64,000 nt of DNA, from positions 1 through 64,000 of the forward strand of contig JADYYS010000027.1 of NCBI GenBank assembly GCA_020853525.1. The letters run 5' to 3'. The notes beneath the pieces are model-generated. The model was given only the letters and a program-made list of their open reading frames with translations, searched no databases and was not told where the DNA came from. This DNA is from Ardenticatenales bacterium (GTDB lineage: Bacteria; Chloroflexota; Anaerolineae; Epilineales; Epilineaceae). The translations under genes and the position numbers were made by a program. Positions within the stretch are counted from its first letter, which is position 1. The number at the start of each line of letters is the position of its first letter. This document shows, one piece after another, positions 1-64,000 of the stretch.

Positions 1-18
1 AGTCCGGGCGGGGGGGAG

Positions 19-50
19 CCGGGCCGGGGCGCCCATGCGCCCTGGCCCGG
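19..50. terminator. Strong hairpin, probable terminator of an upstream gene
   Basis: Positions 19-32 pair with 37-50 as a 14-bp GC-rich stem with one G-T wobble and the loop CCAT. No long T-tract follows. No gene can be seen to its left because the window starts here; it most likely ends a transcript coming from outside the window. Confidence 0.5.
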
Positions 51-165
51 ATCGCCATCGTCCGGAGACCGTTCTCCCTCCGACCCTACGTCACCTTCCG
101 GTTACACATCTTTCCCGACGCCCTCGCGATCCGCAACGTGACTCCTTCAGATGCCATGATCTGAT

Positions 166-179
166 GGTAAGCGCTTACC
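166..179. promoter_or_regulatory. LacI-family-type operator palindrome
   Basis: GGTAAGCGCTTACC is a perfect 14-bp palindrome with the central AAGCGCTT seen in many LacI/GalR-family operators. It lies 184 bp before the methyltransferase at 364. On the minus strand, a short reading stretch beginning at 157 reads MASEGVTLRIARASG, which resembles the N-terminus of a LacI helix-turn-helix but then breaks off. The remaining intergenic sequence (51-363) shows no convincing gene. Confidence 0.4.
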
Positions 180-349
180 CGATCGCCAGCCTGCCACTGT
201 CAGGAAGCCTTATGGCTGCAGTGACGTGACAATCAGGTGAACGCCAATTGCGGCTGGCCGCGCCCGACTACTTCTGGGGATCGGGGCAGGTGGTGTTCAG
301 TCCGGTCCCGATCACCGAGCCGGACCGCGCCGTGCGCCCACCCCCCGTG

Positions 350-355
350 TATCAT
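350..355 (+). promoter_or_regulatory. -10 box for the methyltransferase, leaderless spacing
   Basis: TATCAT is followed by exactly 8 nt and then the ATG at 364, with no Shine-Dalgarno sequence between. With a start site about 8 nt after the -10 box, the mRNA would begin at or next to the start codon. The same spacing recurs at 14321, 14358, 16538 and 45006. No clear -35 box is visible. Confidence 0.45.
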
Positions 356-363
356 CCACCCCA

Positions 364-1485
364 ATGACCCACCCCGCCCCCGCCCCCGCTTCCTCCCCCA
401 TCACCGTCCCGTGCCCCGCCTGCCGCACGGACGCCCATACCCCCCTGCACGCCGCCCGCGACCGCTGGTTCGACGGCCCCGGCACGTTCCGCTACGCCAG
501 ATGCGCGTCCTGCGGCCTCACCTACCTGCGCGAGCGGCCGGCGCCCGCGGCGATGGCGGACTACTACCCGCCCGACTACGTCCGGCGCGGCAAGGGTCCC
601 GCCTGGCTGCTCCGCTGGTTTCGCGCCCGCGACCTGCGCCGCCGGGTCGCGCTCGTCCGCGGCCTCGCCGGGGCGGGCGGGCGCGTGCTGGACGTCGGGT
701 GCGCCACGGGGGCGTTTCTTCATGCGGCGCGCACCGCAGGGCTCGTGATCGCGGGCGTCGAGCCGGCGCCGTGGGCGGCCGAGGCGGCGCGGGCGCGCGG
801 GATCCCGGTCTGGTCGACCACCGTCGACCGGGCGGACCTGCCGGCGGCCGCGTTCGACGTCGCGACGCTGTGGGACGTCGTCGAGCACTTGGACCATCCG
901 GCCGACGATCTGCGGCACGTGGCCGCGTCCGTCAAGCCGGGCGGGTGGCTCGTCGTCACGACGCCCGTGCTCGACGGCTGGGAGGCCAGGCTCTGGCGCA
1001 CGCGCTGGCCGGGCTGGGACACGCCGCGGCACCTGGTGGTGTTCAGCCGGTCGACGCTGGAGCGAACGTTGGCCGACGCCGGGTTCCGGCTCTCGCACTG
1101 GACGTACCTCAGCGAAAGCTATCTCCTGACCGCGCTCGCGATCTCGCTCGCCGCCAAGGAGCGGCTGCCGTCGCCGATCGCGCGAGGCCTGCGCTTCGTG
1201 CTCCACGTCCGCCCGGTCCGCCTCGTCGCCCAGCCGCTGTTCCGGTTGCTCGACCGGGCTCTCGGCGGCTCTTGGGTCACCGCCGTGGCGCAGCGGGTCG
1301 ACGCCGATGCCGACAATGCAGGCGGCGACGTCGGTGACGGCGTCGGCGTCGGCGTCGATGGCAACGGCAACGGCAACGGCAACGGCAATGGCAACGGCAA
1401 CGGCAATGGCAATGGCAATGGCAACGGCGATGGCGATGGCGATGGCGATGATCGAGCCCACCGCGCTGCCGGATCGGAAGGCTGA
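364..1485 (+). CDS. Class I SAM-dependent methyltransferase with N-terminal zinc-ribbon-like motif and repeat tail
   Basis: 373 aa. The N-terminus has paired cysteines (CPAC near residue 18, CASC near 47), typical of SAM methyltransferases of the Methyltransf_23 type that act on small metabolites or sugars. The Rossmann SAM-binding motif VLDVGCATGAF is near residue 110, and the acidic motif plus VKPGGWLVVTTP follow, as in the family. The substrate cannot be told. The last ~45 residues are a Gly-Asn/Gly-Asp tail encoded by a hexanucleotide repeat; such a tail is not part of the fold and is probably disordered. The ATG at 364 has no ribosome binding site but lies 8 nt behind a -10 box. rsmD begins 3 nt after the stop, so the genes are probably cotranscribed. 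Confidence 0.8.
   Translation: MTHPAPAPASSPITVPCPACRTDAHTPLHAARDRWFDGPGTFRYARCASCGLTYLRERPAPAAMADYYPPDYVRRGKGPAWLLRWFRARDLRRRVALVRGLAGAGGRVLDVGCATGAFLHAARTAGLVIAGVEPAPWAAEAARARGIPVWSTTVDRADLPAAAFDVATLWDVVEHLDHPADDLRHVAASVKPGGWLVVTTPVLDGWEARLWRTRWPGWDTPRHLVVFSRSTLERTLADAGFRLSHWTYLSESYLLTALAISLAAKERLPSPIARGLRFVLHVRPVRLVAQPLFRLLDRALGGSWVTAVAQRVDADADNAGGDVGDGVGVGVDGNGNGNGNGNGNGNGNGNGNGNGDGDGDGDDRAHRAAGSEG
1360..1449 (+). repeat. Hexanucleotide microsatellite (GGCAAY/GGCGAT, 15 units)
   Basis: Eleven GGCAAC/GGCAAT units followed by four GGCGAT units, in frame within the 3' end of the methyltransferase gene, coding for (Gly-Asn)11(Gly-Asp)4. Because the unit is a multiple of three, gain or loss of units would change tail length without a frameshift. 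Confidence 0.95.
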
Positions 1486-1488
1486 CCC

Positions 1489-2040
1489 ATGCGCGTCATC
1501 GCCGGCTCCGCCAAGGGCCGCCGCCTGGCCATGGTCCCCGGCGACGCGACCCGCCCGATCACGGACCGCGCCAAGGAGGCCCTGTTCAGCATGCTCGGCC
1601 CCGACCTGCCCGGCGCGCGCGTCCTCGACCTCTTCGCCGGGACGGGCGGCGTCGGGATCGAGGCGCTCAGCCGCGGCGCGGCATGGTGCGACTTCATCGA
1701 CCGCGAGCTGGCCGCCGTCAAGACGGTGCGCGCAAACCTGACCGCCACCGGCCTCGCGGACCGCGCGCGGGTGATGCGCCGCGATGCGTTCGACGTCCTC
1801 GCCACGACGCCCGACGTGCCGTACGATATCGTCTTCGTGGCGCCGCCCCAGTACAAGGGCATGTGGCTGCGCGCGCTGCTGGCGCTGGATGCCCGGCCCG
1901 AGATCGTCGCCGCCGACGGCGGGCAGGTCGTCGTGCAGATCCACCCCCGCGAGGCGGTGGTGCCTGACGTGAAGCATTTCGAGCGCTTCGACGAGCGGAA
2001 GTACGGGAGCGTGCTGTTGCAGTTCTGGACGCGGCGATGA
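1489..2040 (+). CDS. rsmD: 16S rRNA (guanine966-N2)-methyltransferase RsmD
   Basis: 183 aa, the normal RsmD length. It methylates N2 of G966 in the small-subunit rRNA using SAM. The start MRVIAGSAKGRRL, the TRPITDRAKEALFSML segment and the SAM motif VLDLFAGTGGVGIEALSRGA (residues ~45-64) are diagnostic. The catalytic motif, normally [DN]PPY, reads V-A118-P-P-Q-Y here, so the acidic/amide residue is Ala and an extra Gln precedes the Tyr. The rest of the fold is intact, so it is probably a lineage variant. The start is 3 nt after the upstream stop, and the TGA overlaps the next ATG (ATGA at 2037), indicating an operon. Confidence 0.88.
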   Translation: MRVIAGSAKGRRLAMVPGDATRPITDRAKEALFSMLGPDLPGARVLDLFAGTGGVGIEALSRGAAWCDFIDRELAAVKTVRANLTATGLADRARVMRRDAFDVLATTPDVPYDIVFVAPPQYKGMWLRALLALDARPEIVAADGGQVVVQIHPREAVVPDVKHFERFDERKYGSVLLQFWTRR

Positions 2041-2912
2041 TCGACCCCCCCTCCCCTCGACGCCGCGCGGCCGAGCGCACGACCGTCGCGCGCACCGGCG
2101 CTGTGCCGGTCCCGGCCGACCCAACCGCCTGGAAGCGCCGCGACGCGATCCATCACGACCGCGAGGCCGCCCGCTACGACCGTCTGATCGGCCGTGAGTT
2201 CGCCCCGTATCAGCAGCTCTGGACGGCCCGGCCGTGGGCGGAGCGCCTGGCGGCGGACGGCGCGCGCGTCGTCCTGGACATCGGTTGCGGGACGGGGCGC
2301 ACGACGCTGCCCGTCGCCGCTGCCGGACCGTCCGTCGTCGCGTTGGACATGTCGCGCGGCATGCTCAAGCAGACCGTCGCCAAGGCGCACGCGGCCGGAA
2401 TCACCGGCGTCTGGCCGCTCATCGCCGATGCCGAGCGCCTGCCGCTGGCCGACGGCGCGGTCGACGCCGTCGTCTGCCAGGGCGTGCTCCACCACCTGCC
2501 GGATGTCCGCGTGGCGCTGGCCGAGGCGGACCGCGTTCTCGCCCGCGGCGGCTGGCTCTGCCTGGCCGAACCGGACAGCGAGTCCTCGCGGCCGTATGGA
2601 GTCGTCCGCCGCGCCGGCCGGATCGTGGCCGCCCTCCTCCGCCGACTGCGCACCGCCGAGGCCCTTCACTCGCCCGGCACGGATGACGAGCGGCCCCTCG
2701 ATCCCGACGCCGTGCTGATGCCGCTGGCCGCGCTGGACTATGACGTCACGCCCGCCTACATCGTCCACGTGCCGGTCGTCTACCGTTTTGTGCCCGCCGC
2801 CGCCGCCCGCATCATCGCCCGCGTCCTGAACGCCGGCGACCGGACCCGGCGGCGGCCGGCGGACATCCTCGTCGTCGTCGCGCGGCGCAACCGTGCGGCG
2901 GCGGGGGCGTAG
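2037..2912 (+). CDS. Class I SAM-dependent methyltransferase (Methyltransf_11/25 type)
   Basis: 291 aa. SAM-binding motif I VVLDIGCGTGRTTLPVA is near residue 79, followed by the acidic VVALDMSRGML, the DAERLPLADGAVDAVVC segment and the post-motif GVLHHLPDVRVALAE, which are classic for the UbiE/Methyltransf_11 superfamily. The N-terminal 30 residues are low-complexity and Arg/Pro-rich. The C-terminus is poorly conserved and the substrate is unknown. The start overlaps the rsmD stop by 4 nt (ATGA), supporting translational coupling. It may modify a quinone, lipid or small metabolite; nothing nearby decides this. Confidence 0.8.
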   Translation: MIDPPSPRRRAAERTTVARTGAVPVPADPTAWKRRDAIHHDREAARYDRLIGREFAPYQQLWTARPWAERLAADGARVVLDIGCGTGRTTLPVAAAGPSVVALDMSRGMLKQTVAKAHAAGITGVWPLIADAERLPLADGAVDAVVCQGVLHHLPDVRVALAEADRVLARGGWLCLAEPDSESSRPYGVVRRAGRIVAALLRRLRTAEALHSPGTDDERPLDPDAVLMPLAALDYDVTPAYIVHVPVVYRFVPAAAARIIARVLNAGDRTRRRPADILVVVARRNRAAAGA

Positions 2913-2939
2913 AGGATGGCCGAACGTGGAGGAGGGCAA

Positions 2940-4991
2940 GTGAGAAGTCAGACGATCGGACGACGGATCCTCGGCGCGATCACCGTGGCCGTCGTCGTCC
3001 TCGCGTGGACGGGCGGCGGTCGGGCCGCCGCGCAGAGCAAGCAGGCCCACTACCAGACCTACGCCGTCGACGTGGCCGTCCAGCCGGACGGCACGTTCGA
3101 CGTGATCGAGGACATCACGGTGTCGTTCGACGAGGGCACGTTCACGACCGGCTACGTCGACCTGTCCCGCGAAGGCGCAGCCGGCATCCACGGGGCCCGG
3201 GTCGACGCGCCCGACCAGCCGTACGCCGAAGGCGACGGCGATCCGAACACGTTCAGCGTGACGCCGCGCGGCGATCTGATCCGCGTCCAGTGGTGGTTCC
3301 CCGAGATTCGGGCGCCGCGCTCCGCCCGCTTCATCGTCCAGTACACCGTGACGGGCGCACTGCGGGCGTACGAAGGCGGCGACCAGCTGTGGTGGACGGT
3401 CATCCGGCCCGATCGGCCGCACGTGGAAAATGCCGTCATCACGGTCACGCTGCCGGATGCCGTGCCGGGCTGGACGGACGGCAGCGGCTACGTCCAGCCG
3501 CGGCCGAACGCGGCGTGGCAGCCGGTCCCGGCGGATCGCGTCTCGGACCGCGTCCTGCGGGTCCGGGTCGAGGACGTCGAAAACGGTGCCTCCGTCGAGG
3601 TGCGCGGCCAGTGGCCGCACGGCTACGTCCAGGCCACCGAGACCGCCTTCCAGGCCGACCTCGATGCCGAGCGGGTGGACGAGCAGGCCGAGATCGACGC
3701 GGCCCGCGGCGGCGCGACGTCGACCGGCCAGGCCGACGGCTGGCTGGCCTTGTTCAACCTCATCGTGGCGCTGCTCAGCGTCGTCGCGCTGGCCAGCGGC
3801 CTGTTCGGCGTCTACTGGGTGTGGTACCAGCGCGGCCGCGACCCGGCGTTCGATCTCGGCGTCGACTACCTGGCCGAGCCGCCGAGCGACCTCGCGCCCG
3901 GCGTCGTCGGCACGCTGCTGGACGAGGAAGCCCACCTGCGCGACGTCCTGGCCACGCTCGTCGATCTGGCACGGCGCGGCGAGCTGCGGATGGTCGAGGT
4001 CAGCGAGGGCGGGTTCCTCGGCATCGGCGTCCGCCAGGACATCCTGTTCGAGCGGGCGCCGGACGCGGGCAGCGCAGACGCGCCATCGACGCTCTCGAAG
4101 TTCGAAGCGACGCTCGTCGAGGCGGTCTTCGGCCGCAGCGACCGGCGCAAGCTGTCCGACCTCAAGAACGCCTTCTACAGCGAGCTCCCGGCGCTCTACA
4201 GCCAGCTGTACGAGAGCGTCGTGGACGCCGGTCTGTTCACGGCGCGTCCCGACAAGACGCGCGGGCAGTACATCGGGCTCGGCGTCGGCGGCATCGTCCT
4301 GAGCGTCGTCCTGCTCGTCGCCACGATCCTGCTCGTCGAGACGATCCCGCTGGCGATGTGCCTGCCGGGGGTGCTGCTCATCGTCAGCATCGCCGCGCTG
4401 CTCACCGCGTCGTCGATGCCGCGCAAGACGCCGGCCGGGGCCGAGGCCGCGGCGCGCTGGCGGGCCTTCCGCGACTGGCTGGTCAACATCGAGAAGCAGC
4501 GCGGCCACCTCGAGACGGCCGGCGACCTGTTCGATCGCTACCTGCCCTACGCGGTGGCGTTCGGCATCGACCGCCAATGGATCGCGGCGTTCGCCCGCGT
4601 GGACGCCGCGGCGCCGCCGTGGTACGTTCCGGCCGGTCAGGATGCGCGCGGCCGGCCGTGGGTGGATTGGGGCCGCGGACCGCGGCCGTTCGACCACGGC
4701 GCCGGGTCGGGGCGCATGGGCGGCGGCCCGCTCGGCCCTTCCGGCGACGGCGCGTCGGGCGGCATGCCGGACCTGCAGGGCGCCAGTGATCGCCTCGGAG
4801 GCGGGTTGTCCGCACTCTCGGGAAGTCTCTCTTCCATGCTCTCGAGCGCCGCCGTCGTTTTCGGCAGCCAGCCGGCGCCGTCCGGCGGTTCCGGTTGGTC
4901 GGGCGGTTCGGGCGGCGGCGGTTGGTCGGGCGGCGGGTTCAGCGGCGGCGGCGGTGGCGGCGGCGGTGGAGGAGGAGGAGGCTTCGGATGA
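2940..4991 (+). CDS. DUF2207-family membrane protein with Gly-rich C-terminus
   Basis: 683 aa from the GTG at 2940, chosen because AGGAGGG lies just upstream and it leaves a clean signal peptide (RSQTIGRRILGAITVAVVV...); an in-frame ATG at 2916 is possible. An extracytoplasmic beta-rich domain (residues ~35-250) is followed by a membrane segment near 267-296, a cytosolic region, two membrane segments near 445-490, and a tail of Ser/Gly ending in a run of Gly and FG. This signal peptide + beta domain + TM + glycine tail layout is the hallmark of DUF2207 (YciQ-like) proteins, whose biochemical function is unknown. The stop overlaps the next gene (ATGA, 4988), so it is cotranscribed with the zinc-ribbon membrane protein and probably works at the membrane with it. 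Confidence 0.8.
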   Translation: MRSQTIGRRILGAITVAVVVLAWTGGGRAAAQSKQAHYQTYAVDVAVQPDGTFDVIEDITVSFDEGTFTTGYVDLSREGAAGIHGARVDAPDQPYAEGDGDPNTFSVTPRGDLIRVQWWFPEIRAPRSARFIVQYTVTGALRAYEGGDQLWWTVIRPDRPHVENAVITVTLPDAVPGWTDGSGYVQPRPNAAWQPVPADRVSDRVLRVRVEDVENGASVEVRGQWPHGYVQATETAFQADLDAERVDEQAEIDAARGGATSTGQADGWLALFNLIVALLSVVALASGLFGVYWVWYQRGRDPAFDLGVDYLAEPPSDLAPGVVGTLLDEEAHLRDVLATLVDLARRGELRMVEVSEGGFLGIGVRQDILFERAPDAGSADAPSTLSKFEATLVEAVFGRSDRRKLSDLKNAFYSELPALYSQLYESVVDAGLFTARPDKTRGQYIGLGVGGIVLSVVLLVATILLVETIPLAMCLPGVLLIVSIAALLTASSMPRKTPAGAEAAARWRAFRDWLVNIEKQRGHLETAGDLFDRYLPYAVAFGIDRQWIAAFARVDAAAPPWYVPAGQDARGRPWVDWGRGPRPFDHGAGSGRMGGGPLGPSGDGASGGMPDLQGASDRLGGGLSALSGSLSSMLSSAAVVFGSQPAPSGGSGWSGGSGGGGWSGGGFSGGGGGGGGGGGGGFG

Positions 4992-5761
4992 TGCGGAATG
5001 CACGACTGCTCGGGATCGTCGTCGGCGTGGCGGCCGTCGGGCTGTTCATGGCGGCGATTGGCTGGCTGAACGGCGCCCGCTCGGACGGCGTGCTGTCCGG
5101 CGGTGGGTATGCGCTCGGCCTGTTCGGCGCGCTGCTGGCCACGCTGCCGCTCGGCGGGATCGCCGCGCTTCTCTTCGCCCGCGGCAGCGCCGACACGGAA
5201 TCAGAGGCGCGTGCGGCCCAGCTGCGGAAGCTGCTGAACCTGGTGCTGACCAAGGGCAAGGTCTCGATCGGCGAGGCCGTGACCGAGCTCGAAGCGCCGC
5301 GCGAGACGGTGCGGGCCCTCCTGCTGGAAGCCGTCGGCCGCGGCCTGTTCTCGGGCTACGTGAACTGGTCCGAGGGTGTGCTCTACAGTCGCGAGGGCGC
5401 CGCCGGCGTCCAGCCCTGTCCGAACTGCGGCGGGACGATCGACATCGCCGGCCGCGGCGTGCTGCAGTGCCCGTACTGCGGCACCGAGATCTTCCAGGCG
5501 CTCGGCGACGGCCAGGCCACCGTGCGCGGCGTCGCGCCGCCGGCCGGCGCAGTGGCGGACCGATCGACCGGCGGGCCGGTCGGCGGCGGGTCGGATGCAC
5601 TGCGTCCGGACAAGGTGGCCGACGGGGCGATCGCGTTCGACGGCGGCGGGCCGAACGACGGCGCGGAAGCCGGCGCAGGTTCCGACGGCAGTGCCGACGG
5701 CAACTTCGACGGCGGCTCCGACGGCAACTCCGACGCCGGGCGCGTGGGCGCGCGTCCGTGA
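4988..5761 (+). CDS. Membrane protein with winged-helix-like segment and zinc ribbon
   Basis: 257 aa. Two N-terminal membrane helices (residues ~5-28 and ~38-62) are followed by a helical, winged-helix-like segment (residues ~75-135) and a zinc ribbon CPNCGG-x(n)-CPYCGT near residues 143-165. The tail is low-complexity Gly/Asp/Ser. The ATG at 4988 has a purine-rich GGAGG run about 7 nt before it and overlaps the DUF2207 stop. The context (DUF2207 protein before, SPFH protein two genes later) resembles Bacillus ydjFGHI-like membrane-stress loci, where a zinc-ribbon membrane protein recruits the SPFH protein YdjI. That parallel is inference from domain order only. Confidence 0.7.
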   Translation: MMRNARLLGIVVGVAAVGLFMAAIGWLNGARSDGVLSGGGYALGLFGALLATLPLGGIAALLFARGSADTESEARAAQLRKLLNLVLTKGKVSIGEAVTELEAPRETVRALLLEAVGRGLFSGYVNWSEGVLYSREGAAGVQPCPNCGGTIDIAGRGVLQCPYCGTEIFQALGDGQATVRGVAPPAGAVADRSTGGPVGGGSDALRPDKVADGAIAFDGGGPNDGAEAGAGSDGSADGNFDGGSDGNSDAGRVGARP

Positions 5762-6777
5762 CGACGCCTTGGCCGCCCCCGACCCACGGGGCGACCGCAG
5801 CCGGCGCAGCCTCGGCGGACGGCACGCCTGCAGGCGCCGGCACTGTCGGCACCGCCGGCACGGCCGACGCAGATGCGCCGCCGCCGTCGACCGCCGCCGG
5901 CTACGCGGACGCTGCGCGCCGCGATGCGACGGAGCGGGCGGCGCGCGCCGCGTTGGCCGCGGCGGCGCGCACGGCCCGTGACCGGGTGGGCGACATGCAG
6001 CGACGCGGCGTGGATGCCGGACGAATGGCGGAAGCGGCGCGGATCGAGGCGGTCCTCGGCCGGCTGAACCGCGTGATCGACCGCTTGTCGTCGCCGACGA
6101 AGTCCGGGCCGTGGTTCGCCGCCAAGGCGCTGCCGGCGGACGCCGCCGCGTGGCTGGCCGATGCCGATCGCCGGCTCTCGCTGGCGCTGGGTGAGCTGGC
6201 GACGACGGCGGCCGGCGGGGAACCGACGGCCGCCGATGTCCAGGCGTGCGATGGGGTCGTCGGCGACGCCGCGGCGTTGCTGGACGGACGGCGGGATGCG
6301 CTGGCGGCGCGCGATTGGACGCCGCGGGCCGTCCAGACCGGGCTGGCGGCCGTGGCGCCGGGTGAACAGGTCAGCGACGACGGGCGCTTCCAGCGCGTCG
6401 TCGAGGTCGCGCGCTTCGCGCGGGGCGACGTCGGCGTGTCGCTGGCGGACGGGCTCGTGCTCTGGGAGGACCGGGACGGGCGTCGGATCACGTTCGAGGC
6501 CGCTGCCGCCGGAGCGCCGGGCTGGCCGCCGCCGCCGGTGCTCGAGCTGGCGGACGATACGTTCCGCGCGGCGTGGTCGGACGACGGCGCGGCGGTCGTG
6601 CGCGGGCCGACGGGGCGGCGAAGCGTCGCTGCGCCGCGGGCGTTCATGGCCGGCGATGCGGGCGGGTGGCTTTGGCTGGCGGTGGCGCGGCCCGGAGACG
6701 GCCCGGCCGCTTGGCGCGGCGTCGGCGTCGACATCGGCGCGGGGGACGGACAGGGGGTGATACCCGGCGCCGAATAG
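5758..6777 (+). CDS. Hypothetical protein, Ala-rich helical plus C-terminal beta region
   Basis: 339 aa from the GTG at 5758, which overlaps the previous stop (GTGA); reading upstream of it would only cover the two preceding genes. I do not recognise the family. A disordered Pro/Ala/Thr-rich N-terminus (~55 residues) is followed by an Ala/Arg-rich helical stretch (~55-200) and a region with repeated beta-like segments (residues ~200-339). No signal peptide, membrane helix or catalytic motif is visible. Its place between the zinc-ribbon membrane protein and the SPFH protein in one transcription unit suggests a shared role at the membrane. Confidence 0.6.
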   Translation: MTTPWPPPTHGATAAGAASADGTPAGAGTVGTAGTADADAPPPSTAAGYADAARRDATERAARAALAAAARTARDRVGDMQRRGVDAGRMAEAARIEAVLGRLNRVIDRLSSPTKSGPWFAAKALPADAAAWLADADRRLSLALGELATTAAGGEPTAADVQACDGVVGDAAALLDGRRDALAARDWTPRAVQTGLAAVAPGEQVSDDGRFQRVVEVARFARGDVGVSLADGLVLWEDRDGRRITFEAAAAGAPGWPPPPVLELADDTFRAAWSDDGAAVVRGPTGRRSVAAPRAFMAGDAGGWLWLAVARPGDGPAAWRGVGVDIGAGDGQGVIPGAE

Positions 6778-6855
6778 CGGCGACGGGCAGCGCGTGCAGC
6801 GCGCGGACGAGGGCGGCGGGCGTCGTGCCGGCCGCCGACCACAAGGAGAACGACC

Positions 6856-8025
6856 ATGGCGATCCTCGACCTCATCGAGTGGGACAACCCCGGACCGAAC
6901 GAGATGGTGCACCGCGTACCGGAGTGGGGCTCGGGCGAGTTCCGGCTCGGCTCGCAGCTGGTAGTGCGCGAGTTCCAGTCGGCCGTCTTCTTCCACAACG
7001 GCCTGGCGCAGGACACGTTCTCGGCCGGGCGGTACACGCTGTCCACCGAGAACATCCCGCTCCTCACCGGGCTCATGGGTCTGCCGTTCGGCGGAAAGAG
7101 CCCGTTCCGGACCGAGGTCTACTTCGTGAGCCACCGCACCTTCCTCGACGTGAAGTGGGGCACGACCCAGCCGGTGGCGCTGCGCGACCCGGACCTGGGC
7201 GTCGCCCGGCTGCGGGCCTTCGGGACGATGGCGATCGATATCGACGATGCCGGCCTCTTCATCAACAAGATCGTCGGCGGTCAGGGCCTCTACACGACGA
7301 ACGACATCGTCGGCTACCTGCGCGGCATCGTCGTCGCGCGCCTGTCGGACCTGCTCGGTGAGAGCGGGATCGGCCTGTTCGATCTGCCGTCCAAGTACGA
7401 CGAGCTGGCCGCCGGGCTCGCGGCGCGGCTGCGCGATGCCTTCCTGTCCGTCGGGATCGCCCTCAAGCAGGCCTACATCACGAACATCTCGGCGACCGAG
7501 GAGACGCAGGCCGCGATCGACGAGCGCGCGGCGATGGGAGCGATCGGCGACATGGATGCCTACTTGAAGTTCAAGGCCGCCCGGATGCTCGGCAGCGGGG
7601 GCGGCGGGGGGGGCGGCGCCGGTGACGCGGCGGCCGCCGGCATGGGCCTCGGCGCCGGCGCCGGGATGGGCGCGATCCTGGCGCAGATGATGGGCTCGGC
7701 GATGCAGGCACCGGCCGCGCGGGCCGGGGCGCCGGCCGGCGATGACCGCGACGCGACGCTCGAGGAGGTCTTCACCGGTCTGCAGGTGCTGGCGAACCGC
7801 CAGCTGGCCGTGCCCGCCGCCGAGCGGGCCGAGATCGTCAGCGCGCTCGAGGCGCTTCGGATCGAGCTCGCGGCTGCGGTGCCCGACCTCGAGGCCGTTC
7901 GACAGCGCCGCCAGACCGCCGTCGAGCGCTGGCCGTGGCTGGCGGACGAGCTCGAGGGGGTCTTCCGCCAGCCGACCGTCACGGCAGCGCTCGTGCGGGC
8001 GGCCAGCCGGTTCACGGCGGGTTGA
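6856..8025 (+). CDS. SPFH-domain protein, YdjI / virion-core-protein-like family
   Basis: 389 aa. The N-terminus (AILDLIEWDNPGPNEMVHRV...) and the segment around SVGIALKQAYITNISATEE match the SPFH-type 'virion core protein / YdjI' family: soluble scaffold proteins recruited to membranes, often under envelope stress. Residues ~20-225 form the SPFH region, followed by MGAIGDMDAYLKFKAARML and a Gly/Ala/Met-rich linker (~245-295), as is usual. Many family members end in a zinc ribbon; here the C-terminus is instead a ~90-residue helical segment, while zinc ribbons occur in neighbouring proteins. Start ATG 6856 has AAGGAG 7 nt upstream. Likely in one operon with the DUF2207 group. Confidence 0.82.
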   Translation: MAILDLIEWDNPGPNEMVHRVPEWGSGEFRLGSQLVVREFQSAVFFHNGLAQDTFSAGRYTLSTENIPLLTGLMGLPFGGKSPFRTEVYFVSHRTFLDVKWGTTQPVALRDPDLGVARLRAFGTMAIDIDDAGLFINKIVGGQGLYTTNDIVGYLRGIVVARLSDLLGESGIGLFDLPSKYDELAAGLAARLRDAFLSVGIALKQAYITNISATEETQAAIDERAAMGAIGDMDAYLKFKAARMLGSGGGGGGGAGDAAAAGMGLGAGAGMGAILAQMMGSAMQAPAARAGAPAGDDRDATLEEVFTGLQVLANRQLAVPAAERAEIVSALEALRIELAAAVPDLEAVRQRRQTAVERWPWLADELEGVFRQPTVTAALVRAASRFTAG

Positions 8026-8142
8026 TGCCCTCCGGCGGTCCTCTGGCGGTCCCTGTGGCCAACCGATAGCGACGATCGGCAGGGCCGGGCGGCCTTGCGG
8101 CCGCGTCCGCACCTATGCTAGCCTTCGCGCCGCCCATTCGGC

Positions 8143-9471
8143 GTGCGCCCCCTCCCGCTTGCGCGCGCCGGCCGACGGACCCAGGAGGTCGGGCTTATCG
8201 ACGGTTTCCCTCGACACAGCGCGCGGCGTTGCAGCGGCTGCGGCTCGACGCTGCTCGCCAACGAGCGCAACTGCTCGGTGTGCGGCACGCGGGTGCCATG
8301 GCGGCTGACGCGCCGCGGTGTCCTCGTCGAGAGCGCGGCGGCCGTCGTCGGCCTCGCGGCGATCGTCGCAGCGATCCTTGTGTGGCGGTCCGGAGCGCCC
8401 GGCCAGCTGCCTGCGCCGCCCGCCGTCGTGCTGCGCGGCACGGACGCGGCGGCCGCTCCGCCCCCGACAATGGCGGTGAGCGTCGCGACGGCCGTCGTCA
8501 CGGCCACCGCCACCATGCCGCCATTGCCGACCCCGGCCGCTCCGGCGGCCCTCGAGCACACGATCGCGTCCGGCGACACGCTCTGGAACATCGCTTCCGA
8601 GAACGACACGACGGTCGAGGCGATCCTGGCGGCCAACGTCGGCGAGCTGACGCTCGACCGTCTGTCGATCGGGCAGGTGATCAAGATCCCGCTGTCCGAC
8701 ACCCTGCCGCCGGCCGATGCGCCCGTGGCGGAAGCGCCTCCGGCGGTCGAAGCCGCCGCGCCCGTAACGGACACGCTGGCCGCGGACATCCTGGCCAGGG
8801 CCGCTGCGGCCGACGATCTGACCGTCGTCGTCCAAGCGGTGTCCGTCACCGTTGCGGCGGACGACACGCTGTCGACGTTGGCGGAAGCGAACGGCGTGTC
8901 GGTGGACGACGTCGTGGCGGCGAACGGCTTGGCGGACGCCGATGCGATCCTCCAGCCCGGGCAGGTGCTCGTGATGAAGACGGCCGAGGTCGTGACGGCG
9001 ACGCCGCTGCCGGGCGGGATCGCCGGCGGGCAGCCTGGCTCGGACGCAGGCCAGGCCGCGCAGCAGGAGCCGTTCACGGGCGACGCCGACCGCTACGCCG
9101 CACCACTCGCGCTGTCGCCGCTCCTCGGTACGGCCGTCACGGGCGACGCGCCGATGCTGCGCTGGTCGTCCATCGGGCGGCTGCCGCCCGGCATCGCGTA
9201 CATCGTACTGTTGAACGAGGCCGATGCACCTACCGACGATGCCGTGCGCGTGACCGTCCGCGGCGGCGCGACGGCGGCGCGGATCCCGGCGCGCTTCCGC
9301 CCGGCCCTCGGGGCGAGCCGCGAACTCGTCTGGGCCGTGGCTGTCGGCCGGATCGGCGACGGCCTGCTCGGCTCGGACGATCCGACCGTGATGTCCGGCG
9401 ATGTGAACTGGATTGCGTTCACCTGGACGGCGGGCGATGGCGCGACGCCGTCGGCCATCCCCGCCCCGTAG
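8143..9471 (+). CDS. Membrane-anchored protein with zinc ribbon and two LysM domains
   Basis: 442 aa from GTG 8143. A short zinc ribbon (CSGC...CSVC, residues ~30-48) is followed by one membrane helix (~58-80), a TP-rich linker, LysM 1 (HTIASGDTLWNIASENDTT..., residues ~139-183), LysM 2 (residues ~230-283) and a C-terminal Ig-like domain of ~120 residues. LysM domains bind peptidoglycan GlcNAc chains, so the protein probably sits in the membrane with its C-terminal half in the wall; the cytoplasmic zinc ribbon may link it to other proteins. The start is uncertain: AGGAGG at 8182-8187 is not followed by a standard start in frame, and a -10-like TATGCT lies at 8114. Confidence 0.75.
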   Translation: MRPLPLARAGRRTQEVGLIDGFPRHSARRCSGCGSTLLANERNCSVCGTRVPWRLTRRGVLVESAAAVVGLAAIVAAILVWRSGAPGQLPAPPAVVLRGTDAAAAPPPTMAVSVATAVVTATATMPPLPTPAAPAALEHTIASGDTLWNIASENDTTVEAILAANVGELTLDRLSIGQVIKIPLSDTLPPADAPVAEAPPAVEAAAPVTDTLAADILARAAAADDLTVVVQAVSVTVAADDTLSTLAEANGVSVDDVVAANGLADADAILQPGQVLVMKTAEVVTATPLPGGIAGGQPGSDAGQAAQQEPFTGDADRYAAPLALSPLLGTAVTGDAPMLRWSSIGRLPPGIAYIVLLNEADAPTDDAVRVTVRGGATAARIPARFRPALGASRELVWAVAVGRIGDGLLGSDDPTVMSGDVNWIAFTWTAGDGATPSAIPAP

Positions 9472-9493
9472 GGGCGGCCCCCCGTGGCCGCCC
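9472..9493. terminator. Hairpin GGGCGGCC / GGCCGCCC with CCCCGT loop, bidirectional
   Basis: An 8-bp stem (9472-9479 with 9486-9493) and loop CCCCGT begin at the stop codon of the LysM gene, between it and the convergent DivIC-like gene. The same design with the same loop occurs at 22026-22049 between another convergent pair. It probably acts as a transcription end for both strands. A C-rich, T-poor stretch (9494-9545) follows. Confidence 0.5.
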
Positions 9494-9545
9494 TGCGTCG
9501 ATCAACACCCCCCCCCAATCCGCCGAAGTGCCCCCACCCCACCCC

Positions 9546-10064
9546 CTACCGCCTAACCCACCCCCACAACCGCTCGAGCAACCCCGGCTCCTCCGGCGTC
9601 CCCGCCGCCGGCGCGCTCGGCGTGGCCAGCGCCACCTGCACGGGCTGGTCGCCGGGACGGACCATGTGCTGGTCCTCGCGGGCCCAGCGCTCCACATAGG
9701 CATCGCTGCCGGCGAAGGCGGTCTCGGTCTGGATGGCGGCCGTCTCGGTCTCGAGCGCGGCGACGCGCGCCGCCAGCGACAGGCGCTTGGCTTCGGCGCT
9801 CTGGGACACGGCGTACTGGCGGGCGAGGCGGACGGTGTACACCGACAACAGCGCCAGCACGGCCAGCACGACGACGCGTCGGGCGCCGGGGCTGCCGGCG
9901 CGGGAGAGGGGCGGCGTGGACGGGCGCCGCGTCGGCTCGGAGCGCATCGGCGCGGTCGGCATGGACGCGGACGGGGCTGACGCGGATGGCGTGGGTTCAG
10001 CCGGCGTCGGCTCGACCGGCCAAGGTTCTGCCGGCGTCGGCCCGGGCGGTGTCGACGGTCCCAT
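9546..10064 (-). CDS. Septum formation initiator-like protein (DivIC/FtsB family)
   Basis: 172 aa. A Pro/Thr/Ser-rich cytoplasmic N-terminus (~60 residues) precedes one membrane helix (RRVVVLAVLALLSVYTV, ~62-80), a short coiled coil (~85-115) and the segment DAYVERWAREDQHMVRPGD, matching the end of DivIC/FtsB domains, where ExxAR-x(n)-G is conserved. Family members bridge division proteins at the septum as bitopic coiled-coil proteins. The start ATG has GAGGTGAGGAG directly before it. It lies 42 nt downstream of the solute-binding protein gene on the same strand and may be its last operon member. Confidence 0.75.
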   Translation of the reverse strand: MGPSTPPGPTPAEPWPVEPTPAEPTPSASAPSASMPTAPMRSEPTRRPSTPPLSRAGSPGARRVVVLAVLALLSVYTVRLARQYAVSQSAEAKRLSLAARVAALETETAAIQTETAFAGSDAYVERWAREDQHMVRPGDQPVQVALATPSAPAAGTPEEPGLLERLWGWVRR

Positions 10065-10106
10065 CTCCTCACCTCGCAGTACGGTCGATCGGGGCAGCCG
10101 GTCGAC

Positions 10107-11765
10107 CTATTGTCCGAAGATGCGCTCCGTCCGAACGAACCAGTCGCGGGCGGTGAAGTGACGGTCGGCCGGCTCGGCGAGGAATGCCGGCAGCTGGACA
10201 CCGCCGAGGTTCGGGTCGACCACCGCCGTCGTGTAGACCGGATGATAGAGCAATAGGGCGGGTTGGAGCTCGGCGAAGCGGGCCTGGAAGAGGCCGTACA
10301 GCCTGCGCCGCCCGTCCACGTCCTCGGGGGACATCTGTCGGACCGCCACGAGCAACTGGTCGGACTGGGCGTCGGCGTAGCCCGCGAAGTTCAGCCCGGA
10401 CTCCGACTGTGAGCTGTGCCACAGCGGGTACGGGTCGGGGTCGTCGTCCATGCGGGCTCGAACGCCGTACAGCGCCGCCTCGTAGCTGCGCTCCGTCAGC
10501 GCCGTGCGGATCTCTTCCTGGCCGACGGGCCGCACGTCGACGCCGATGCCGACGGTCTGCCAGTCGTCGCGCAGACGGCCGGCAACGGCCAGGAGCTCGG
10601 TGTCGCCGGCGAACACGTCGAGCGCGAAGCGCAGCGGGCGGCCGTCGCGGTCGCGGATCCCGTCGCCGTCGATGTCGACCCAGCCGGCGTCCGTCAGCAG
10701 CTGCTCGGCCGCGGTGCGGTCGAATGTGGGGGCCGGAACATCGGCGTCATAGGCCCATGAACCGGGCGGGATCGGGCTCTTGGCCACGGCGCCCTGGCCG
10801 CGCAGCACGTCCTGGATGATCCCGCTCCGATCGATCGCCAGGCCGAGTGCGCGCCTGACCGGTGCGTCGGCGAACAGCACTTTGGCCGGGTTCAGGTAGA
10901 CGAGGGTGTAGTCGCCCGTCACCGCGTTCAGCTGGCGCACGTCGTCGCCCAGCAAGGCGAGCGCGTCCGGGGTCACGCCGCCCATCAGCTGGACCTCGCG
11001 TCGGCCGAGCGCCTCGAGCGCCGCTGCCTGGCCGTCGTAGAAGCGCAGCGTCATGCCGTCCAGGTAGGGCTGGCGGCGGGTGACGTCCCAATGGCGTTGA
11101 AAGCGCACGAGCCGGATCTGGTCCTGTTCGAGCCCGCCCGGCAGGTCGAGGCGCCACGGCCCGGTGCCGATCGGGGCCAGCGTCGAGGCCTCGTGGCGGG
11201 CGATCTCGCCGATCGGCACGGCCGCGAAGATGTGGGCCGGGACGAGCGCCATCGTGGTGGCCGCCAGGAACGGCGCGAACGGCTCGCGCAGGGTGATCCG
11301 GACGGTCGTGGCATCGACGGCCTCGACCACGGCGTCCCGCCACGCCGCGGCGAGCGGGTGCTTGGCGGTCCCGACGGCGTCGTCGCCGGCCAGCCGGGCC
11401 GTGAAGACGACGTCTTCGCTCGTCACCGGATAGCCGTCGTGCCAAACCGCGTCGCGCAGCTGAAAGGTGTACACGCGGCCGTCGGCGCTGATCGACCACT
11501 CCGTGGCCAGGTCGGGCCGAATCGAGCCGTCGCTGTCGGGGCGGGTCAACCCGCTGAACAGCAGCCGCGCGACGTCGATCTCGACATCGCTCGTCGCCAG
11601 CACCGGGTTGAACGTGCCCGGACGGCCGACGACCGCCTCGACGACCTGTCCACCGCGGGCCGGTCGATCCTCGAACGCGCGGTTGGAGACGAACAGCAGG
11701 ACAAGGCCGATGAGCGCGATGCCGGCGGCGGCAAGCGCGATCTGCCAGCGCAGGTTGCGGAGCAA
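10107..11765 (-). CDS. ABC transporter solute-binding protein, peptide/nickel type (SBP_bac_5)
   Basis: 552 aa. An N-terminal membrane anchor without a lipobox cysteine (residues ~9-27) is followed by the full extracytoplasmic binding domain of the DppA/OppA class: VVEAVVGRPGTFNPVLA, LLFSGLTRPDSDG, VYTFQLRDAVWHDGYPVTSEDVVFT and a C-terminal YHPVYTTAV region. Such proteins capture oligopeptides, nickel or other solutes for an ABC importer; no permease or ATPase gene is adjacent, so the substrate is open. The start is the TTG at 11765, 3 nt after the secG stop, so translation is probably coupled to secG. Its pairing with secG is unusual functionally and is probably only transcriptional. Confidence 0.85.
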   Translation of the reverse strand: MLRNLRWQIALAAAGIALIGLVLLFVSNRAFEDRPARGGQVVEAVVGRPGTFNPVLATSDVEIDVARLLFSGLTRPDSDGSIRPDLATEWSISADGRVYTFQLRDAVWHDGYPVTSEDVVFTARLAGDDAVGTAKHPLAAAWRDAVVEAVDATTVRITLREPFAPFLAATTMALVPAHIFAAVPIGEIARHEASTLAPIGTGPWRLDLPGGLEQDQIRLVRFQRHWDVTRRQPYLDGMTLRFYDGQAAALEALGRREVQLMGGVTPDALALLGDDVRQLNAVTGDYTLVYLNPAKVLFADAPVRRALGLAIDRSGIIQDVLRGQGAVAKSPIPPGSWAYDADVPAPTFDRTAAEQLLTDAGWVDIDGDGIRDRDGRPLRFALDVFAGDTELLAVAGRLRDDWQTVGIGVDVRPVGQEEIRTALTERSYEAALYGVRARMDDDPDPYPLWHSSQSESGLNFAGYADAQSDQLLVAVRQMSPEDVDGRRRLYGLFQARFAELQPALLLYHPVYTTAVVDPNLGGVQLPAFLAEPADRHFTARDWFVRTERIFGQ

Positions 11766-11768
11766 GGC

Positions 11769-11993
11769 TCAGCTGCTGTAGTAGACGGACAGAAACGCCA
11801 GCAGCAGGAACAGGCCCGCGAAGACGACGGTCATGTCGAACACCGTCTTCTCGACACCGCGCCGTGTCCGATACAGGTTCTCTCCGCCGAACATGTCCCC
11901 CAGGCCGCCGTTGCGGGCTTGGAGCATGACGAGGCCGACAAGGCACGTCGCGATGACGATCATCGCGATCTTGACGTAATCCACGAATCCCAT
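11769..11993 (-). CDS. secG: Preprotein translocase subunit SecG
   Basis: 74 aa, the normal SecG size. Two membrane helices (residues ~7-25 and ~52-71) flank a short loop with the conserved ARNGGLGDMFGG-type motif (SecG usually has xGGL[GS]xxFG). It assists SecYEG-mediated protein export. Start ATG 11993 has GGAGG 7 nt upstream; a farther in-frame ATG at 12044 overlaps the promoter -10 box and is rejected. It is the first gene of a minus-strand unit with the solute-binding protein and possibly the DivIC-like gene. Confidence 0.9.
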   Translation of the reverse strand: MGFVDYVKIAMIVIATCLVGLVMLQARNGGLGDMFGGENLYRTRRGVEKTVFDMTVVFAGLFLLLAFLSVYYSS

Positions 11994-12042
11994 GTGATCC
12001 TCCACCGGCGCCGCACCGCGGCCCCGTTCAGGCAAGATCGGC

Positions 12043-12072
12043 ATTCTAACCGCGCATCGCTCGTCCGGTCAA
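12043..12072 (-). promoter_or_regulatory. Sigma70-type promoter for secG operon
   Basis: On the minus strand TTGACC (12072-12067) and TAGAAT (12048-12043) are separated by 18 bp, pointing towards secG, whose ATG lies 49 nt beyond the -10 box. This is one of the best -35/-10 pairs in the window. Confidence 0.65.
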
Positions 12073-12117
12073 CGCATCGGCTTGCGCCGGGGGCCGGAGA
12101 GGCGCTCCAGACCGTCG

Positions 12118-13191
12118 TCAGCCGACGACGGGCACCCACCAGAAAGCCATCGCCAGCATCGCATACACCGCGATGAGCAGGACGCCCTCGAGCCAATTCG
12201 ACGCCCCGTCGTGCGCGACAAGCGTGGCGACGCCGCTCGCCGCGGCCAGCGAGACGAGTTCGAGCGGGCTGAAGATCAGGTCCATCGGTCGGCCGAGGAG
12301 GAGCGAGAGGAAGACGAGCAGCGGGGCGACGAAGAGGGCGATGTGGATCCCGGCGCCGAGCGTGACCGCCAGGCTGACATCCGAGCGGTTGCGCCATGCC
12401 ATCTCGACGCCGACGAGGTGCCCCGAGACGTTGGTGGCCAGCGGGATGATCACGAGGCCGAGGAACGTCTCGGAGACGGCGTGGTCGCGCGTCAGCGGGC
12501 CGATCTGAGCGACGAGCTCGTGGCCGAGCCAGCCGATCCCGAGCAGCGCGACGGCGAGCGTGCCGAGCGCCCGGCCGAGCGGCCAGCGCGGCACATCCGC
12601 TCGGGGCGCGGTAATGCCGGTGCCGTCGCCGTCCCAGTAGAGTGCGAAGTAGAGCGCCATGGCGTACACGATCAACATGATGGCGGCGACCGCCTCGCTC
12701 AGACTCTCGACCGGGCCGCTGTTCCGCACGTGCGGCACGAACGTCCCGTAGAGCGCCGGCACGGACAGCGCGATAACGGAGAGCACCATCATCGTCGCCG
12801 AGAGCTCGGCCTGCTCGCGGTTGAAGTACTGGCGCCGGTGCTTAAGCCCGCCGACGAAAAACGCCAGACCCATCACGAGCAGCAGCATCGACAGCAAGGC
12901 GCCGGTGATGCTGGACTTCACGAGACCGTGCCGCCCCGCCGCGAGCGCCATCGCGCACACGATCAGCTGGGGCGCGTAGGCCAGCGTCGCGGTGAGCAGG
13001 CCGCCCGCCCGCGCGCCGGCGCGCGCGGCCGCCTCCTCGATCGCCCGGCTGACGAGCCTCGAGAGCGGGATGAGCCCGAGCGCCGCAGCTCCGAAGACCC
13101 ACAGCGAGTCCGCCCCCGCAGCCGCGAGCGCCGGGGTGAGCGGCACGCACACCAGAAGGGCGTACGACGTGCGGACCGATTTGAGGCTCAT
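12118..13191 (-). CDS. CAX-like cation/proton antiporter homologue with degenerate cation-binding motifs
   Basis: 357 aa, about 11 predicted membrane helices, two-half CaCA layout. The segments SSITGALLSMLLLVMGLAFFVGG and RSDVSLAVTLGAGIHIALFVAPLLV match CAX-type Ca2+/H+ antiporters closely. However, the two acidic signature motifs are changed: the usual GN-x-x-E of helix 2 reads AYAPQ (Gln75), and the GNAAEH of the second half reads TNVSGH (Gly257). Both glutamates carry the cation in known CAX proteins, so transport of Ca2+ by the usual mechanism is doubtful. The start overlaps the lipid kinase stop (ATGA, 13191). It could be an altered transporter or a non-transporting relative. Confidence 0.75.
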   Translation of the reverse strand: MSLKSVRTSYALLVCVPLTPALAAAGADSLWVFGAAALGLIPLSRLVSRAIEEAAARAGARAGGLLTATLAYAPQLIVCAMALAAGRHGLVKSSITGALLSMLLLVMGLAFFVGGLKHRRQYFNREQAELSATMMVLSVIALSVPALYGTFVPHVRNSGPVESLSEAVAAIMLIVYAMALYFALYWDGDGTGITAPRADVPRWPLGRALGTLAVALLGIGWLGHELVAQIGPLTRDHAVSETFLGLVIIPLATNVSGHLVGVEMAWRNRSDVSLAVTLGAGIHIALFVAPLLVFLSLLLGRPMDLIFSPLELVSLAAASGVATLVAHDGASNWLEGVLLIAVYAMLAMAFWWVPVVG

Positions 13192-14312
13192 CGGTCCACC
13201 GCCGCCGGGTGCCGGGGCCGAACGACCGTGCCGGCTGCGATTCGCGGCCCGAGCGTCGAGCCCGCCTGAAAGAGCGCGGCCGGCGCGCCGGCCGGCACGA
13301 CGAGCGCCAGCGCGCCCGGCACGACGCTGAAGCGCACCGGTGTTGTGCCCCACGGCTCGGCGTCGACGTGCACCGCCTGCGGCGGACGGCCGACGACGTG
13401 AACGACGGTGGCCGGCACCGCCAGCGGGTGGTGCGGTGCGGATCGCCCGAGGACGACCCGGCGGGTGAACGCACCGGGCGACGCTGCGCGGCCGGCGCGG
13501 AGCCACGCGCCGAGCGCTTCGCGCCGCGTGTCGCCCATGAGCACCACGGCGTCCAACCGGCCGTCGTCGAGGCGCGCCTCCGGGGCGAGGTGCGCGATGC
13601 CGGCGTAGAGCGGGATGTTGTGGAGGACGATGCCGTGCAGCCGACCGCGCGTTCGCACGCCGTCGATCCGCACGATGGCCTCACCGCCGCGCGCGCGCAT
13701 CGCGCTCCGCAATGCGACCCAGGCGAAGCCGAGCGCACCGAAGCGTTCCTTCAGCGGCCGCCCCGGGCCCTCGATCGCCGCCGCGACGGCAGCGTCGAGG
13801 CCGACGCCGGCCCACAGCAGGAAGTAGCGCCCGGGCCTGCCCGCCGGCTCGGCCAGCCCGAGGTCGACACGCCGGATCACGCCTGCGGCGAGCGAATCGG
13901 CGGCGGCCGAAAGGTCGGGCGTGCGCAACGGACTCGGCCAACGCACGAGGCCGAGCTGCGCGGCCAGGACATTGGCGGTGCCGGACGGCAGCACGGCCAG
14001 CGCCGTCGCCGAACCGGCCAGTCCGTTGGCCACCTCGTTCACCGTGCCGTCGCCGCCCGCGACGGCCACGACCTCGATGCCGTCGGCGGCTGCCGTCCGG
14101 GCAAGGGCAGCGGCGTCGCCGGGGCCGCCGGTCCAGTGCCACGCGACCGACCAGCCGCGCCGTCGCCACCGTTCAACGGCGGCTTCGAGAGCGGCCCGAC
14201 GGCCGCCGCGGCCGGCCGACGGGTTGGCGATGACGCAGGCGGCGACCGGGCCGCTCAGTTGGCGCGGCGGCACGGCGGCCGCGGGACGGCGCGGCGAAAT
14301 GTTCGGCTTCAC
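13188..14312 (-). CDS. Diacylglycerol kinase-family lipid kinase (YegS/DgkB type)
   Basis: 374 aa. The catalytic domain has the glycine-rich nucleotide motif VVAVAGGDGTVNEVANGL (near residue 83) and LAVLPSGTANVLAA, the hallmarks of the DAGK_cat family, followed by the usual beta-sandwich second domain with LDAVVLMG near the end. The enzyme probably phosphorylates diacylglycerol or a related lipid at the inner membrane face, recycling lipid for phospholipid synthesis. GTG 14312 lies 8 nt behind a perfect TATAAT on the minus strand, so it is probably translated from a leaderless mRNA. It overlaps the downstream CAX-like gene by 4 nt and diverges from the Ser/Thr kinase gene. Confidence 0.85.
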   Translation of the reverse strand: MKPNISPRRPAAAVPPRQLSGPVAACVIANPSAGRGGRRAALEAAVERWRRRGWSVAWHWTGGPGDAAALARTAAADGIEVVAVAGGDGTVNEVANGLAGSATALAVLPSGTANVLAAQLGLVRWPSPLRTPDLSAAADSLAAGVIRRVDLGLAEPAGRPGRYFLLWAGVGLDAAVAAAIEGPGRPLKERFGALGFAWVALRSAMRARGGEAIVRIDGVRTRGRLHGIVLHNIPLYAGIAHLAPEARLDDGRLDAVVLMGDTRREALGAWLRAGRAASPGAFTRRVVLGRSAPHHPLAVPATVVHVVGRPPQAVHVDAEPWGTTPVRFSVVPGALALVVPAGAPAALFQAGSTLGPRIAAGTVVRPRHPAAVDR

Positions 14313-14320
14313 GGCGCGGG

Positions 14321-14326
14321 ATTATA
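14321..14326 (-). promoter_or_regulatory. -10 box TATAAT, leaderless promoter of the lipid kinase
   Basis: A perfect TATAAT on the minus strand ends 8 nt before the GTG start at 14312; there is no room for a ribosome binding site. It stands back to back, 31 bp apart, with the TACAAT box of the plus-strand kinase gene. Confidence 0.6.
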
Positions 14327-14357
14327 CCGTCGCTTCGCCACGCCCGTCGCGTTCGAC

Positions 14358-14363
14358 TACAAT
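14358..14363 (+). promoter_or_regulatory. -10 box TACAAT, leaderless promoter of the Ser/Thr kinase
   Basis: TACAAT is followed by exactly 8 nt and the GTG start at 14372, with no Shine-Dalgarno sequence. The -35 candidate TTCGCC at 14334-14339 is weak (18-bp spacing). Confidence 0.55.
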
Positions 14364-14371
14364 CGCGCGCC

Positions 14372-16483
14372 GTGACTGCGGACACCCCACTGCCCAGCCC
14401 AGCCGCCGGTGATCCGGCGCTCGTTCTCAACGGTCGCTACCGTCTGCTTGACGTGATCGGCGAGGGCGGCATGGCGGTTGTCTGGCGGGCAGAGGACACC
14501 GAGCTCTCGCGGATCGTCGCGGTCAAGCTGCTGCGCGACCAGTTCGCCACCGACCCGGAGTTCCTGGAGCGGTTCCGGGCCGAGGCGCGGTCGGCGGCGG
14601 CACTCAACCAGCCGGGCGTCGTCGGGCTGTACGACGTCGGCAAGGATGGCGGCCGGCACTATCTCGTCATGGAGTTCGTGCCGGGCCGCGATCTCAAGTC
14701 CGTCATCCGCCACGACGGGCCGCTCTCGCCGGCTCGAGCGGTGGACATTGCGGCGCAGCTGGCGCATGCCGTCGGTGCGGCGCACAGCCAGGGGCTGATC
14801 CACCGCGACCTCAAGCCGCAGAACGTCATCATGGCCAGCTCGACCGGCCGCCCCAAGGTGGCCGACTTCGGCATCGCGCGCGCCCTGTCCGATGCCGGCA
14901 TCACGATGCCCGGCGTCGTGATGGGCACCGTCCACTATCTTGCGCCCGAGCAGGCCGCCGGCAAGTCGGCCACGCCGTCGTCCGACGTATACAGTCTCGG
15001 CGTCGTCCTGTACGAGATGCTGACGGGCGATGTGCCGTTCGAGGCCGACAGCAGCCTCGGCGTGGCGATGCGGGTGCTGCACGAGGACCCGGTGCCGGTG
15101 GAAGAGCTGAACACCGCCGTCCCGCCCGGCCTCGCCGCCATCGTCCGCACGGCGATGGCCCGTGATCCGGCGGAACGGTATCCCGACGCGGCGCGGCTGG
15201 CGGATGCGCTGGACGCGTTCCGACGCATGAGCGAGCAGCACACCGGTCCGACGCCCGACCCGGCAGGGGGGTCGGCCGCACGCGGCGCGTCGTCCGGCGC
15301 ACCGGCAGAGGGCGACGGGCGCGGCCGGCGGCGCGCGCCGCAACCGTCCGGCGACCGCGGCGGAGATGCCGGCAACGCTGCTCGCGGCGCCGGCAGTGGC
15401 TCCGGCCGTGGCACCGCCAGTGGTACCGCCAGTGGTACCGCCAGTGGTACCGCCAGTGGCGCCGCCGGTGGTACCGCCCAGCCGAGCGGACCTCTGCTCG
15501 ACTGGAACGTGCTCGGCCTGGCGCTGCTGGCCGTCGTCCTCGTCAGCGGGCTGATCCTGTTGTGGTACGCCAACCTCAGCCGGATCGGCAACGGATCGGA
15601 CGGGGGGCAGGGGGACGGTGCGCGCGGCGCGCAGTCGGCAGAGCCCGCAACGGCCACGCCGCCGCCCGTCCTGGTGGACGTACCGGATGTCATGCGCCTC
15701 GAGGCGGCCGCCGGTCAGGCGACGCTCGAGGCCAAGGGCTTGGCCGTCAGCCTCGAGCCGATCGAAGCCGGCGCCGCCGACATCGGTCGGGTGGTCGGGA
15801 TGCAGCCGGATGTCGGCGAGACCGTTGCCCAGGGTGACGCGGTGAAGCTGCAGATCGGCGCGCGCGGCCTCGTCTCGATTCCACCGCTGGCGGAGAGCCT
15901 CGAGGCGATGGAGCAGGTGTTGAGCGCAAGCGGCCTCGTGCCGGCCAAGCGGGCGATGTGGAGTGCCGACGTGCCCGCCGGGGCGATCATCGGCACCGAC
16001 CCGCCCGGCGGCGGAAGCGTACCGGTCGGCGCCTCGGTCTGGATCAACTACTCCAGCGGGACGTTCGAGTCGACGAACGTCACGTTTGGAGACGGCATCT
16101 ACCTGGACGGCGTGAACCTCGCCACGAAGGCCTTTCACGTCGGCGAGACCATCTCGTTCGCCGTCGCATGGGAGGCGGTGGGCGATGTGCAGCGCGACTA
16201 CCAGGCCCGATTCCTTCTGAGCGACCGCTCGGGAGAGACCGTGCTCGGCGAGGCCGTCGCCCCGCTGGCCGGCGACCGACCGAGCGCCGGCTGGTCGCAG
16301 GGCGATCGCGTTGTCGGCAGCACGTTCAGCCTCGTCGTGCCGCCGGGGGCGTCGGGCATGGTCTTCGTGTGGGTCGAGATCTTCCCGACGGATGCCCCGA
16401 CCGAGCTCGTGCCCGTCGTCGGCGGAGCGGACAGCCCAAACGGCAGCCGGGCACGGCTGTTCGACATCTGGGTCGAGGGCTGA
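14372..16483 (+). CDS. pknB: Transmembrane Ser/Thr protein kinase with PASTA-like extracellular region (PknB family)
   Basis: 703 aa. Kinase domain at residues ~20-285: Gly loop IGEGGMAVVWRA, catalytic Lys52 (VAVKLL), HRDLKPQN near 145 with the RD-type aspartate, DFG (ADFGIA) and the APE-like LAPEQ, so it should be active. A low-complexity linker with a (Gly-Thr-Ala-Ser)n repeat leads to one membrane helix (~375-398). Outside there are PASTA-like segments (VDVPDVMRLEAAAGQATLEAKGL..., residues ~425-560) and a further ~140-residue beta domain I do not recognise. PknB/StkP-type kinases sense muropeptides and control growth and division. Start GTG lies 8 nt behind a -10 box. ftsH follows with its own promoter. 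Confidence 0.9.
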   Translation: MTADTPLPSPAAGDPALVLNGRYRLLDVIGEGGMAVVWRAEDTELSRIVAVKLLRDQFATDPEFLERFRAEARSAAALNQPGVVGLYDVGKDGGRHYLVMEFVPGRDLKSVIRHDGPLSPARAVDIAAQLAHAVGAAHSQGLIHRDLKPQNVIMASSTGRPKVADFGIARALSDAGITMPGVVMGTVHYLAPEQAAGKSATPSSDVYSLGVVLYEMLTGDVPFEADSSLGVAMRVLHEDPVPVEELNTAVPPGLAAIVRTAMARDPAERYPDAARLADALDAFRRMSEQHTGPTPDPAGGSAARGASSGAPAEGDGRGRRRAPQPSGDRGGDAGNAARGAGSGSGRGTASGTASGTASGTASGAAGGTAQPSGPLLDWNVLGLALLAVVLVSGLILLWYANLSRIGNGSDGGQGDGARGAQSAEPATATPPPVLVDVPDVMRLEAAAGQATLEAKGLAVSLEPIEAGAADIGRVVGMQPDVGETVAQGDAVKLQIGARGLVSIPPLAESLEAMEQVLSASGLVPAKRAMWSADVPAGAIIGTDPPGGGSVPVGASVWINYSSGTFESTNVTFGDGIYLDGVNLATKAFHVGETISFAVAWEAVGDVQRDYQARFLLSDRSGETVLGEAVAPLAGDRPSAGWSQGDRVVGSTFSLVVPPGASGMVFVWVEIFPTDAPTELVPVVGGADSPNGSRARLFDIWVEG
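15410..15480 (+). repeat. Dodecanucleotide tandem repeat (GGTACCGCCAGT) in kinase linker
   Basis: Six 12-bp units, the first four nearly identical (GGYACCGCCAGT) and the last two diverged, in frame in the juxtamembrane linker of the Ser/Thr kinase, giving a repeated Gly-Thr-Ala-Ser. Copy-number change would alter linker length without a frameshift. Confidence 0.9.
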
Positions 16484-16537
16484 TCGCCCGCTGCGTTCGG
16501 TCCGGCGCCCGAGCAGCGACCACTGCCGCCCGTATGC

Positions 16538-16543
16538 TATAGT
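16538..16543 (+). promoter_or_regulatory. -10 box TATAGT upstream of ftsH (overlapping TATGCT)
   Basis: TATAGT ends 8 nt before a GTG at 16552 that opens a 12-codon reading frame leading into ftsH. An overlapping alternative -10, TATGCT, lies at 16533-16538. Confidence 0.5.
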
Positions 16544-16551
16544 TCGGCGCT

Positions 16552-16590
16552 GTGCGTCGCTCGGTGGCGCACCTCGTTCGCGCAGCATGA
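16552..16590 (+). other. Putative leaderless 12-codon upstream ORF coupled to ftsH
   Basis: GTG at 16552 reads [12 protein letters not shown] and stops with a TGA that overlaps the ftsH ATG as ATGA (16587-16590). It begins 8 nt after a -10 box, the same spacing as the leaderless genes in this window, so it would be the first codon of the transcript. It may deliver ribosomes to ftsH, which has no good ribosome binding site, or act as a small leader peptide. Expression is inferred only from position and overlap. Confidence 0.4.
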
Positions 16591-18443
16591 GGGTTGGGCA
16601 CGGAATGCGGAACACACGACGCAGCTGGTGGATCTGGGGATTCGTGTTCGTCGGCCTGGTCGGGCTCATGACGCTCTACCAAGCCGAGCGAGGCACCCGA
16701 CTCCAGATGCCGCAATCCGAGCTGGCCGTGCTCGTGCGGCAGGGCGCGGTGCAGAGCATTGCCGTCAGCGGCGACGAGACGCGGGCGATCGTGACGCTGC
16801 GCAACCCGGGCGCCGGCGAGCTCGCGCGCCGCGTCGTGCTCAAGGAGCGGGGTGTTGCCGCAGGCTTCGTCGAACAGCTCGGCCTCAGCTACGCACAGCT
16901 CGACGCGCAGGGCGTGAAGTTCAAGGTCGACCGGCAGTCCAATTTCACCGGCGTCGGCGCGCTCGTTTCGACGCTCGTGCCGTTCCTCCTCATGATCGGG
17001 CTGCTGGCGTTCATGATGCGCCAGGCGCAGAGCGGCTCGAACCAGGCGCTTTCGTTCGGCCGCAGCCGAGCGCGCCTGCTGACCGGCGATACGCCGACGG
17101 TGACGTTCTCGGATGTCGCCGGGGTCGACGAGTCGAAGCAGGAGCTGGCCGAGATCGTCGAGTTCCTGCGCGAGCCCGAGAAGTTCATCGCGCTCGGCGC
17201 CAAGATTCCGCGCGGCGTGCTGATGATGGGCCCACCCGGCTGCGGCAAGACGCTATTGGCGAAGGCGATCGCCGGTGAGGCCGGCGTCCCGTTCTTCTCG
17301 ATCTCGGGCTCGGAGTTCGTCGAGATGTTCGTCGGCGTCGGGGCAAGCCGCGTGCGCGATCTCTTCGATCAGGCGCGCAAGAACAGCCCGTGCATCGTCT
17401 TCATCGACGAGATCGACGCCGTCGGCCGCCAGCGCGGCGCCGGGCTGGGCGGCAGCCACGACGAGCGCGAGCAGACGCTGAATCAGATCCTCGTCGAGAT
17501 GGACGGCTTCGACACGGACACGAACGTGATCATCGTCGCGGCCACGAACCGCCCGGACATCCTCGACCCGGCCCTCCTCAGGCCCGGCCGATTCGACCGC
17601 CGCGTCGTCATCGACCGGCCGGACGTGAAGGGGCGACGGTCGATCATCGAGATCCATGCGCGCGGCAAGCCGCTGTCCGCCGACGTCGATCTCGACGCCG
17701 TCGCCAAGCAGACGCCGGGCTTCTCGGGGGCCGACCTCGAGAACCTCGTGAACGAATCGGCGATCCAGGCCGCGCGCCGCAACGCCCGCCAGATCACGAA
17801 CGAGGACATCCAGCAGGCCGTCGACAAGGTCCGCTTCGGCCCGGAGCGCAAGAGCCGGACGATGGAGGCCGAGGAGCTCAAGGTCACGGCCTACCACGAG
17901 GCCGGCCACGCCGTCGTCATGCACGTGCTGGAAGAGTGCGATCCGGTCCATCGCGTGACGATCATCCCGCGCGGCATGACCGGCGGCCTGACGTCGTCCC
18001 TGCCCGAGACGGACACCTACCTGCGCAGCAGCGCCAAGTTCCGCGCCGATCTCGCCGCGGCGCTCGGCGGCCGCGCGGCGGAAGTTCTCGTTTTCGGCGA
18101 GGTCTCGACCGGGGCTTCGGGCGACCTCGAGTTCGTCACGAAGACGGCGCGGGACATGGTCACGCGCTACGGCATGAGCGAGACGCTCGGCCCGATCACA
18201 TTCGGCCAGAAGCAGGAGCTCGTGTTCCTCGGCCGCGAGCTGTCCGAGCAGCGAAACTACTCCGAAGCGGTGGCGCGACAGATCGACCACGAGGTGCGGC
18301 GCCTGGTGACGGATGCGTACGACCGCGCCGTCAAGACGCTGCGGGACAACCTCGACCGGGTACACGCCGTGGCGCGCAAGCTCCTCGAGGTCGAGACGCT
18401 CGACCGCGACGAGTTCGTGGGGGTCATGAGCGCGGCGGGCTGA
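16587..18443 (+). CDS. ftsH: ATP-dependent zinc metalloprotease FtsH
   Basis: 618 aa, the usual FtsH size. The enzyme degrades misfolded membrane proteins and selected regulators as a membrane-anchored hexamer. Two membrane helices (near residues 16-34 and 130-148) flank a small extracytoplasmic domain. AAA module: Walker A GPPGCGKT (~215), Walker [12 protein letters not shown], second region of homology [20 protein letters not shown]. Protease: zinc motif HEAGH (~437) and the third ligand region with [16 protein letters not shown]. Start ATG 16587 overlaps the stop of a possible leader ORF; ATG 16605 is an alternative. The 3' end overlaps the convergent cinA gene by 20 nt. Transcribed from its own promoter at 16538. 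Confidence 0.96.
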
Positions 18444-19026
18444 GCAACGCCGCCACCGCGTCGAGCGCCGCCGCCGCCGCCGCCGTCCGGACCGCCGCGC
18501 GATCGCCGTCGGTCCGGGTGGACCACGTCGTTACGCCCTCCGCCGTCGCCAACCCGAACCACACGAGCCCGACGGGCTTGTCGGCCGACCCGCCTTCCGG
18601 CCCGGCGATCCCGGTGACGCTCACGGCGATGTCGGCCCCGAGCCGGGCGAGCGCGCCGGTCGCCATCGCGGCGGCGGTCTCGGCGCTGACGGCGCCGTGC
18701 GCTTCGAGCGTGGCCATTGGGACGTCGAGAAGGTCGTGCTTCGCGCGGTCGGCGTAGCTGATGACGCCGCCGACGTACCACGCCGAGCACCCCGGCACGG
18801 CGGTGACGGCCGCACCGATCAGGCCGCCGGTGCATGATTCGGCCGTCGCGAGGCGTCGGCCCCGCTGCGCGAGTGCCATGCCTGCGACCGTCGCGCGGTC
18901 GATGAGCGACCGCGCGAGCGGTGCCGGAACGGAACGATGGCCTGGCTTCATCGCCAGATCGTATGCCCGCTTCCACGTGCGGTCCACGCGGCCGGCGATA
19001 GCTTCGCCGGCGACACGGGCCGACAT
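18424..19026 (-). CDS. CinA C-terminal-family nicotinamide-nucleotide amidase (PncC)
   Basis: Up to 200 aa. The CinA/PncC domain is complete: LATAESCTGGLIGAAVT, GCSAWYVGGVISYADRAK, HGAVSAETAAAMA and VSVTGIAGPEGGSADKPVGLVW. Members hydrolyse nicotinamide mononucleotide to nicotinate mononucleotide plus ammonia in NAD recycling. The N-terminal competence half of full CinA is absent, as in stand-alone PncC. The start is uncertain: ATG 19026 gives a basic 25-residue extension not typical of the family, while ATG 18951 (MKPGHRS...) gives 175 aa and sits 6 nt behind TACGAT. The last 20 nt overlap the end of ftsH on the other strand. Divergent from pckA. Confidence 0.85.
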   Translation of the reverse strand: MSARVAGEAIAGRVDRTWKRAYDLAMKPGHRSVPAPLARSLIDRATVAGMALAQRGRRLATAESCTGGLIGAAVTAVPGCSAWYVGGVISYADRAKHDLLDVPMATLEAHGAVSAETAAAMATGALARLGADIAVSVTGIAGPEGGSADKPVGLVWFGLATAEGVTTWSTRTDGDRAAVRTAAAAAALDAVAALLSPPRS

Positions 19027-19059
19027 CGTCGAAGTGGCCGCCGGGTTGCTCCCGTGTGG

Positions 19060-19106
19060 TAGACTAGCCGGCGCGGTTCACTCCGGACAGTGTTCACTCC
19101 GGACAG
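19060..19106 (+). promoter_or_regulatory. pckA promoter -10 and 16-bp direct repeat in the leader
   Basis: TAGACT at 19060-19065 is a likely -10 box. Starting at 19076 and again at 19092, GTTCACTCCGGACAG is repeated with a 16-bp period. The repeat lies at or just after the expected start site and before the ribosome binding site, where a repressor or an RNA-binding protein could act. Confidence 0.4.
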
Positions 19107-19130
19107 GGAAACCAGACCAGGAGAGGCGAC

Positions 19131-20732
19131 ATGATTCGCATGCAAGAACGGCCGGAGCGCTTCGGACTCGAGGCGCACGGCTTGCAGCCGCAGGCGGACG
19201 TCTACTGGAATCTCGCCCCGGCGGCGCTCGTCGAGGAGGCGGTGGCGCGAGGTGAAGGGCACCTGATGGCCAGTGGCGCGCTGGCGTGCACGACCGGAGC
19301 GCACACCGGTCGATCGCCGAACGATCGCTACATCGTCGAGGAGCCCTCGTCGTCCGGCAATGTCTGGTGGGGCAAAGTGAACGTGCCCCTCAGCCCGGCG
19401 TCGTACGCGGCCCTCAAGGTCAAGACGCTTCGCGCCCTCGAGCGGCGCGACCTCTTCGTGCGCGATGCATGGTGCGGCGCGGATCCCGACCACCGGCTTT
19501 CCGTCCGCGTCGTCACGGAAGGGGCGTGGCACAACCTGTTCGCCAGCAACATGTTCCTGCGGCCGCCCGCCGCAGCGCTGGCCGACTTCCACCCCGATTG
19601 GACCGTGCTGCACTCGCCGTCCGCCGTGGCCGATCCGGCGACGGACGGCACGCGGTCCGGTACGTACATCGTCGTTCACTTCGGTGAGCGAACGGTCCTC
19701 ATCGGCGGATCGGCCTATGCCGGCGAGATCAAGAAGGCGATCTTCTCGGTCATGAACTTCCTCCTGCCGTCGCAGAACGTCATGCCGATGCACTGCTCGG
19801 CGAACGTCGGTCCGGGCGGCGATGTCGCGCTCTTCTTCGGCCTCTCGGGCACAGGCAAGACGACGCTGTCGGCCGACCCGGACCGCCCGCTCATCGGCGA
19901 CGACGAGCACGGCTGGGGCGAGGCGGGCGTGTTCAACTTCGAGGGCGGATGCTACGCCAAGACGATCCACATCACCGCCGCCAGCGAGCCTGAGATCTTC
20001 CGGGCAACCGAGCGCTTCGGCACCGTCATCGAGAACGTCGCCTACGATCCGGTAACGCGCGTTGCCGACTACGCCTCCGATGCCTTGACCGAGAACACCC
20101 GCTCGAGCTATCCGATCGACCACCTCGGCAACTTCGTGCCGTCCGGGATGGCCGGCCATCCGCGCAACGTCGTCTTCCTGACGGCCGACGCGTTCGGTGT
20201 CCTGCCGCCGATCGCCCGGTTGACGCCCGAGCAGGCGATGTTCCATTTCCTGTCGGGCTACACGGCCAAGGTGGCCGGCACGGAGCGCGGCGTGAAGGAG
20301 CCGTCGGCGACGTTCTCGACGTGCTTCGGGGCGCCGTTCATGCCGCGCCACCCCGGCGTGTATGCGTCGATGCTCGGCGAGCGACTCTCGCGCCACGGGT
20401 CAAAGGTCTGGCTCGTGAACACGGGTTGGACGGGCGGCCCCTATGGCGTCGGCCGGCGGATGTCGCTGGCGCACACCCGCACGATGCTCACGGCGGCGCT
20501 GCACGGTGATCTGGACGGCGTGCCGACGCGCCCGGACCCCGTCTTCGGTGTTGCGGTGCCGACTGCGGTACCCGGGGTCCCTCCCGAGGTTCTCGATCCG
20601 CGCAGCACGTGGTCCGATGCTGCGGCATACGACGCGAAGGCGTCCGAGCTGGCGGCCATGTTCCGCGCCAATTTCGACAAGTACGCAGACGGCGTCAGCG
20701 CCGCCGTGCGTGCCTGTGCCCCACAGGGCTGA
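19131..20732 (+). CDS. pckA: Phosphoenolpyruvate carboxykinase (ATP)
   Basis: 533 aa, the standard length. It converts oxaloacetate + ATP to PEP + CO2 + ADP, the first committed step of gluconeogenesis. Diagnostic segments: [18 protein letters not shown] near the N-terminus, the P-loop [14 protein letters not shown] (~239-252), [24 protein letters not shown] with the metal/ATP-binding acidic residues, and [15 protein letters not shown], all in register with ATP-type PckA. Start ATG 19131 has AGGAGAGG 7 nt upstream. A directly repeated 16-mer lies in its leader. icd follows after 41 nt on the same strand, which fits joint expression of oxaloacetate and citrate-cycle enzymes, though icd may have its own signal. 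Confidence 0.96.
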
Positions 20733-20773
20733 TCGTTCCGAAGCAGCCCGTCCACACGCCGGAGCCTCGCCCA

Positions 20774-22021
20774 ATGTCGTTTCCCAACCTCGCCATCCCC
20801 GCCGACGGCCAGCGGATCACCGCCAAGGACGGTCGGTTGGACGTCCCCGACCGGCCGATCATCCCGTTCATCCTGGGCGACGGGATCGGCACCGACGTGA
20901 CGCCGGCGATGCAGAAGATGCTCGACGCGGCCGTGGCCAAGGGGGGCGGCGGAAAGTCCATCGCATGGGTCGAGGTGTTTGCCGGCGAGCGGGCGATGGC
21001 GGCGCGCAACGAGTGGCTGCCGCAGGAGACGCTCGATGCCTTCGCGCACTACCGTGTGGGCATCAAGGGGCCGCTGACGACGCCGATCGGGGGCGGGATC
21101 AGGAGCTTGAACGTCGCGATCCGGCAGTCACTCGATCTGTATGCCAACGTCCGACCGGTCTACTACATCGAGGGACTCCCGAGCCCGGTCCTCGAGCCGC
21201 GCAACATGAACATCGTCCTCTTTCGCGAGGCGACGGAGGACGTGTACGCCGGCATCGAGTGGCAGGCCGGTTCGCCCGAAGCGCGCAAGCTGATCACGTT
21301 CCTGAACGACGAGATGGGGGCCAAGGGCATCGAGAGCGTCGACGGCACGGGCATCGGCGTCAAGCCGATCAGCGCCTTCCGCACGAAGCGCCTCGTCCGC
21401 AAGGCGATCCAGTATGCCCTCGACCGTGGGCGCTCAACGGTGACGCTCGTCCACAAGGGCAACATCATGAAGTACACGGAGGGCGCGTTCCGCGATTGGG
21501 GCTACGAGGTGGCCCGCGAGGAATTCGGCGACCGCACGATCACCGAGGCCGCGCTCTGGGCCGAGCACGACGGCAAGCAGCCGGCCGGCCACGTCCTGAT
21601 GAACGACCGCATCGCCGACAACATGCTCCAGCAGATCCTCATCCGCACCCGGGACTACGAGGTGCTGGCCCTGCCGAACCTGAACGGCGACTACCTCTCC
21701 GACGCCGCGGCCGCCCAGATCGGCGGCCTCGGCATCGCCCACGGCGCCAACATCGGCGACGAGGTGGCGGTCTTCGAGGCGGTGCACGGCACGGCGCCGA
21801 AGTACGCCGGAATGGACAAGGCCAACCCGAGCGCCGTCACACTCTCCGGGCTGATGATGCTCGAGCACCTTGGCTGGCACGCCGCCGCCGACGCGCTGCG
21901 CGGTGCGATCGGCCGCGCGATCGCGGACAAGGTCGTGACGTACGACATCGCGCGTCAGACGACGGGGGCGACGGAGGTGTCGTGCAGCGGGTTCGCGAGA
22001 GCAGTGGTGGACCGGATGTGA
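20774..22021 (+). CDS. icd: Isocitrate dehydrogenase (NADP+)
   Basis: 415 aa, the E. coli Icd size. It oxidatively decarboxylates isocitrate to 2-oxoglutarate in the citrate cycle. Substrate motif [24 protein letters not shown] contains the serine that IDH kinase phosphorylates in E. coli, and [20 protein letters not shown] carries the metal-binding aspartates. Cofactor residues fit [13 protein letters not shown] has the Lys-Tyr pair, and VTYDIAR has the Tyr and Arg that hold the 2'-phosphate. The start ATG at 20774 ([12 protein letters not shown]) was chosen from family length; the ribosome binding site is weak (GGAGCC at 20761). The gene ends at a hairpin before a convergent ATPase operon. 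Confidence 0.95.
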
Positions 22022-22025
22022 CGTA

Positions 22026-22049
22026 GGGGCAGGCCCCCGTGCCTGCCCC
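22026..22049. terminator. Hairpin GGGGCAGGC / GCCTGCCCC, bidirectional
   Basis: A perfect 9-bp stem (22026-22034 with 22041-22049) with loop CCCCGT, 5 nt after the icd stop, between convergent genes. It shares loop and flank (GTAGGGGC) with the hairpin at 9472, so the two look like copies of one small extragenic element. No T-tract. Confidence 0.55.
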
Positions 22050-22071
22050 GTTGGCCGTCACGCCCCGATAA

Positions 22072-22105
22072 AATCGTGCCCGTCCCAGAATCGTGCCCGT
22101 CCCAG
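22072..22105. repeat. 17-bp tandem duplication
   Basis: AATCGTGCCCGTCCCAG occurs twice in direct succession (22072-22088, 22089-22105), just beyond the stop codon of the minus-strand ATPase gene. It looks like a small slippage duplication; no function is evident. Confidence 0.9.
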
Positions 22106-22110
22106 CCGCC

Positions 22111-23463
22111 TCACGTCACCCGCGGCACGTACCGATACCCCCGCCCGCGCACCGTCCGCACGTACTGCGGCCTTCCCGGCGCTGCCTCGATCTTGCGCCG
22201 CAGCCGGCTGACGAGCTTCTCGACCCGCGCATCGTCGATGCTCACGGCCGCTTCGGCGCCCCAGAGCTGGTGGATGATGTCATCCTTGCTGCACAGGCGG
22301 CCCGGGTGATGCCACAGCAGGCGGAGCAGGCTGAACTCGAGCGCCGTCAGATGATCGATGCGCGTGCCGTCGACCCAGACATCGCCGCTCTGCTCGTCGA
22401 TCCAAAGTCCGGGCGTCGGCACGCCGCCGATCGATGCGTCGGGCGGTGCCCCATCGAGCGCCGGGCGCGGTGCCGCGGCGAGCGATGGGGCCGGCGCCCC
22501 GCCGGCGGGCGCAAGCGTCGGGCCGCCCTCCCAGCCCGCGGACTGCATGGATCCGGCCAGCGCGTCGGCCTGCAGGTCGGCCACCGCCGAGCGGATCACG
22601 TCGTGCAACCCGGCGCCGTCGAGGCCCTGCCGCCGGCCGTGGACGAGCGCGAACGCGCCCGCCTGCACGACGGTCGGGTGGCCGCCCGAGAGCTCGAGGA
22701 TGAGCAGCGCGTCCGCATCGTCGAGGCGCACCGCGGCCGTGGTCGCGTGCGAGAGCAGGCTCAGGGTGTGCTCTGCGGACAGTGGCTTGAGCACGACCGT
22801 CGTGAACAACGTGGCAAACGGAGAACCGCGCCACGACTCGATCTCGCGGGTGAGTTCGTGGAGCGGCCGCTCGGTGGCCACCACCATCGCGAGATTGCGG
22901 GGGGTCCGCCGCGCCAGCGAGGCCATCTGCGCCAGGAAGTGCCGGCACTGGGCCGCTTCCTCGGCGGACGCGGCGTGCACCGCCCATTCGAACTCATCGA
23001 GCAGCAGCACGAGCACGCCGCCCTTGTCGGCCAAGTCGTCGAGCACGATCTCGACGGCGATGAGGTCGAGGATCGGCGTGTCGCCCAGCGGGGCGAGCGA
23101 AGCGGCGGCCGCGCCGGGCGTCCGGCCCGCGAGTCGGGCGACCCGTCGCCAGAACGCCTCGAACGTGAACGGGGTGACGCTCTGCACATCGACGTACTGC
23201 AGCAGCATGTTGGACGGCAGCGCGCCATAGCGCGCGGCGACCTCGGGGTGGGCGATGTACTGCAGCACGCTCGACTTGCCGCTGCCCAGCGGGCCGCTGA
23301 CGGCGACGTTGCCGCGTTGAGCAGCCTGCAGATGGCCGAAGATCAGGTCGATCTCGCGGTCGCGGCCGACGAACATCGAATGGACGGCCGGCGCGTGCGG
23401 CGTGAACGGGTTGTCTGCGGCGCGCAGCCGGTGGAGTGTTGTGAGGTCGGACGGTTCGTTCAT
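22111..23463 (-). CDS. P-loop ATPase with C-terminal OmpR-type winged helix
   Basis: 450 aa. N-terminal AAA/STAND-like module: NPFTPHAPAVHSMFVGRDRE leader, Walker A GPLGSGKSS (Lys63), Walker B VLVLLLDEFEW (~160), ATERP sensor-like segment. A proline/alanine-rich linker (~315-350) leads to a complete OmpR/PhoB winged helix (residues ~358-450: LTALEFSLLRLLWHHPG, then SRLRRKIEAAPGRPQYVRTV and RGYRYVPR). Such pairing of a switch ATPase with DNA binding suggests a nucleotide-gated transcription factor. ATG 23463 follows the upstream stop by 10 nt, and it is the last gene of the four-gene ATPase operon. No receiver domain or kinase partner is present. Confidence 0.8.
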   Translation of the reverse strand: MNEPSDLTTLHRLRAADNPFTPHAPAVHSMFVGRDREIDLIFGHLQAAQRGNVAVSGPLGSGKSSVLQYIAHPEVAARYGALPSNMLLQYVDVQSVTPFTFEAFWRRVARLAGRTPGAAAASLAPLGDTPILDLIAVEIVLDDLADKGGVLVLLLDEFEWAVHAASAEEAAQCRHFLAQMASLARRTPRNLAMVVATERPLHELTREIESWRGSPFATLFTTVVLKPLSAEHTLSLLSHATTAAVRLDDADALLILELSGGHPTVVQAGAFALVHGRRQGLDGAGLHDVIRSAVADLQADALAGSMQSAGWEGGPTLAPAGGAPAPSLAAAPRPALDGAPPDASIGGVPTPGLWIDEQSGDVWVDGTRIDHLTALEFSLLRLLWHHPGRLCSKDDIIHQLWGAEAAVSIDDARVEKLVSRLRRKIEAAPGRPQYVRTVRGRGYRYVPRVT

Positions 23464-23473
23464 GGACCTACTC

Positions 23474-25501
23474 TCAGCTGAGCGGCCCGGCTTCCGATGG
23501 TTCGGACCCGCTGATCCGGGCGGGGGCAGGGCCGCTTTCGGTCCGCGGCGCCTCGCGCGCCAACGGTTCATCGCTTGTCGCCGGGCCGCGCATCAGCCTG
23601 TGGCGTGACCACAGGTAGCCAGCCAGGATGACGGCCGGCGAGATCACGAGCAACGGCCACAGCCGCGACTGCCATTGCGCAGGCGCCACCCCGACGGCGA
23701 CCGCGCTGATCAGGCCGAGGCCTATTGTAATCGCAGCGAAGCGCGGAAGCATGAACGCCACAGTCCGCTCGAGTTGCTCACGCCGTGTCTGCTCCTCGCG
23801 CAAGCGCGCTTCCAGCACGGCGCGCTCCAGCTGCTGTCGGCGCCGCTTGAGCGCTTCCGCCTCGAGGTGGCGCTGTTCGAGCTCGGTGACGGCCAGCTGG
23901 ATGACGGCATCGTCGGGTACGTAGCGCAGCGCCTCGCGATAGGCCTCGACGGCCTGTTCCCAGCGTCCGGCGGCCAGATGCGAGCCGGCTGTGGCGCGCC
24001 ACGTGTTGCGCATGCGCTGCAGGGCGAGCGGGTCGTCCGGCGTGATGTCCAGGATCCGCTGGTAGTGCGGACGCGCCTGATCGAACCGGCCCTCGGACTC
24101 GAGCGTGATGCCGGTGTCGCGGTGCGCTGCCACCAGCCCGTCGCGCGCGCTCTCGACATCCGTTCGGTACGCCTTCTCGAAGGCGTCGATGGCGTGCTCG
24201 AGCTGGCCGCGTTCGTACAGCGCCTGCGCCAGCCCGAGCTGTGCGCGGGCATGGTTCGGGTTGGCGGCGAGCGCGCGGTGGTAGGCCGAGATCGCCTCAA
24301 CGAGCTCGCCGTCGTGGTGCAGCCGGCGCGCCTGCTCGTAGTCACGTACGGCGCGCGCGCTGACCTGCTCGAGCTCGCGCTTGGCCTCGTCCAGCGAGTG
24401 CTTCGTGAGGATCCACTGTCGGAGGAAGTCGACCCGGAACCGGAATGCATCCCGCCCGACGGGCTCGATGATCTCCCAGTCCGTCAGCACTTGCGGAGCC
24501 GTCGAGAGTTCCATGCCCTGCAGCTTCACGCCGTGCTCGTGCAACGCCTGGCCGATCCGGCGCATGCTGGCGACCTCGTGCGCGTGCGTCAGGTGGGCGA
24601 CGGCCGCCAGCAGGAACCGCTCGGCGGGCGGGAACTCGTCCCAGAACCAGGCCAGGCCGCCCATCCCGAGCTCCATCGCCTGCTCGAGGACGTCGTCGGA
24701 GATGTCGTCGGCGGTGATCCGCGTGTTGCCGCGGCGGATGCAGCGATCGAAGAGCTCGTAGCACAAGAGCTGCAGGAAGTACGGGTGCCCGCTCGTCAGC
24801 GCGTGCAGCTTCTCGATCGCATCGCGGTCGTAGCTGACGATCCCGCGCGCGGGTTCGACGATCAGGTCGGTGGCCGAGGCGCGGTCGAGGAGCGAGATCC
24901 GCTTGCACTGGGCGCTCTTGAACGTTGCCTTGATCCGGCTCGGCAGCTCGTCCAGGCGTCGGCCGACGACGAAGATGAACGTCAGGTGCCGCTGCTCGTC
25001 GATGAGCAGGTCCTGCAGATAGCCGAACAGGACGTGGTAGGCCGCATCGGGCGGTACGTGCTCGCCGCCGAGGACGTCGAACTCATCGACGAGCACGAGG
25101 AGGCGGTCGTTGCCGATCACGCGGTAGACCTCGGGCAGGAAGACGTACTGGAAGAACGTCTCGTCCTCGAACGCGGCGCGCGGCGGCAGCTCGATCGCCA
25201 GGCTGCGACTGATCTCGCGGGCCAGTCCGTACAGCACCTGCGCCAGCGCATGTTCGGCGCGGCCCTGCAGATCGAAGTAGATCGGCCGGCAGCCGGCCGG
25301 CGTCTCGCCGCTCTGTCGCAGCTGATGGATCAGGCTCGTCTTCCCGATCCGGCGCTGCCCGAACAGCACGATGACGTTCTGGTATGGGCTGTTCAGCGTG
25401 TTGCGGACGAACTGGAGCACCGAGTCACGGCCAAAGAACCCGACGCCGTCCGTCAGCGGCGTCAAGATGTATGGATTGGCGACGATCTCCCCACGCTGCA
25501 T
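23474..25501 (-). CDS. P-loop ATPase with TPR repeats and two C-terminal membrane helices
   Basis: 675 aa. AAA/STAND-like N-terminus: NPYILTPLTDGVGFFGRDSVL, Walker A GQRRIGKTS (Lys54), Walker B LLVLVDEFDVL (~140), and the HPYFLQLLCYELFDRC helix typical of this ATPase clade. A winged-helix-like linker region follows (~300-375), then TPR units (~395-555; AISAYHRALAANPNHARAQLGLAQALYERG is the clearest), a charged coiled coil (~560-595) and two membrane helices (~600-650). This would place an ATPase with a protein-binding scaffold at the membrane. ATG 25501 is 1 nt after the upstream stop, so translation is coupled. It lacks the DNA-binding domain of its neighbours and may be the sensor or anchor of the set. 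Confidence 0.78.
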   Translation of the reverse strand: MQRGEIVANPYILTPLTDGVGFFGRDSVLQFVRNTLNSPYQNVIVLFGQRRIGKTSLIHQLRQSGETPAGCRPIYFDLQGRAEHALAQVLYGLAREISRSLAIELPPRAAFEDETFFQYVFLPEVYRVIGNDRLLVLVDEFDVLGGEHVPPDAAYHVLFGYLQDLLIDEQRHLTFIFVVGRRLDELPSRIKATFKSAQCKRISLLDRASATDLIVEPARGIVSYDRDAIEKLHALTSGHPYFLQLLCYELFDRCIRRGNTRITADDISDDVLEQAMELGMGGLAWFWDEFPPAERFLLAAVAHLTHAHEVASMRRIGQALHEHGVKLQGMELSTAPQVLTDWEIIEPVGRDAFRFRVDFLRQWILTKHSLDEAKRELEQVSARAVRDYEQARRLHHDGELVEAISAYHRALAANPNHARAQLGLAQALYERGQLEHAIDAFEKAYRTDVESARDGLVAAHRDTGITLESEGRFDQARPHYQRILDITPDDPLALQRMRNTWRATAGSHLAAGRWEQAVEAYREALRYVPDDAVIQLAVTELEQRHLEAEALKRRRQQLERAVLEARLREEQTRREQLERTVAFMLPRFAAITIGLGLISAVAVGVAPAQWQSRLWPLLVISPAVILAGYLWSRHRLMRGPATSDEPLAREAPRTESGPAPARISGSEPSEAGPLS

Positions 25502-25502
25502 C

Positions 25503-26867
25503 TCAGGCGGTGGCCATCGTCTCACGCTGCTGGTAGACGTCTTGCACGCTCGCATTCTGGAAGCGGTAGCCTTGGCCGCGGATGCTCTCGATGTGCTGGA
25601 AGCCGCCCTCCTCGGTCTCGTCGACCTCGACCTCCTTGCGCAGGCGGCTGATCGTCTTCTGGATCATCGCGTCGGTGACGCCCAGCGAGTTGCCGCTGTA
25701 CTCCGGCCAGACCGCGGCGGCGATGTCGTCTTTCGTGACGACGTCGCCCTCGCTGTCCATCAGGAAGCGCAGCAGGGCGAACTCCTTCGGCGGCAACTCG
25801 ATGCTCCGCTTCTCGATCCGCACCTCGCCGGTCTCGGCGTTCAGTTCGATCCGCATCATCTGCCGCCGGACGAAGTCGGCGAACGCCGTCGAGAAGATCT
25901 GCCCATCCAGCACGTAGCCGCGACGCTCGAGGGTCGGCAGCGCCTTGTGCACGACGGACGCTGCCCGCGCATCCTGGCCGTGGCCGACGGCGAGTTGGCA
26001 CAGCGCCTCGCGCTCGAGGTCGGGCAGCTTGGGCCACGCATCGGCGAAGAGGTGCTCGTTGCGCGCGCGGAACTCCTGCTCGACGGCGGCGACGGCGTCG
26101 TCGTCGATCAATGCCGCATCCCCGACGTGGACGTACAGCAGCGCCATCGCCACCTGCATGTAGAACGGGAACCGGCCGGCCAAGCGGTCGATCACGGGCC
26201 GGGCGCGCCGGAAGTCGAAATCGGAGATCGCCGAGATCTCGGCCACGAAGTGGTCGGCTTCCTCGGGCGTGAACGAACCCATGTACACCGTGCGGAACAT
26301 GTTGAAGAACGGCGAACCGCTGCCCCAGTCCTCGCGGAACCGTCCGAGCTCGAGGCGGCTGGCGACGACCGGCGAGACGTCGTATTCGATCAACAGTCCG
26401 CGGAACCACTCCCAGAAGCTACCCTCATAGCCGGCAAGCACGTCGAACTCGTCGATCAGGAGGACCAGCCGCCTGCCGCGGGTGGCCACGTCCTCCAGAT
26501 AGTCCTCGATCCAGGCCCGGTCGATCGTTCCGCCAAAGTCCAGCGTCGAGGTCTCGTCGGCCCGGCGCAACGCCAGCGCCACCCGCCGGAAGAGCGACTC
26601 GGGCGAGTCACCGGCCAGCTGGGCGTTCACGAAGACGAACATCAGCTGCTCGCGCTCGACTTCCGAGAGGAACCGGGACTGCTGGTCGGGGTGCAGCATC
26701 TGGTAGAGGATCGAGGTGTTGCCGCAGCGGTGCTCACCGACCAGTGCCGCCGGCTGCATGTTCTTGACCGACTCGAACAGCTCGCGCAGCTCACGCTCGC
26801 GGCCGTAGAAGTCCTCCGGCGTCTTGATCGGCTTGCCGAGGACGAACGGGGTGCGCTGCTCACTCAT
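25503..26867 (-). CDS. Degenerate P-loop ATPase with C-terminal OmpR-type winged helix
   Basis: 454 aa. Same build as the ATPase at 22111: leader TPEDFYGRERELREL, nucleotide-binding loop, Walker B RRLVLLIDEFDVLAG (~135-149), helical region and an OmpR-type winged helix at residues ~355-445 (LPPKEFALLRFLMDSEGD, VTDAMIQKTISRLRKEV, IRGQGYRF). The Walker A loop reads GEHRCGNTS, with Asn50 (codon AAC) where the other three proteins of this operon have the phosphate-binding Lys. ATP hydrolysis is therefore unlikely; it may bind nucleotide passively or serve as a regulatory subunit. ATG 26867 overlaps the end of the 1575-residue gene by 8 nt, with GGAG upstream. Confidence 0.8.
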   Translation of the reverse strand: MSEQRTPFVLGKPIKTPEDFYGRERELRELFESVKNMQPAALVGEHRCGNTSILYQMLHPDQQSRFLSEVEREQLMFVFVNAQLAGDSPESLFRRVALALRRADETSTLDFGGTIDRAWIEDYLEDVATRGRRLVLLIDEFDVLAGYEGSFWEWFRGLLIEYDVSPVVASRLELGRFREDWGSGSPFFNMFRTVYMGSFTPEEADHFVAEISAISDFDFRRARPVIDRLAGRFPFYMQVAMALLYVHVGDAALIDDDAVAAVEQEFRARNEHLFADAWPKLPDLEREALCQLAVGHGQDARAASVVHKALPTLERRGYVLDGQIFSTAFADFVRRQMMRIELNAETGEVRIEKRSIELPPKEFALLRFLMDSEGDVVTKDDIAAAVWPEYSGNSLGVTDAMIQKTISRLRKEVEVDETEEGGFQHIESIRGQGYRFQNASVQDVYQQRETMATA

Positions 26868-29800
26868 GGCGGAGCTCCTCAAGTAGGCGGTTGTACTCGT
26901 CGTTCTGCTCGAGCCAGATTCGGACAAGCTCCATCGTGAACCCGTACTGCCGGCCGTAGCCCTCGCCGGCACGCTCGGTGATGAAGTCGCGATCCACCAA
27001 CTGGCGCATGACCTCGATCCCGTCCCGCTTCGGCACGTCGACGTTGTCCTGCTTGAGCGTGTCGAGGATGTCGTCCAGCCCAACGTACGGCCGGCCGTCG
27101 TCCGTCACGCGTGAAACGGCGGCCAAGAGGATCCGTTCCTCGCGGGTAAGCGACTGATAGCCGTTGCGAATGATGCCGGTCGTTTCCTGCACCGTCGTCT
27201 GCAGCGCCCGATCGACGTCACGCAGCGTGGCGAAGTTCTTGCGGTCGTGGCGGCAGAGGTTGACGATCTCATGGCAGATGTACTGGATGAAGTAAGGCTG
27301 TCCGGCGGTGACGCGCAGGATCTTCTCCACGGCGAGGTCATCGTACCACAGCACGTCCTGGACGGGCTCCCGGATGAGCCGCTCGGCCTCGTCCCGCTCG
27401 AGGAAGCTGACCTTGCGGCGGAGCGCCGTGTTGAACAGGATGCTCGTCGGGTTGCGCAGCATCTCGGACACTTTGTAGGCGCCGGTGAAGATGAAGCTCA
27501 GTCCCTCCTGATGCTGCATGAGACCGCGGATGGTATCGAAGACGTACGGGCTGACCTGACCGTTCTCGACGGCCTCGATCAGGAGGTCGAACTCGTCGCA
27601 GATGATCACCGCCCGCCGGCCGCTCGCGATCGCCTGCCGGCCGATCTCCTCGCCGACGTCGACGAACTGCTCGAGCGGGTTGTCCACGTACTGATCCCGC
27701 TCCGGCCGCTCGAGGACGAACCCCTGGCGGCTGAGGCCCGTCGCCGCCTTGCGTGCCATCGCGTACAGGACGTCCGTCGTCGAACCGAGTGCGTACGCGA
27801 TGGACTGCAGGTCGATGAGGACGAAGCCGTACTCGGGCAGGTGGTGCTGCAGCTGGTAGAGCACGCTCGTCTTGCCCGTCCGCCGCTCGCCGTACAGGAC
27901 CAGCACGTTGGCCTGGTACGTGCCCGAAAGGTTCTCGCGCACCCAGGTGAAGATGCTTCCCCGGCCGTAGAACATCTCGCGTGACTTCACCGGGGGGCCG
28001 GCGATGTACGGGCTCGGTCCGATCTCGCGGTACTCCTGCTCCTCGACGAAGAACCTGACCTGCTGGGTGAACGCCTGCAGCTGGCCCTCTCCCTGCGGGT
28101 CGTCGTAGCGCACGTCGACCGACAGCGGGACGATGCCCGCGCCGTGCCGCCGGACCGTGTACTCCACGGACAGCCGGTCGCCCTGGCCGAGCGGCGGCAG
28201 ATAGTGCGTCGGCGACGACTGGAGCGCGACCTCGCCGTCGGGTGCGGAGAGGGTCATCTGGATGTTCGAGGCCAAGCCCTCGCCGGCGTTGATGATCTCG
28301 AACACGAGCACGGCCGTGGTGTCGATGTCGCGGATGCGGACGTTCTCGGTGCGGGCCTCGAGGGCGAGCTCGGCGCGACCCTGGAACTCCCGGATCGCGG
28401 CGTTCGTCAGCGTGCGCCAGTGATCGACGACGCCGAGCAGGACGCGGTCGTGCGGGACGCCGAGGTCGCCGGCCAGCGTCTGGAGGTCGTTCAGCTGCGC
28501 GATCGCGTTGAGAAGTCCCTTCTCCTTGGCGGAACGCTTGCCGGATCGGTTGTAGTACTGCACGGACTGTGAGATGAGGCGCAGCTGGCGCATGGCGCGC
28601 TGCGCCGCCGGGCGCAGCCACTCCTCAGCGTCGATCCAGTCGAGATCCTGCTCGGCGTTGCCGATCCCGCCGAGGCTCTGGACGGCCATGAACTTCTTGG
28701 CGGTGAGGAACGTTCGGTGCAGCTCGAGCGCCGGCGGCCACCACTCGATCGTGGTCGCCAGGTAGACGAGCTCGTCGACGTCCAGCGGCTCGACGAGCAT
28801 CCGGTGGTAGGTTCGCGCGAGGTTGGCCGGTGTGTGCCCACCCGAACGGGCGGCCGTCCCGGCCCGTTCGAGCACCCGCAGGCTGCCCTCGAGGTCGATC
28901 TCGCCCGGACGGGCGTTCAACGCGGAAACGAGCGGTACGACCGCCGCTTCCCCGATGCTCGCCAGCAGTTCCGTCGAAGCGACGCGCAGCCGCTTGTCCG
29001 ACGCGGCGAGGGCATCGATCAGCACCGGGATCGCCGTGCCCGCGTCGACGCTGGCGAGGACGTCCAGCAGCGTCAATGCCGTCGGTACGTCCTCCTCGGC
29101 CGCCCAGCGGGCCACGAGCGGTTCGGCCGCGCCCGTCGGGTCGGCGGCCGCCAGCGCCTGCATGGCGGAGCGACGGACGATCGGGTCGGCATCCTGAAGC
29201 GCCTGCCGCAGCACGGCCGCCGCCGCCGGGTCCATCAGCTTGCCCAGCGCCTCCACCGCCTGCCGCCGCTCGCCGACGTCGTTCCCGGCCAGCCGGGCCT
29301 CGAACACGCCGAGCAGCTCGGGGATCGGCGGAGCGGGAAGCTTGAGCAGGATCTGCGCGGCTTCCCAGCGCACCCGGACATCCTGGTGCGTCACGGCCGC
29401 CATGAGCGCCGCGCGCGCATCGTCCTTCAGATGGGAGAGGCTGCGCCGCGCCTCGTCCTGTACCTCGAAGCGGCTGTCGCCCAGCGCCGCGACGAGGTGC
29501 TTGGCCGCCATCGCGCCGCCGTGCTTCTGTCCGACGAGGCCGAGGAGAGCGGCGGCCTCGCTGCCGTTGGGCTGGCGCGCGTCGGCGATGATCGAGCCGA
29601 ACGCCGCGAACACATCGTCGCCCATCGCCCGCAGGATGTTCACCAACCGCGCCTGTGTCGGCGGATCCGCGTCCGCATACGCCGTCACGACCTCGCGCAC
29701 CGCCGGCGCGCCGATCCGCTTGAGCGCGGCGGCCGCGCTGTCGAGCCGTGCGGCCGTTCGGTCACCCAGCGCACCCTCGCCGGCGACGAGCGCGACGAGC

Positions 29801-31587
29801 GCGGGCACCGCCGGGGCACCGATCGCCGCAAGCGTCTCGGCCGCCTCGTTGCGGCCGGTGGGCGACGTGCTGTCGAGCAGCCTCACGAGCGCCGGCACTG
29901 CGCCGACCCCCATGTGCGCCAGCCCGCGCGCGGCCGCATCGCGCACGTGCTCGCTCGGATAGGACAGCTGCCGCACGAGGGGCTGCAGCGCGCGCTCGCC
30001 GAACGCGGCCAGCGCGTCCGACGCCGCGGCGCGTACCCCGGGCTCCGGGTCGCCCAACGACGTGAGGAGCGGTGCGATGGCGGCCGGATCCTCGAGCGCG
30101 CCGAGCGCACGGGCGGCTGCTTGTCGGGCGAGTGCCGGCCCGTGCGCCAGCGCCTGGAGCACGGGCCCGGAAACGCCGGTCCGACGCACGGGCTCGGTGC
30201 CGACGAGGCCGGCCAGCGCGACCGCCAGCCGCTGTCGATCGGCCGGCGCGACGGTCATCAGTCGCTCCAGCAGCGCGGCTGCCACCGCTTCGACGAGCGA
30301 CTCGGGCGCCTCGACGGCTTCGGCCAGCGCCAGGCCGGCAAGCTCGACGTGCCCGGCGCGGCGGAGGTCGTCCGCCAGCCGCGCCGCATTCGGTCCGTCG
30401 AGATGGCCGGATGTGAAGACGACCACGGGTTGCCACCACGGGGCGCTGGCGCGGTCGAGGAGGCGGGTGCGGTGGGCCTCGAAGTCGGCGGCGATCGCGG
30501 CTGCGGCAAAGTAGGCCTGGGCCGACGCATGCACGAACGTGAACCGATCGTCCGACAGCCACCACAGCAAGCCGGACGAGCGGCGCTCCGGCGCAACGTC
30601 CTCCGCCCGCCCGACGTCGCCACCGGCTTCGTGCATCGCCAGCGCCATGGCCGGGAACGGTTCGATGCCCTCCGGGTCGATGAACGCGACGAAGTTCGCG
30701 ACGACGTCGAACGCGCGGATGCGTGAGCCGACCGTACGTGAGAGGCCGGCGGCCAGCCAGCCCGGCCGCGCGACGAGCGACCGGACGAGGACGTTGCGCT
30801 CGATGACCTGAAGGAACGCGTTCTGGTCGGCCCCGCTGCGCTGGCCCCAGCGGGCCACCAGCGTCTCCACTTCGCCCGGATCGACGCCGGCGACCTCGAG
30901 GACGGCGAACTCCGCGAGGTGCGCCGCGTCGGCCGCATCCCGCATCGCGACGACGACGCGCACGCTCGGGTGGCGCCGCACGAGCTCGCGCACCCGCTCG
31001 GCGACGCGGCGGCGCGCGTCAGGAGGCACGGTATCGAGGCCGTCGAAGAGCAGCGTGGCGCGCCCAACGGCCAGATGCTGCAGGAACAACGCCTGCCCGC
31101 CCTCTCCGGCCAGCGTCTCGACGATGCGGCCGCAGACCGCCTCGAGGTCGCCCTCGGGAGGCAGGTCGGCGCCGTCGATGTAGACGGGCAGGGGCGGCGG
31201 ACCGCCATCCGTGAGCAGCGCGCGCCGGCCGATGTGCCTGGCCGACCGTGCGGACGCGACGGCCTGCCAGCGGACGAGCGTGCTCTTGCCCGTGCCGGCC
31301 GGACCGATCAGGAGGACGTGTCGGTGCGCCTCGAGCGCTTCGTCCAGCGACATGAGCGGCGTGCCGCTCGTCACCGACCAACGACCCTCGGGCGACAACG
31401 ACCAGGGCCGCAGGCGAAGCGGAATGTAGGCATCCTCGATCCGCACCGACACGCCGCTCGGCAGTCGCCCGGTCGAAAGGCGCGCTTCGAGCGCGTCGAG
31501 ATAACTGCCGTAGATTCCCCAGTGGGTGGCCACCTGCCACCGCAGGCCCCCGCTCGGGCCGAGTCGCCGCGTTACGCCCGCGCTCAC
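26860..31587 (-). CDS. Giant NACHT-like/HEAT-repeat protein with second C-terminal P-loop ATPase domain
   Basis: 1575 aa. Domain order: NACHT-like NTPase (Walker A IGPAGTGKST ~95-102, Walker B TLLFDGLDTVP ~178-188); helical region with FTFVHASAQAYFAA; HEAT/armadillo-type repeats (~450-950; e.g. AIAPLLTSLGDPEPGVRAAA, then VRDAAARGLAHMGVGAVPAL); a helical region (~955-1110); a beta domain (~1110-1200, CARDB-like); and a second ATPase (GRGSIFTWVRENL, Walker A GERRTGKTS ~1232-1240, Walker B AVIICDEFDLL ~1330) with a winged-helix-like end. NACHT and HEAT proteins often sense a signal by oligomerising. GTG 31587 has AGGAG 5 nt upstream. First gene of the four-gene operon, divergent from the Tad locus. 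I know no characterised protein with this exact order. Confidence 0.78.
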   Translation of the reverse strand: MSAGVTRRLGPSGGLRWQVATHWGIYGSYLDALEARLSTGRLPSGVSVRIEDAYIPLRLRPWSLSPEGRWSVTSGTPLMSLDEALEAHRHVLLIGPAGTGKSTLVRWQAVASARSARHIGRRALLTDGGPPPLPVYIDGADLPPEGDLEAVCGRIVETLAGEGGQALFLQHLAVGRATLLFDGLDTVPPDARRRVAERVRELVRRHPSVRVVVAMRDAADAAHLAEFAVLEVAGVDPGEVETLVARWGQRSGADQNAFLQVIERNVLVRSLVARPGWLAAGLSRTVGSRIRAFDVVANFVAFIDPEGIEPFPAMALAMHEAGGDVGRAEDVAPERRSSGLLWWLSDDRFTFVHASAQAYFAAAAIAADFEAHRTRLLDRASAPWWQPVVVFTSGHLDGPNAARLADDLRRAGHVELAGLALAEAVEAPESLVEAVAAALLERLMTVAPADRQRLAVALAGLVGTEPVRRTGVSGPVLQALAHGPALARQAAARALGALEDPAAIAPLLTSLGDPEPGVRAAASDALAAFGERALQPLVRQLSYPSEHVRDAAARGLAHMGVGAVPALVRLLDSTSPTGRNEAAETLAAIGAPAVPALVALVAGEGALGDRTAARLDSAAAALKRIGAPAVREVVTAYADADPPTQARLVNILRAMGDDVFAAFGSIIADARQPNGSEAAALLGLVGQKHGGAMAAKHLVAALGDSRFEVQDEARRSLSHLKDDARAALMAAVTHQDVRVRWEAAQILLKLPAPPIPELLGVFEARLAGNDVGERRQAVEALGKLMDPAAAAVLRQALQDADPIVRRSAMQALAAADPTGAAEPLVARWAAEEDVPTALTLLDVLASVDAGTAIPVLIDALAASDKRLRVASTELLASIGEAAVVPLVSALNARPGEIDLEGSLRVLERAGTAARSGGHTPANLARTYHRMLVEPLDVDELVYLATTIEWWPPALELHRTFLTAKKFMAVQSLGGIGNAEQDLDWIDAEEWLRPAAQRAMRQLRLISQSVQYYNRSGKRSAKEKGLLNAIAQLNDLQTLAGDLGVPHDRVLLGVVDHWRTLTNAAIREFQGRAELALEARTENVRIRDIDTTAVLVFEIINAGEGLASNIQMTLSAPDGEVALQSSPTHYLPPLGQGDRLSVEYTVRRHGAGIVPLSVDVRYDDPQGEGQLQAFTQQVRFFVEEQEYREIGPSPYIAGPPVKSREMFYGRGSIFTWVRENLSGTYQANVLVLYGERRTGKTSVLYQLQHHLPEYGFVLIDLQSIAYALGSTTDVLYAMARKAATGLSRQGFVLERPERDQYVDNPLEQFVDVGEEIGRQAIASGRRAVIICDEFDLLIEAVENGQVSPYVFDTIRGLMQHQEGLSFIFTGAYKVSEMLRNPTSILFNTALRRKVSFLERDEAERLIREPVQDVLWYDDLAVEKILRVTAGQPYFIQYICHEIVNLCRHDRKNFATLRDVDRALQTTVQETTGIIRNGYQSLTREERILLAAVSRVTDDGRPYVGLDDILDTLKQDNVDVPKRDGIEVMRQLVDRDFITERAGEGYGRQYGFTMELVRIWLEQNDEYNRLLEELRHE

Positions 31588-31640
31588 CGCATCTCCTGTC
31601 GGGCCGTCGCCGTGATCGGCGACGTGATCGGCAAGGATGA

Positions 31641-31646
31641 AATATA
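31641..31646 (-). promoter_or_regulatory. Candidate -10 box of the four-ATPase operon
   Basis: TATATT on the minus strand, 53 nt upstream of the GTG at 31587, in the only AT-rich patch of the divergent intergenic region. No convincing -35 box. The phased repeat array at 31689-31750 begins 42 bp upstream of this box. Confidence 0.4.
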
Positions 31647-31688
31647 TCGCAGGCGGCGGGCACGGGCAATGTCGGCCACCGTACGCCG

Positions 31689-31750
31689 GTCAGGAATCAG
31701 TCAGGCTTTCGTAAGAAGGCCGTCAGGTCACGGTCAAGCGTACGGTGAAA
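31689..31750. promoter_or_regulatory. 11-bp-phased direct repeats (GTCAGG-like), candidate binding site of a SARP/OmpR-type activator
   Basis: Starting at 31689, 31700, 31711, 31722, 31733 and 31744 (steps of exactly 11 bp) the sequence reads GTCAGGA, GTCAGGC, GTAAGAA, GTCAGGT, GTCAAGC and GGTGAAA. The first, second and fourth are identical over six bases; the last is weak. The array ends 8 bp before TAGTAT, the likely -10 box of the Tad operon. Known SARP-type winged-helix activators bind heptamers at 11-bp steps with the last one 8 bp from the -10. Two proteins of the adjoining operon carry OmpR-type winged helices. Confidence 0.6.
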
Positions 31751-31758
31751 CCCGACAG

Positions 31759-31764
31759 TAGTAT
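31759..31764 (+). promoter_or_regulatory. Candidate -10 box of the Tad operon
   Basis: TAGTAT, 8 bp after the phased repeats and 163 nt before the GTG at 31928. There is no good -35 hexamer at the usual distance, as expected if an activator bound to the repeats replaces it. Confidence 0.45.
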
Positions 31765-31927
31765 GCGGCCCACATTGGAGGCTCGGTCTCCGAAAGTCCA
31801 CCATCGGTCAGCGATGTCAGGCTTCGGAGGGGGTCTCGCGGAGGGATTCGGGTTCGGGAATCGGTTGCCCCGGGCTGGATCCGTCGAATTGCCGCACGAG
31901 GTGGAACATGCAGAGAGGTGTCGCTCC

Positions 31928-32932
31928 GTGAAAGTTCTGGTTGCCACCAAAGACCTGGCCGTGTTCGATGTCCTGCAGGGGTTGACCGGACTCGAGTACG
32001 ACAAGGCCCTGTTCACGGGTCAGATCTATGACGCGCTGCCTGGCGCACAGCTCATCATCGTCGACTTCGACGACCTGGTTGAGCATCCGTACAGTGTCGG
32101 GATGCTGCGGGGGATCCTGTCGGACAGCGACGTCCCGTTCGTGTCCAGCGAGGAGTTCCTGGCCGAGCCCGACGCCTGGCTGCGCGAGGCGCGCCGCCTT
32201 TCGGGCGACTCGAGCGACATGCCGACGAAGCGCACGATCGCGTTCATCTCGTACTCGGGCGGCGTCGGCAAGTCCGTCATCGCGATGGACACGGCCAAGC
32301 ACTTCGCCGAGCGCACCAAGCTGCCGGTCTGCTTGATCGAGTTCACGTACGGCGAGTCGGCGCTGAGCGCCCTCGTCGGCAAGCAGCTGCCGGCGCTCTT
32401 CGAGCTCGCCACACAGCCGGACATCGAGCCCTACGTCTGGAACAACGTCACGCTCGTCCCAATGGACTACGACAACTCGCGTGACCTCTCGATCCAGCTC
32501 CTGGGCAAGTACCTCAAGGACGTCATGCGCGAGCACGTCCTGACGGTGATCGACGCGCGCTGGCCGCACGCCCTGATCGGCGCGGTCCGCGACGAGATCG
32601 ACCGCTGGTACTGCGTGGCCACGGCCGATCGGCCGGATGCCGTCGAGAACGCCGAGAAGCTGGCGGCCGAGATGGGGCCGAAGGCCGGCGTGTTGATGAA
32701 CCAGATGGGCGGCATCGTGGACTCGGTCGCCCTTTCGGGTATCGAGCGCAATGTCGAGTTGCCCGTCCTGCGGTCCGCCGACCGGTTCGAAGGCAAGTTG
32801 GGCAAGCGGGTCTTGTTCCACACCTATGGCCCAGCGGTGTGGGGGGCTTACGAGCCGAAGGGTCCGTTCGCGAACCTCTTCGGCAGCGGCCGGAGCAAGA
32901 AGGCGGCCAAGCCCGCCGTCCAGCCGACCTGA
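31928..32932 (+). CDS. cpaE: CpaE/TadZ-like pilus assembly ATPase
   Basis: 334 aa from GTG 31928, chosen because GAGAGGTG lies before it and the protein then starts directly in a receiver-like fold (KVLVATKDLAVFDVLQGLTG). An N-terminal atypical receiver (residues ~1-95) is followed by a MinD/ParA-like P-loop domain with ISYSGGVGKSVIAMD near 105-118. The MinD-type 'signature' Lys before GG is Ser here, but the Walker Lys is kept. Later segments (LTVIDARWPHAL, VATADRPDAVENAEKL, GVLMNQ) follow the ParA fold. CpaE/TadZ localises the Tad pilus machine, usually to a pole. First gene of the Tad operon. Confidence 0.78.
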   Translation: MKVLVATKDLAVFDVLQGLTGLEYDKALFTGQIYDALPGAQLIIVDFDDLVEHPYSVGMLRGILSDSDVPFVSSEEFLAEPDAWLREARRLSGDSSDMPTKRTIAFISYSGGVGKSVIAMDTAKHFAERTKLPVCLIEFTYGESALSALVGKQLPALFELATQPDIEPYVWNNVTLVPMDYDNSRDLSIQLLGKYLKDVMREHVLTVIDARWPHALIGAVRDEIDRWYCVATADRPDAVENAEKLAAEMGPKAGVLMNQMGGIVDSVALSGIERNVELPVLRSADRFEGKLGKRVLFHTYGPAVWGAYEPKGPFANLFGSGRSKKAAKPAVQPT

Positions 32933-32983
32933 TCGACGCCTGACCACACGCCTTAATCTGAGGACACGGGGGAGAACCGCACG

Positions 32984-33820
32984 ATGAATATCCGTTCGAT
33001 TGCCCTGATCGCCGGTGTCGGTATTCTCGGCATCGGCGCGCTCATGTATCTGTCGAGCCTGTTCAACAAGCCGCAGACGGCAACACCGGTGAATGTGGCC
33101 GTGGCGGCCGCGGCCATCGAGCCGTACACGATCGTCACGCAGGACATGCTCAAGAGCACGACGCTCTCGCCGACGCAGGCCCGCGACCGCGGCGCCTACC
33201 CGGTGGACTTCGTGCCCGGCAAGATGACGACGGCGCGCATCGCACCGGGCGACATCATCAGCACGAAGAACGCGCTGCCGCCGGAGGAGGTCCGCTACGT
33301 CAAGGATCTCAACCTCGAGATCGTTTCGTTCGGCGCTTCGCCCGAGAAGCTGGTGGGCGGCAAGCTGCGCCCCGGCCACATCGTGAACGTGTACGGCTCG
33401 GGCCGCGATGACGACAACCGCGAGTTCACCGTCCTCGTCGAGCCGCGCGTATGGGTCGTCGGCGTCTCGGCGGCGGGCAGCGCGCCGTCGCAGGCCACGC
33501 GGCAGCCGGACCCGCTCACGGGGGAGATCAAGACGTCCGGCGATGCGCGCGAGCGACCGGTGACACTCGTCACCGTCGCGGTGCCGCCGGACAAGGCATT
33601 CCACATCATCGACGCCCTCGGCGCGCAGAACCTGGACCCGTGGCTGACGCTTGCCGCCAACCAGACGCCGGGCCAGCTGTATGCTACCCCGGCCACAGCC
33701 GCCACCGCCACGAACGGCCTGCCGTACGACCTGTCCCTCACCGCGACGGCCCTGGCCAACATCCTCAAGAGCACGCCGGCGCCGCAGCCGCCCCGCACCG
33801 GGGGAGGCGGTGGCCGATGA
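32984..33820 (+). CDS. cpaB: Flp pilus assembly protein CpaB/RcpC
   Basis: 278 aa. One N-terminal membrane helix (residues ~5-25) precedes a SAF-type domain (VNVAVAAAAIEPYTIVTQDMLKSTTLS... through PGDIISTKNALP), the CpaB signature; the C-terminal part carries a beta domain with VNVYGSGRDDDNREFTVLVEPRVWVVGV. In diderms CpaB works with the secretin; no secretin gene is seen here, so it probably acts at or in the cell wall. ATG 32984 has GGGGGAGAA 7 nt upstream. It overlaps tadA by 4 nt (ATGA). Confidence 0.85.
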   Translation: MNIRSIALIAGVGILGIGALMYLSSLFNKPQTATPVNVAVAAAAIEPYTIVTQDMLKSTTLSPTQARDRGAYPVDFVPGKMTTARIAPGDIISTKNALPPEEVRYVKDLNLEIVSFGASPEKLVGGKLRPGHIVNVYGSGRDDDNREFTVLVEPRVWVVGVSAAGSAPSQATRQPDPLTGEIKTSGDARERPVTLVTVAVPPDKAFHIIDALGAQNLDPWLTLAANQTPGQLYATPATAATATNGLPYDLSLTATALANILKSTPAPQPPRTGGGGGR

Positions 33821-35034
33821 GCAGCGTCGCACGCTACGACTACAACGATATCGTCAAGAAGGTTCAGGACTACTGCGTCCGGCGTGAGATCCCGGTGCCG
33901 CGTTGGCGCCGCGCAAACGCGGTGAATCCCGAGGAGGAGCTCGCATTCCACGCCAACGTGCTGCGGGCCATGAAGGAGCTGCGACTCGATGTCGCCGAAG
34001 AGGACCGGCAGGCGGTGGCGCGCGAGGTCGCGAACCGGATCACCGGCCTCGGCGTCCTGCAGCCGTACCTGGAGCAGGAAGGCGTCGAGGAGATCATCGT
34101 CCGCAAGGGCTTCGTCCAGATCGAGCGCATGGGCCAGATCCATGACGTCGGCGAGGTTGCTCCGGACGAGTACTTCTACCGGATGACCCGCCGCATCGCC
34201 GACCTCGAGGGCAAGGAGATCGGCGCCGAGGACCCGCAGATCAAGCTCGGACTGCCGGACGGCTCGCGCTTCACCGCCGCCATCCCGCCGCTCTCCCGCG
34301 AGGGCACCGCCATCAACATCCGGCGGTTCTCGCGCAAGAAGCTCACGTTCGAGGACCTGATCGAGTACAAGGCGATCGACGCCGAGACGGCGGAGTTCCT
34401 CAAGGGCGTCGCGCGGATGATGGACAAGAGCGCGATCTTCTCGGGCCGTCCGGGCGCCGGCAAGACGACGATCCTGAACGCGTTCACGCAGTACCTGCCC
34501 AAGCACTGCCAGCTGGCGCTCGTCGAGACGTTCCAGGAAGTGCAGCCGCAGCTCGGCCACTACGCCCACCTCGTCGTCGAGGAAGGGCACGGCGAGGTCG
34601 GGCGCGTCGTCAACGTCGTCTTCCTGCGGATGCGGCCGGACGTCATGATCATCGGCGAGACGGTGTCGGAAGAGGCCATCGAGTTCATCATGGGCCTCAA
34701 CCTCGGGATCACGGCCTACACGACGACGCACGCGCACTCCGCCCGCTTGGCGATGACGCGCATCGAGACGCTGTCGCGCGGCAGCGGCATTCCGCTCGAC
34801 GAGCGGCGCGAGATCATCGGCTCCGGCCTCGGTCTGGCGGTCCACATCCACAAGGGCTACGACCCGGACAGCCAGCAGTACAAGCGCTACATGCGGGAGA
34901 TGATCGCGGTGCACGGCGTCACGCGCGGCACCGGCGAGGCGGTCGAGTACGACTACGAGGTCATCAAGGAGTACGACATGCGGCGCAAGACGTGGACGCC
35001 GCTGCGAGAACCGCGCCGCTGGCGCGAAGCGTAG
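33817..35034 (+). CDS. tadA: Tad/Flp pilus assembly ATPase TadA/CpaF
   Basis: 405 aa. Secretion ATPase of the VirB11/PulE superfamily that powers pilin assembly. An N-terminal helical region with VLQPYLEQEGVEEIIVRKG leads to the core: RRFSRKKLTFEDLIEYKAID, Walker A SGRPGAGKTTIL (~210-221), Asp box LALVETFQEVQP, Walker B MRPDVMIIGETVSEEA, and His box AYTTTHAHSARLAMTRIETL. ATG 33817 overlaps the cpaB stop and has GGGGGAGG upstream. TadB and TadC follow, the membrane platform on which it acts. Confidence 0.93.
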   Translation: MSSVARYDYNDIVKKVQDYCVRREIPVPRWRRANAVNPEEELAFHANVLRAMKELRLDVAEEDRQAVAREVANRITGLGVLQPYLEQEGVEEIIVRKGFVQIERMGQIHDVGEVAPDEYFYRMTRRIADLEGKEIGAEDPQIKLGLPDGSRFTAAIPPLSREGTAINIRRFSRKKLTFEDLIEYKAIDAETAEFLKGVARMMDKSAIFSGRPGAGKTTILNAFTQYLPKHCQLALVETFQEVQPQLGHYAHLVVEEGHGEVGRVVNVVFLRMRPDVMIIGETVSEEAIEFIMGLNLGITAYTTTHAHSARLAMTRIETLSRGSGIPLDERREIIGSGLGLAVHIHKGYDPDSQQYKRYMREMIAVHGVTRGTGEAVEYDYEVIKEYDMRRKTWTPLREPRRWREA

Positions 35035-35058
35035 CCGCGGTCAGCTGGAGGCGATGCC

Positions 35059-35952
35059 ATGAGCCCAATCTTCCTCCTGATGGTAGGCGGCGGCCTGATC
35101 GTCGGCTTTCTGGTGTACGACTGGATAACGCACCGCATGCGCGGCCGGCTCAAGAAGGGCCGGGCCATCGCCAAGAAGAAGGTCAGCAGCAAGATCGACT
35201 GGAAGGTGTACGCCCTCGGGATCTACACCGTGGTCGTCTTCTACCTCTACATCCGCGGGCTGAACCGCGCCATCGTGCCGGAGGGAATGGATCCGATCGA
35301 TGTCGAGGCGGTGATCAAGCGCGCCTGGGCTCCGGCCGTCTTCATCCTGATCGTGGGCGGCTGGCTCACGTGGCGGCAGTCGAAGGCGGCCCGGGTCGGC
35401 GAGCGGTTGCTCATCACCGGTCAGGTGGCCGAGCTCGTGGCCGCGTTCAAAAGCGTCTTCCGCATCCGGCCGACGGTCTTCAATGCGCTCGAGGAGTCCA
35501 ACAAGAAGATCCCGCAGCCCGTCGGCGGTGCGGTGGCCCATGCGGTGACCACCTTCTACGTGACGGCGCATCCGGCCCGGGCGTGGAGCGAGCTGCGCGA
35601 GCGGATCCAGGATCCGTACATGGAGCAGTTCGTGTACATCCTGCAGCGCGGTGAGGACTCCAAGCACGAGGACATCATGGTCGCGCTCGACGGCCTGCTC
35701 AAGCGCCTTCGGCGGGCGCGGGAGCTGCGGGACAAGTCCGAGGTGAACATGACGGTCGTCACCGGGCAGACGCGAATCATCCAGTTGATCGCGCTCGCCA
35801 TGATCGCCGTGATCGGCTTCGTGCCGATGCTGCGCGAGCTGTACGAGTACACGGCCGGTCAGATCATGTTCCTCATCGTCGCCGGCATCTCGGTCGGGAC
35901 GAGCTACATCATCGAGCGGAAGGCCGTGACGCTCAAGGAGAAGGTTCTCTGA
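35059..35952 (+). CDS. tadB: Tad pilus inner-membrane platform protein TadB-like
   Basis: 297 aa. A helix at the N-terminus (residues ~5-18), two helices near 50-70 and 88-105, a cytosolic T2SSF-type four-helix domain (~115-225; LKRLRRARELRDKSEVNM near its end) and two C-terminal membrane helices (~235-285). This is the TadB layout, although an extra N-terminal helix is present and the sequence is diverged. TadB and TadC form the membrane platform that receives pilins and is driven by TadA. ATG 35059 has GGAGG about 10 nt upstream; its stop overlaps the tadC start by one base. Confidence 0.85.
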   Translation: MSPIFLLMVGGGLIVGFLVYDWITHRMRGRLKKGRAIAKKKVSSKIDWKVYALGIYTVVVFYLYIRGLNRAIVPEGMDPIDVEAVIKRAWAPAVFILIVGGWLTWRQSKAARVGERLLITGQVAELVAAFKSVFRIRPTVFNALEESNKKIPQPVGGAVAHAVTTFYVTAHPARAWSELRERIQDPYMEQFVYILQRGEDSKHEDIMVALDGLLKRLRRARELRDKSEVNMTVVTGQTRIIQLIALAMIAVIGFVPMLRELYEYTAGQIMFLIVAGISVGTSYIIERKAVTLKEKVL

Positions 35953-36617
35953 TGGATTTCTCCATCATGCTCGCGATCGTCGCGGTCTTCATGTTCGGCA
36001 TCGGCATGGCCGTGATGTGGCGTCCGTTCTGGCGCATTCAGGCCAAGCGCCGCGCGCCACGCTACGCCCGGTACCGGCCGCGGAACTGGTGGCGCCGGGT
36101 GCGCAAGCGGCCGGCCTTCGAGGTTGACCTGCCGACCGTCCGCGACTTCGTCCTCACGCTGCAGCTGTCGCTCAGCCTGGCCGAGACGATGGCGGGCGCA
36201 CTGAACCAGGCGGCCAAGCAGTTCGGCGACCGTGGCCAGTTCGGCAAGCGGTTGATCACCCGCGTTCGCTCGCAGCTGCAGGTCGAGCCTGAGGCCGTCA
36301 TCCGGGCGCTGGCGACGGACTTCAACAACGAGCACTTGGCCGAGCTCTCCGAGCGCCTCGAGCTGGCGCACGAAGGCGGTCTCTCCTACTCCGAGGCCGT
36401 CAACACGACGCTCGACGACATCGAGGAGGAGATCCGCATCCGCGTCGAGAAGGACATCGAGCGGGCGCCGGTCATCCTGACGATCCCGATGATCATGGGC
36501 GTCTTCTTCATGACGCTTCTCCTCCTCGGGGCACCGCTCATCCTGCTCTTCGTGAAGAACTTGGGCGGCGCGACCGGCCCCGGCACGACGGACATCCCGG
36601 GCATCGGCGGCGGTTGA
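35952..36617 (+). CDS. tadC: Tad pilus inner-membrane platform protein TadC-like
   Basis: 221 aa. An N-terminal membrane helix (residues ~3-24), a T2SSF-type helical domain (~55-165; VRDFVLTLQLSLSLAETMAGAL matches the start of TadC domains, and ATDFNNEHLAELSERLELA the middle), and a C-terminal hydrophobic segment (~173-197). It is somewhat shorter than many TadC proteins (about 280 aa), as if one membrane helix were missing. The ATG shares its A with the tadB TGA, giving strong coupling. 165 nt later comes the promoter and gene of the major pilin. Confidence 0.82.
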   Translation: MDFSIMLAIVAVFMFGIGMAVMWRPFWRIQAKRRAPRYARYRPRNWWRRVRKRPAFEVDLPTVRDFVLTLQLSLSLAETMAGALNQAAKQFGDRGQFGKRLITRVRSQLQVEPEAVIRALATDFNNEHLAELSERLELAHEGGLSYSEAVNTTLDDIEEEIRIRVEKDIERAPVILTIPMIMGVFFMTLLLLGAPLILLFVKNLGGATGPGTTDIPGIGGG

Positions 36618-36713
36618 GCGATTCGGCAGTGCAGGCGACAGGCAGCGAGAGCGACGAAGCCTGACGCGAACCTGACAATTCGGCGCAAGGGGCCAAATTG
36701 GTCCGCAGACCCC

Positions 36714-36742
36714 TTGCAATCGCCGTTCGGACTGGTTATACT
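36714..36742 (+). promoter_or_regulatory. Strong promoter of the Flp pilin gene
   Basis: TTGCAA (36714-36719) and TATACT (36737-36742) are spaced 17 bp apart. The ATG of flp follows 40 nt after the -10 box. A separate, near-consensus promoter plus the terminator behind flp explains how the pilin can be made in excess over the assembly proteins. Confidence 0.75.
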
Positions 36743-36782
36743 AGCCGTACCTTTTCATCCTCACCTTCAGGAGGCCTAAACC

Positions 36783-37040
36783 ATGATCGGTACGTTCAAG
36801 CGTTTCTGGCAGGACGAGACTGGCCCGGAGCTCGTTGAGTGGGCTCTGGTCACCATCATCCTCGTCGTTGCCACCCTGGTGCTCTACGCCGCGGTCGGCC
36901 GCACGATCGGCACGGTTCTGTGCGCGATCAAGTGCTGGGTGGCCAAGGTTCGCGACGGTGGCAACATCACCACCCTCACGAGCCGCACGATCTGCGACAC
37001 CTCGACCTACCAGTGCGAGGCCGGCGAGGACGCGGGCTAG
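36783..37040 (+). CDS. flp: Flp/Fap-family major pilin
   Basis: 85 aa. A short basic leader (MIGTFKRFWQDETG) ends at the prepilin cleavage site Gly14/Pro15; the mature protein begins PELVEWALVTIILVVATLVLY with the essential Glu at +5 (Glu19) and one membrane helix. The C-terminus has four cysteines and an Asp/Glu-rich end. Flp pilins polymerise into thin adhesive fibres after removal of the leader by the TadV peptidase (37596). A Pro at +1 is unusual. AGGAGG lies 9 nt before the ATG. Own strong promoter at 36714 and intrinsic terminator at 37085 make it a separate transcription unit inside the Tad locus. Confidence 0.9.
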   Translation: MIGTFKRFWQDETGPELVEWALVTIILVVATLVLYAAVGRTIGTVLCAIKCWVAKVRDGGNITTLTSRTICDTSTYQCEAGEDAG

Positions 37041-37084
37041 TCATCGCCCCGGGACTTTCGTCCCACCACCGGAAACGGGTGACG

Positions 37085-37123
37085 ACCGGGCAGGGCAGCA
37101 CAGCTGCCCTGCCCGGTTCCTTT
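37085..37123 (+). terminator. Intrinsic terminator after flp
   Basis: A perfect 15-bp stem (37085-37099 with 37103-37117) and 3-nt loop ACA are followed by TCCTTT. It is 45 nt downstream of the flp stop and is the best Rho-independent terminator in the window. Confidence 0.85.
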
Positions 37124-37292
37124 ATGAGGTCCTGGTCCCGCTCATCGAGCGGGCGACGAGCGGGTCGTGGCATGCCGATTGCTGAGCGACCCGGTATGGC
37201 TATTGTCGATCTTCCAGTGTCCTTGTCCGGCCTGCGCGGCGCCGTCGAAGGCGGCCGCCGCGGCCCAGCCGGCACTTGCGGGAGGTGTACTC

Positions 37293-37532
37293 ATGCGCAC
37301 CAAGCTTCCGTTGCGCACCAAGCTCCAGATGCGCACCAAGCTCCAGAGCTTCTGGCGCGACACCGACGGGGCGGAGATGCTCGAGTGGGCGGTCGTGACG
37401 GCCGTGCTGCTCATCGTGACGATCCCGATCATCCTGGCGATCCAGGACGAGGTCATGCTGTTCTACGAGCGGATCTTCGGAGCAATGGAGAAGCCGCCAC
37501 CGGGCGACTTCATCACGCCCGTCACGCCGTAG
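37293..37532 (+). CDS. Second Flp-like pilin
   Basis: 79 aa from ATG 37293, which has GGGAGGTG 5 nt upstream. The leader contains three near copies of [ML]RTKL[PQ] encoded by an 18-bp direct repeat, then FWRDTDG; cleavage is expected after Gly26, giving AEMLEWAVVTAVLLIVTIPIIL with Glu at +5 (Glu31). The C-terminus is Pro-rich and lacks cysteines. It is probably a minor pilin or an alternative fibre subunit. It sits between the flp terminator and the prepilin peptidase gene; the 160 nt upstream of its ATG show no clear promoter. Confidence 0.8.
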   Translation: MRTKLPLRTKLQMRTKLQSFWRDTDGAEMLEWAVVTAVLLIVTIPIILAIQDEVMLFYERIFGAMEKPPPGDFITPVTP

Positions 37533-37595
37533 GGCGGGGCGGTGTACAGCCGAACGCAATTGGCGCGCGTGTCGCTCGGTCGGGCAGGCTAGCCC

Positions 37596-38201
37596 ATGAC
37601 GGCACTGCAGATCTTCGACATCGGGACGCGCGTCGTGATCACGGTGTGGCTGGTGCTGATCTCGATGCGCGACACCCGGCAGGGCATCATCCTCAACCGG
37701 ATGACCGGCCCGATCTTCCTGGGCGTAGGCGTGTTGCAGATCCTGTACGCCGCCATCGTGCTCCGCACGACACCCGCCCTGCCCGGCGAGCCGGGCTGGT
37801 GGGTGCGGCCGATCTTCATCCTGGTGGGCTTCGCGATCTGCTTCGGGTTGTGGATGCTCCACTTCATCGGCGGCGGCGACGCGAAGTTCCTCATGGCGCT
37901 CCTGGCGCTGTTTCCGCACAGCGAGTTCGTTCTGCTCATGGCGGTCGTGCTGTTCGTCGTGACGTCGGCGTTGTTCGCGGCCGAGGTTTGGCGGGCCGGG
38001 TTGATGAACAAGCTCCGCGCGCTGCGCACCCGCGCCCTCACCGGCGCGCTGCTGCCGACGGAGGCCGACCTGACGGAGCACGGCAAGCCGCTGGCATGGA
38101 CGTACGCGCTGCCGGCCGCCATCTACGTTTGGCCCTATTGGAGCGGCCTCGAGCCGTATGTCACGCACTTCCGGCAGTTTCTCGCGGCGCTGGGCGCCTG
38201 A
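37596..38201 (+). CDS. tadV: Prepilin peptidase TadV/CpaA (A24 family)
   Basis: 201 aa, about five to six membrane helices. Aspartyl protease of the A24 family: first catalytic Asp26 in RDTRQGIILNR and second Asp95 in GGGDAKF, the GxGD motif. It removes the leader peptides of the Flp pilins and TadE-like pseudopilins encoded around it, cutting at the cytosolic membrane face. It is larger than typical CpaA (~150-170 aa), with an extra loop between helices and a C-terminal region near 150-200. ATG 37596 has no strong ribosome binding site. Confidence 0.88.
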   Translation: MTALQIFDIGTRVVITVWLVLISMRDTRQGIILNRMTGPIFLGVGVLQILYAAIVLRTTPALPGEPGWWVRPIFILVGFAICFGLWMLHFIGGGDAKFLMALLALFPHSEFVLLMAVVLFVVTSALFAAEVWRAGLMNKLRALRTRALTGALLPTEADLTEHGKPLAWTYALPAAIYVWPYWSGLEPYVTHFRQFLAALGA

Positions 38202-38246
38202 GATCGTGAGCGCGCCGCCGGCCTCACCGGAGAGAGGACCTTGACG

Positions 38247-38750
38247 ATGAACCGATGGTTCAGCTTCACACCCGATCTGCCTCCTGGGCGGGTGCTGCGG
38301 CGTCTCGTGCAGCGCTTCACCGCGGACCGGAGCGGCGCCACGGCCATCCAGGCGATGGCCATGATGCCGTTGATCCTCATCAGCACCTTCGGCCTCATCA
38401 AGGCCTGGGAGGTCATGCAGGTGCGCGAGTCCTTGCACACCGGCACGTACGAGGCGGTGCGCTACCTGTCGCTCTACCCGCCCGCCGTGGCCAGCGAGGA
38501 TGAGTGGGCCACCATCGCCCGCCGCTTGATCGAGAACGAACTCAAGAACAACCCCTGGATCACGCGAACCGATCTCTTCGCAAACAGCTTGGTCATCGAC
38601 GTGACGTTCGACTCCTCGGGCGAGTATGAGTGCAAGATGGACTTCGAAATGGCCGTCGCGTTCAACTACGAGATGGCCAGCGTCAAGCCCTTCCCAGGGG
38701 TCGGGTTCCACCTGAACGAGAAGCGAAGGGGGGAGATCCTATGCAGATGA
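38247..38750 (+). CDS. TadE-like minor pilin
   Basis: 167 aa from ATG 38247 (a TTG two codons earlier is possible; GAGAGG lies upstream). A basic leader ends in DRSG, followed by ATAIQAMAMMPLILISTFGL, the TadE-type prepilin helix, and a small extracytoplasmic domain. The residue at +5, Glu in most TadE proteins, is Gln35 here. TadE-like pseudopilins are processed by TadV and needed for pilus assembly. It overlaps the next TadE-like gene by 10 nt. Confidence 0.78.
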   Translation: MNRWFSFTPDLPPGRVLRRLVQRFTADRSGATAIQAMAMMPLILISTFGLIKAWEVMQVRESLHTGTYEAVRYLSLYPPAVASEDEWATIARRLIENELKNNPWITRTDLFANSLVIDVTFDSSGEYECKMDFEMAVAFNYEMASVKPFPGVGFHLNEKRRGEILCR

Positions 38751-39460
38751 CCTTGCTGCGAAAGGTTCGCGGGCTGGCCAGCCGCTGGCAAGCCGACCGC
38801 TCAGGCGCGTCGCTCGTCCAGTTCGTGGCCGTCCTGCCCGCTTTTGTCGTGATCGTGTACGGAACGTACACCGTGTGGTCCGTGATGAGCTCGCGCGACC
38901 GCCTGTGCAACGCGGCATGGCAGGCCGCCCGTTACCTGCAGGTCGAGGGTCCGCGGTTTCCCGAGGAATCGCGGTACCCGGAGGACTGGGCCGCGGTGGC
39001 GCTGGACTTCCTGAAGGAGGAGGCGGCCGGTTCGGAGCTGCTCGCGAGCCAGACTCTCGACCTGGACAACGTCCTGATCTGGCCGTCTGCCGGAAACGGG
39101 CCGCACGGCGAGCCCCAGCCGCCCGCAAGCTCCGAGGATTCGACGGCCGACGCCGTCAATGACGCCCAGTTCGCGGTCCGCTTCACGGTGGACATGCCGC
39201 ACCCGTTCCCGCGCTTCTGGGCCGGCAAGCCGGACGAGACAGAAGTGGAGACGGAGGCACGGGCCCATCTGACGCTGACGTGCCAGCGCTTCGCCTACGT
39301 CGAGGTGCCGCCGTTCAAGGCAACGGCAGCCGCGCGGGGCCGCGACTGCCCGCGCTGCAACGACGATCCGCCGGAGTGCCCACCCGGGCCAACGCCGACG
39401 CCGTGCCCTGATCCGGATGATCCGGTGTGCCGGTGCCTCTGCCCGTGTGTTCCGCGGTAG
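38741..39460 (+). CDS. TadE-like minor pilin with Pro/Cys-rich tail
   Basis: 239 aa. Leader ...QADRSG, then ASLVQFVAVLPAFVVIVYG; the +5 position is Gln27 instead of Glu. A ~150-residue extracytoplasmic domain follows, with a last 40 residues rich in Pro and Cys (CPRC, CPPGPTPTPCP, CRCLCPC), nine or so cysteines that could form a disulfide-locked or metal-binding tip. ATG 38741 has GGGGGGAG 6 nt upstream and overlaps the previous gene. It probably sits at the fibre base or tip. Confidence 0.75.
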   Translation: MQMTLLRKVRGLASRWQADRSGASLVQFVAVLPAFVVIVYGTYTVWSVMSSRDRLCNAAWQAARYLQVEGPRFPEESRYPEDWAAVALDFLKEEAAGSELLASQTLDLDNVLIWPSAGNGPHGEPQPPASSEDSTADAVNDAQFAVRFTVDMPHPFPRFWAGKPDETEVETEARAHLTLTCQRFAYVEVPPFKATAAARGRDCPRCNDDPPECPPGPTPTPCPDPDDPVCRCLCPCVPR

Positions 39461-39483
39461 TCGGCAGCAAGGAAGGACGGACG

Positions 39484-40353
39484 ATGACGAACGAAGCGAA
39501 CAACGGCGCACGCGCCGTGCCCACCACCCTCGGCCAACGCTGGCGTGAGGACCGTCGCGGCAGCTCGATGCTCACCACCGCCGTCACGCTGCCGCTCCTG
39601 TTCCTGCTCGTGATGTTGATCTTCTATCTGATCATGCTCCTGGTGATCAAGTGGCAGCTGGACCGCGGCACACAGGAAGCGGCGCGCCATATCGGGGAGC
39701 AGGCGCGCTACTGGGAGATCAGCGGCACGCAGCAGATGAACCCGTTCAGCCCGACGGAGAAGATCTCGGGCACGATGGCGATCCCCGAGGACTTCTACGA
39801 GATCGAGGCGAAGCGGATCATCGTCAGCCGCTTGCGCGACCTGCGCTTCTACATCCCCGCGTACATCGACGCCAACCTGCTCGTCAGTGTCACGGAACCG
39901 GCCCTGACCGGCAGCACCGACGCGTCGCCTGTCGTGGAAGGAGACGAGTACGGGCCGACGAACGGCACGCTCGTCCAGATCTGCAACGAGGTCCGCGGCG
40001 AACGCGGCACCGTCGACATGGGGCAGTATCTCTATCACAAGAACGTCCGGTTTCTCATCCGAAGCTCGTTCACGATCCCGTGGTGGGTGACGATCCCGTT
40101 TACGGACTCGTGGCGCATGATCACACTCCAGGACCGCGCGCTCGGCTACGTGCAGTGCCCGCGCTGGTGGGGCCAGCGCGAGGGACAGGATTACGACAAG
40201 TCGCGGTGGCTGGGTGTCGAAGGTCCCGAGATCGGCTGGCGCTTCGGCTTGGCAACCCCCGGCTGGCCGACGGTGACCGTGCCGCCCGATCCGACCGCCA
40301 CACCGGTGGTGCCGACGGCGACCGTGACGACGACATTCGGAATTCGGCCGTAG
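39484..40353 (+). CDS. TadE/TadG-like minor pilin or pilus-associated protein
   Basis: 289 aa. Leader ...REDRRG, then SSMLTTAVTLPLLFLLVMLIFYLIMLLV, a TadE/TadG-type prepilin helix with Thr31 at +5 instead of Glu. The extracytoplasmic region (~215 residues) ends in a TP-rich linker (TATPVVPTATVTTT), suggesting wall spanning. ATG 39484 has AAGGAAGG 7 nt upstream. Last gene of the Tad locus; the ferredoxin gene behind it has its own promoter. Confidence 0.72.
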   Translation: MTNEANNGARAVPTTLGQRWREDRRGSSMLTTAVTLPLLFLLVMLIFYLIMLLVIKWQLDRGTQEAARHIGEQARYWEISGTQQMNPFSPTEKISGTMAIPEDFYEIEAKRIIVSRLRDLRFYIPAYIDANLLVSVTEPALTGSTDASPVVEGDEYGPTNGTLVQICNEVRGERGTVDMGQYLYHKNVRFLIRSSFTIPWWVTIPFTDSWRMITLQDRALGYVQCPRWWGQREGQDYDKSRWLGVEGPEIGWRFGLATPGWPTVTVPPDPTATPVVPTATVTTTFGIRP

Positions 40354-40371
40354 GCGAAGATGGTGCCTGCG

Positions 40372-40401
40372 TTGGCCCCATCGCCCTGACCGACCTACAA
40401 T
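40372..40401 (+). promoter_or_regulatory. Promoter of the ferredoxin gene
   Basis: TTGGCC (40372-40377) and TACAAT (40396-40401) with an 18-bp spacer, directly behind the Tad locus. It leaves a ~115-nt leader that contains the hairpin at 40443. Confidence 0.5.
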
Positions 40402-40442
40402 GCGCGACCGGTGCGGCCGAGCCGCGCAAGATGAGCCTTCAG

Positions 40443-40475
40443 CGGACCGCCGGCCGTCACCACGCCGGCGGTCCG
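40443..40475 (+). promoter_or_regulatory. Perfect 12-bp leader hairpin upstream of ferredoxin
   Basis: CGGACCGCCGGC (40443-40454) pairs perfectly with 40464-40475 around a 9-nt loop. It lies inside the expected leader of the ferredoxin mRNA, 50 nt before the ATG, and has no T-tract. It could stabilise the mRNA, regulate it, or end read-through from the Tad operon. Confidence 0.45.
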
Positions 40476-40525
40476 TTCGCCGTCCGGCATGCAAGGACCG
40501 GGGCGAGCATCGAGGAGCGAACGCC

Positions 40526-40822
40526 ATGGCCTATGTCATCACCAGCCTTTGCACGCGCGAGGGCGACTGCGTGGACGTCTGCCCGGTGAACTGCATCGTC
40601 CCGGGCCATCCCGAGGCCGAGTGGCCGCTCTTCTACATCGACCCCGACATCTGCATCGACTGCGGCGCGTGCGTGCCGGCCTGCCCGCCCGAGGCGATCT
40701 TCCCGGAGATGGACGTGCCCGAGGCGCACGCCGGGGACACGGCGTTGAACGCTCGCTTCTTCACCGCCGGCCCCGGCTACGAGGCCGGCGTGCAGCTCTA
40801 CGAGATGGGCCGGCTCAAGTAG
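40526..40822 (+). CDS. Bacterial-type ferredoxin with two Fe-S cluster sites
   Basis: 98 aa. Cysteines 9, 15, 19, 23 and 43, 46, 49, 53 are placed as in 7Fe/8Fe ferredoxins: CTREGDCVDVCPVNC and CIDCGACVPACPPEAIFP. The spacing between the first two cysteines (five residues) is shorter than in Azotobacter-type 7Fe ferredoxin. It is a small soluble electron carrier. ATG 40526 has GAGGAGCG 7 nt upstream. The phzF-like gene follows at 32 nt on the same strand. Confidence 0.88.
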   Translation: MAYVITSLCTREGDCVDVCPVNCIVPGHPEAEWPLFYIDPDICIDCGACVPACPPEAIFPEMDVPEAHAGDTALNARFFTAGPGYEAGVQLYEMGRLK

Positions 40823-40853
40823 CCTGCCCGTCCACTCACCCCCAGGGTCCACC

Positions 40854-41771
40854 GTGCGCAAGGTCCAGTTCATCCAAGCGGACGTCTTCACCGACAGCCC
40901 CTTCGGCGGCAACCCGGTCGTCGTCATCCCCCATCCGGGCGAGATGTCGCCGGACCAGATGCAGCGCGTTGCACGCGGGATGAGCCACGCCGAGACGTCG
41001 TTCGTCGTGCCGCCGAACGCGGCCGGGGCGGCGTTCGGCTTGCGGTGCTTCACGCCGACGACCGAAGTCGTCTACTCGGGCCATCAGCTGCTCGGGACGG
41101 CGTACGTCCTGGCGGAGACGGGCCAGCTCCCGCTGGCGGGCGGACGGGCGGACGTCGTCGTCGAGATCGGGGACGAGCTCCGGCCGGTAGCGCTGCGGCG
41201 GCCGAAGGCGGACGGCGCGATGCACGTATCGACCGAGGTCGTCGCGTCCGAGATCCTCGGGCCGGTCGATCCGAGCCAATCGAGCCGCATCGCGGCCGCT
41301 CTCACGCTGGATCCGGCGCAGATCCTCGGCACCACGCTGCCGCCGACGCTCGTCCGCACCGGCCTGACGTGCCTCGTCGTCCCGATGGGCTCGCTGGCCA
41401 CGATGCGCGATCTGCTGCCGGTCGGCCAAGCGGTCGAGGACCTGCTGCACGACCTCGGCGCCGGCTGCCTGCTGGCCTTCAGCCGTGAGACGATCGTGCC
41501 GGGCAACCACGTCCACGTCCGCGTCTTCGCGCCGCCGCTCGGCATCGACGAGGACCCGGCGACGGGCTCGGCCAACGGCGCGCTGGCGGCCTTCCTGGCA
41601 CACCACAACCTGCTCCTCGGCCGGCCGCCGTTCAAGCTGCGCTGCGAGCAGGGCTACGAGATCGGCCGGCCGAGCCTCGTCGAGGTCGAGATCGACGTCA
41701 CCGGCGCGGTGCCGGCGATCCGCGTCGGGGGCAACGTCGTCCGCAGCCTCGAGGGCACAGTCTTCTTCTAA
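40854..41771 (+). CDS. PhzF-family isomerase
   Basis: 305 aa. All family marks are present: QADVFTDSPFGGNPVVVI at the N-terminus, the catalytic Glu47 in SHAETSFV, YSGHQLLGTAYVLAE, and DEDPATGSANGAL in the second half. PhzF itself isomerises dihydrohydroxyanthranilate in phenazine synthesis, but most relatives act on unknown small molecules and no phenazine genes are near. Two similar beta-alpha domains with the active site between them are expected. Start GTG 40854; the ribosome binding site is weak (CAGGG). proS follows after 100 nt that hold a short repeat array. Confidence 0.85.
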   Translation: MRKVQFIQADVFTDSPFGGNPVVVIPHPGEMSPDQMQRVARGMSHAETSFVVPPNAAGAAFGLRCFTPTTEVVYSGHQLLGTAYVLAETGQLPLAGGRADVVVEIGDELRPVALRRPKADGAMHVSTEVVASEILGPVDPSQSSRIAAALTLDPAQILGTTLPPTLVRTGLTCLVVPMGSLATMRDLLPVGQAVEDLLHDLGAGCLLAFSRETIVPGNHVHVRVFAPPLGIDEDPATGSANGALAAFLAHHNLLLGRPPFKLRCEQGYEIGRPSLVEVEIDVTGAVPAIRVGGNVVRSLEGTVFF

Positions 41772-41777
41772 GACCAC

Positions 41778-41834
41778 TTCGTCCAAGCCCCTCTTCTTCC
41801 AAGCCTGCTTCCTCCAAGCCCGCTTTCTCCAAGC
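41778..41834 (+). repeat. Four 15-16-bp direct repeats before proS
   Basis: TTCNTCCAAGC-like units start at 41778, 41794, 41809 and 41824, steps of 16, 15 and 15 bp, in a strongly pyrimidine-rich stretch between the phzF-like gene and proS. I see no T-box structure. A possible -10, TACAAC, lies at 41851-41856 behind it. The repeats may be a regulator-binding site or a degenerate slippage product. Confidence 0.7.
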
Positions 41835-41859
41835 CCATACGCTTCCCCTCTACAACTAG

Positions 41860-43296
<1,437 letters not shown>

Positions 43297-43374
43297 GGAG
43301 TCGGGAGGCGAGTCGAGCCGCCTGAGGGCGGTCGAGTCGCAGTCCACAGCCGCCATCACCGACGGAGAGCGACA

Positions 43375-44679
43375 GTGAACACCGCCGATCCGCTCTCCAT
43401 CCACCTCGTTCTCGACCACGCCACGCTCCTCACGATGGACGACGGCCGCCCCGGTCCCCTGGCCGGGGCCCGGCAGGGCGAACTTGGGCGCGTCGACGGT
43501 GGTGCGATCGCGGTGGCGGGCGGGCGGATCACCGCCGTCGGGCCGCGTGACGAGGTTTGGCGGTTCGTCGAGGCCCGCAACGAACGTACGGACGCCGTCG
43601 ACGTGCTGGATGCCGCCGGGCGCGTCGTGCTGCCTGGCTTGGTCGACGCCCACACGCACCTCGTCTGGGCGGGCACGCGGGCCGACGAGTTCGAGGCGCG
43701 ACTGACCGGGACGAGCTATCTCGACCTCTTGGCGAACGGCGGCGGCATCCACGCCACCGTCCGCGCCACGCGCGCCGCGTCGTTCGACGATCTGGCGGCG
43801 CGGATGACGGCGCGCCTGGACGCGCTCGTCGACCATGGCGTGACGACGGTCGAGGTCAAAACAGGCTACGGGCTGACCGTCGACGAGGAGATGCGGCACC
43901 TCGACGTCATCGCCGCGGCGGCGGCCGCGCACCCCGCGCACGTCGTGCCGACGTTCCTCGGCGCGCACGCGCTGCCGGGCGCGTACGCGGGTGAGCCCAC
44001 GCCCGACCGGGGTGCCTTCGTCCGCGCGGTGATCGACATGCTGCCCCGCGTCGCAGCCCACCCGCTCGGGCTGAACGGCCCGCTGTTCTGCGACGTCTTC
44101 TGCGACGCGGGTGCGTTCGACGTCGCCGAGACCCGCGCGGTGCTCACCGCCGCCAAGGCCGCCGGCCTCGGCCTCAAGGTCCACAGCGACGAGTTCGAGA
44201 ACCTCGGCGCAACGGCGCTCGCCGCCGAACTCGGGGCGACGAGCGCCGATCACCTCGTGGCCACGACACCGGCCGAGATGGCCGCGCTGGCCAAGAGCGG
44301 CACGGTGGCCGTGCTCCTGCCGCTGACGACGATCGGCCTTGGATCGACCCACTTTGCCGACGGCGCGGCGTTCGTCCGCCATGGCGCTCCGGTGGCGCTG
44401 GCGTCCGACTGGAATCCCGGCACCGCGCCGTGCCCCAACCTCTGGCTGGCGCTGGCGATCGGGACGCGCTATGGCCGACTGTCGGTCGCGGAGGCGCTGG
44501 TAGCCGTCACGCGCAACGCCGCGTGCGCCGTCGGCCGCGACGGCGTCGCCGGGCGGCTGGCGGTCGGGCGTTCGGCGGACGCGGTGCTCACGGACAGCGA
44601 CGATCCGCGCGACCTGGCGTACGGGTTCGGGACGAACCGGGCCGTGCGGGTGATGCTGGGGGGCCGATGGGTGCGATGA
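43375..44679 (+). CDS. hutI: Imidazolonepropionase
   Basis: 434 aa. Amidohydrolase that opens 4-imidazolone-5-propanoate to N-formimino-L-glutamate, third step of histidine degradation. Recognised by VDAHTHLVWAGTRADEFEARL with the first metal ligands, GGGIHATVRATR, VKTGYGLTVDEEMRHL, the metal-binding HSDEFEN and the final ASDWNPGTAP aspartate. Other hut genes (hutH, hutU) are not in the window, so the pathway would be encoded elsewhere. GTG 43375 has GGAGAGCG 4 nt upstream. It converges with a small membrane-protein gene; the hairpin at 44746 separates them. Confidence 0.95.
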   Translation: MNTADPLSIHLVLDHATLLTMDDGRPGPLAGARQGELGRVDGGAIAVAGGRITAVGPRDEVWRFVEARNERTDAVDVLDAAGRVVLPGLVDAHTHLVWAGTRADEFEARLTGTSYLDLLANGGGIHATVRATRAASFDDLAARMTARLDALVDHGVTTVEVKTGYGLTVDEEMRHLDVIAAAAAAHPAHVVPTFLGAHALPGAYAGEPTPDRGAFVRAVIDMLPRVAAHPLGLNGPLFCDVFCDAGAFDVAETRAVLTAAKAAGLGLKVHSDEFENLGATALAAELGATSADHLVATTPAEMAALAKSGTVAVLLPLTTIGLGSTHFADGAAFVRHGAPVALASDWNPGTAPCPNLWLALAIGTRYGRLSVAEALVAVTRNAACAVGRDGVAGRLAVGRSADAVLTDSDDPRDLAYGFGTNRAVRVMLGGRWVR

Positions 44680-44745
44680 CCGGCCCGATGCGTGCGGGCC
44701 GGCGCGGTGTTCGAGAAGCAGCCGGGGATCGACAACCGGGGTCGG

Positions 44746-44766
44746 GTCGACCGGAGACCGGTCGAC
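44746..44766. terminator. Hairpin between hutI and the small convergent gene
   Basis: GTCGACCGG (44746-44754) pairs perfectly with CCGGTCGAC (44758-44766) around AGA. It starts 67 nt after the hutI stop and directly touches the stop codon of the minus-strand small gene, so it can end transcripts of both. No T-tract. Confidence 0.5.
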
Positions 44767-44882
44767 TACTGCATCCAGATCGAGGCGACGCTGCCCAGCA
44801 CCATGCTGAGCACGACCAGGATGCCGATGAAGATGACGATCTTCTCGTTGCGGGTTCGCTTGGGTCGGTAACCACGGGACAT
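44766..44882 (-). CDS. 38-residue single-pass membrane protein
   Basis: Reads MSRGYRPKRTRNEKIVIFIGILVVLSMVLGSVASIWMQ split as a basic cytosolic N-terminus (RPKRTRNEK) followed by one membrane helix (IVIFIGILVV LSMVLGSVA). GAGGAG lies ~11 nt before the ATG, and a perfect TATAAT box is at 44968-44963, so it has the marks of a real gene though it is too short for most gene finders. The basic N-terminus plus one helix resembles short membrane-subunit or regulatory proteins; function unknown. Confidence 0.6.
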   Translation of the reverse strand: MSRGYRPKRTRNEKIVIFIGILVVLSMVLGSVASIWMQ

Positions 44883-44962
44883 GGGTGCGTCTGCTCCTCG
44901 TTGGGCGCTGCCGTGCGGCGCGCGTGAAGTCGGGTGGGCGGCCTTGGGGGGCGGCGGCGCAC

Positions 44963-44968
44963 ATTATA
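44963..44968 (-). promoter_or_regulatory. -10 box TATAAT for the small membrane protein
   Basis: A perfect TATAAT on the minus strand within the only AT-rich island of this divergent region, 80 nt upstream of the ATG at 44882. No good -35 hexamer. Confidence 0.45.
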
Positions 44969-45005
44969 TATACGGAACCCCATTGCCGCCGCGAAGGCGC
45001 GGCGC

Positions 45006-45011
45006 TATCAT
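45006..45011 (+). promoter_or_regulatory. -10 box TATCAT, probable promoter of the P-domain protein
   Basis: TATCAT is followed by 8 nt and an ATG (45020) that opens only MRDN and then stops; the real gene starts at 45166. The spacing is the same as for the leaderless starts elsewhere, so the transcript may begin with a four-codon micro-ORF followed by a ~130-nt leader. Confidence 0.4.
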
Positions 45012-45165
45012 CCGCGGCGATGCGCGACAACTGACCGTATCAACCGATCCCCCCGCACCGTCATCTAGTGCGGGCACCGCGGCCCCCCGGCGACGCCGTG
45101 CCCATCCATCTCTTCCCCTTGTCTCGCAAGTGATCTCACGCGAGATCGTTCAAGGAGTCACCGCG

Positions 45166-47640
45166 ATGCGACTCGCCTGCCACGCGCCCATGCGCCTGGG
45201 TCCACTCGGCGCCGTGCTCGGGCTGTGCGCGGCGCTCGCCGCCATCCTCGTGCCGCGCGGTGTCGCGCTCGCGCAGCGGCCGCCCGGGTTCGGCCACAAC
45301 CAGGGTGTCAACCCGAACGCCCAGCTCAGCGGTCAGGTGCACCTGCCGATCCTGGACTTCATCGGCCAGGACGACGTCTGTTCGTCGTGGGTCGAGGTGC
45401 AGAACATCGGCTGCGAGTACGCGATGGCGGCGATGATCGTCTGGGGCGAGCCCGGGTTCTGCCCGCCGCAGTCGGCCGGGCCGCTGAAGGTGGAGTGCAC
45501 CGGACTGCTACGGCCCGGCAGCACGTGGAACCTCACCGGTGCACAGGTGCCGACGGGCTCGAAGGGCGGAATGGTCTTCAAGTTCAGCGCCCGCCAGTTG
45601 AACGATATCGGCGTCGACCTCGGCGAAGACGACGTCGTCGGCAGCTATCTGTGCGAGGTGTTGTTCTTCAACGTCGTCGGCGACGCGGACGACTACCGGC
45701 GGTTCAAGAAGGCCTACAACGAGGGGTTGACGTTCGAGGGCGTGCCGTTGGACCGCGCGCGCGGTACCGGATTCCTGGCCGTCGACGTGCTGCGCCAGTG
45801 CCCGGCCGTCGACACGCCGGGCGTGCTCGTGACCAGCAAGTACAACGGGATCGCGGGCGACCACCTCGGCGCGACGGATCCGGTGTACGGCGGCTACGCG
45901 TTCTACGTCCCGCTGGTGTACGCCGGCCACAGCGGCTTCAACACCCTCATCTACATCCAGAACGGCGGCCTGCAATGCTCGTCGCTCGAGATCTGGTTCC
46001 AGCACCTGGACGATTGCCTGCGCGCCTCGATCTGCGATGTCGCGACGCTGGCGCCGGGGGAGACCTATCAGTTCGATGCCGCGGATTGCGTCGGGCCGGA
46101 CTGGGTCGGCAATGCCTGGGTGCGCGCGTCGCAGCCGATGGGCATCGTCGCCGACATCATCGGCCCCGAAGTCCTGATGACCTACATCGGCGAGCCGACG
46201 GAGATCAACTACACGTTCGACCCGAGCACGCCCTACACGTCGCCCGGCAACCAGATCGCGTTCGCCCCGCTCATCTACAGTGAGTACCAGGGCTGGGATG
46301 CGGGCATTCAGGTCCAGAACCTGAGCCCGGTGGTGGCGGCCAAGGCCAAGGTCTACTTCCTCGACCGCGGCGGCGACATCATCACGACGCTGGTGGACTG
46401 GATCTGCCCGCGCGGCAGCCAGACGTTCTTCCTGCCGGTCGTGTTCGATCTGCCGGGGCACTGGGTCGGGAGCGCGCGCGTCGAGAGCCAGGAGTGGATC
46501 ACACCCGGCGCGCCGAACGTGCTTGGACCGAACATCGTCGCCATCGCGACGCTCGTGAAGTACTCGGACGCGGCGCGGACGCAGATCATCGAGGGAATCG
46601 CCTACAACCTCCTGCCGGAGCACAAGATCTTCGACTGGCAGATCGCCACCGGCACGCGCGGCGGGCTCGAGAGCGGGATCGGCCTGATCGCCATCCCGTC
46701 CCTGTTCAAGGACACGCGCAAGGCCGGCATCACGAGCGAGCTGGCGATCACGAACGTCGTGCCCAAGCCGGGCTTCACGGACTTTGCGATCATCCTCTAC
46801 GACCAGAACGGCCTGCTGGACTTCATCTGCGAGAAGCTGAACGAGAAGCAGATCGAGTACATCGACTTCTATCGCTGGGGCTATCTGAACAACGGCTTCA
46901 AGGGCTCGGCCGTGATCAGCGCCACGTTCTGGGAGCACGACGTCTTCGATCCGTGGGGCCGTTTCGAGCGCAACCTCGTCGGTCTCGGCGCGATGGCCGT
47001 CGAGCGCAGCCGGACGGTGCTCGGCGAGGACATCCCGGGCGACGAAGCCGCCGGCGAGCGCGGCATCTCGTTCGCGCTGGCCGACATCCGCGGCGAGCGC
47101 TGCCTGAACGGACCGGCGCCGTTCTTCGACATCCTGTGCCCCGGCGTGCCCGGCGCACCGAACGACCCCTTCGCCTGTCCCGACACCGTCACGGCGCGCT
47201 GCCTGAACTGCCCGCTGCCGATTCCGGACGCCGGTTCGGCCAACGCGCGGATCAACGTGAACGTTCCGCCGGGCTGCCGGATCGATGACATGAACATTCG
47301 CCTCGACATCCAGCACCCGGCCGTCGGGGATCTCATCCTCCGGCTGGCGAAGTCCGACAACCCGCCGGGCGCGCTCCAATTCCGCAACCTGGCCAACCGG
47401 GTGTGCGGCTTCACGTCCGGCATGCAAGCCGTGCTGGACGACGATGCCGCCCAGCCGATCGGCAGCGTCTGCCCGCCGGCCGGATTCGCCGCCTACCGCA
47501 GCCAGAACCGCCAGCTGGACGGGCTGACCGGCGTCCCGGCGCGTGGCGAGTGGATCCTGCGGGTGGAGGACGCCGCCTCGTTCAACACGGGGCGCGTGAA
47601 CGACGTACGCCTCGAGATCGCGCTGGACGGGGGTTTCTAG
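45166..47640 (+). CDS. Secreted protein with four repeated beta domains and a C-terminal P/Homo B domain
   Basis: 824 aa from ATG 45166 (AAGGAG 8 nt upstream). A signal peptide (MRLACHAPMRLGPLGAVLGLCAALAAILVP split, cleavage near ALA-Q) is followed by about four related ~120-residue units that begin VHLPILDF, FYVPLVYA, FAPLIYSE and AIPSLFKD, each followed by a central [VI]Q[NV]- or ITN-containing strand and most with a [GS]SA-like strand near the end. The last ~115 residues (RIDDMNIRLDIQHPAVGDLILRL ... GEWILRVEDAASFNTG) form a proprotein-convertase P domain, a beta-sandwich found at the end of secreted bacterial proteins. No protease domain is present. Probably a cell-surface or matrix protein. 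Confidence 0.8.
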   Translation: MRLACHAPMRLGPLGAVLGLCAALAAILVPRGVALAQRPPGFGHNQGVNPNAQLSGQVHLPILDFIGQDDVCSSWVEVQNIGCEYAMAAMIVWGEPGFCPPQSAGPLKVECTGLLRPGSTWNLTGAQVPTGSKGGMVFKFSARQLNDIGVDLGEDDVVGSYLCEVLFFNVVGDADDYRRFKKAYNEGLTFEGVPLDRARGTGFLAVDVLRQCPAVDTPGVLVTSKYNGIAGDHLGATDPVYGGYAFYVPLVYAGHSGFNTLIYIQNGGLQCSSLEIWFQHLDDCLRASICDVATLAPGETYQFDAADCVGPDWVGNAWVRASQPMGIVADIIGPEVLMTYIGEPTEINYTFDPSTPYTSPGNQIAFAPLIYSEYQGWDAGIQVQNLSPVVAAKAKVYFLDRGGDIITTLVDWICPRGSQTFFLPVVFDLPGHWVGSARVESQEWITPGAPNVLGPNIVAIATLVKYSDAARTQIIEGIAYNLLPEHKIFDWQIATGTRGGLESGIGLIAIPSLFKDTRKAGITSELAITNVVPKPGFTDFAIILYDQNGLLDFICEKLNEKQIEYIDFYRWGYLNNGFKGSAVISATFWEHDVFDPWGRFERNLVGLGAMAVERSRTVLGEDIPGDEAAGERGISFALADIRGERCLNGPAPFFDILCPGVPGAPNDPFACPDTVTARCLNCPLPIPDAGSANARINVNVPPGCRIDDMNIRLDIQHPAVGDLILRLAKSDNPPGALQFRNLANRVCGFTSGMQAVLDDDAAQPIGSVCPPAGFAAYRSQNRQLDGLTGVPARGEWILRVEDAASFNTGRVNDVRLEIALDGGF

Positions 47641-47654
47641 TAGACCGCCACGTG

Positions 47655-47855
47655 ACGATCTGCGGATGACGGCGAGTCGCAATCCACCGGCAGCTGAAGC
47701 TGGCCGGCTGCAGGCGCCCCTGGCGGGCCGCCATGGTGCCCGCCTTCGCGGGCACCCAGAAGTCCGAAGCGCCCGCGAAGGCGGGCGCAATGGCCGAAGG
47801 CCACCAGCCGGCCAGCTTAAGCTGCCGGTGGTTCGTCGTCCGCAAATCGAGATGT
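47655..47855. repeat. ~200-nt nested imperfect palindrome (REP/MITE-like)
   Basis: The outer arms (GATCTGCGGATGAC near 47658 against the complement of a stretch near 47840-47853) enclose a 28-bp arm pair starting at 47684 (CCACCGGCAGCTGAAGCTGG) and ending at 47831, almost perfect. These enclose two further hairpins, GTGCCCGCCTTCGCGGGCAC (47736-47755) and GCGCCCGCGAAGGCGGGCGC (47770-47789), which also pair with each other. It lies between convergent genes (the P-domain protein and msrB). It has no ORF, so it is a palindromic extragenic element or a non-autonomous mobile remnant. Confidence 0.8.
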
Positions 47856-47888
47856 GACGGGCTACGAGTACTCTGTCACTGCAGATGA

Positions 47889-48380
47889 CTAGCCCTCCGA
47901 CGCCCCAAGACCCGCCAACGCCCCCTCGTCCACGAACACGAGCGACTCCGAGTTCACGCAGAACCGCAGCCGCGTCGGCGGTGGCCCGTCGGGAAAGACG
48001 TGGCCGAGATGGCAGTCGCACCGGGCGCAGAGGATCTCCGAGCGCGTCATGCCGTGACTGCGGTCGACGTCGGTGACGACGTTGGCCTCCGCCACGGGCT
48101 GGAAGAAGCTTGGCCAGCCCGTGCCGGAGTCGAACTTGGCCCCCGAGCCGAAGAGCGGCAGCGCGCAGCAGACGCAGGCATAGACGCCGGTCCGCTTGTT
48201 GTCCAGCAGCGTACCGCAGAACGGCCGCTCCGTGCCCTTGCCGCGTGCGACCGCGAACTGCTCGGCCGTGAGCTGGGCGCGCCACTCGGCGTCCGACTTC
48301 ACGACGCGCGGCACGTCGATCGGGCCGACGAGGTGGCCGGAGGGGTCGTATACGTGGACGCTCACCCGGTCGTTCGTCAT
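47889..48380 (-). CDS. msrB: Peptide-methionine (R)-S-oxide reductase MsrB
   Basis: 163 aa. It reduces methionine-R-sulfoxide in proteins, part of oxidative repair. Zinc site C69/C72 and C118/C121 (ACVCC, CARCDC), catalytic Cys141 in [17 protein letters not shown] substrate loop, [11 protein letters not shown] cysteine at 55 (FCGT) may be the resolving one. ATG 48380 has AGGAG 8 nt upstream. It has a short N-terminal extension (~25 residues) but no signal peptide, so it should be cytosolic. Divergent from the 1319-residue gene; a TACAAT box on the minus strand lies at 48478-48473. Confidence 0.95.
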
Positions 48381-48623
48381 CGGTGGCTCCTGTGAGGAAT
48401 CGATCCGCCGCTCGCAGGGATCGTTGCGTTGCCCGCGGCTCGGCGGACGCACGGCAGTCGAGCTGCACCCCGATTGTAGCCGTGGGCATGCGACCCGAGG
48501 CGGTGGCGCTGATCCACGGCTTCCCCATGCGCACCCAAGACGACGGTCCACGGCCGGGCACGGCTCGGCTACAATCCGGGCGGCGCAACCGGCGCATCGC
48601 GTCCGACACCGGCCCATCGCACG

Positions 48624-51600
48624 ATGCCACGAAAGAAGCAGCCTGACGACGATTCGGCCGCCGGCGATCGTACACCGCGGCCGCGAATCGCACGCACCGC
48701 ACGCCGGGCGTCGGCGCGCAAGATCGTGCTGCGCACCGCATGGCTCGATGGGCTGTTCGTCTACTGGGCAGGCGAGCCGCCGGAGTCGTCCGCGGTCACC
48801 GGCGGCTTTCGACCCGCCTCGCAGCTGATCGCCGAGCGGCTGGCCGGCTTGCCGGCCGGAGTCTACACCATGCGCCGGGACGCCGGGGCCGACGAGCCGT
48901 GCTTCCCCGAGGCGATCCGCGTCGACGAACCGCGGTTCGTCGACGCCGTGCGCGCCTGGACCCAGGCGGCGGACTACCCGCGCGCGCTGCCGGAACTCGT
49001 AGGCGCCTTGGCGACGTGGCGGGCGGGCATCGCACGGCGGATCGAGTACGCCGGCGAGGCACTTCGCGCCGAAGCCTTGGCCGGCACGAGCGCGCCCGCG
49101 GCGCTGGGCCTCGAGTCCCACTGCCTATGGATCGGCCCGGCCGCCGCACGTCCATCGCAGCGGCTGCCCACGCCAGCCATCGCCGCGTGCCTGGCCACGG
49201 ACAACGCGGCGTCCGAACCGGTCCGCAGGCTGGCGGCCATCGTGCTCGGCCAGCGCCGAGCGGACCGCGGGCTGCCGGCGAACACGGCCGACTGGGCCGT
49301 ATGCGGCCGGGTGCTACACGACTGGGCACCGGACGTCGTGCTGCGCGCGGCGGATTGTGACGGAGGAGGGCCGGCGGCGCTGGCGGCGGCGGTGGCTGCG
49401 GCGCGCGTGCCCGCAGCGGCCGGAGCCGAGGCGTGTGCCCTCGAGTGCCTCGTAACGGCGCCGGGGTCCGATCCGCGACCGCTGCTCGCCGGTCTGGCTC
49501 CGGCCGTGCGTGCGACCGGGGAATTGTATGACGAGCCGGCACGGCGCCGCGCCGAGCTGATCGCGCTGCTCGACGACGCCGGGCGGCATGCGGACGCGGC
49601 TTGGCGGCTCCGCCGACCTGGCAGCCAGGCGCCGCGGGGCCGGCGCTGGACCGCATACCTGCGCACGGCCATCGTTGCCGCGTACGCGGACGTCGTCGCA
49701 GGCGCCGGCCGGATGCGGCCGGCGCCGGTCCCGCGCAGCGAGAGTGGCATCGTCGAGCTGACGGCGTCGGTAACGGGTGTGCGACTCGCGCCCGACGACG
49801 TGGCGGTGTGGCTGCAAGCGTTCACCCGGCTACCGGCCGCCGGACTGGGGACCGCCTTTGCCGAGCGCTTCCCGGCGGCCGACGATCCGGCCGCGGACAC
49901 GGCCGCCGCGCAGCGCGCCGTATGCGGCCAGCTCGGCCGGTGGTGGGCAGTCGGATGCCTGGATCTGCTGCCGGGCGCGCTCGCGGACTGGCTGCATGTT
50001 TGCCGCCTAGCCCTTGCGCCTGCCGAAGGTGCCGAAGGCATGCTGGCGACGGCGCTGGAAAGTTTCGGGGCCGGCCTGAAAGCCGCGGCGGCGACGGGAG
50101 CCGGCAGTCCTATGAGCGTTGACGGGCTTTCGGCGCTCCTGACACGGCACGGCAGGGAGCTGTTCGAGGACATCGCCGCGGCACTGGAGTGGCGCGATGG
50201 GGTGGGCCGCGGCAGCGTCCTGACACCAGTGGACGCTCGCGGACCGCTCGCGGAGCGCACCGCCCTTCTCGGCCGCCTGTCGGCGCTGGGCACCACGTCG
50301 CTCGGGCCGGCCCTCACGCTGGGGCTGGGTCGACTGCTGCTCCGGGTAGAGCGCCTTGCGGCGCACGCGGCGCCGCGCTTCCTGGCCGCGCTGGCCGCCG
50401 ATCCGGATCACCCGCTGCGCGCCACGCGGAACCACGGCGACACCCGCCAGTGCTGGCCGGCCATCCGCGTGTGGACGATCGACGACGAGGCCACGGCGCG
50501 GCGGCTGTGGAGCTGGGCGTGTTCGCTGCGGCGCGAGTTCGGCATCGGGTGGGACGATGCAACGGACATGCTGGACGAAGTCCTGGACTTCTGCCTAGCC
50601 ACGATGCCGCGCCACGGCAACCCGCCCGGCGACGACATGCACCCGCCGCATGCGGCGGACTTCGCCGCCAAGCGTGCGTTCCTAGCCGTACAGTTGCCGC
50701 TGCTGCGTCAGCTGACGATCGATGCCGTCGACGCCGCGGTCCTGTTGAATCAGTCGACCTCTGAACACGATACCGGTCCCGACATGACCTTCGGCGGGTC
50801 CATCCAGATCCTGAGCGTTCTCCATGCGTGGCACCGCGCCGGCCGGTCCGACGTGGACCGGCTGGCGCGGACGCTGCGCCGCAGCCAGCAGGAGCGAACG
50901 CGGCGGGAAGCGGATCGCCTCGTCGCCGCGCAAGCCGCCGGCAAGAGGGCCTGGATCGACGTCCCGTGGCTGCCCGACCGCCCGGACGACCACGCGTTGG
51001 CCATCGAGCTGAGCGGCGGAGATGCCCGCGCCGTGCCGGCGCTGCTGGCGGCCGTGTCCGCCAGAGGGCACCCGCGCCGCTCGCCGGAGCACGCCCACGC
51101 CGGCTGGCTCTACCTGGAGCGCTTCCCGGTCACGCGCACGCGCCTGATCGAGCTTGCCCGGCGGCCGGAGTGGATCGGGCGCGTCCTCGACATCCTGGAG
51201 CGATTCGCTCTCTCGGCGCGCTTCCCGGAGCGCCGCGCGTACGAGGTCGAGCTGTCCTACTGGGAGTCGCCGCCCGTGCCCTCCGGGCTGGACCTGCCGG
51301 CCGACTGCCCGCCGGACGTGCGGGCAGCCCTCGAACATCTGGCGGCGTATCGGGCGCTGGTTGGCCGCAGCGAGCCGTTCGGCGCAGAGGTCCGGCGGCT
51401 GCTCGAGGGGGACGGCGGGCGAGGCGCGGAGATCGCGGCGCTCGAGGCGCGGCGGGCGGCGGGCGCGCTGTCGCCGTCGGCCGCGGCGCGGCTGGCCAAG
51501 CTGCGCGGCGAACACGACATCCCGGCGCGCGCGGCGGATCGGGCGTACGGCATCCTCGCCAAGCGCGCGCCGAAGCTGGCGGACCTGGCGGCGCTCGACG

Positions 51601-52583
51601 CGCTCGAGGCGACGGTGCGGCAGGTCATCGACGCCCACTGGACGGCGATCCTCGGCGCCGCTCCGCCGGCCGACACGCCCGAGCGCGACTGGGACAACGC
51701 CCTGTTCCTGTACCACCACCTGGAGCACAACCGGCCGCTGCTGCTCCGCCTCCTGCGCGATGTCGCCGCGGGCCGGGTACCCGTCGACCTGCTAGGGCAT
51801 CCGGCCAACGCGGCGTTCGCCGGCCGCGTCGGCGCGGCAGGCGTGGACATCGCGGCATGGCTTGCGCCGCTCGAACTGCGGCGGGTGGTCCACGTCGCGG
51901 CGTGGCGGATCTACGTGGCCACGGATCCGCTGGAGGTCCTGCAGATGGGCAACTTGTTCGACACCTGCCTGGCCGTCGATGGCTTCAACGCGTTCGCCGC
52001 CGTCGCGAACGCGATGGAGGTGAACAAGCGGGTACTCTACGTGCGTGACGAGCGCGGGCACGTCATCGGCCGCCGGCTGCTCGTGCTGTCCGCCGACGGC
52101 CTCGTGTTCGGCCACCACTCGTACGGCATGGGCGCACTGTACGACGACGACGAGGACGACGAGGACGGAGGCGGCCGATCGCCGTGGGTCAAGATCCACT
52201 TGGAGGCACTCTGTGCCGCGCTGGCCGAACGCGCCGGCGCGCGGCTGGCGCGGCCCGCCGAGTCGGTGCAGCGGGACAGCACGGACTTCGCGCTGTTCGC
52301 CCAGTGGTACTTCGACGGCCTCGAGCCGTTCGACCCGTGGCAGCTGGGCGAGCCGATCGACCTGGACGCCCTGCTCCCGTGGCCGGACGCGGCCGAACAG
52401 GACTACCCGCTGCAGCGCTACCTCACGTTCCTCGGCGACGCCGCGCTACCCTTCTTGGAACGGATCCCACCGCCAGTCGGCGCCGCCTCGCCGGCGCTGC
52501 GCTGGGTGGGCCGACACACGCAGAGCGAGGCGGTGCGTGGGCTCGTGCGGGGGTGGGATGTCGATACGGGAGGCCGCGGATGA
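48624..52583 (+). CDS. Large protein of unknown function with conserved C-terminal motif
   Basis: 1319 aa, no signal peptide or membrane helix. Basic Lys/Arg-rich N-terminus, then a long alpha-helical, Ala/Arg-rich body without a recognisable family. The best conserved-looking part is at residues ~1085-1165: [39 protein letters not shown] and [11 protein letters not shown], a pattern that resembles the catalytic-like core of PcfJ-type plasmid/phage proteins (Cys, then an Asn/Lys-rich helix, then a beta hairpin with 'R...G'). An acidic run DDDEDDEDG follows. The C-terminal ~150 residues hold [17 protein letters not shown]-type segments. No ATPase motif. ATG 48624; TACAAT at 48570-48575 may be its -10 box. 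Function cannot be assigned. Confidence 0.7.
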
Positions 52584-52625
52584 CGCACAACGTTCTGGAC
52601 AACACAACGGCCCCGTGATCGTCGC

Positions 52626-54260
52626 CTACGAGGGCGGGCCGACCCGCCGAATCACGAACGCACCGAACACCGGGAACTGCGACACCGGCGCCTTCGTCGA
52701 CCCGATGGCTTGGGCGAACGTGTGGCCCGTCATCGGCACTGAGATCATCCCGCTGCCGTCGTACGTCCGGGTGATCCGGTCGTCAAAGTAGTCCATCGCG
52801 TGGATGATCTCGTACCGGTCGCCTTGGCGTAGACCGAGCGCGGTCGCGTCGACATCGACGGTGTCCGCGCCACCCCAGTTGTAGATCGCGACGTGCGCGC
52901 GGCCGGGCTCGTACTTGTTCGGCCGCACGAAGACCTCGACGCCCGCCTTCGGCACGTCCTGGGCATAGACGTTGTCCGGATAGTCCTCCAGGCGGAAGCC
53001 CGTGCCGGTGATGAACGGCAGCGCGGTGCCGCCCAGGACGGTGTTGCGGGCGATCACGGCGTTCGTGTACGGCCCGGTGACGCGCAGTTGGCCGAGAAGG
53101 TGGTTGTCTTCCAGGCGCATGTCCACCGCCCCGTAGTTCGGTCCGAACGCGTTGCAGGCGGGCGTCGTCGTCGTGTTGCCGGCGTACGTGTAGTTGTGGC
53201 GCACCACCAGGTTGCGCGTCGGCGCGCGCGGGTTGTTTCCGACGACGAAGAAGTTGAACTTCCGGCTGGCATTCTCCGAGAGCGAGCCGCCGTTGAAGGC
53301 GATGTTGCCCTCGAACGCGAAGTTGTCGACGAACTGGTTCGTCGACCACGCCCGGATGTTCATACCGTACTGGCTGAAGAAGATGTTGTCGTGGATCTTC
53401 TTCACGCTCGGCGCTTTGTTCTGGGTGTAGATGCCGTGCCCGTGGCCGCCGTCGGGTTCGTCCCAGCCGTTGTGGTAGATGAGCGAGCCGTACAGCTCGG
53501 CGTCCGTAGCGGTGGTCCAGAGGTCGATCCCGTCGCCCATGTCGTGCAGGATCATGTTGATGAACTTCACGTCGGGCGCCGTGACGTAGATGTACGATCT
53601 GGACGGCGTGCGCACCGGGGCGGAGCTCATCACCTCCAGCCCCCAGAACCAGGTGTGGCTGCAGTTCTGGACGAACAACGCGACCTCGTTGCCTTCGCCG
53701 TCGATCGTGACCTGCTCGTCGCGGTGGTTGCGAAAGACGATCGGCGCTTCGGCCGTCCCGCGGGTGCCGCACGTGAACGAGACGCGGCCGACGGACGGGT
53801 CCGCGAAGGCCGTGCCGGTGTACGTCCCGCCGCGGAGCCAGACGACGTCACCGGGATCGAGGCCCGCGGGCTGGCTGAGCGCCTGCTGCAGCGTCCACGG
53901 GGCGTCGTACGAGCCGTCGCCGGTGCCGGCGGCGGTGGGCGAGACGTAGTGGGCGGGGGCTGCTTCGGCGGGCGGTGGTGGCGGCGTTGGCGTTGCGGTT
54001 GGGGTCGATGGCGTTTGGATCGAAGGAGTTGGGATCGATGGCGATGGCGTCGATGCCGTCGGCGTCGGTGGCAGTGGCGTCGATTGGGGGAAGCGACCGG
54101 CATTCAACACGCCGGGCAGGTAGGCGATCCCAACCGCGCCGTCGTCGCCGACGCCGCGTGCCCCGGCCGCCGATGGGCGCGGCGCGACGATTGCCAGCAG
54201 CGCCGCCAACAGACACGCGGCGGCCGGCGATGGGGATGGTGGGCGGTTGGGCGGTGTCAT
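52626..54260 (-). CDS. Secreted right-handed parallel beta-helix protein
   Basis: 544 aa from ATG 54260 (GAGG upstream). Signal peptide (residues ~12-33), then a mature N-terminus with GIAYLPGVLN and a Thr/Pro/Ser linker (PTPTASTPSPSIPTPS...), then a parallel beta-helix (~115-440): AHYVSPTAAGTGDGSYDAPWTLQQAL is the usual opening of this pectin-lyase-like fold, with ladders such as VIFRNH..., FINMILHDMGDGIDLWTT and GNIAFNGGSLSENAS. The C-terminal ~90 residues form a beta domain. Such proteins bind or cut polysaccharides; a catalytic set typical of pectate lyases is not evident, so an enzyme activity is open. Convergent with the 1319-residue gene. Confidence 0.82.
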   Translation of the reverse strand: MTPPNRPPSPSPAAACLLAALLAIVAPRPSAAGARGVGDDGAVGIAYLPGVLNAGRFPQSTPLPPTPTASTPSPSIPTPSIQTPSTPTATPTPPPPPAEAAPAHYVSPTAAGTGDGSYDAPWTLQQALSQPAGLDPGDVVWLRGGTYTGTAFADPSVGRVSFTCGTRGTAEAPIVFRNHRDEQVTIDGEGNEVALFVQNCSHTWFWGLEVMSSAPVRTPSRSYIYVTAPDVKFINMILHDMGDGIDLWTTATDAELYGSLIYHNGWDEPDGGHGHGIYTQNKAPSVKKIHDNIFFSQYGMNIRAWSTNQFVDNFAFEGNIAFNGGSLSENASRKFNFFVVGNNPRAPTRNLVVRHNYTYAGNTTTTPACNAFGPNYGAVDMRLEDNHLLGQLRVTGPYTNAVIARNTVLGGTALPFITGTGFRLEDYPDNVYAQDVPKAGVEVFVRPNKYEPGRAHVAIYNWGGADTVDVDATALGLRQGDRYEIIHAMDYFDDRITRTYDGSGMISVPMTGHTFAQAIGSTKAPVSQFPVFGAFVIRRVGPPS

Positions 54261-54349
54261 GGCTGCCTCGTAGCGGATGGATGTAGGGTGCGTTCGAGGG
54301 CGGTGTGTCGGGTTACGCTCAAGTTGCGGAGTCATCCGGATCGCCCGCG

Positions 54350-54799
54350 TCAGCGCTGGAACCAAGCCAACGCATCACCAGGCGTGAGCGCGTGGACGCT
54401 GGACGGTGTGCGCTCGCGCTGTTCACCGTCCAGGGTGATCAGTGCTGCGCCCAACGTTCGAGCCAAGGCGACATAGATCGCGTCACAGCCCCGTAGGCGC
54501 TGTTCGGCCGCCAAGCGGGCCGCCGAGTGGGCGAGGGCCAGGTCAACGGGCACGATGTGCATGCCGGGCCGCCGGCCGTAGGCCTCGGCGGCGCGCTGCG
54601 CGAGCCATGGGTCGCCAACGGCGCGCGTGATGGCGGCGGCGATCTCCGCGAGAACGATGGCCGGAACGTGTACCTTCACTCCATGATCCGCCAGCGCCGC
54701 CAGGAGCGCCTTGGACTCGGCGTGCCCCGCCTCGCTGGGCCATGCATCGGCGACGAGGACGCTCGTGTCGATCACCAGCCCACGGGCAAGATCCGTCAA
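54350..54799 (-). CDS. vapC: PIN-domain toxin, VapC-like
   Basis: 149 aa. PIN-fold ribonuclease with the full acidic set: Asp11 (VIDTSVLV), Glu52 (LAEIAAAI), Asp106 (GCDAIYVALA) and Asp124 (LITLDGEQ), so Mg-dependent RNA cleavage is likely. The TTG start at 54799 overlaps the antitoxin stop (TTGA), a typical toxin-antitoxin arrangement; a GTG eight codons later is the alternative. Toxins of this type usually cut tRNA or rRNA when free of antitoxin. It lies between two large secreted-protein genes on the same strand. Confidence 0.85.
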   Translation of the reverse strand: MTDLARGLVIDTSVLVADAWPSEAGHAESKALLAALADHGVKVHVPAIVLAEIAAAITRAVGDPWLAQRAAEAYGRRPGMHIVPVDLALAHSAARLAAEQRLRGCDAIYVALARTLGAALITLDGEQRERTPSSVHALTPGDALAWFQR

Positions 54800-55080
54800 C
54801 GCCGCTGCTCCGCAACGAGCTCAACGGCCGACTTGTCGCTCCGCCACTTGGCGTCGATCTCCGCTCGCAGGGCCTCCATCTCGGCCCGGTAGTCCGCATC
54901 ATCGCCGGCGCCCGCGACGCTGACGGCGATGTCCAGCGCCTGCTGCGCCGGGTCGACCGGCAGGATGACGGCCACGGGCCGACCGTGGTACGTGACGATG
55001 TACTTGGCCTGTTCCTCGCGGACGGCGCGGATGACCTCGGACGCATCGTTCTTCAGTTCGCGCACGCCGACGTAGTTCAT
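54796..55080 (-). CDS. Phd/YefM-family antitoxin, VapB partner
   Basis: 94 aa. The N-terminus MNYVGVRELKNDASEVIRAVREEQAKYIVTYHG split as VGVRELKNDASEVIRAV and IVTYHGRPVAVILPVD is the Phd/YefM DNA-binding antitoxin fold; the acidic-basic helical C-terminus (DDADYRAEMEALRAEIDAKW) should wrap around the toxin. Antitoxins of this class also repress their own promoter. ATG 55080 has GGAGGCG 4 nt upstream; the stop overlaps the VapC start by 4 nt, coupling their translation. The pairing of a Phd-type antitoxin with a VapC toxin is common. Confidence 0.87.
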   Translation of the reverse strand: MNYVGVRELKNDASEVIRAVREEQAKYIVTYHGRPVAVILPVDPAQQALDIAVSVAGAGDDADYRAEMEALRAEIDAKWRSDKSAVELVAEQRR

Positions 55081-55189
55081 GGGCGCCTCCCGTGCGGTTG
55101 TAGCCGCAGATGTGGCTACATGCTAGCGCGGGTAGGAGCCGATGCCCAATCATCCGCAGTCCGCGAACACGAAGGAACCCCGTACTTCC

Positions 55190-58100
55190 TCACGGCCACT
55201 CCGGTTTGCACGGAATCTCAAACGCAATCTGCCCATAAATCGCCGCCAGATCCGCCGTGTCCGGCGCGCTGTAGAACCACTCCGGCTTCGTCGCCACGTC
55301 GCGCATGAGCGCCACGTCGATCGACGTGCCGAGGCCGATCGTGTAGACGAGCATCCCGGCACCCTTGGCCCGCACGGCCGCCACGCGCACCTCGTCGGGC
55401 GTCGCGCCGGTCGGCTCGCCGTCCGTCAGCAGGATGACCACCGGCGTGTTCGACGCCTTGCGCTCGGGCACGGACAGCGCACCGGCGGCCGCATCCAACC
55501 CGAGGTCGATGCGGGTGCCGTTGTCCTGGGTCAGCAGCGCCAGTCCGGCGATCGCCGGCGCACCGCCGTCGGACAGCGGCACGACGACGCGGGCCGCGTT
55601 GTTGAACTGCACCAGCGTCGCCTGATCCCGCCCCGCCACGAGCTGGCCGAGGAACGTCCGCGCGGCGTCCGTGGCCGCCTGGAGCTTCGTCGGGCCGCCC
55701 GGTGACGTCGTCTCGCTCATCGAGCCCGACGTGTCGATGACGAGCGCGATGTCGACGGCCTTCGTCTCGGGCTTGCACGGCTGCATCTTCAGCAGGATCG
55801 GCAGGTAGATCGGCACGGGCACGCCCGTCGGGCGCGGCGTGGCGGTCGGTTCCGGCGTCAGCGTCCGGGTCGGCGTCGGGGTCTTCGTGGGCGGCGGCTC
55901 GCCGTAGACGCGGACACGCGGGATCGGGTAGCGGACCTCGTTCGGGTGGTCCCAGCCGTCGGCCGTGACGTCGGCCTTCGCTTCGACGTTCGTCGGCCAC
56001 TCGCCTTCCTGGCTTGGGCGGACCTCGAAGCTGAACAGAGAGGTCGAGATCGGGAGGTTCAGGAGGTTCCACGTCAGCGTGCGGGCCGCGGCGTCCCACG
56101 TGGCGGGCGGGTCGGCGCTGTCCGGGACGTAGACCATGTTGGCCGGCAGCTTGTCGACGAGCGCGCCGGTCTTGACGAGGTACGCCGGCCGGTAGCGCTC
56201 CAGCATCCGGCGGTGGACCGGCCGGCCGGCGCCCATCGCGCGCGGCTGGACTTGAATGTCGTCGAAGAGGTCGCCGGACGCCACCGGGCTGGACTCGTTG
56301 ACGGTGATGATCAACACGCCGGCAGCGCGCAGACTGTCGGCCAGCGCGACGGCTGCGGGATCGTCGGTGGGCGGCTGGTTGGGCGTCGACGTCGACGGCG
56401 GCTCCGGGGACATGAGGACGATGACCCGCCGGCGCGAGGCGCTCTGGGCATCGAACAGGTCGCTCGCCGTCTTCAGGCCGGCGTAGTTGCGCGACGGCAT
56501 CCCGTTGTCCGCGCGCGGGTTGCGCAGGCCGCGGACCACCTTGTAGCTGTCGTTCGTCAGCGCCTGCTCCACCACGCCGCTCTTGGAGTAGCTCACGACG
56601 CCGAGGCGGTGGCGGTCCAGGTCCGTCAGCGCCGCGATCTGGCGGGCGGAGCGGACGTTGTTGGCCAGCGTTCGACCGGGATCGTCGCCCAGGGTGCCGC
56701 CGAACGTGTTGATGGCCAGCACGATGTCCGCCGGCTGTTCCTGGAAGCCGCAGCTGCCGAGGATCGTCAGGAAGACCTTCAGCTTGTCGCCCAGCAGCAC
56801 ATCCGTCGGCGCGGCGTACTTGTCGCCCAGCAGGTTGCACGTGCCGCCCTGCAGCACCTCGTCCTCCGTGCCTGGCTCGGGCGCGAAGACCGTCACCTGG
56901 TTCGCCAGGTTGTCGACGGTGTAGACCCAGCCGTCCCCGTCGACGGTCAGGTCCACCTGCGACACCGGCGAGACGCCCTGGTGCGGCATGCCCTCGAAGC
57001 GGCTGAGGATCGCTCCGGCGGCGGACATCCTGACGACGTGGCCGTACACCGTCATCACGTAGATCTCGCCGTTCGGCCCGCCAGCCACGCGCCAGCTGTC
57101 CTTGGGCGTCGCCACCATCCCGAGATCCTTCAGCGCCGCATCGAAGACCTGGACGCGGTCGTTCAGCGTGTCGAGGACGTAGATCCGGCCGTCCGGGCCG
57201 GCGTCGACGTCCGCCCAGATCACGTCGATGTCCTCGCCCGGCAGCTCCACGATCTCCTTGCGGCCGCGGAAACCGAGCTTGTAGGCGTACAGCCGATACT
57301 CGATCTGCTCGATCCCGCGCGTCCACGGCGCCGTGTGAACGCGCGCCAGCAACACGAACTGATCGAGCGTCGGCTCGTGCGCCACGGCCGCCGCGCCCTC
57401 GAGCTCGGTCGGCAGCGTCGTCTCCCACTCCTTTTCGAAGTAGGGATAGACCTGGCAGCGCGGCGTCTGGAAGGCGGAGCAGTAGCGCTTCGTGACGGCC
57501 TTGCCGTAGGCCACGATCGGGCGCTGGCTGATCACGCGGAACGTACCGTCGAAGTTCCGGCGGACGCGCTGGTAGGCGCCGAAGCCCATCACGTGGTGGT
57601 CCGTTCCCTGGGCGATCGAGAGGTCCGGCTGGAGGGCGAAGCGCTCGGCATCGCCCGGCGAGCTCTGGAAGCCGAGCGTGTCGACGACGGTGCCGTTGGG
57701 GGCGCGCTCCTGGAGCGCCACCGCATCCGTGAGCGACAGGTTGCCGTTCGGCATCGTGCTCAGGCGCACCGGGCCGTTGATCAGCCCCTCGGCCGCCGCA
57801 CCCAGCGGGTTGCGGCCGCGCCAGAAGCGGTCGACGATGTCATAGCCGTTGTCCGTGAAGCGGACCACGGCCGGCCAGGTCTCGTTGAACGCATCCAGGC
57901 GGTCCGTGTCATAGACGGCCACGGCGTAGAAGAGCCCTGCCGACAGGTTCGCGGCACGCAGCGTGATGCCGTACAGGTCGGAGCCGGTCAGGTTGCCGGG
58001 CACGGAGCGGTTGTAGTCGTCGTCCACGAACAGGCAGCGGTTGACGAGGATCCGGCCCGGTCCGAGCGTGATCATCCGCAAGCTCGAGCAGCCGAGGCCG

Positions 58101-61100
58101 CCGTACATCCGCGTGGCGAAGTTCACCGTCTTCACGCGCCGCCAACCCGTCCCGTCGTTCCGGAAGAGCCGCAATCGCTGGCCGTTCAGATCGCCGACGT
58201 ACAGCGTGCCGTCCGCCGGATCGAGCGCGATGTCGGCCATCGTCCGGAACTGGTCGTCCTCACGGTCGCCGAACGTCAGGAAGCGCTCGATCTCGGCGCC
58301 GTCGGACGCCAGATGGCGGATCGCGCCGGCCAGGCGGTCGGCCACCCAGAGCGTGCCGTCGGGCAGCGGGACGAGGCCGACGGCGTGGATGTTCGGCCAG
58401 GCGTCCATGAACGTCCCGTCCAAGCCGTAGAGGAGCAGCCGGTCGCTGGCCTGGTCGGAGACGTAGACGCGGCCGAGACCGCTGTCGACGGCCATCGCCC
58501 CGGCCTGCCCGAGGCGCTCCGGCCCGCGGCCGAGGTTGCCGAACGCGGCCAGCCACTTGCCCTTGGCATCCATCCGCATGACGCGGTTGTTCGTGCGGTC
58601 CAGAAGGTAGACGGTCGCGTCGTCCGCCACTTCGACGTCGATCACGCCGCCCATGACGTCCTGCGGCACCGCCTGCGGGATCGGCCACTGCTCGACGAAG
58701 GCATAGCGCGCTCGGCCCGTCGGCGGGTCGACACGCGGGCGGGGCGTCGGCGTGGCGCCGGCGCCCGAGCCGGGCGGCGTCGGGATCGTGCTCGGCCGCC
58801 CGCCGGCCGTCGACCACAGCTCGCCGCCGTGCGCCGTGTTCACCGTGCCGACGAAGAGGCGATCGGACCAGACGGCCATGCTGCGCGCGCCGTACACGTC
58901 GGCGTTGTTCGGGTCACCGAAGCCGTCGAGCGCCACGGGCTCCCAGCGCAGGCCGTCGGGTGCGCGCCAGATCTGCGTGCCCTCGGCGTTGCCGACGGCG
59001 ACGTAGAGGAAGTGGAACGGCGGCGGATCGAACACGGCGAACGAGACGCGGCCCGCGTTGCCCGGATCGGCGATGCCGCCGGACGCCACCTGTTCCCAGT
59101 CCGTGCCGTCGCACAGCGCGCAGCGCCAGATCTCGATCGCCGTGCCGACGCCCTCCAGACGGTCGTCGCCGCCGACGGCGGCATAGAGATAGTTGTCGTA
59201 CGGCGCCAGCGCGCCGACGCAGCCGCGCCGCGACCCCTCGACGGCGAACGTGCCCGCGGACGCCCAGCTCTGCCCGTTCGCGCTGCGGACGACGTCGATG
59301 CCCGAGCCCGCCCCGTCCGCTCGCTCCCAGCCGCAGCTGGATGCGTAGAGCGTGCCGCTCATCGCCGCCATCGCCGTGATCCCGTAGCGCGGCGTGGTGG
59401 CGGTGCGCGCGAGAACGCGCGTCCAGCTGCCGGCCGCCCCGGTGGCCGAGCGGTAGATCAGCCCGCCGCCCGTCGGATCGGGCGCGAGGTCGCCGTCGAT
59501 ATCGGTATCGCCCATCATGCCGCTCGTGCCGGCGTACAGCTGCCCGTTGAACGCGAACACCGCGCTCACACCGGCGTTCGTCTTGTCGCCGAGCCCGCCC
59601 GCGACGGCCCGCGACCACTGGCTGCCATCCGCGCTCGACCAGAGCTCGCCGCCGTCGCTCGCCCAGACGTCCGGCTGACCGAACGTGCCGGGCACGTCGA
59701 TGCGCGCGTTCAGCGTCCCGGCCCAGAGCTTGTCACCGAACACCGCCAGGTCCGTCACGGCGCGGTTGTCCCCGCTCCCGAGCCCACCGTCGGCGACCTT
59801 GCTCCACGCCGTCGCGCCCGCCTGCCGCCGCCAGATCGCGGCGCCGCCGCTGTCGTCCGCCGTCCCGGCGATGAGGGCGCCGTTGTAGTCCGCCAGCGCG
59901 CTGACGCTTCCCATGCCGCGCGCCCCGAAGCCGTTCACGCTGCCGGCCGTCCAAGGCTCGGCGGCGGGCGTGAAGCGCTGCAGGCGGTGGTTGTCGCGGT
60001 CGGCGACGATCAGGCCGCCCGCGGCGTCGACCGCCACGCCGAGCGGGGTGCGGAAGGCGCCGTTGCCGCTGCCGCCGGCGCCGCCGACGGTCGTGAGGTA
60101 GGCGCCGCCACGATCGAAGGCCTGGACGCGCTCGTTGCCGGTGTCGGCCACGAACAGGACGTCGCCCGGCCCGACGACCAGCCGGCGCGGACCGTCGAAG
60201 CGGTCGAACGCGTCGCCGGACGTGTTCGTCTGGCCGAGGACGCGGATCAGGTTGTAGGCCGAGTCGTACACCGCGACGAACTGACGCACCGCGTCGGACA
60301 CGTACACCCGGCCGGCGCTGTCGAACGCGACATCCGTCGGCGCGGCGTAGTCCACGCCGTTGAGGCCGCGCAGCGTCATGATCACCGTGCCGCCGGCGTC
60401 GAAGATCTGGACGCGGGCGTTGCCCGTGTCGGCCACCGCCAGCCGGCCGTCCGCCGCGGCGCCGATGCCCTCGGGCCGATCGAACTGCCCCTGGCCCGTT
60501 CCCGGGCCGCCGATCGTACCGACCTGGGCGCCGTCGGCGGCGGCGAAGATCCGCACCCGCATCCCGCCGCGCTCGACGACGGCCACTTGGCCGGCGGCGG
60601 TGATGGCGACGTCTGCCGGGTCGTCCAGGTGCGTCCCGTCCGCGCCGGAGACGCCGGGCTCGCCGGTCGTCCAGCGCGCGGCATCGTCCGCCCCGAGCTT
60701 GAGGATCCGCTGACCGGCGCCCTCGACGACGTAGCGCATCCCGTCGGCGGCGACGGCCACGCCCTCGGGGTTGTTGAAGTGGGCGTCGTCCGTCAGGTAG
60801 GGCACGTCGATCGAGCCGAAGACCACACCGAAGATGCGCGGCGTGATCGCCGTGCGGCGCCAGACGACGTGGCGGTCCGGGTCGGAGACGTAGAGGTTGC
60901 CCGTGCCGTCGACGGCCACATCCGTGACCCGCCGCATCGGCGACGCGTCCGTGCCGCACGCGCCGGGTGTGCCGATGTCCTCCCAGTGCGTCCGCTCGAG
61001 GCGCCGGAAGACGCTGACACGACAGTTCGTGCTGTCCGCGACGTAGACAAACTGGTTGTCGGCGGCCACGCCCGTCGGGCCGTCGAGCTGCCCGGCCGCG

Positions 61101-62140
61101 GCGCCGCGGCCGCTGCCGTAGCTGCGGACGAGCTTCACGTCGAACAGGTCCGTCACATCCAGCGCCATCACGCGGTGGTTGCCGGTGTCGGCCACGTACA
61201 ACAGGCCGTCGGCGCCGAACGACAGCCGGCCGGGCCGGTTGAAGTGCGCGCCGTCGGCGCCCGGCGTGCCGGTCTCGCCGAGCGTGGCCATGACCCCGAA
61301 GCCGAGGCCGTACACCTGGATCCGGTGGTTCGCCGTGTCCGCGACGAACCCGTTGCCCTCAGCGTCGACCGCGACGCCCGACGGGCCGCTGAGGTGGTCG
61401 TCGTCCGTGCCGGCCTCGCCCGGCGTGCCGAGCACCTGGCGGTAGCCGTTCACCCGGTCGACGACGATCACGTCGTGCATGGCCCGGTCGACGAGCCAGA
61501 CGATCTCCTCGCCCGGGGGCGGCGTGGCCTGGGCCAGGTCGGCGGCGGCGGGCTGGGCGTCGGAGCCGAACGGTGCGTCGGGCGCGAAGGCGAGGACGGG
61601 GTTCGCTTCGTCAGGGGCAAGGGAGCCGGGTGCGGCCGCATCGTCGCTCGACGCGGAGGACGCACCGTTGTCGTCGGATGGCGTGGCGTCAACGTCGTCG
61701 AGCGGCCGGCCGGGGCGGCGCGGGGTCGGCGTCGGGACGCCGCCCGTCGGCGTTGCGGTCGGCGGCTGCGTCGGGCGGAACCACGTGTCGGCGTCCACGA
61801 TCTCGCCGACCGGCGGCTCGTCGTTCAAGCCGGCGACGTCGCCGGCGCGGCCGATCTCGGCCAGGTAGCGGCCGCCGGACGAGAACTTCACGGCCCGGCG
61901 ACCGATGCCGTCCGCCACCCAGAGGTCATCGCCGCGCGCGCCGAGGCCGGCCGGGCCGGACAGCTGCGCCGCGCTGCGATACCACGGCACACCGGGCTCG
62001 CCGACGGTGCCGGCGTACTGCAGCGCGTACACGGCGCCCGGGTCCTGCGCCGCGGCGCGGGCGGCCAGGCCGATGCCGGCTGCGGCGGCGACCGCGATGA
62101 GCAGACGGTGGTGGACGGGGCGCAGGTGGGGGCGGTTCAT
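55190..62140 (-). CDS. Giant secreted protein with NHL-type beta-propeller repeats and two vWA-like domains
   Basis: 2316 aa from ATG 62140 (AGGAG 10 nt upstream). A signal peptide (residues ~12-33, ending AARAAAQ) is followed by a TP-rich/acidic linker, dozens of NHL/SBBP-type blades (~180-1750; e.g. GPSGVAVDAEGNGFVADTANHRIQVY, FGADGLLYVADTGNHRVMAL), a region with kelch/BNR-like units in the middle (~850-1130), a vWA-like domain (~1795-1990) that starts DIVLAINTFGG without the DxSxS motif, a TP-rich linker with PIYLPILLK and a canonical vWA (~2125-2310) with MIDAS DTSGS, AxxLT and LTDGEP. It is probably a large adhesive or scaffold protein on the cell surface. Confidence 0.82.
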   Translation of the reverse strand: MNRPHLRPVHHRLLIAVAAAAGIGLAARAAAQDPGAVYALQYAGTVGEPGVPWYRSAAQLSGPAGLGARGDDLWVADGIGRRAVKFSSGGRYLAEIGRAGDVAGLNDEPPVGEIVDADTWFRPTQPPTATPTGGVPTPTPRRPGRPLDDVDATPSDDNGASSASSDDAAAPGSLAPDEANPVLAFAPDAPFGSDAQPAAADLAQATPPPGEEIVWLVDRAMHDVIVVDRVNGYRQVLGTPGEAGTDDDHLSGPSGVAVDAEGNGFVADTANHRIQVYGLGFGVMATLGETGTPGADGAHFNRPGRLSFGADGLLYVADTGNHRVMALDVTDLFDVKLVRSYGSGRGAAAGQLDGPTGVAADNQFVYVADSTNCRVSVFRRLERTHWEDIGTPGACGTDASPMRRVTDVAVDGTGNLYVSDPDRHVVWRRTAITPRIFGVVFGSIDVPYLTDDAHFNNPEGVAVAADGMRYVVEGAGQRILKLGADDAARWTTGEPGVSGADGTHLDDPADVAITAAGQVAVVERGGMRVRIFAAADGAQVGTIGGPGTGQGQFDRPEGIGAAADGRLAVADTGNARVQIFDAGGTVIMTLRGLNGVDYAAPTDVAFDSAGRVYVSDAVRQFVAVYDSAYNLIRVLGQTNTSGDAFDRFDGPRRLVVGPGDVLFVADTGNERVQAFDRGGAYLTTVGGAGGSGNGAFRTPLGVAVDAAGGLIVADRDNHRLQRFTPAAEPWTAGSVNGFGARGMGSVSALADYNGALIAGTADDSGGAAIWRRQAGATAWSKVADGGLGSGDNRAVTDLAVFGDKLWAGTLNARIDVPGTFGQPDVWASDGGELWSSADGSQWSRAVAGGLGDKTNAGVSAVFAFNGQLYAGTSGMMGDTDIDGDLAPDPTGGGLIYRSATGAAGSWTRVLARTATTPRYGITAMAAMSGTLYASSCGWERADGAGSGIDVVRSANGQSWASAGTFAVEGSRRGCVGALAPYDNYLYAAVGGDDRLEGVGTAIEIWRCALCDGTDWEQVASGGIADPGNAGRVSFAVFDPPPFHFLYVAVGNAEGTQIWRAPDGLRWEPVALDGFGDPNNADVYGARSMAVWSDRLFVGTVNTAHGGELWSTAGGRPSTIPTPPGSGAGATPTPRPRVDPPTGRARYAFVEQWPIPQAVPQDVMGGVIDVEVADDATVYLLDRTNNRVMRMDAKGKWLAAFGNLGRGPERLGQAGAMAVDSGLGRVYVSDQASDRLLLYGLDGTFMDAWPNIHAVGLVPLPDGTLWVADRLAGAIRHLASDGAEIERFLTFGDREDDQFRTMADIALDPADGTLYVGDLNGQRLRLFRNDGTGWRRVKTVNFATRMYGGLGCSSLRMITLGPGRILVNRCLFVDDDYNRSVPGNLTGSDLYGITLRAANLSAGLFYAVAVYDTDRLDAFNETWPAVVRFTDNGYDIVDRFWRGRNPLGAAAEGLINGPVRLSTMPNGNLSLTDAVALQERAPNGTVVDTLGFQSSPGDAERFALQPDLSIAQGTDHHVMGFGAYQRVRRNFDGTFRVISQRPIVAYGKAVTKRYCSAFQTPRCQVYPYFEKEWETTLPTELEGAAAVAHEPTLDQFVLLARVHTAPWTRGIEQIEYRLYAYKLGFRGRKEIVELPGEDIDVIWADVDAGPDGRIYVLDTLNDRVQVFDAALKDLGMVATPKDSWRVAGGPNGEIYVMTVYGHVVRMSAAGAILSRFEGMPHQGVSPVSQVDLTVDGDGWVYTVDNLANQVTVFAPEPGTEDEVLQGGTCNLLGDKYAAPTDVLLGDKLKVFLTILGSCGFQEQPADIVLAINTFGGTLGDDPGRTLANNVRSARQIAALTDLDRHRLGVVSYSKSGVVEQALTNDSYKVVRGLRNPRADNGMPSRNYAGLKTASDLFDAQSASRRRVIVLMSPEPPSTSTPNQPPTDDPAAVALADSLRAAGVLIITVNESSPVASGDLFDDIQVQPRAMGAGRPVHRRMLERYRPAYLVKTGALVDKLPANMVYVPDSADPPATWDAAARTLTWNLLNLPISTSLFSFEVRPSQEGEWPTNVEAKADVTADGWDHPNEVRYPIPRVRVYGEPPPTKTPTPTRTLTPEPTATPRPTGVPVPIYLPILLKMQPCKPETKAVDIALVIDTSGSMSETTSPGGPTKLQAATDAARTFLGQLVAGRDQATLVQFNNAARVVVPLSDGGAPAIAGLALLTQDNGTRIDLGLDAAAGALSVPERKASNTPVVILLTDGEPTGATPDEVRVAAVRAKGAGMLVYTIGLGTSIDVALMRDVATKPEWFYSAPDTADLAAIYGQIAFEIPCKPEWP

Positions 62141-62424
62141 CGGGCAAGGCTCCTGCGGGTCGGCGACGATCGAAGGGTGCGCGTTCACGAACGGCCGCGC
62201 TGGCGTACGAATGGACACAACCCCGGGAATCGACACAGGTTTGCCCGGCAGCGGTTCGGCATTCGGCGCTCGCCGGACGCGCACGAGGCGCCCAGGCGGT
62301 CGCCGGTTCGTTGCAGCAGTGTACGCGACAAAGGCATGCGACGACGGGATTGGGCTGGCGACCACCTGAACGCCCGTGATGGGTAAGAACAATCGACAGG
62401 GCGAAACGGCGACATTCTATTACG

Positions 62425-62441
62425 GCGACAATCGATGTCGC
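62425..62441. promoter_or_regulatory. Inverted repeat GCGACA-N5-TGTCGC in the divergent region
   Basis: GCGACA at 62425-62430 and TGTCGC at 62436-62441 are exact inverted repeats around ATCGA. It is placed 284 nt upstream of the NHL/vWA gene and 115 nt upstream of the metal-binding lipoprotein gene, 35 nt before the possible -10 TATCCT at 62519-62524... on the latter's side counted from its far end about 78 nt. It may be an operator for a metal regulator. The rest of 62141-62555 shows no gene. Confidence 0.3.
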
Positions 62442-62555
62442 AGGCTCGAAGTCGCACGCTCGCAACGATCGAACCGTGCCCGCGCCGCCCGCCGCTGGCC
62501 ACATACACCATGCCGGGCTATCCTGCCGATCCCTGCGCCGCATTCGGGGACCGCC

Positions 62556-63506
62556 ATGGGACGTCGGCACATGAACCGAAGGTTGGCTGCAGGGATCGTG
62601 ATCCTCGCCGCGGTTGCCGCCGGCTGCACGCCCGCTGCCCCGCGCGCCACCGACGACGTGACGGCGCGGCCGCTGCGCGTGACGACGACCGTCGGCATGA
62701 TCACGGACGCGGTGTCCGAGGTCGGCGGCGCGCGCGTGGTGGTGACGGGCCTGATGGGCCCCGGCATCGACCCCCACCTCTACAAGCCGACGGCCAGTGA
62801 CGTGATCGCGCTCGGCGACGCCGACCTCATCCTGTACGGCGGGCTGCACCTCGAAGGGCGGATGGTCGATCTCTTCGAACACATCGCCGACGGCGGCACG
62901 GCGACCGTGGCGGTCACGGGCGACATCCCGCCGGGCTCGCTGCGGCACCCGCCGGCGTTCGAGGGCGCGCCCGACCCACACGTTTGGTTCGACGTCGCGT
63001 TGTGGCAGTCGGCCGTCCGCACGATCGCCGCCGCGCTGGCGGCGCGGGATCCTGGGTCGCAGGCGCTGTACGCGGCCAACCGCGACCGCTACCTGGCGGA
63101 GCTCGCGTCCCTGGACGCCTGGGTCGTCGAACAGGCAGCGACCGTGTCCCCGGCCCAGCGCATCCTGATCACCGCCCACGACGCCTTCGGCTACTTCGGC
63201 GGCCGCTACGGCTTCGACGTGCGCGGCATCCAGGGGATCAGCACGGCCGCCGAGGCGAGCGCATCGAGTATCCAGGCGTTGGCCGACCTGATCGCCGAGC
63301 GCCGACTGAAGGCCGTGTTCGTCGAGTCCAGCGTGCCGCCGGCCACAATCGAGGCGCTCAAGGCGGCCGTCGCGAGCCGCGGCTGGCGGGTGGCGATCGG
63401 CCCGCCACTGTTCTCGGACGCGCTGGGCGAGCCGGGAACGCCCGCCGGCACGTACGTCGGCATGGTCCGCCACAACGTGACCGCAATCGTGGAGGCGCTG
63501 CGATGA
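62556..63506 (+). CDS. Metal ABC transporter substrate-binding lipoprotein (Mn/Zn/Fe, cluster A-I type)
   Basis: 316 aa from ATG 62556 (GGGGA upstream; ATG 62571 is an alternative). Lipoprotein signal with lipobox VAAGC at Cys24. TroA/ZnuA/PsaA fold: [13 protein letters not shown] with metal ligand His74, [11 protein letters not shown] with His142, [29 protein letters not shown] and VFVESSVPP with the Glu ligand near 259, and an Asp near 290. No His-rich loop as in ZnuA, so Mn or Fe is more likely than Zn. It captures the metal outside the membrane for the ABC importer encoded next, whose ATPase overlaps its stop codon. Confidence 0.9.
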
Positions 63507-64000
63507 CGGACGAGGAGCGGACCGACACCGCACCACCCCTCGAGATCGCCGACCTGACCGTCGCCTATCGCGAGCGGCCCGTGCTGTGGGACATCGACCT
63601 CACCGTGCCGAAGGGCGTGCTGGCGGCCGTCGTCGGGCCGAACGGCGCCGGCAAGTCGACGCTGATCAAGGCGGTGCTGGACCTCATCCCGCGCGCCGCC
63701 GGAACGATCCAAGTGTTCGGCCAGCCGTACGCCGACGTCCGGCGCCGCGTGGGCTACGTGCCGCAGCGCACGAGCGTGGACTGGGACTTCCCGACGGACG
63801 CGCTGGACGTCGTGCTCATGGGCACGTACGGCTCTCTGGGCTGGATCCGCCGCCCCGGGCGCGCCGAGATCGCCACGGCGCTGGCCTGCCTCGATCAGGT
63901 CGGGATGGCGGACTTCGCCCGGCGCCAGATCAGCCAGCTGTCCGGCGGCCAGCAGCAGCGCGTCTTCCTGGCCCGCGCCCTGGCCCAGGACGCCGACCTC
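63503..64000 (+). CDS. Metal ABC transporter ATP-binding protein (3' end outside window)
   Basis: First 166 codons of the gene, cut by the window end. ATG 63503 overlaps the binding-protein stop (ATGA), with GGAGG upstream. Walker [11 protein letters not shown] (residues ~50-58), Q-loop YVPQR, the signature LSGGQQQR, and [17 protein letters not shown], a segment typical of Mn/Zn-type ATPases (MntB, SitB, TroB). It powers metal import with a permease presumably encoded further to the right. The Walker B motif and D-loop fall near or beyond the end. Confidence 0.92.

Follow-up and report, generated by a model that had tools for sequence, protein, structure and literature searches.

A phased GTCAG repeat array as a predicted operator of STAND NTPase-winged-helix proteins at a Tad pilus promoter

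We identified an array of direct repeats at 11-bp steps that probably serves as the activator operator of a tad promoter, driven by one or both of the divergently encoded STAND-winged-helix proteins P0003 and P0005 (Table 1). The array lies within the window, that is, the whole stretch of 64,000 nucleotides analysed here. At the tad promoter, the repeats would take over the role of the -35 box. P0003 and/or P0005 would bind head to tail, with one protomer per 11-bp repeat and all protomers on the same face of the DNA; upon a signal, their NTPase modules would assemble on the array, and the assembled regulators would recruit RNA polymerase to the -10 box at 31759, turning the Tad genes on. We infer binding as such, which of P0003 and P0005 binds, activation over repression, NTP-dependent assembly, and the signal from the features described below. 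An earlier note on this DNA had also read the repeats as an operator, a reading now backed by a phase held across genera and by a comparative-genomic link to STAND NTPase-winged-helix proteins.

Table 1. Features of the tad locus and its divergent operon (window coordinates)
Feature	Position	Strand	Basis or remark
P0005: nSTAND1/AAA NTPase with C-terminal OmpR-type winged helix	22111..23571	-	Pfam; recognition helix of the PspA-linked type
P0004: NTPase and TPR repeats, hydrophobic segment near the C-terminus	23474..25555	-	True start inside the ORF
P0003: nSTAND2 NTPase with C-terminal OmpR-type winged helix, candidate tad regulator	25503..26867	-	Pfam
P0001: NACHT/AAA, HEAT repeats and second NTPase, 1575 aa	26860..31587	-	Pfam, synteny
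Predicted sigma70-type promoter of the divergent operon	31641..31669	-	-35 TTGCCC (31669-31664), 17 bp, -10 TATATT (31646-31641)
Five direct repeats, period 11, GTCAGNNNNNN (third GTAAG, fifth GTCAAGC)	31689..31743	+	Predicted activator operator
Weak sixth repeat, GGTGAAA, 15 bp before the start of the -10	31744..31750	+	ACTACGG in G001, CGCTGGC in G002
-10 box of the tad promoter, TAGTAT	31759..31764	+	Offset 26 from last repeat; offset histogram; shifted -10 control
First tad gene, putative ParA/MinD-like TadZ/CpaE-type, GTG start	31928..32932	+	Relatives align from the same start
Further Tad genes: CpaB/RcpC (SAF), TadA-type T2SSE ATPase, TadB/TadC-type T2SSF	32984..36617	+	Pfam

Direct reading of the DNA places the first three units, GTCAGGAATCA, GTCAGGCTTTC and GTAAGAAGGCC, at 31689, 31700 and 31711, and the fourth and fifth, GTCAGGTCACG and GTCAAGCGTAC, at 31722 and 31733; a weak sixth slot, GGTGAAACCCG, begins at 31744. 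A consensus-free score of self-similarity for five heptamers at period 11, starting from 31687-31689, reaches 50 of 70 pairwise identities, which is the top score of the whole window (runner-up, 43) and was never attained in 2000 rounds of dinucleotide shuffling of the intergenic region. Together, the reading and the shuffles confirm the earlier description of five GTCAG-type heptamers exactly 11 bp apart between 31689 and 31733. A short motif within a GC-rich spacer could in principle arise by chance or by neutral tandem duplication, but the shuffles, the restriction of conservation between genera to the core, and the class-wide promoter signature leave this explanation a negligible probability, and we consider it refuted by the comparative data. 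An inverted repeat, CACCGTACGC/GCGTACGGTG (31677-31686 and 31738-31747), was rejected as a candidate feature, being lost in G001 and G002. As a side observation, GTCAGGCTT at 31816-31824 in the tad leader exactly matches the opening letters of the second repeat, though this copy, at 127 bp from the first unit, does not keep the phase; a lone TGTCAGGG is also present in the tad leader of G002.

Relatives for comparison were chosen by the presence of a TadZ homolog in whole genomes, and include two members of other genera in the same family (G001 and G002). Both carry five units in phase before tad (GTCAG, GTCAG, GGAAG or GTAAG, GTCAG, and GTCAAGC). In an alignment of the three genera, the GTCAG core is invariant at 24 of 25 positions, compared with 11 of 30 in the spacers and 66 of 266 outside the array. 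The tad array of G028, which belongs to another order, reads GTCATATTCTT GTCATAAAGAA GTCATGCTGCG GACAGAGCAAT ATCATGC and is accompanied by a TATTAT at an offset of 26 bp from where the last unit starts. Elsewhere, G003 has a tad array with one phase slip and G005 a weak remnant, while in G004 TadZ is present and no array was seen in the 489 bp upstream of the match, where the contig ends. The earlier note had proposed this comparison of phase: the phase is kept for five repeats in other genera, but the sixth repeat is lost, and, judging from its absence in relatives, it is probably not a real unit. Likewise, TAGTAT does lie 8 bp past the sixth heptamer as had been described, but that heptamer is the unconserved one. 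The last conserved repeat (31733) starts 26 bp before the start of the -10 (27 bp in G001 and G002), so that the gap from heptamer to -10 is 19 bp, not 8. No -35 consensus is found at the tad promoter, where its place would fall under the fifth repeat; transcription is predicted to begin at about 31771. Downstream, the part of the first tad ORF that precedes the GTG is leader. The product of this gene has no Pfam match, and its putative TadZ/CpaE-type name is taken from a ParA-like motif and from its neighbours.

The same promoter layout recurs across the class. A pattern of three units followed by TANNMT at 26 bp, with one mismatch allowed, gave 53 matches in 199 genomes of the class versus 1 for a reversed control, and moving the -10 by 5 bp in the same scan reduced the matches to only 3. 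With up to 2 mismatches in 60 genomes, the pattern yielded 45 matches versus 1 for the reversed control; a previous version with two units and the -10 gave too few matches to judge. Further arrays were collected from whole genomes by the repeat pattern alone, leaving the -10 unused. Where TANNMT followed an array, its offset, counted from the first base of the last unit that could be recognised, was 26 (8 arrays) or 37 (5 arrays), with other positions rare, and the box is therefore in phase with the repeats. Moreover, a position weight matrix built solely from fifteen pspA sites, all from other families, ranked the tad array (31711-31764) first in the window at 25.9 bits, a lead of 23 bits over the second-best site (2.5). 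The same profile gave 19.5 to the tad array of G028 and 22.8 to an array in G002 that stands in front of the P0004-P0005 pair, with a -10 at 26, on another contig than tad.

The divergent operon next to this promoter is itself conserved. P0001 is the divergent neighbour of tad in G001, G002, G003, G005 and G028, and we observed it to be always divergent to tad where contigs permit inspection; a P0003 homolog comes next after P0001 in G002, G005 and G028, the contigs breaking off in G001 and G003. The two OmpR-type winged helices that the earlier note attributed to this operon are confirmed by Pfam (PF00486, E 6.8e-16 and 1.2e-19). Domain calls based on Pfam and PDB sequence matches (PhoB, 1gxp) give both P0003 and P0005 an AAA/nSTAND domain together with a Trans_reg_C domain, the latter C-terminal at residues 354-436 of 454 and 407-480 of 486, respectively. 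Pfam returned no match to Response_reg in either protein. The Walker A motif is intact in P0005 (GPLGSGKS), and reads GEHRCGNT in P0003, with Asn replacing the usual Lys, which suggests that the P0003 NTPase may be altered in nucleotide binding. Homologs of P0003 (E<1e-34) occur in G001, G002, G003, G005 and G028 and in none of the others among 59 relatives. Close TadZ homologs occur in these five and in G004, such that P0003 homologs are found in 5 of the 6 genomes with a close TadZ and in 0 of the 53 relatives without one, and, within the genomes searched, are confined to carriers of tad. The recognition helix of P0005, DDARVEKLVSRLRRKIE, fits the pattern DDAR[IV][ED]KLxSR[LV]R of 17 PspA-linked proteins, a type seen in 0 of 13 other winged helices of the same genome; that of P0003 differs from it and shares part of the PspA-linked type.

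These features bear on the earlier label of the site as SARP-like. SARPs typically bind heptamer repeats at 11-bp steps that overlap the -35 region, and large SARPs also carry NTPase and TPR parts (PMC10972967, PMC5930380). The array, too, is built of directly repeated heptamers, one per 11 bp, and overlaps the -35 position, resembling the operators of ActII-ORF4, DnrI, PimR and AfsR with their units of a heptamer and a 4-bp spacer. However, the core here is GTCAG, and the distance between the last conserved unit and the -10 is longer by one turn; the repeat placed 8 bp before the -10 is precisely the one that is not conserved. Furthermore, SARPs have an N-terminal DNA-binding domain followed by a BTAD, whereas no BTAD is found in P0003 or P0005 (Pfam, E up to 1) and the winged helix of each is C-terminal, behind a STAND/AAA NTPase. 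A true SARP operator with a SARP protein is accordingly very improbable, and the label was dropped. From the tests made on these sequences, the array would work like a SARP or Pho-box promoter but would not belong to a SARP system. STAND-type transcription regulators such as AfsR and the MalT-like proteins join an NTPase switch module to a DNA-binding domain; in P0003 and P0005, the order is NTPase then OmpR-type winged helix, and no BTAD is present.

A serious rival is that an OmpR/PhoB-family response regulator encoded elsewhere, PhoB or another, binds the array, the adjacency of STAND-winged-helix genes being incidental or a matter of co-regulation. The E. coli phoA Pho box likewise has GTCA repeats at an 11-bp step, placed 26 and 15 bp before the -10; this layout marks the 11-bp geometry as common to the OmpR/PhoB family, and means that the tad array has the register of a Pho box in which the final slot (15 bp) is empty. 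The likeness to the Pho boxes of E. coli phoA and pstS extends to GTCA-type direct repeats and, for phoA, to an identical 26-bp register, as well as to the head-to-tail tandem binding of winged helices in which the last units replace the -35 (PMC4415409), which is predicted here. In G028, the tad array GTCATATTCTTGTCAT resembles CTGTCAT Pho boxes (PMC4415409), and 13 other winged-helix proteins of the genome under study were compared. In contrast to a Pho box, the tad array has five repeats, an empty 15-bp slot and linked proteins that lack a receiver domain, and no such array was found at the pst promoters scanned. Specifically, a scan limited to pst/phoU neighbourhoods found no array at two PhoU loci of this genome (G000; one with an upstream PBP_like_2 protein) or at the pstS/phoU loci of G002, G003, G005 and G028, and on this basis the Pho-regulon reading was set aside. 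Moreover, the other 13 winged helices all lack a recognition helix of the PspA-linked type.

The arrangement of a STAND-winged-helix gene, an array and pspA, repeated in many genera, also stands against a response regulator encoded elsewhere. In the 60-genome set, 15 arrays precede PspA/IM30 genes, and 11 of these start 6-134 bp behind the end of a P0005-like STAND-winged-helix gene; the class scan adds four adjacent STAND-winged-helix/array/pspA pairs, plus three about 1.1 kb apart. Other genes downstream of arrays encode SPFH/Band_7 proteins (two), AIM24, another PspA, an ECF sigma factor and a DUF4870 protein, and arrays also occur before genes with no obvious membrane role (glutamate dehydrogenase and recJ). 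Arrays are present in 20 of 26 genomes with a P0005-like protein (E<1e-20) versus 5 of 33 others (Fisher p ~3e-6, uncorrected for shared ancestry). Most of the loci that encode the 17 PspA-linked proteins, with their arrays, are orthologs of one another, and they represent few independent events. Independent links between arrays and STAND-winged-helix genes come from three places: the pspA locus, the tad locus and the P0004-P0005 pair. Conversely, some of the arrays in other families have no STAND-winged-helix gene in their vicinity and stand before small RNAs or unrelated genes, and G050 has an array and no P0005-like protein at E<1e-20; similar sites can thus be used by a different OmpR-type protein. 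On balance, we consider an OmpR/PhoB-family response regulator an unlikely but substantial alternative, and favor the divergently encoded STAND-winged-helix proteins as the activators of tad.

It is also conceivable that the array acts mainly on the divergent operon, in autoregulation or repression, with tad secondary. The earlier note had likewise raised possible control of their own operon by the winged-helix proteins. The divergent -35 is 19 bp from the edge of the array, and the P0004-P0005 pair of G002 has an array of its own. Nevertheless, the repeats are oriented toward tad and keep a fixed 26-bp spacing to the tad-side -10, while the divergent promoter possesses its own -35 and -10, a layout also found elsewhere (TTGCTT-17-TATATT in G002, TTGTCA-17-TATAAT in G028, and an 18-bp spacer in G001). 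We therefore regard a principal role at the divergent operon as highly improbable.

Additional arrays were observed in other contexts. At L172 (G004:C59), the gene of an ECF sigma factor lies behind an array that has TATAAT at 26 bp, and is itself followed by what may be the gene of its anti-sigma factor. Arrays ending in GTCAAGC at L087 (G000:C30 near 48120), L092 (two paralogs, G001) and L096 (G002) lie 26 bp before TAGACT, GATACT or TAAACT; the genes downstream, in three genera, encode similar small secreted proteins of ~160 aa with no Pfam match. In other families of the class, arrays precede an apparent small-RNA family (L209 from 2422 onward, in two tandem copies, and L210, L212, L213, L214 and L158), with a layout of -10, ~45 nt, a conserved UUCUCCUCCUU (anti-Shine-Dalgarno) stretch, and a GC-rich terminator hairpin with a U run. 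Rfam and tRNA scans of the array loci without STAND-winged-helix neighbours returned no match.

The recurrence of the array before PspA/IM30, SPFH and AIM24 genes in relatives is a point of likeness to the PSP envelope-stress systems, and these targets suggest that the signal may be envelope stress. The available part of a survey of PSP systems names two-component, PadR-type and other partners of PspA, and no STAND-winged-helix regulator is described there (PMC11237479). In the literature searched, we found no characterised DNA site for regulators that combine a STAND NTPase with an OmpR-type winged helix; the array gives this regulator type a concrete predicted operator and connects it with PspA and the Tad pili, both of them membrane systems, in a poorly cultured group of bacteria. 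We tentatively hypothesize, at somewhat less than even confidence, that, in this class, STAND NTPase-winged-helix proteins might be one-component regulators used as an alternative to two-component systems, reading a shared GTCAG array promoter and running a membrane and envelope regulon (pspA, SPFH, AIM24 and an ECF sigma factor, plus the Tad pilus in one order), with the P0003-type copies specialised for Tad. Genomes can be scanned directly for the promoter signature, which makes the regulon predictable from sequence.
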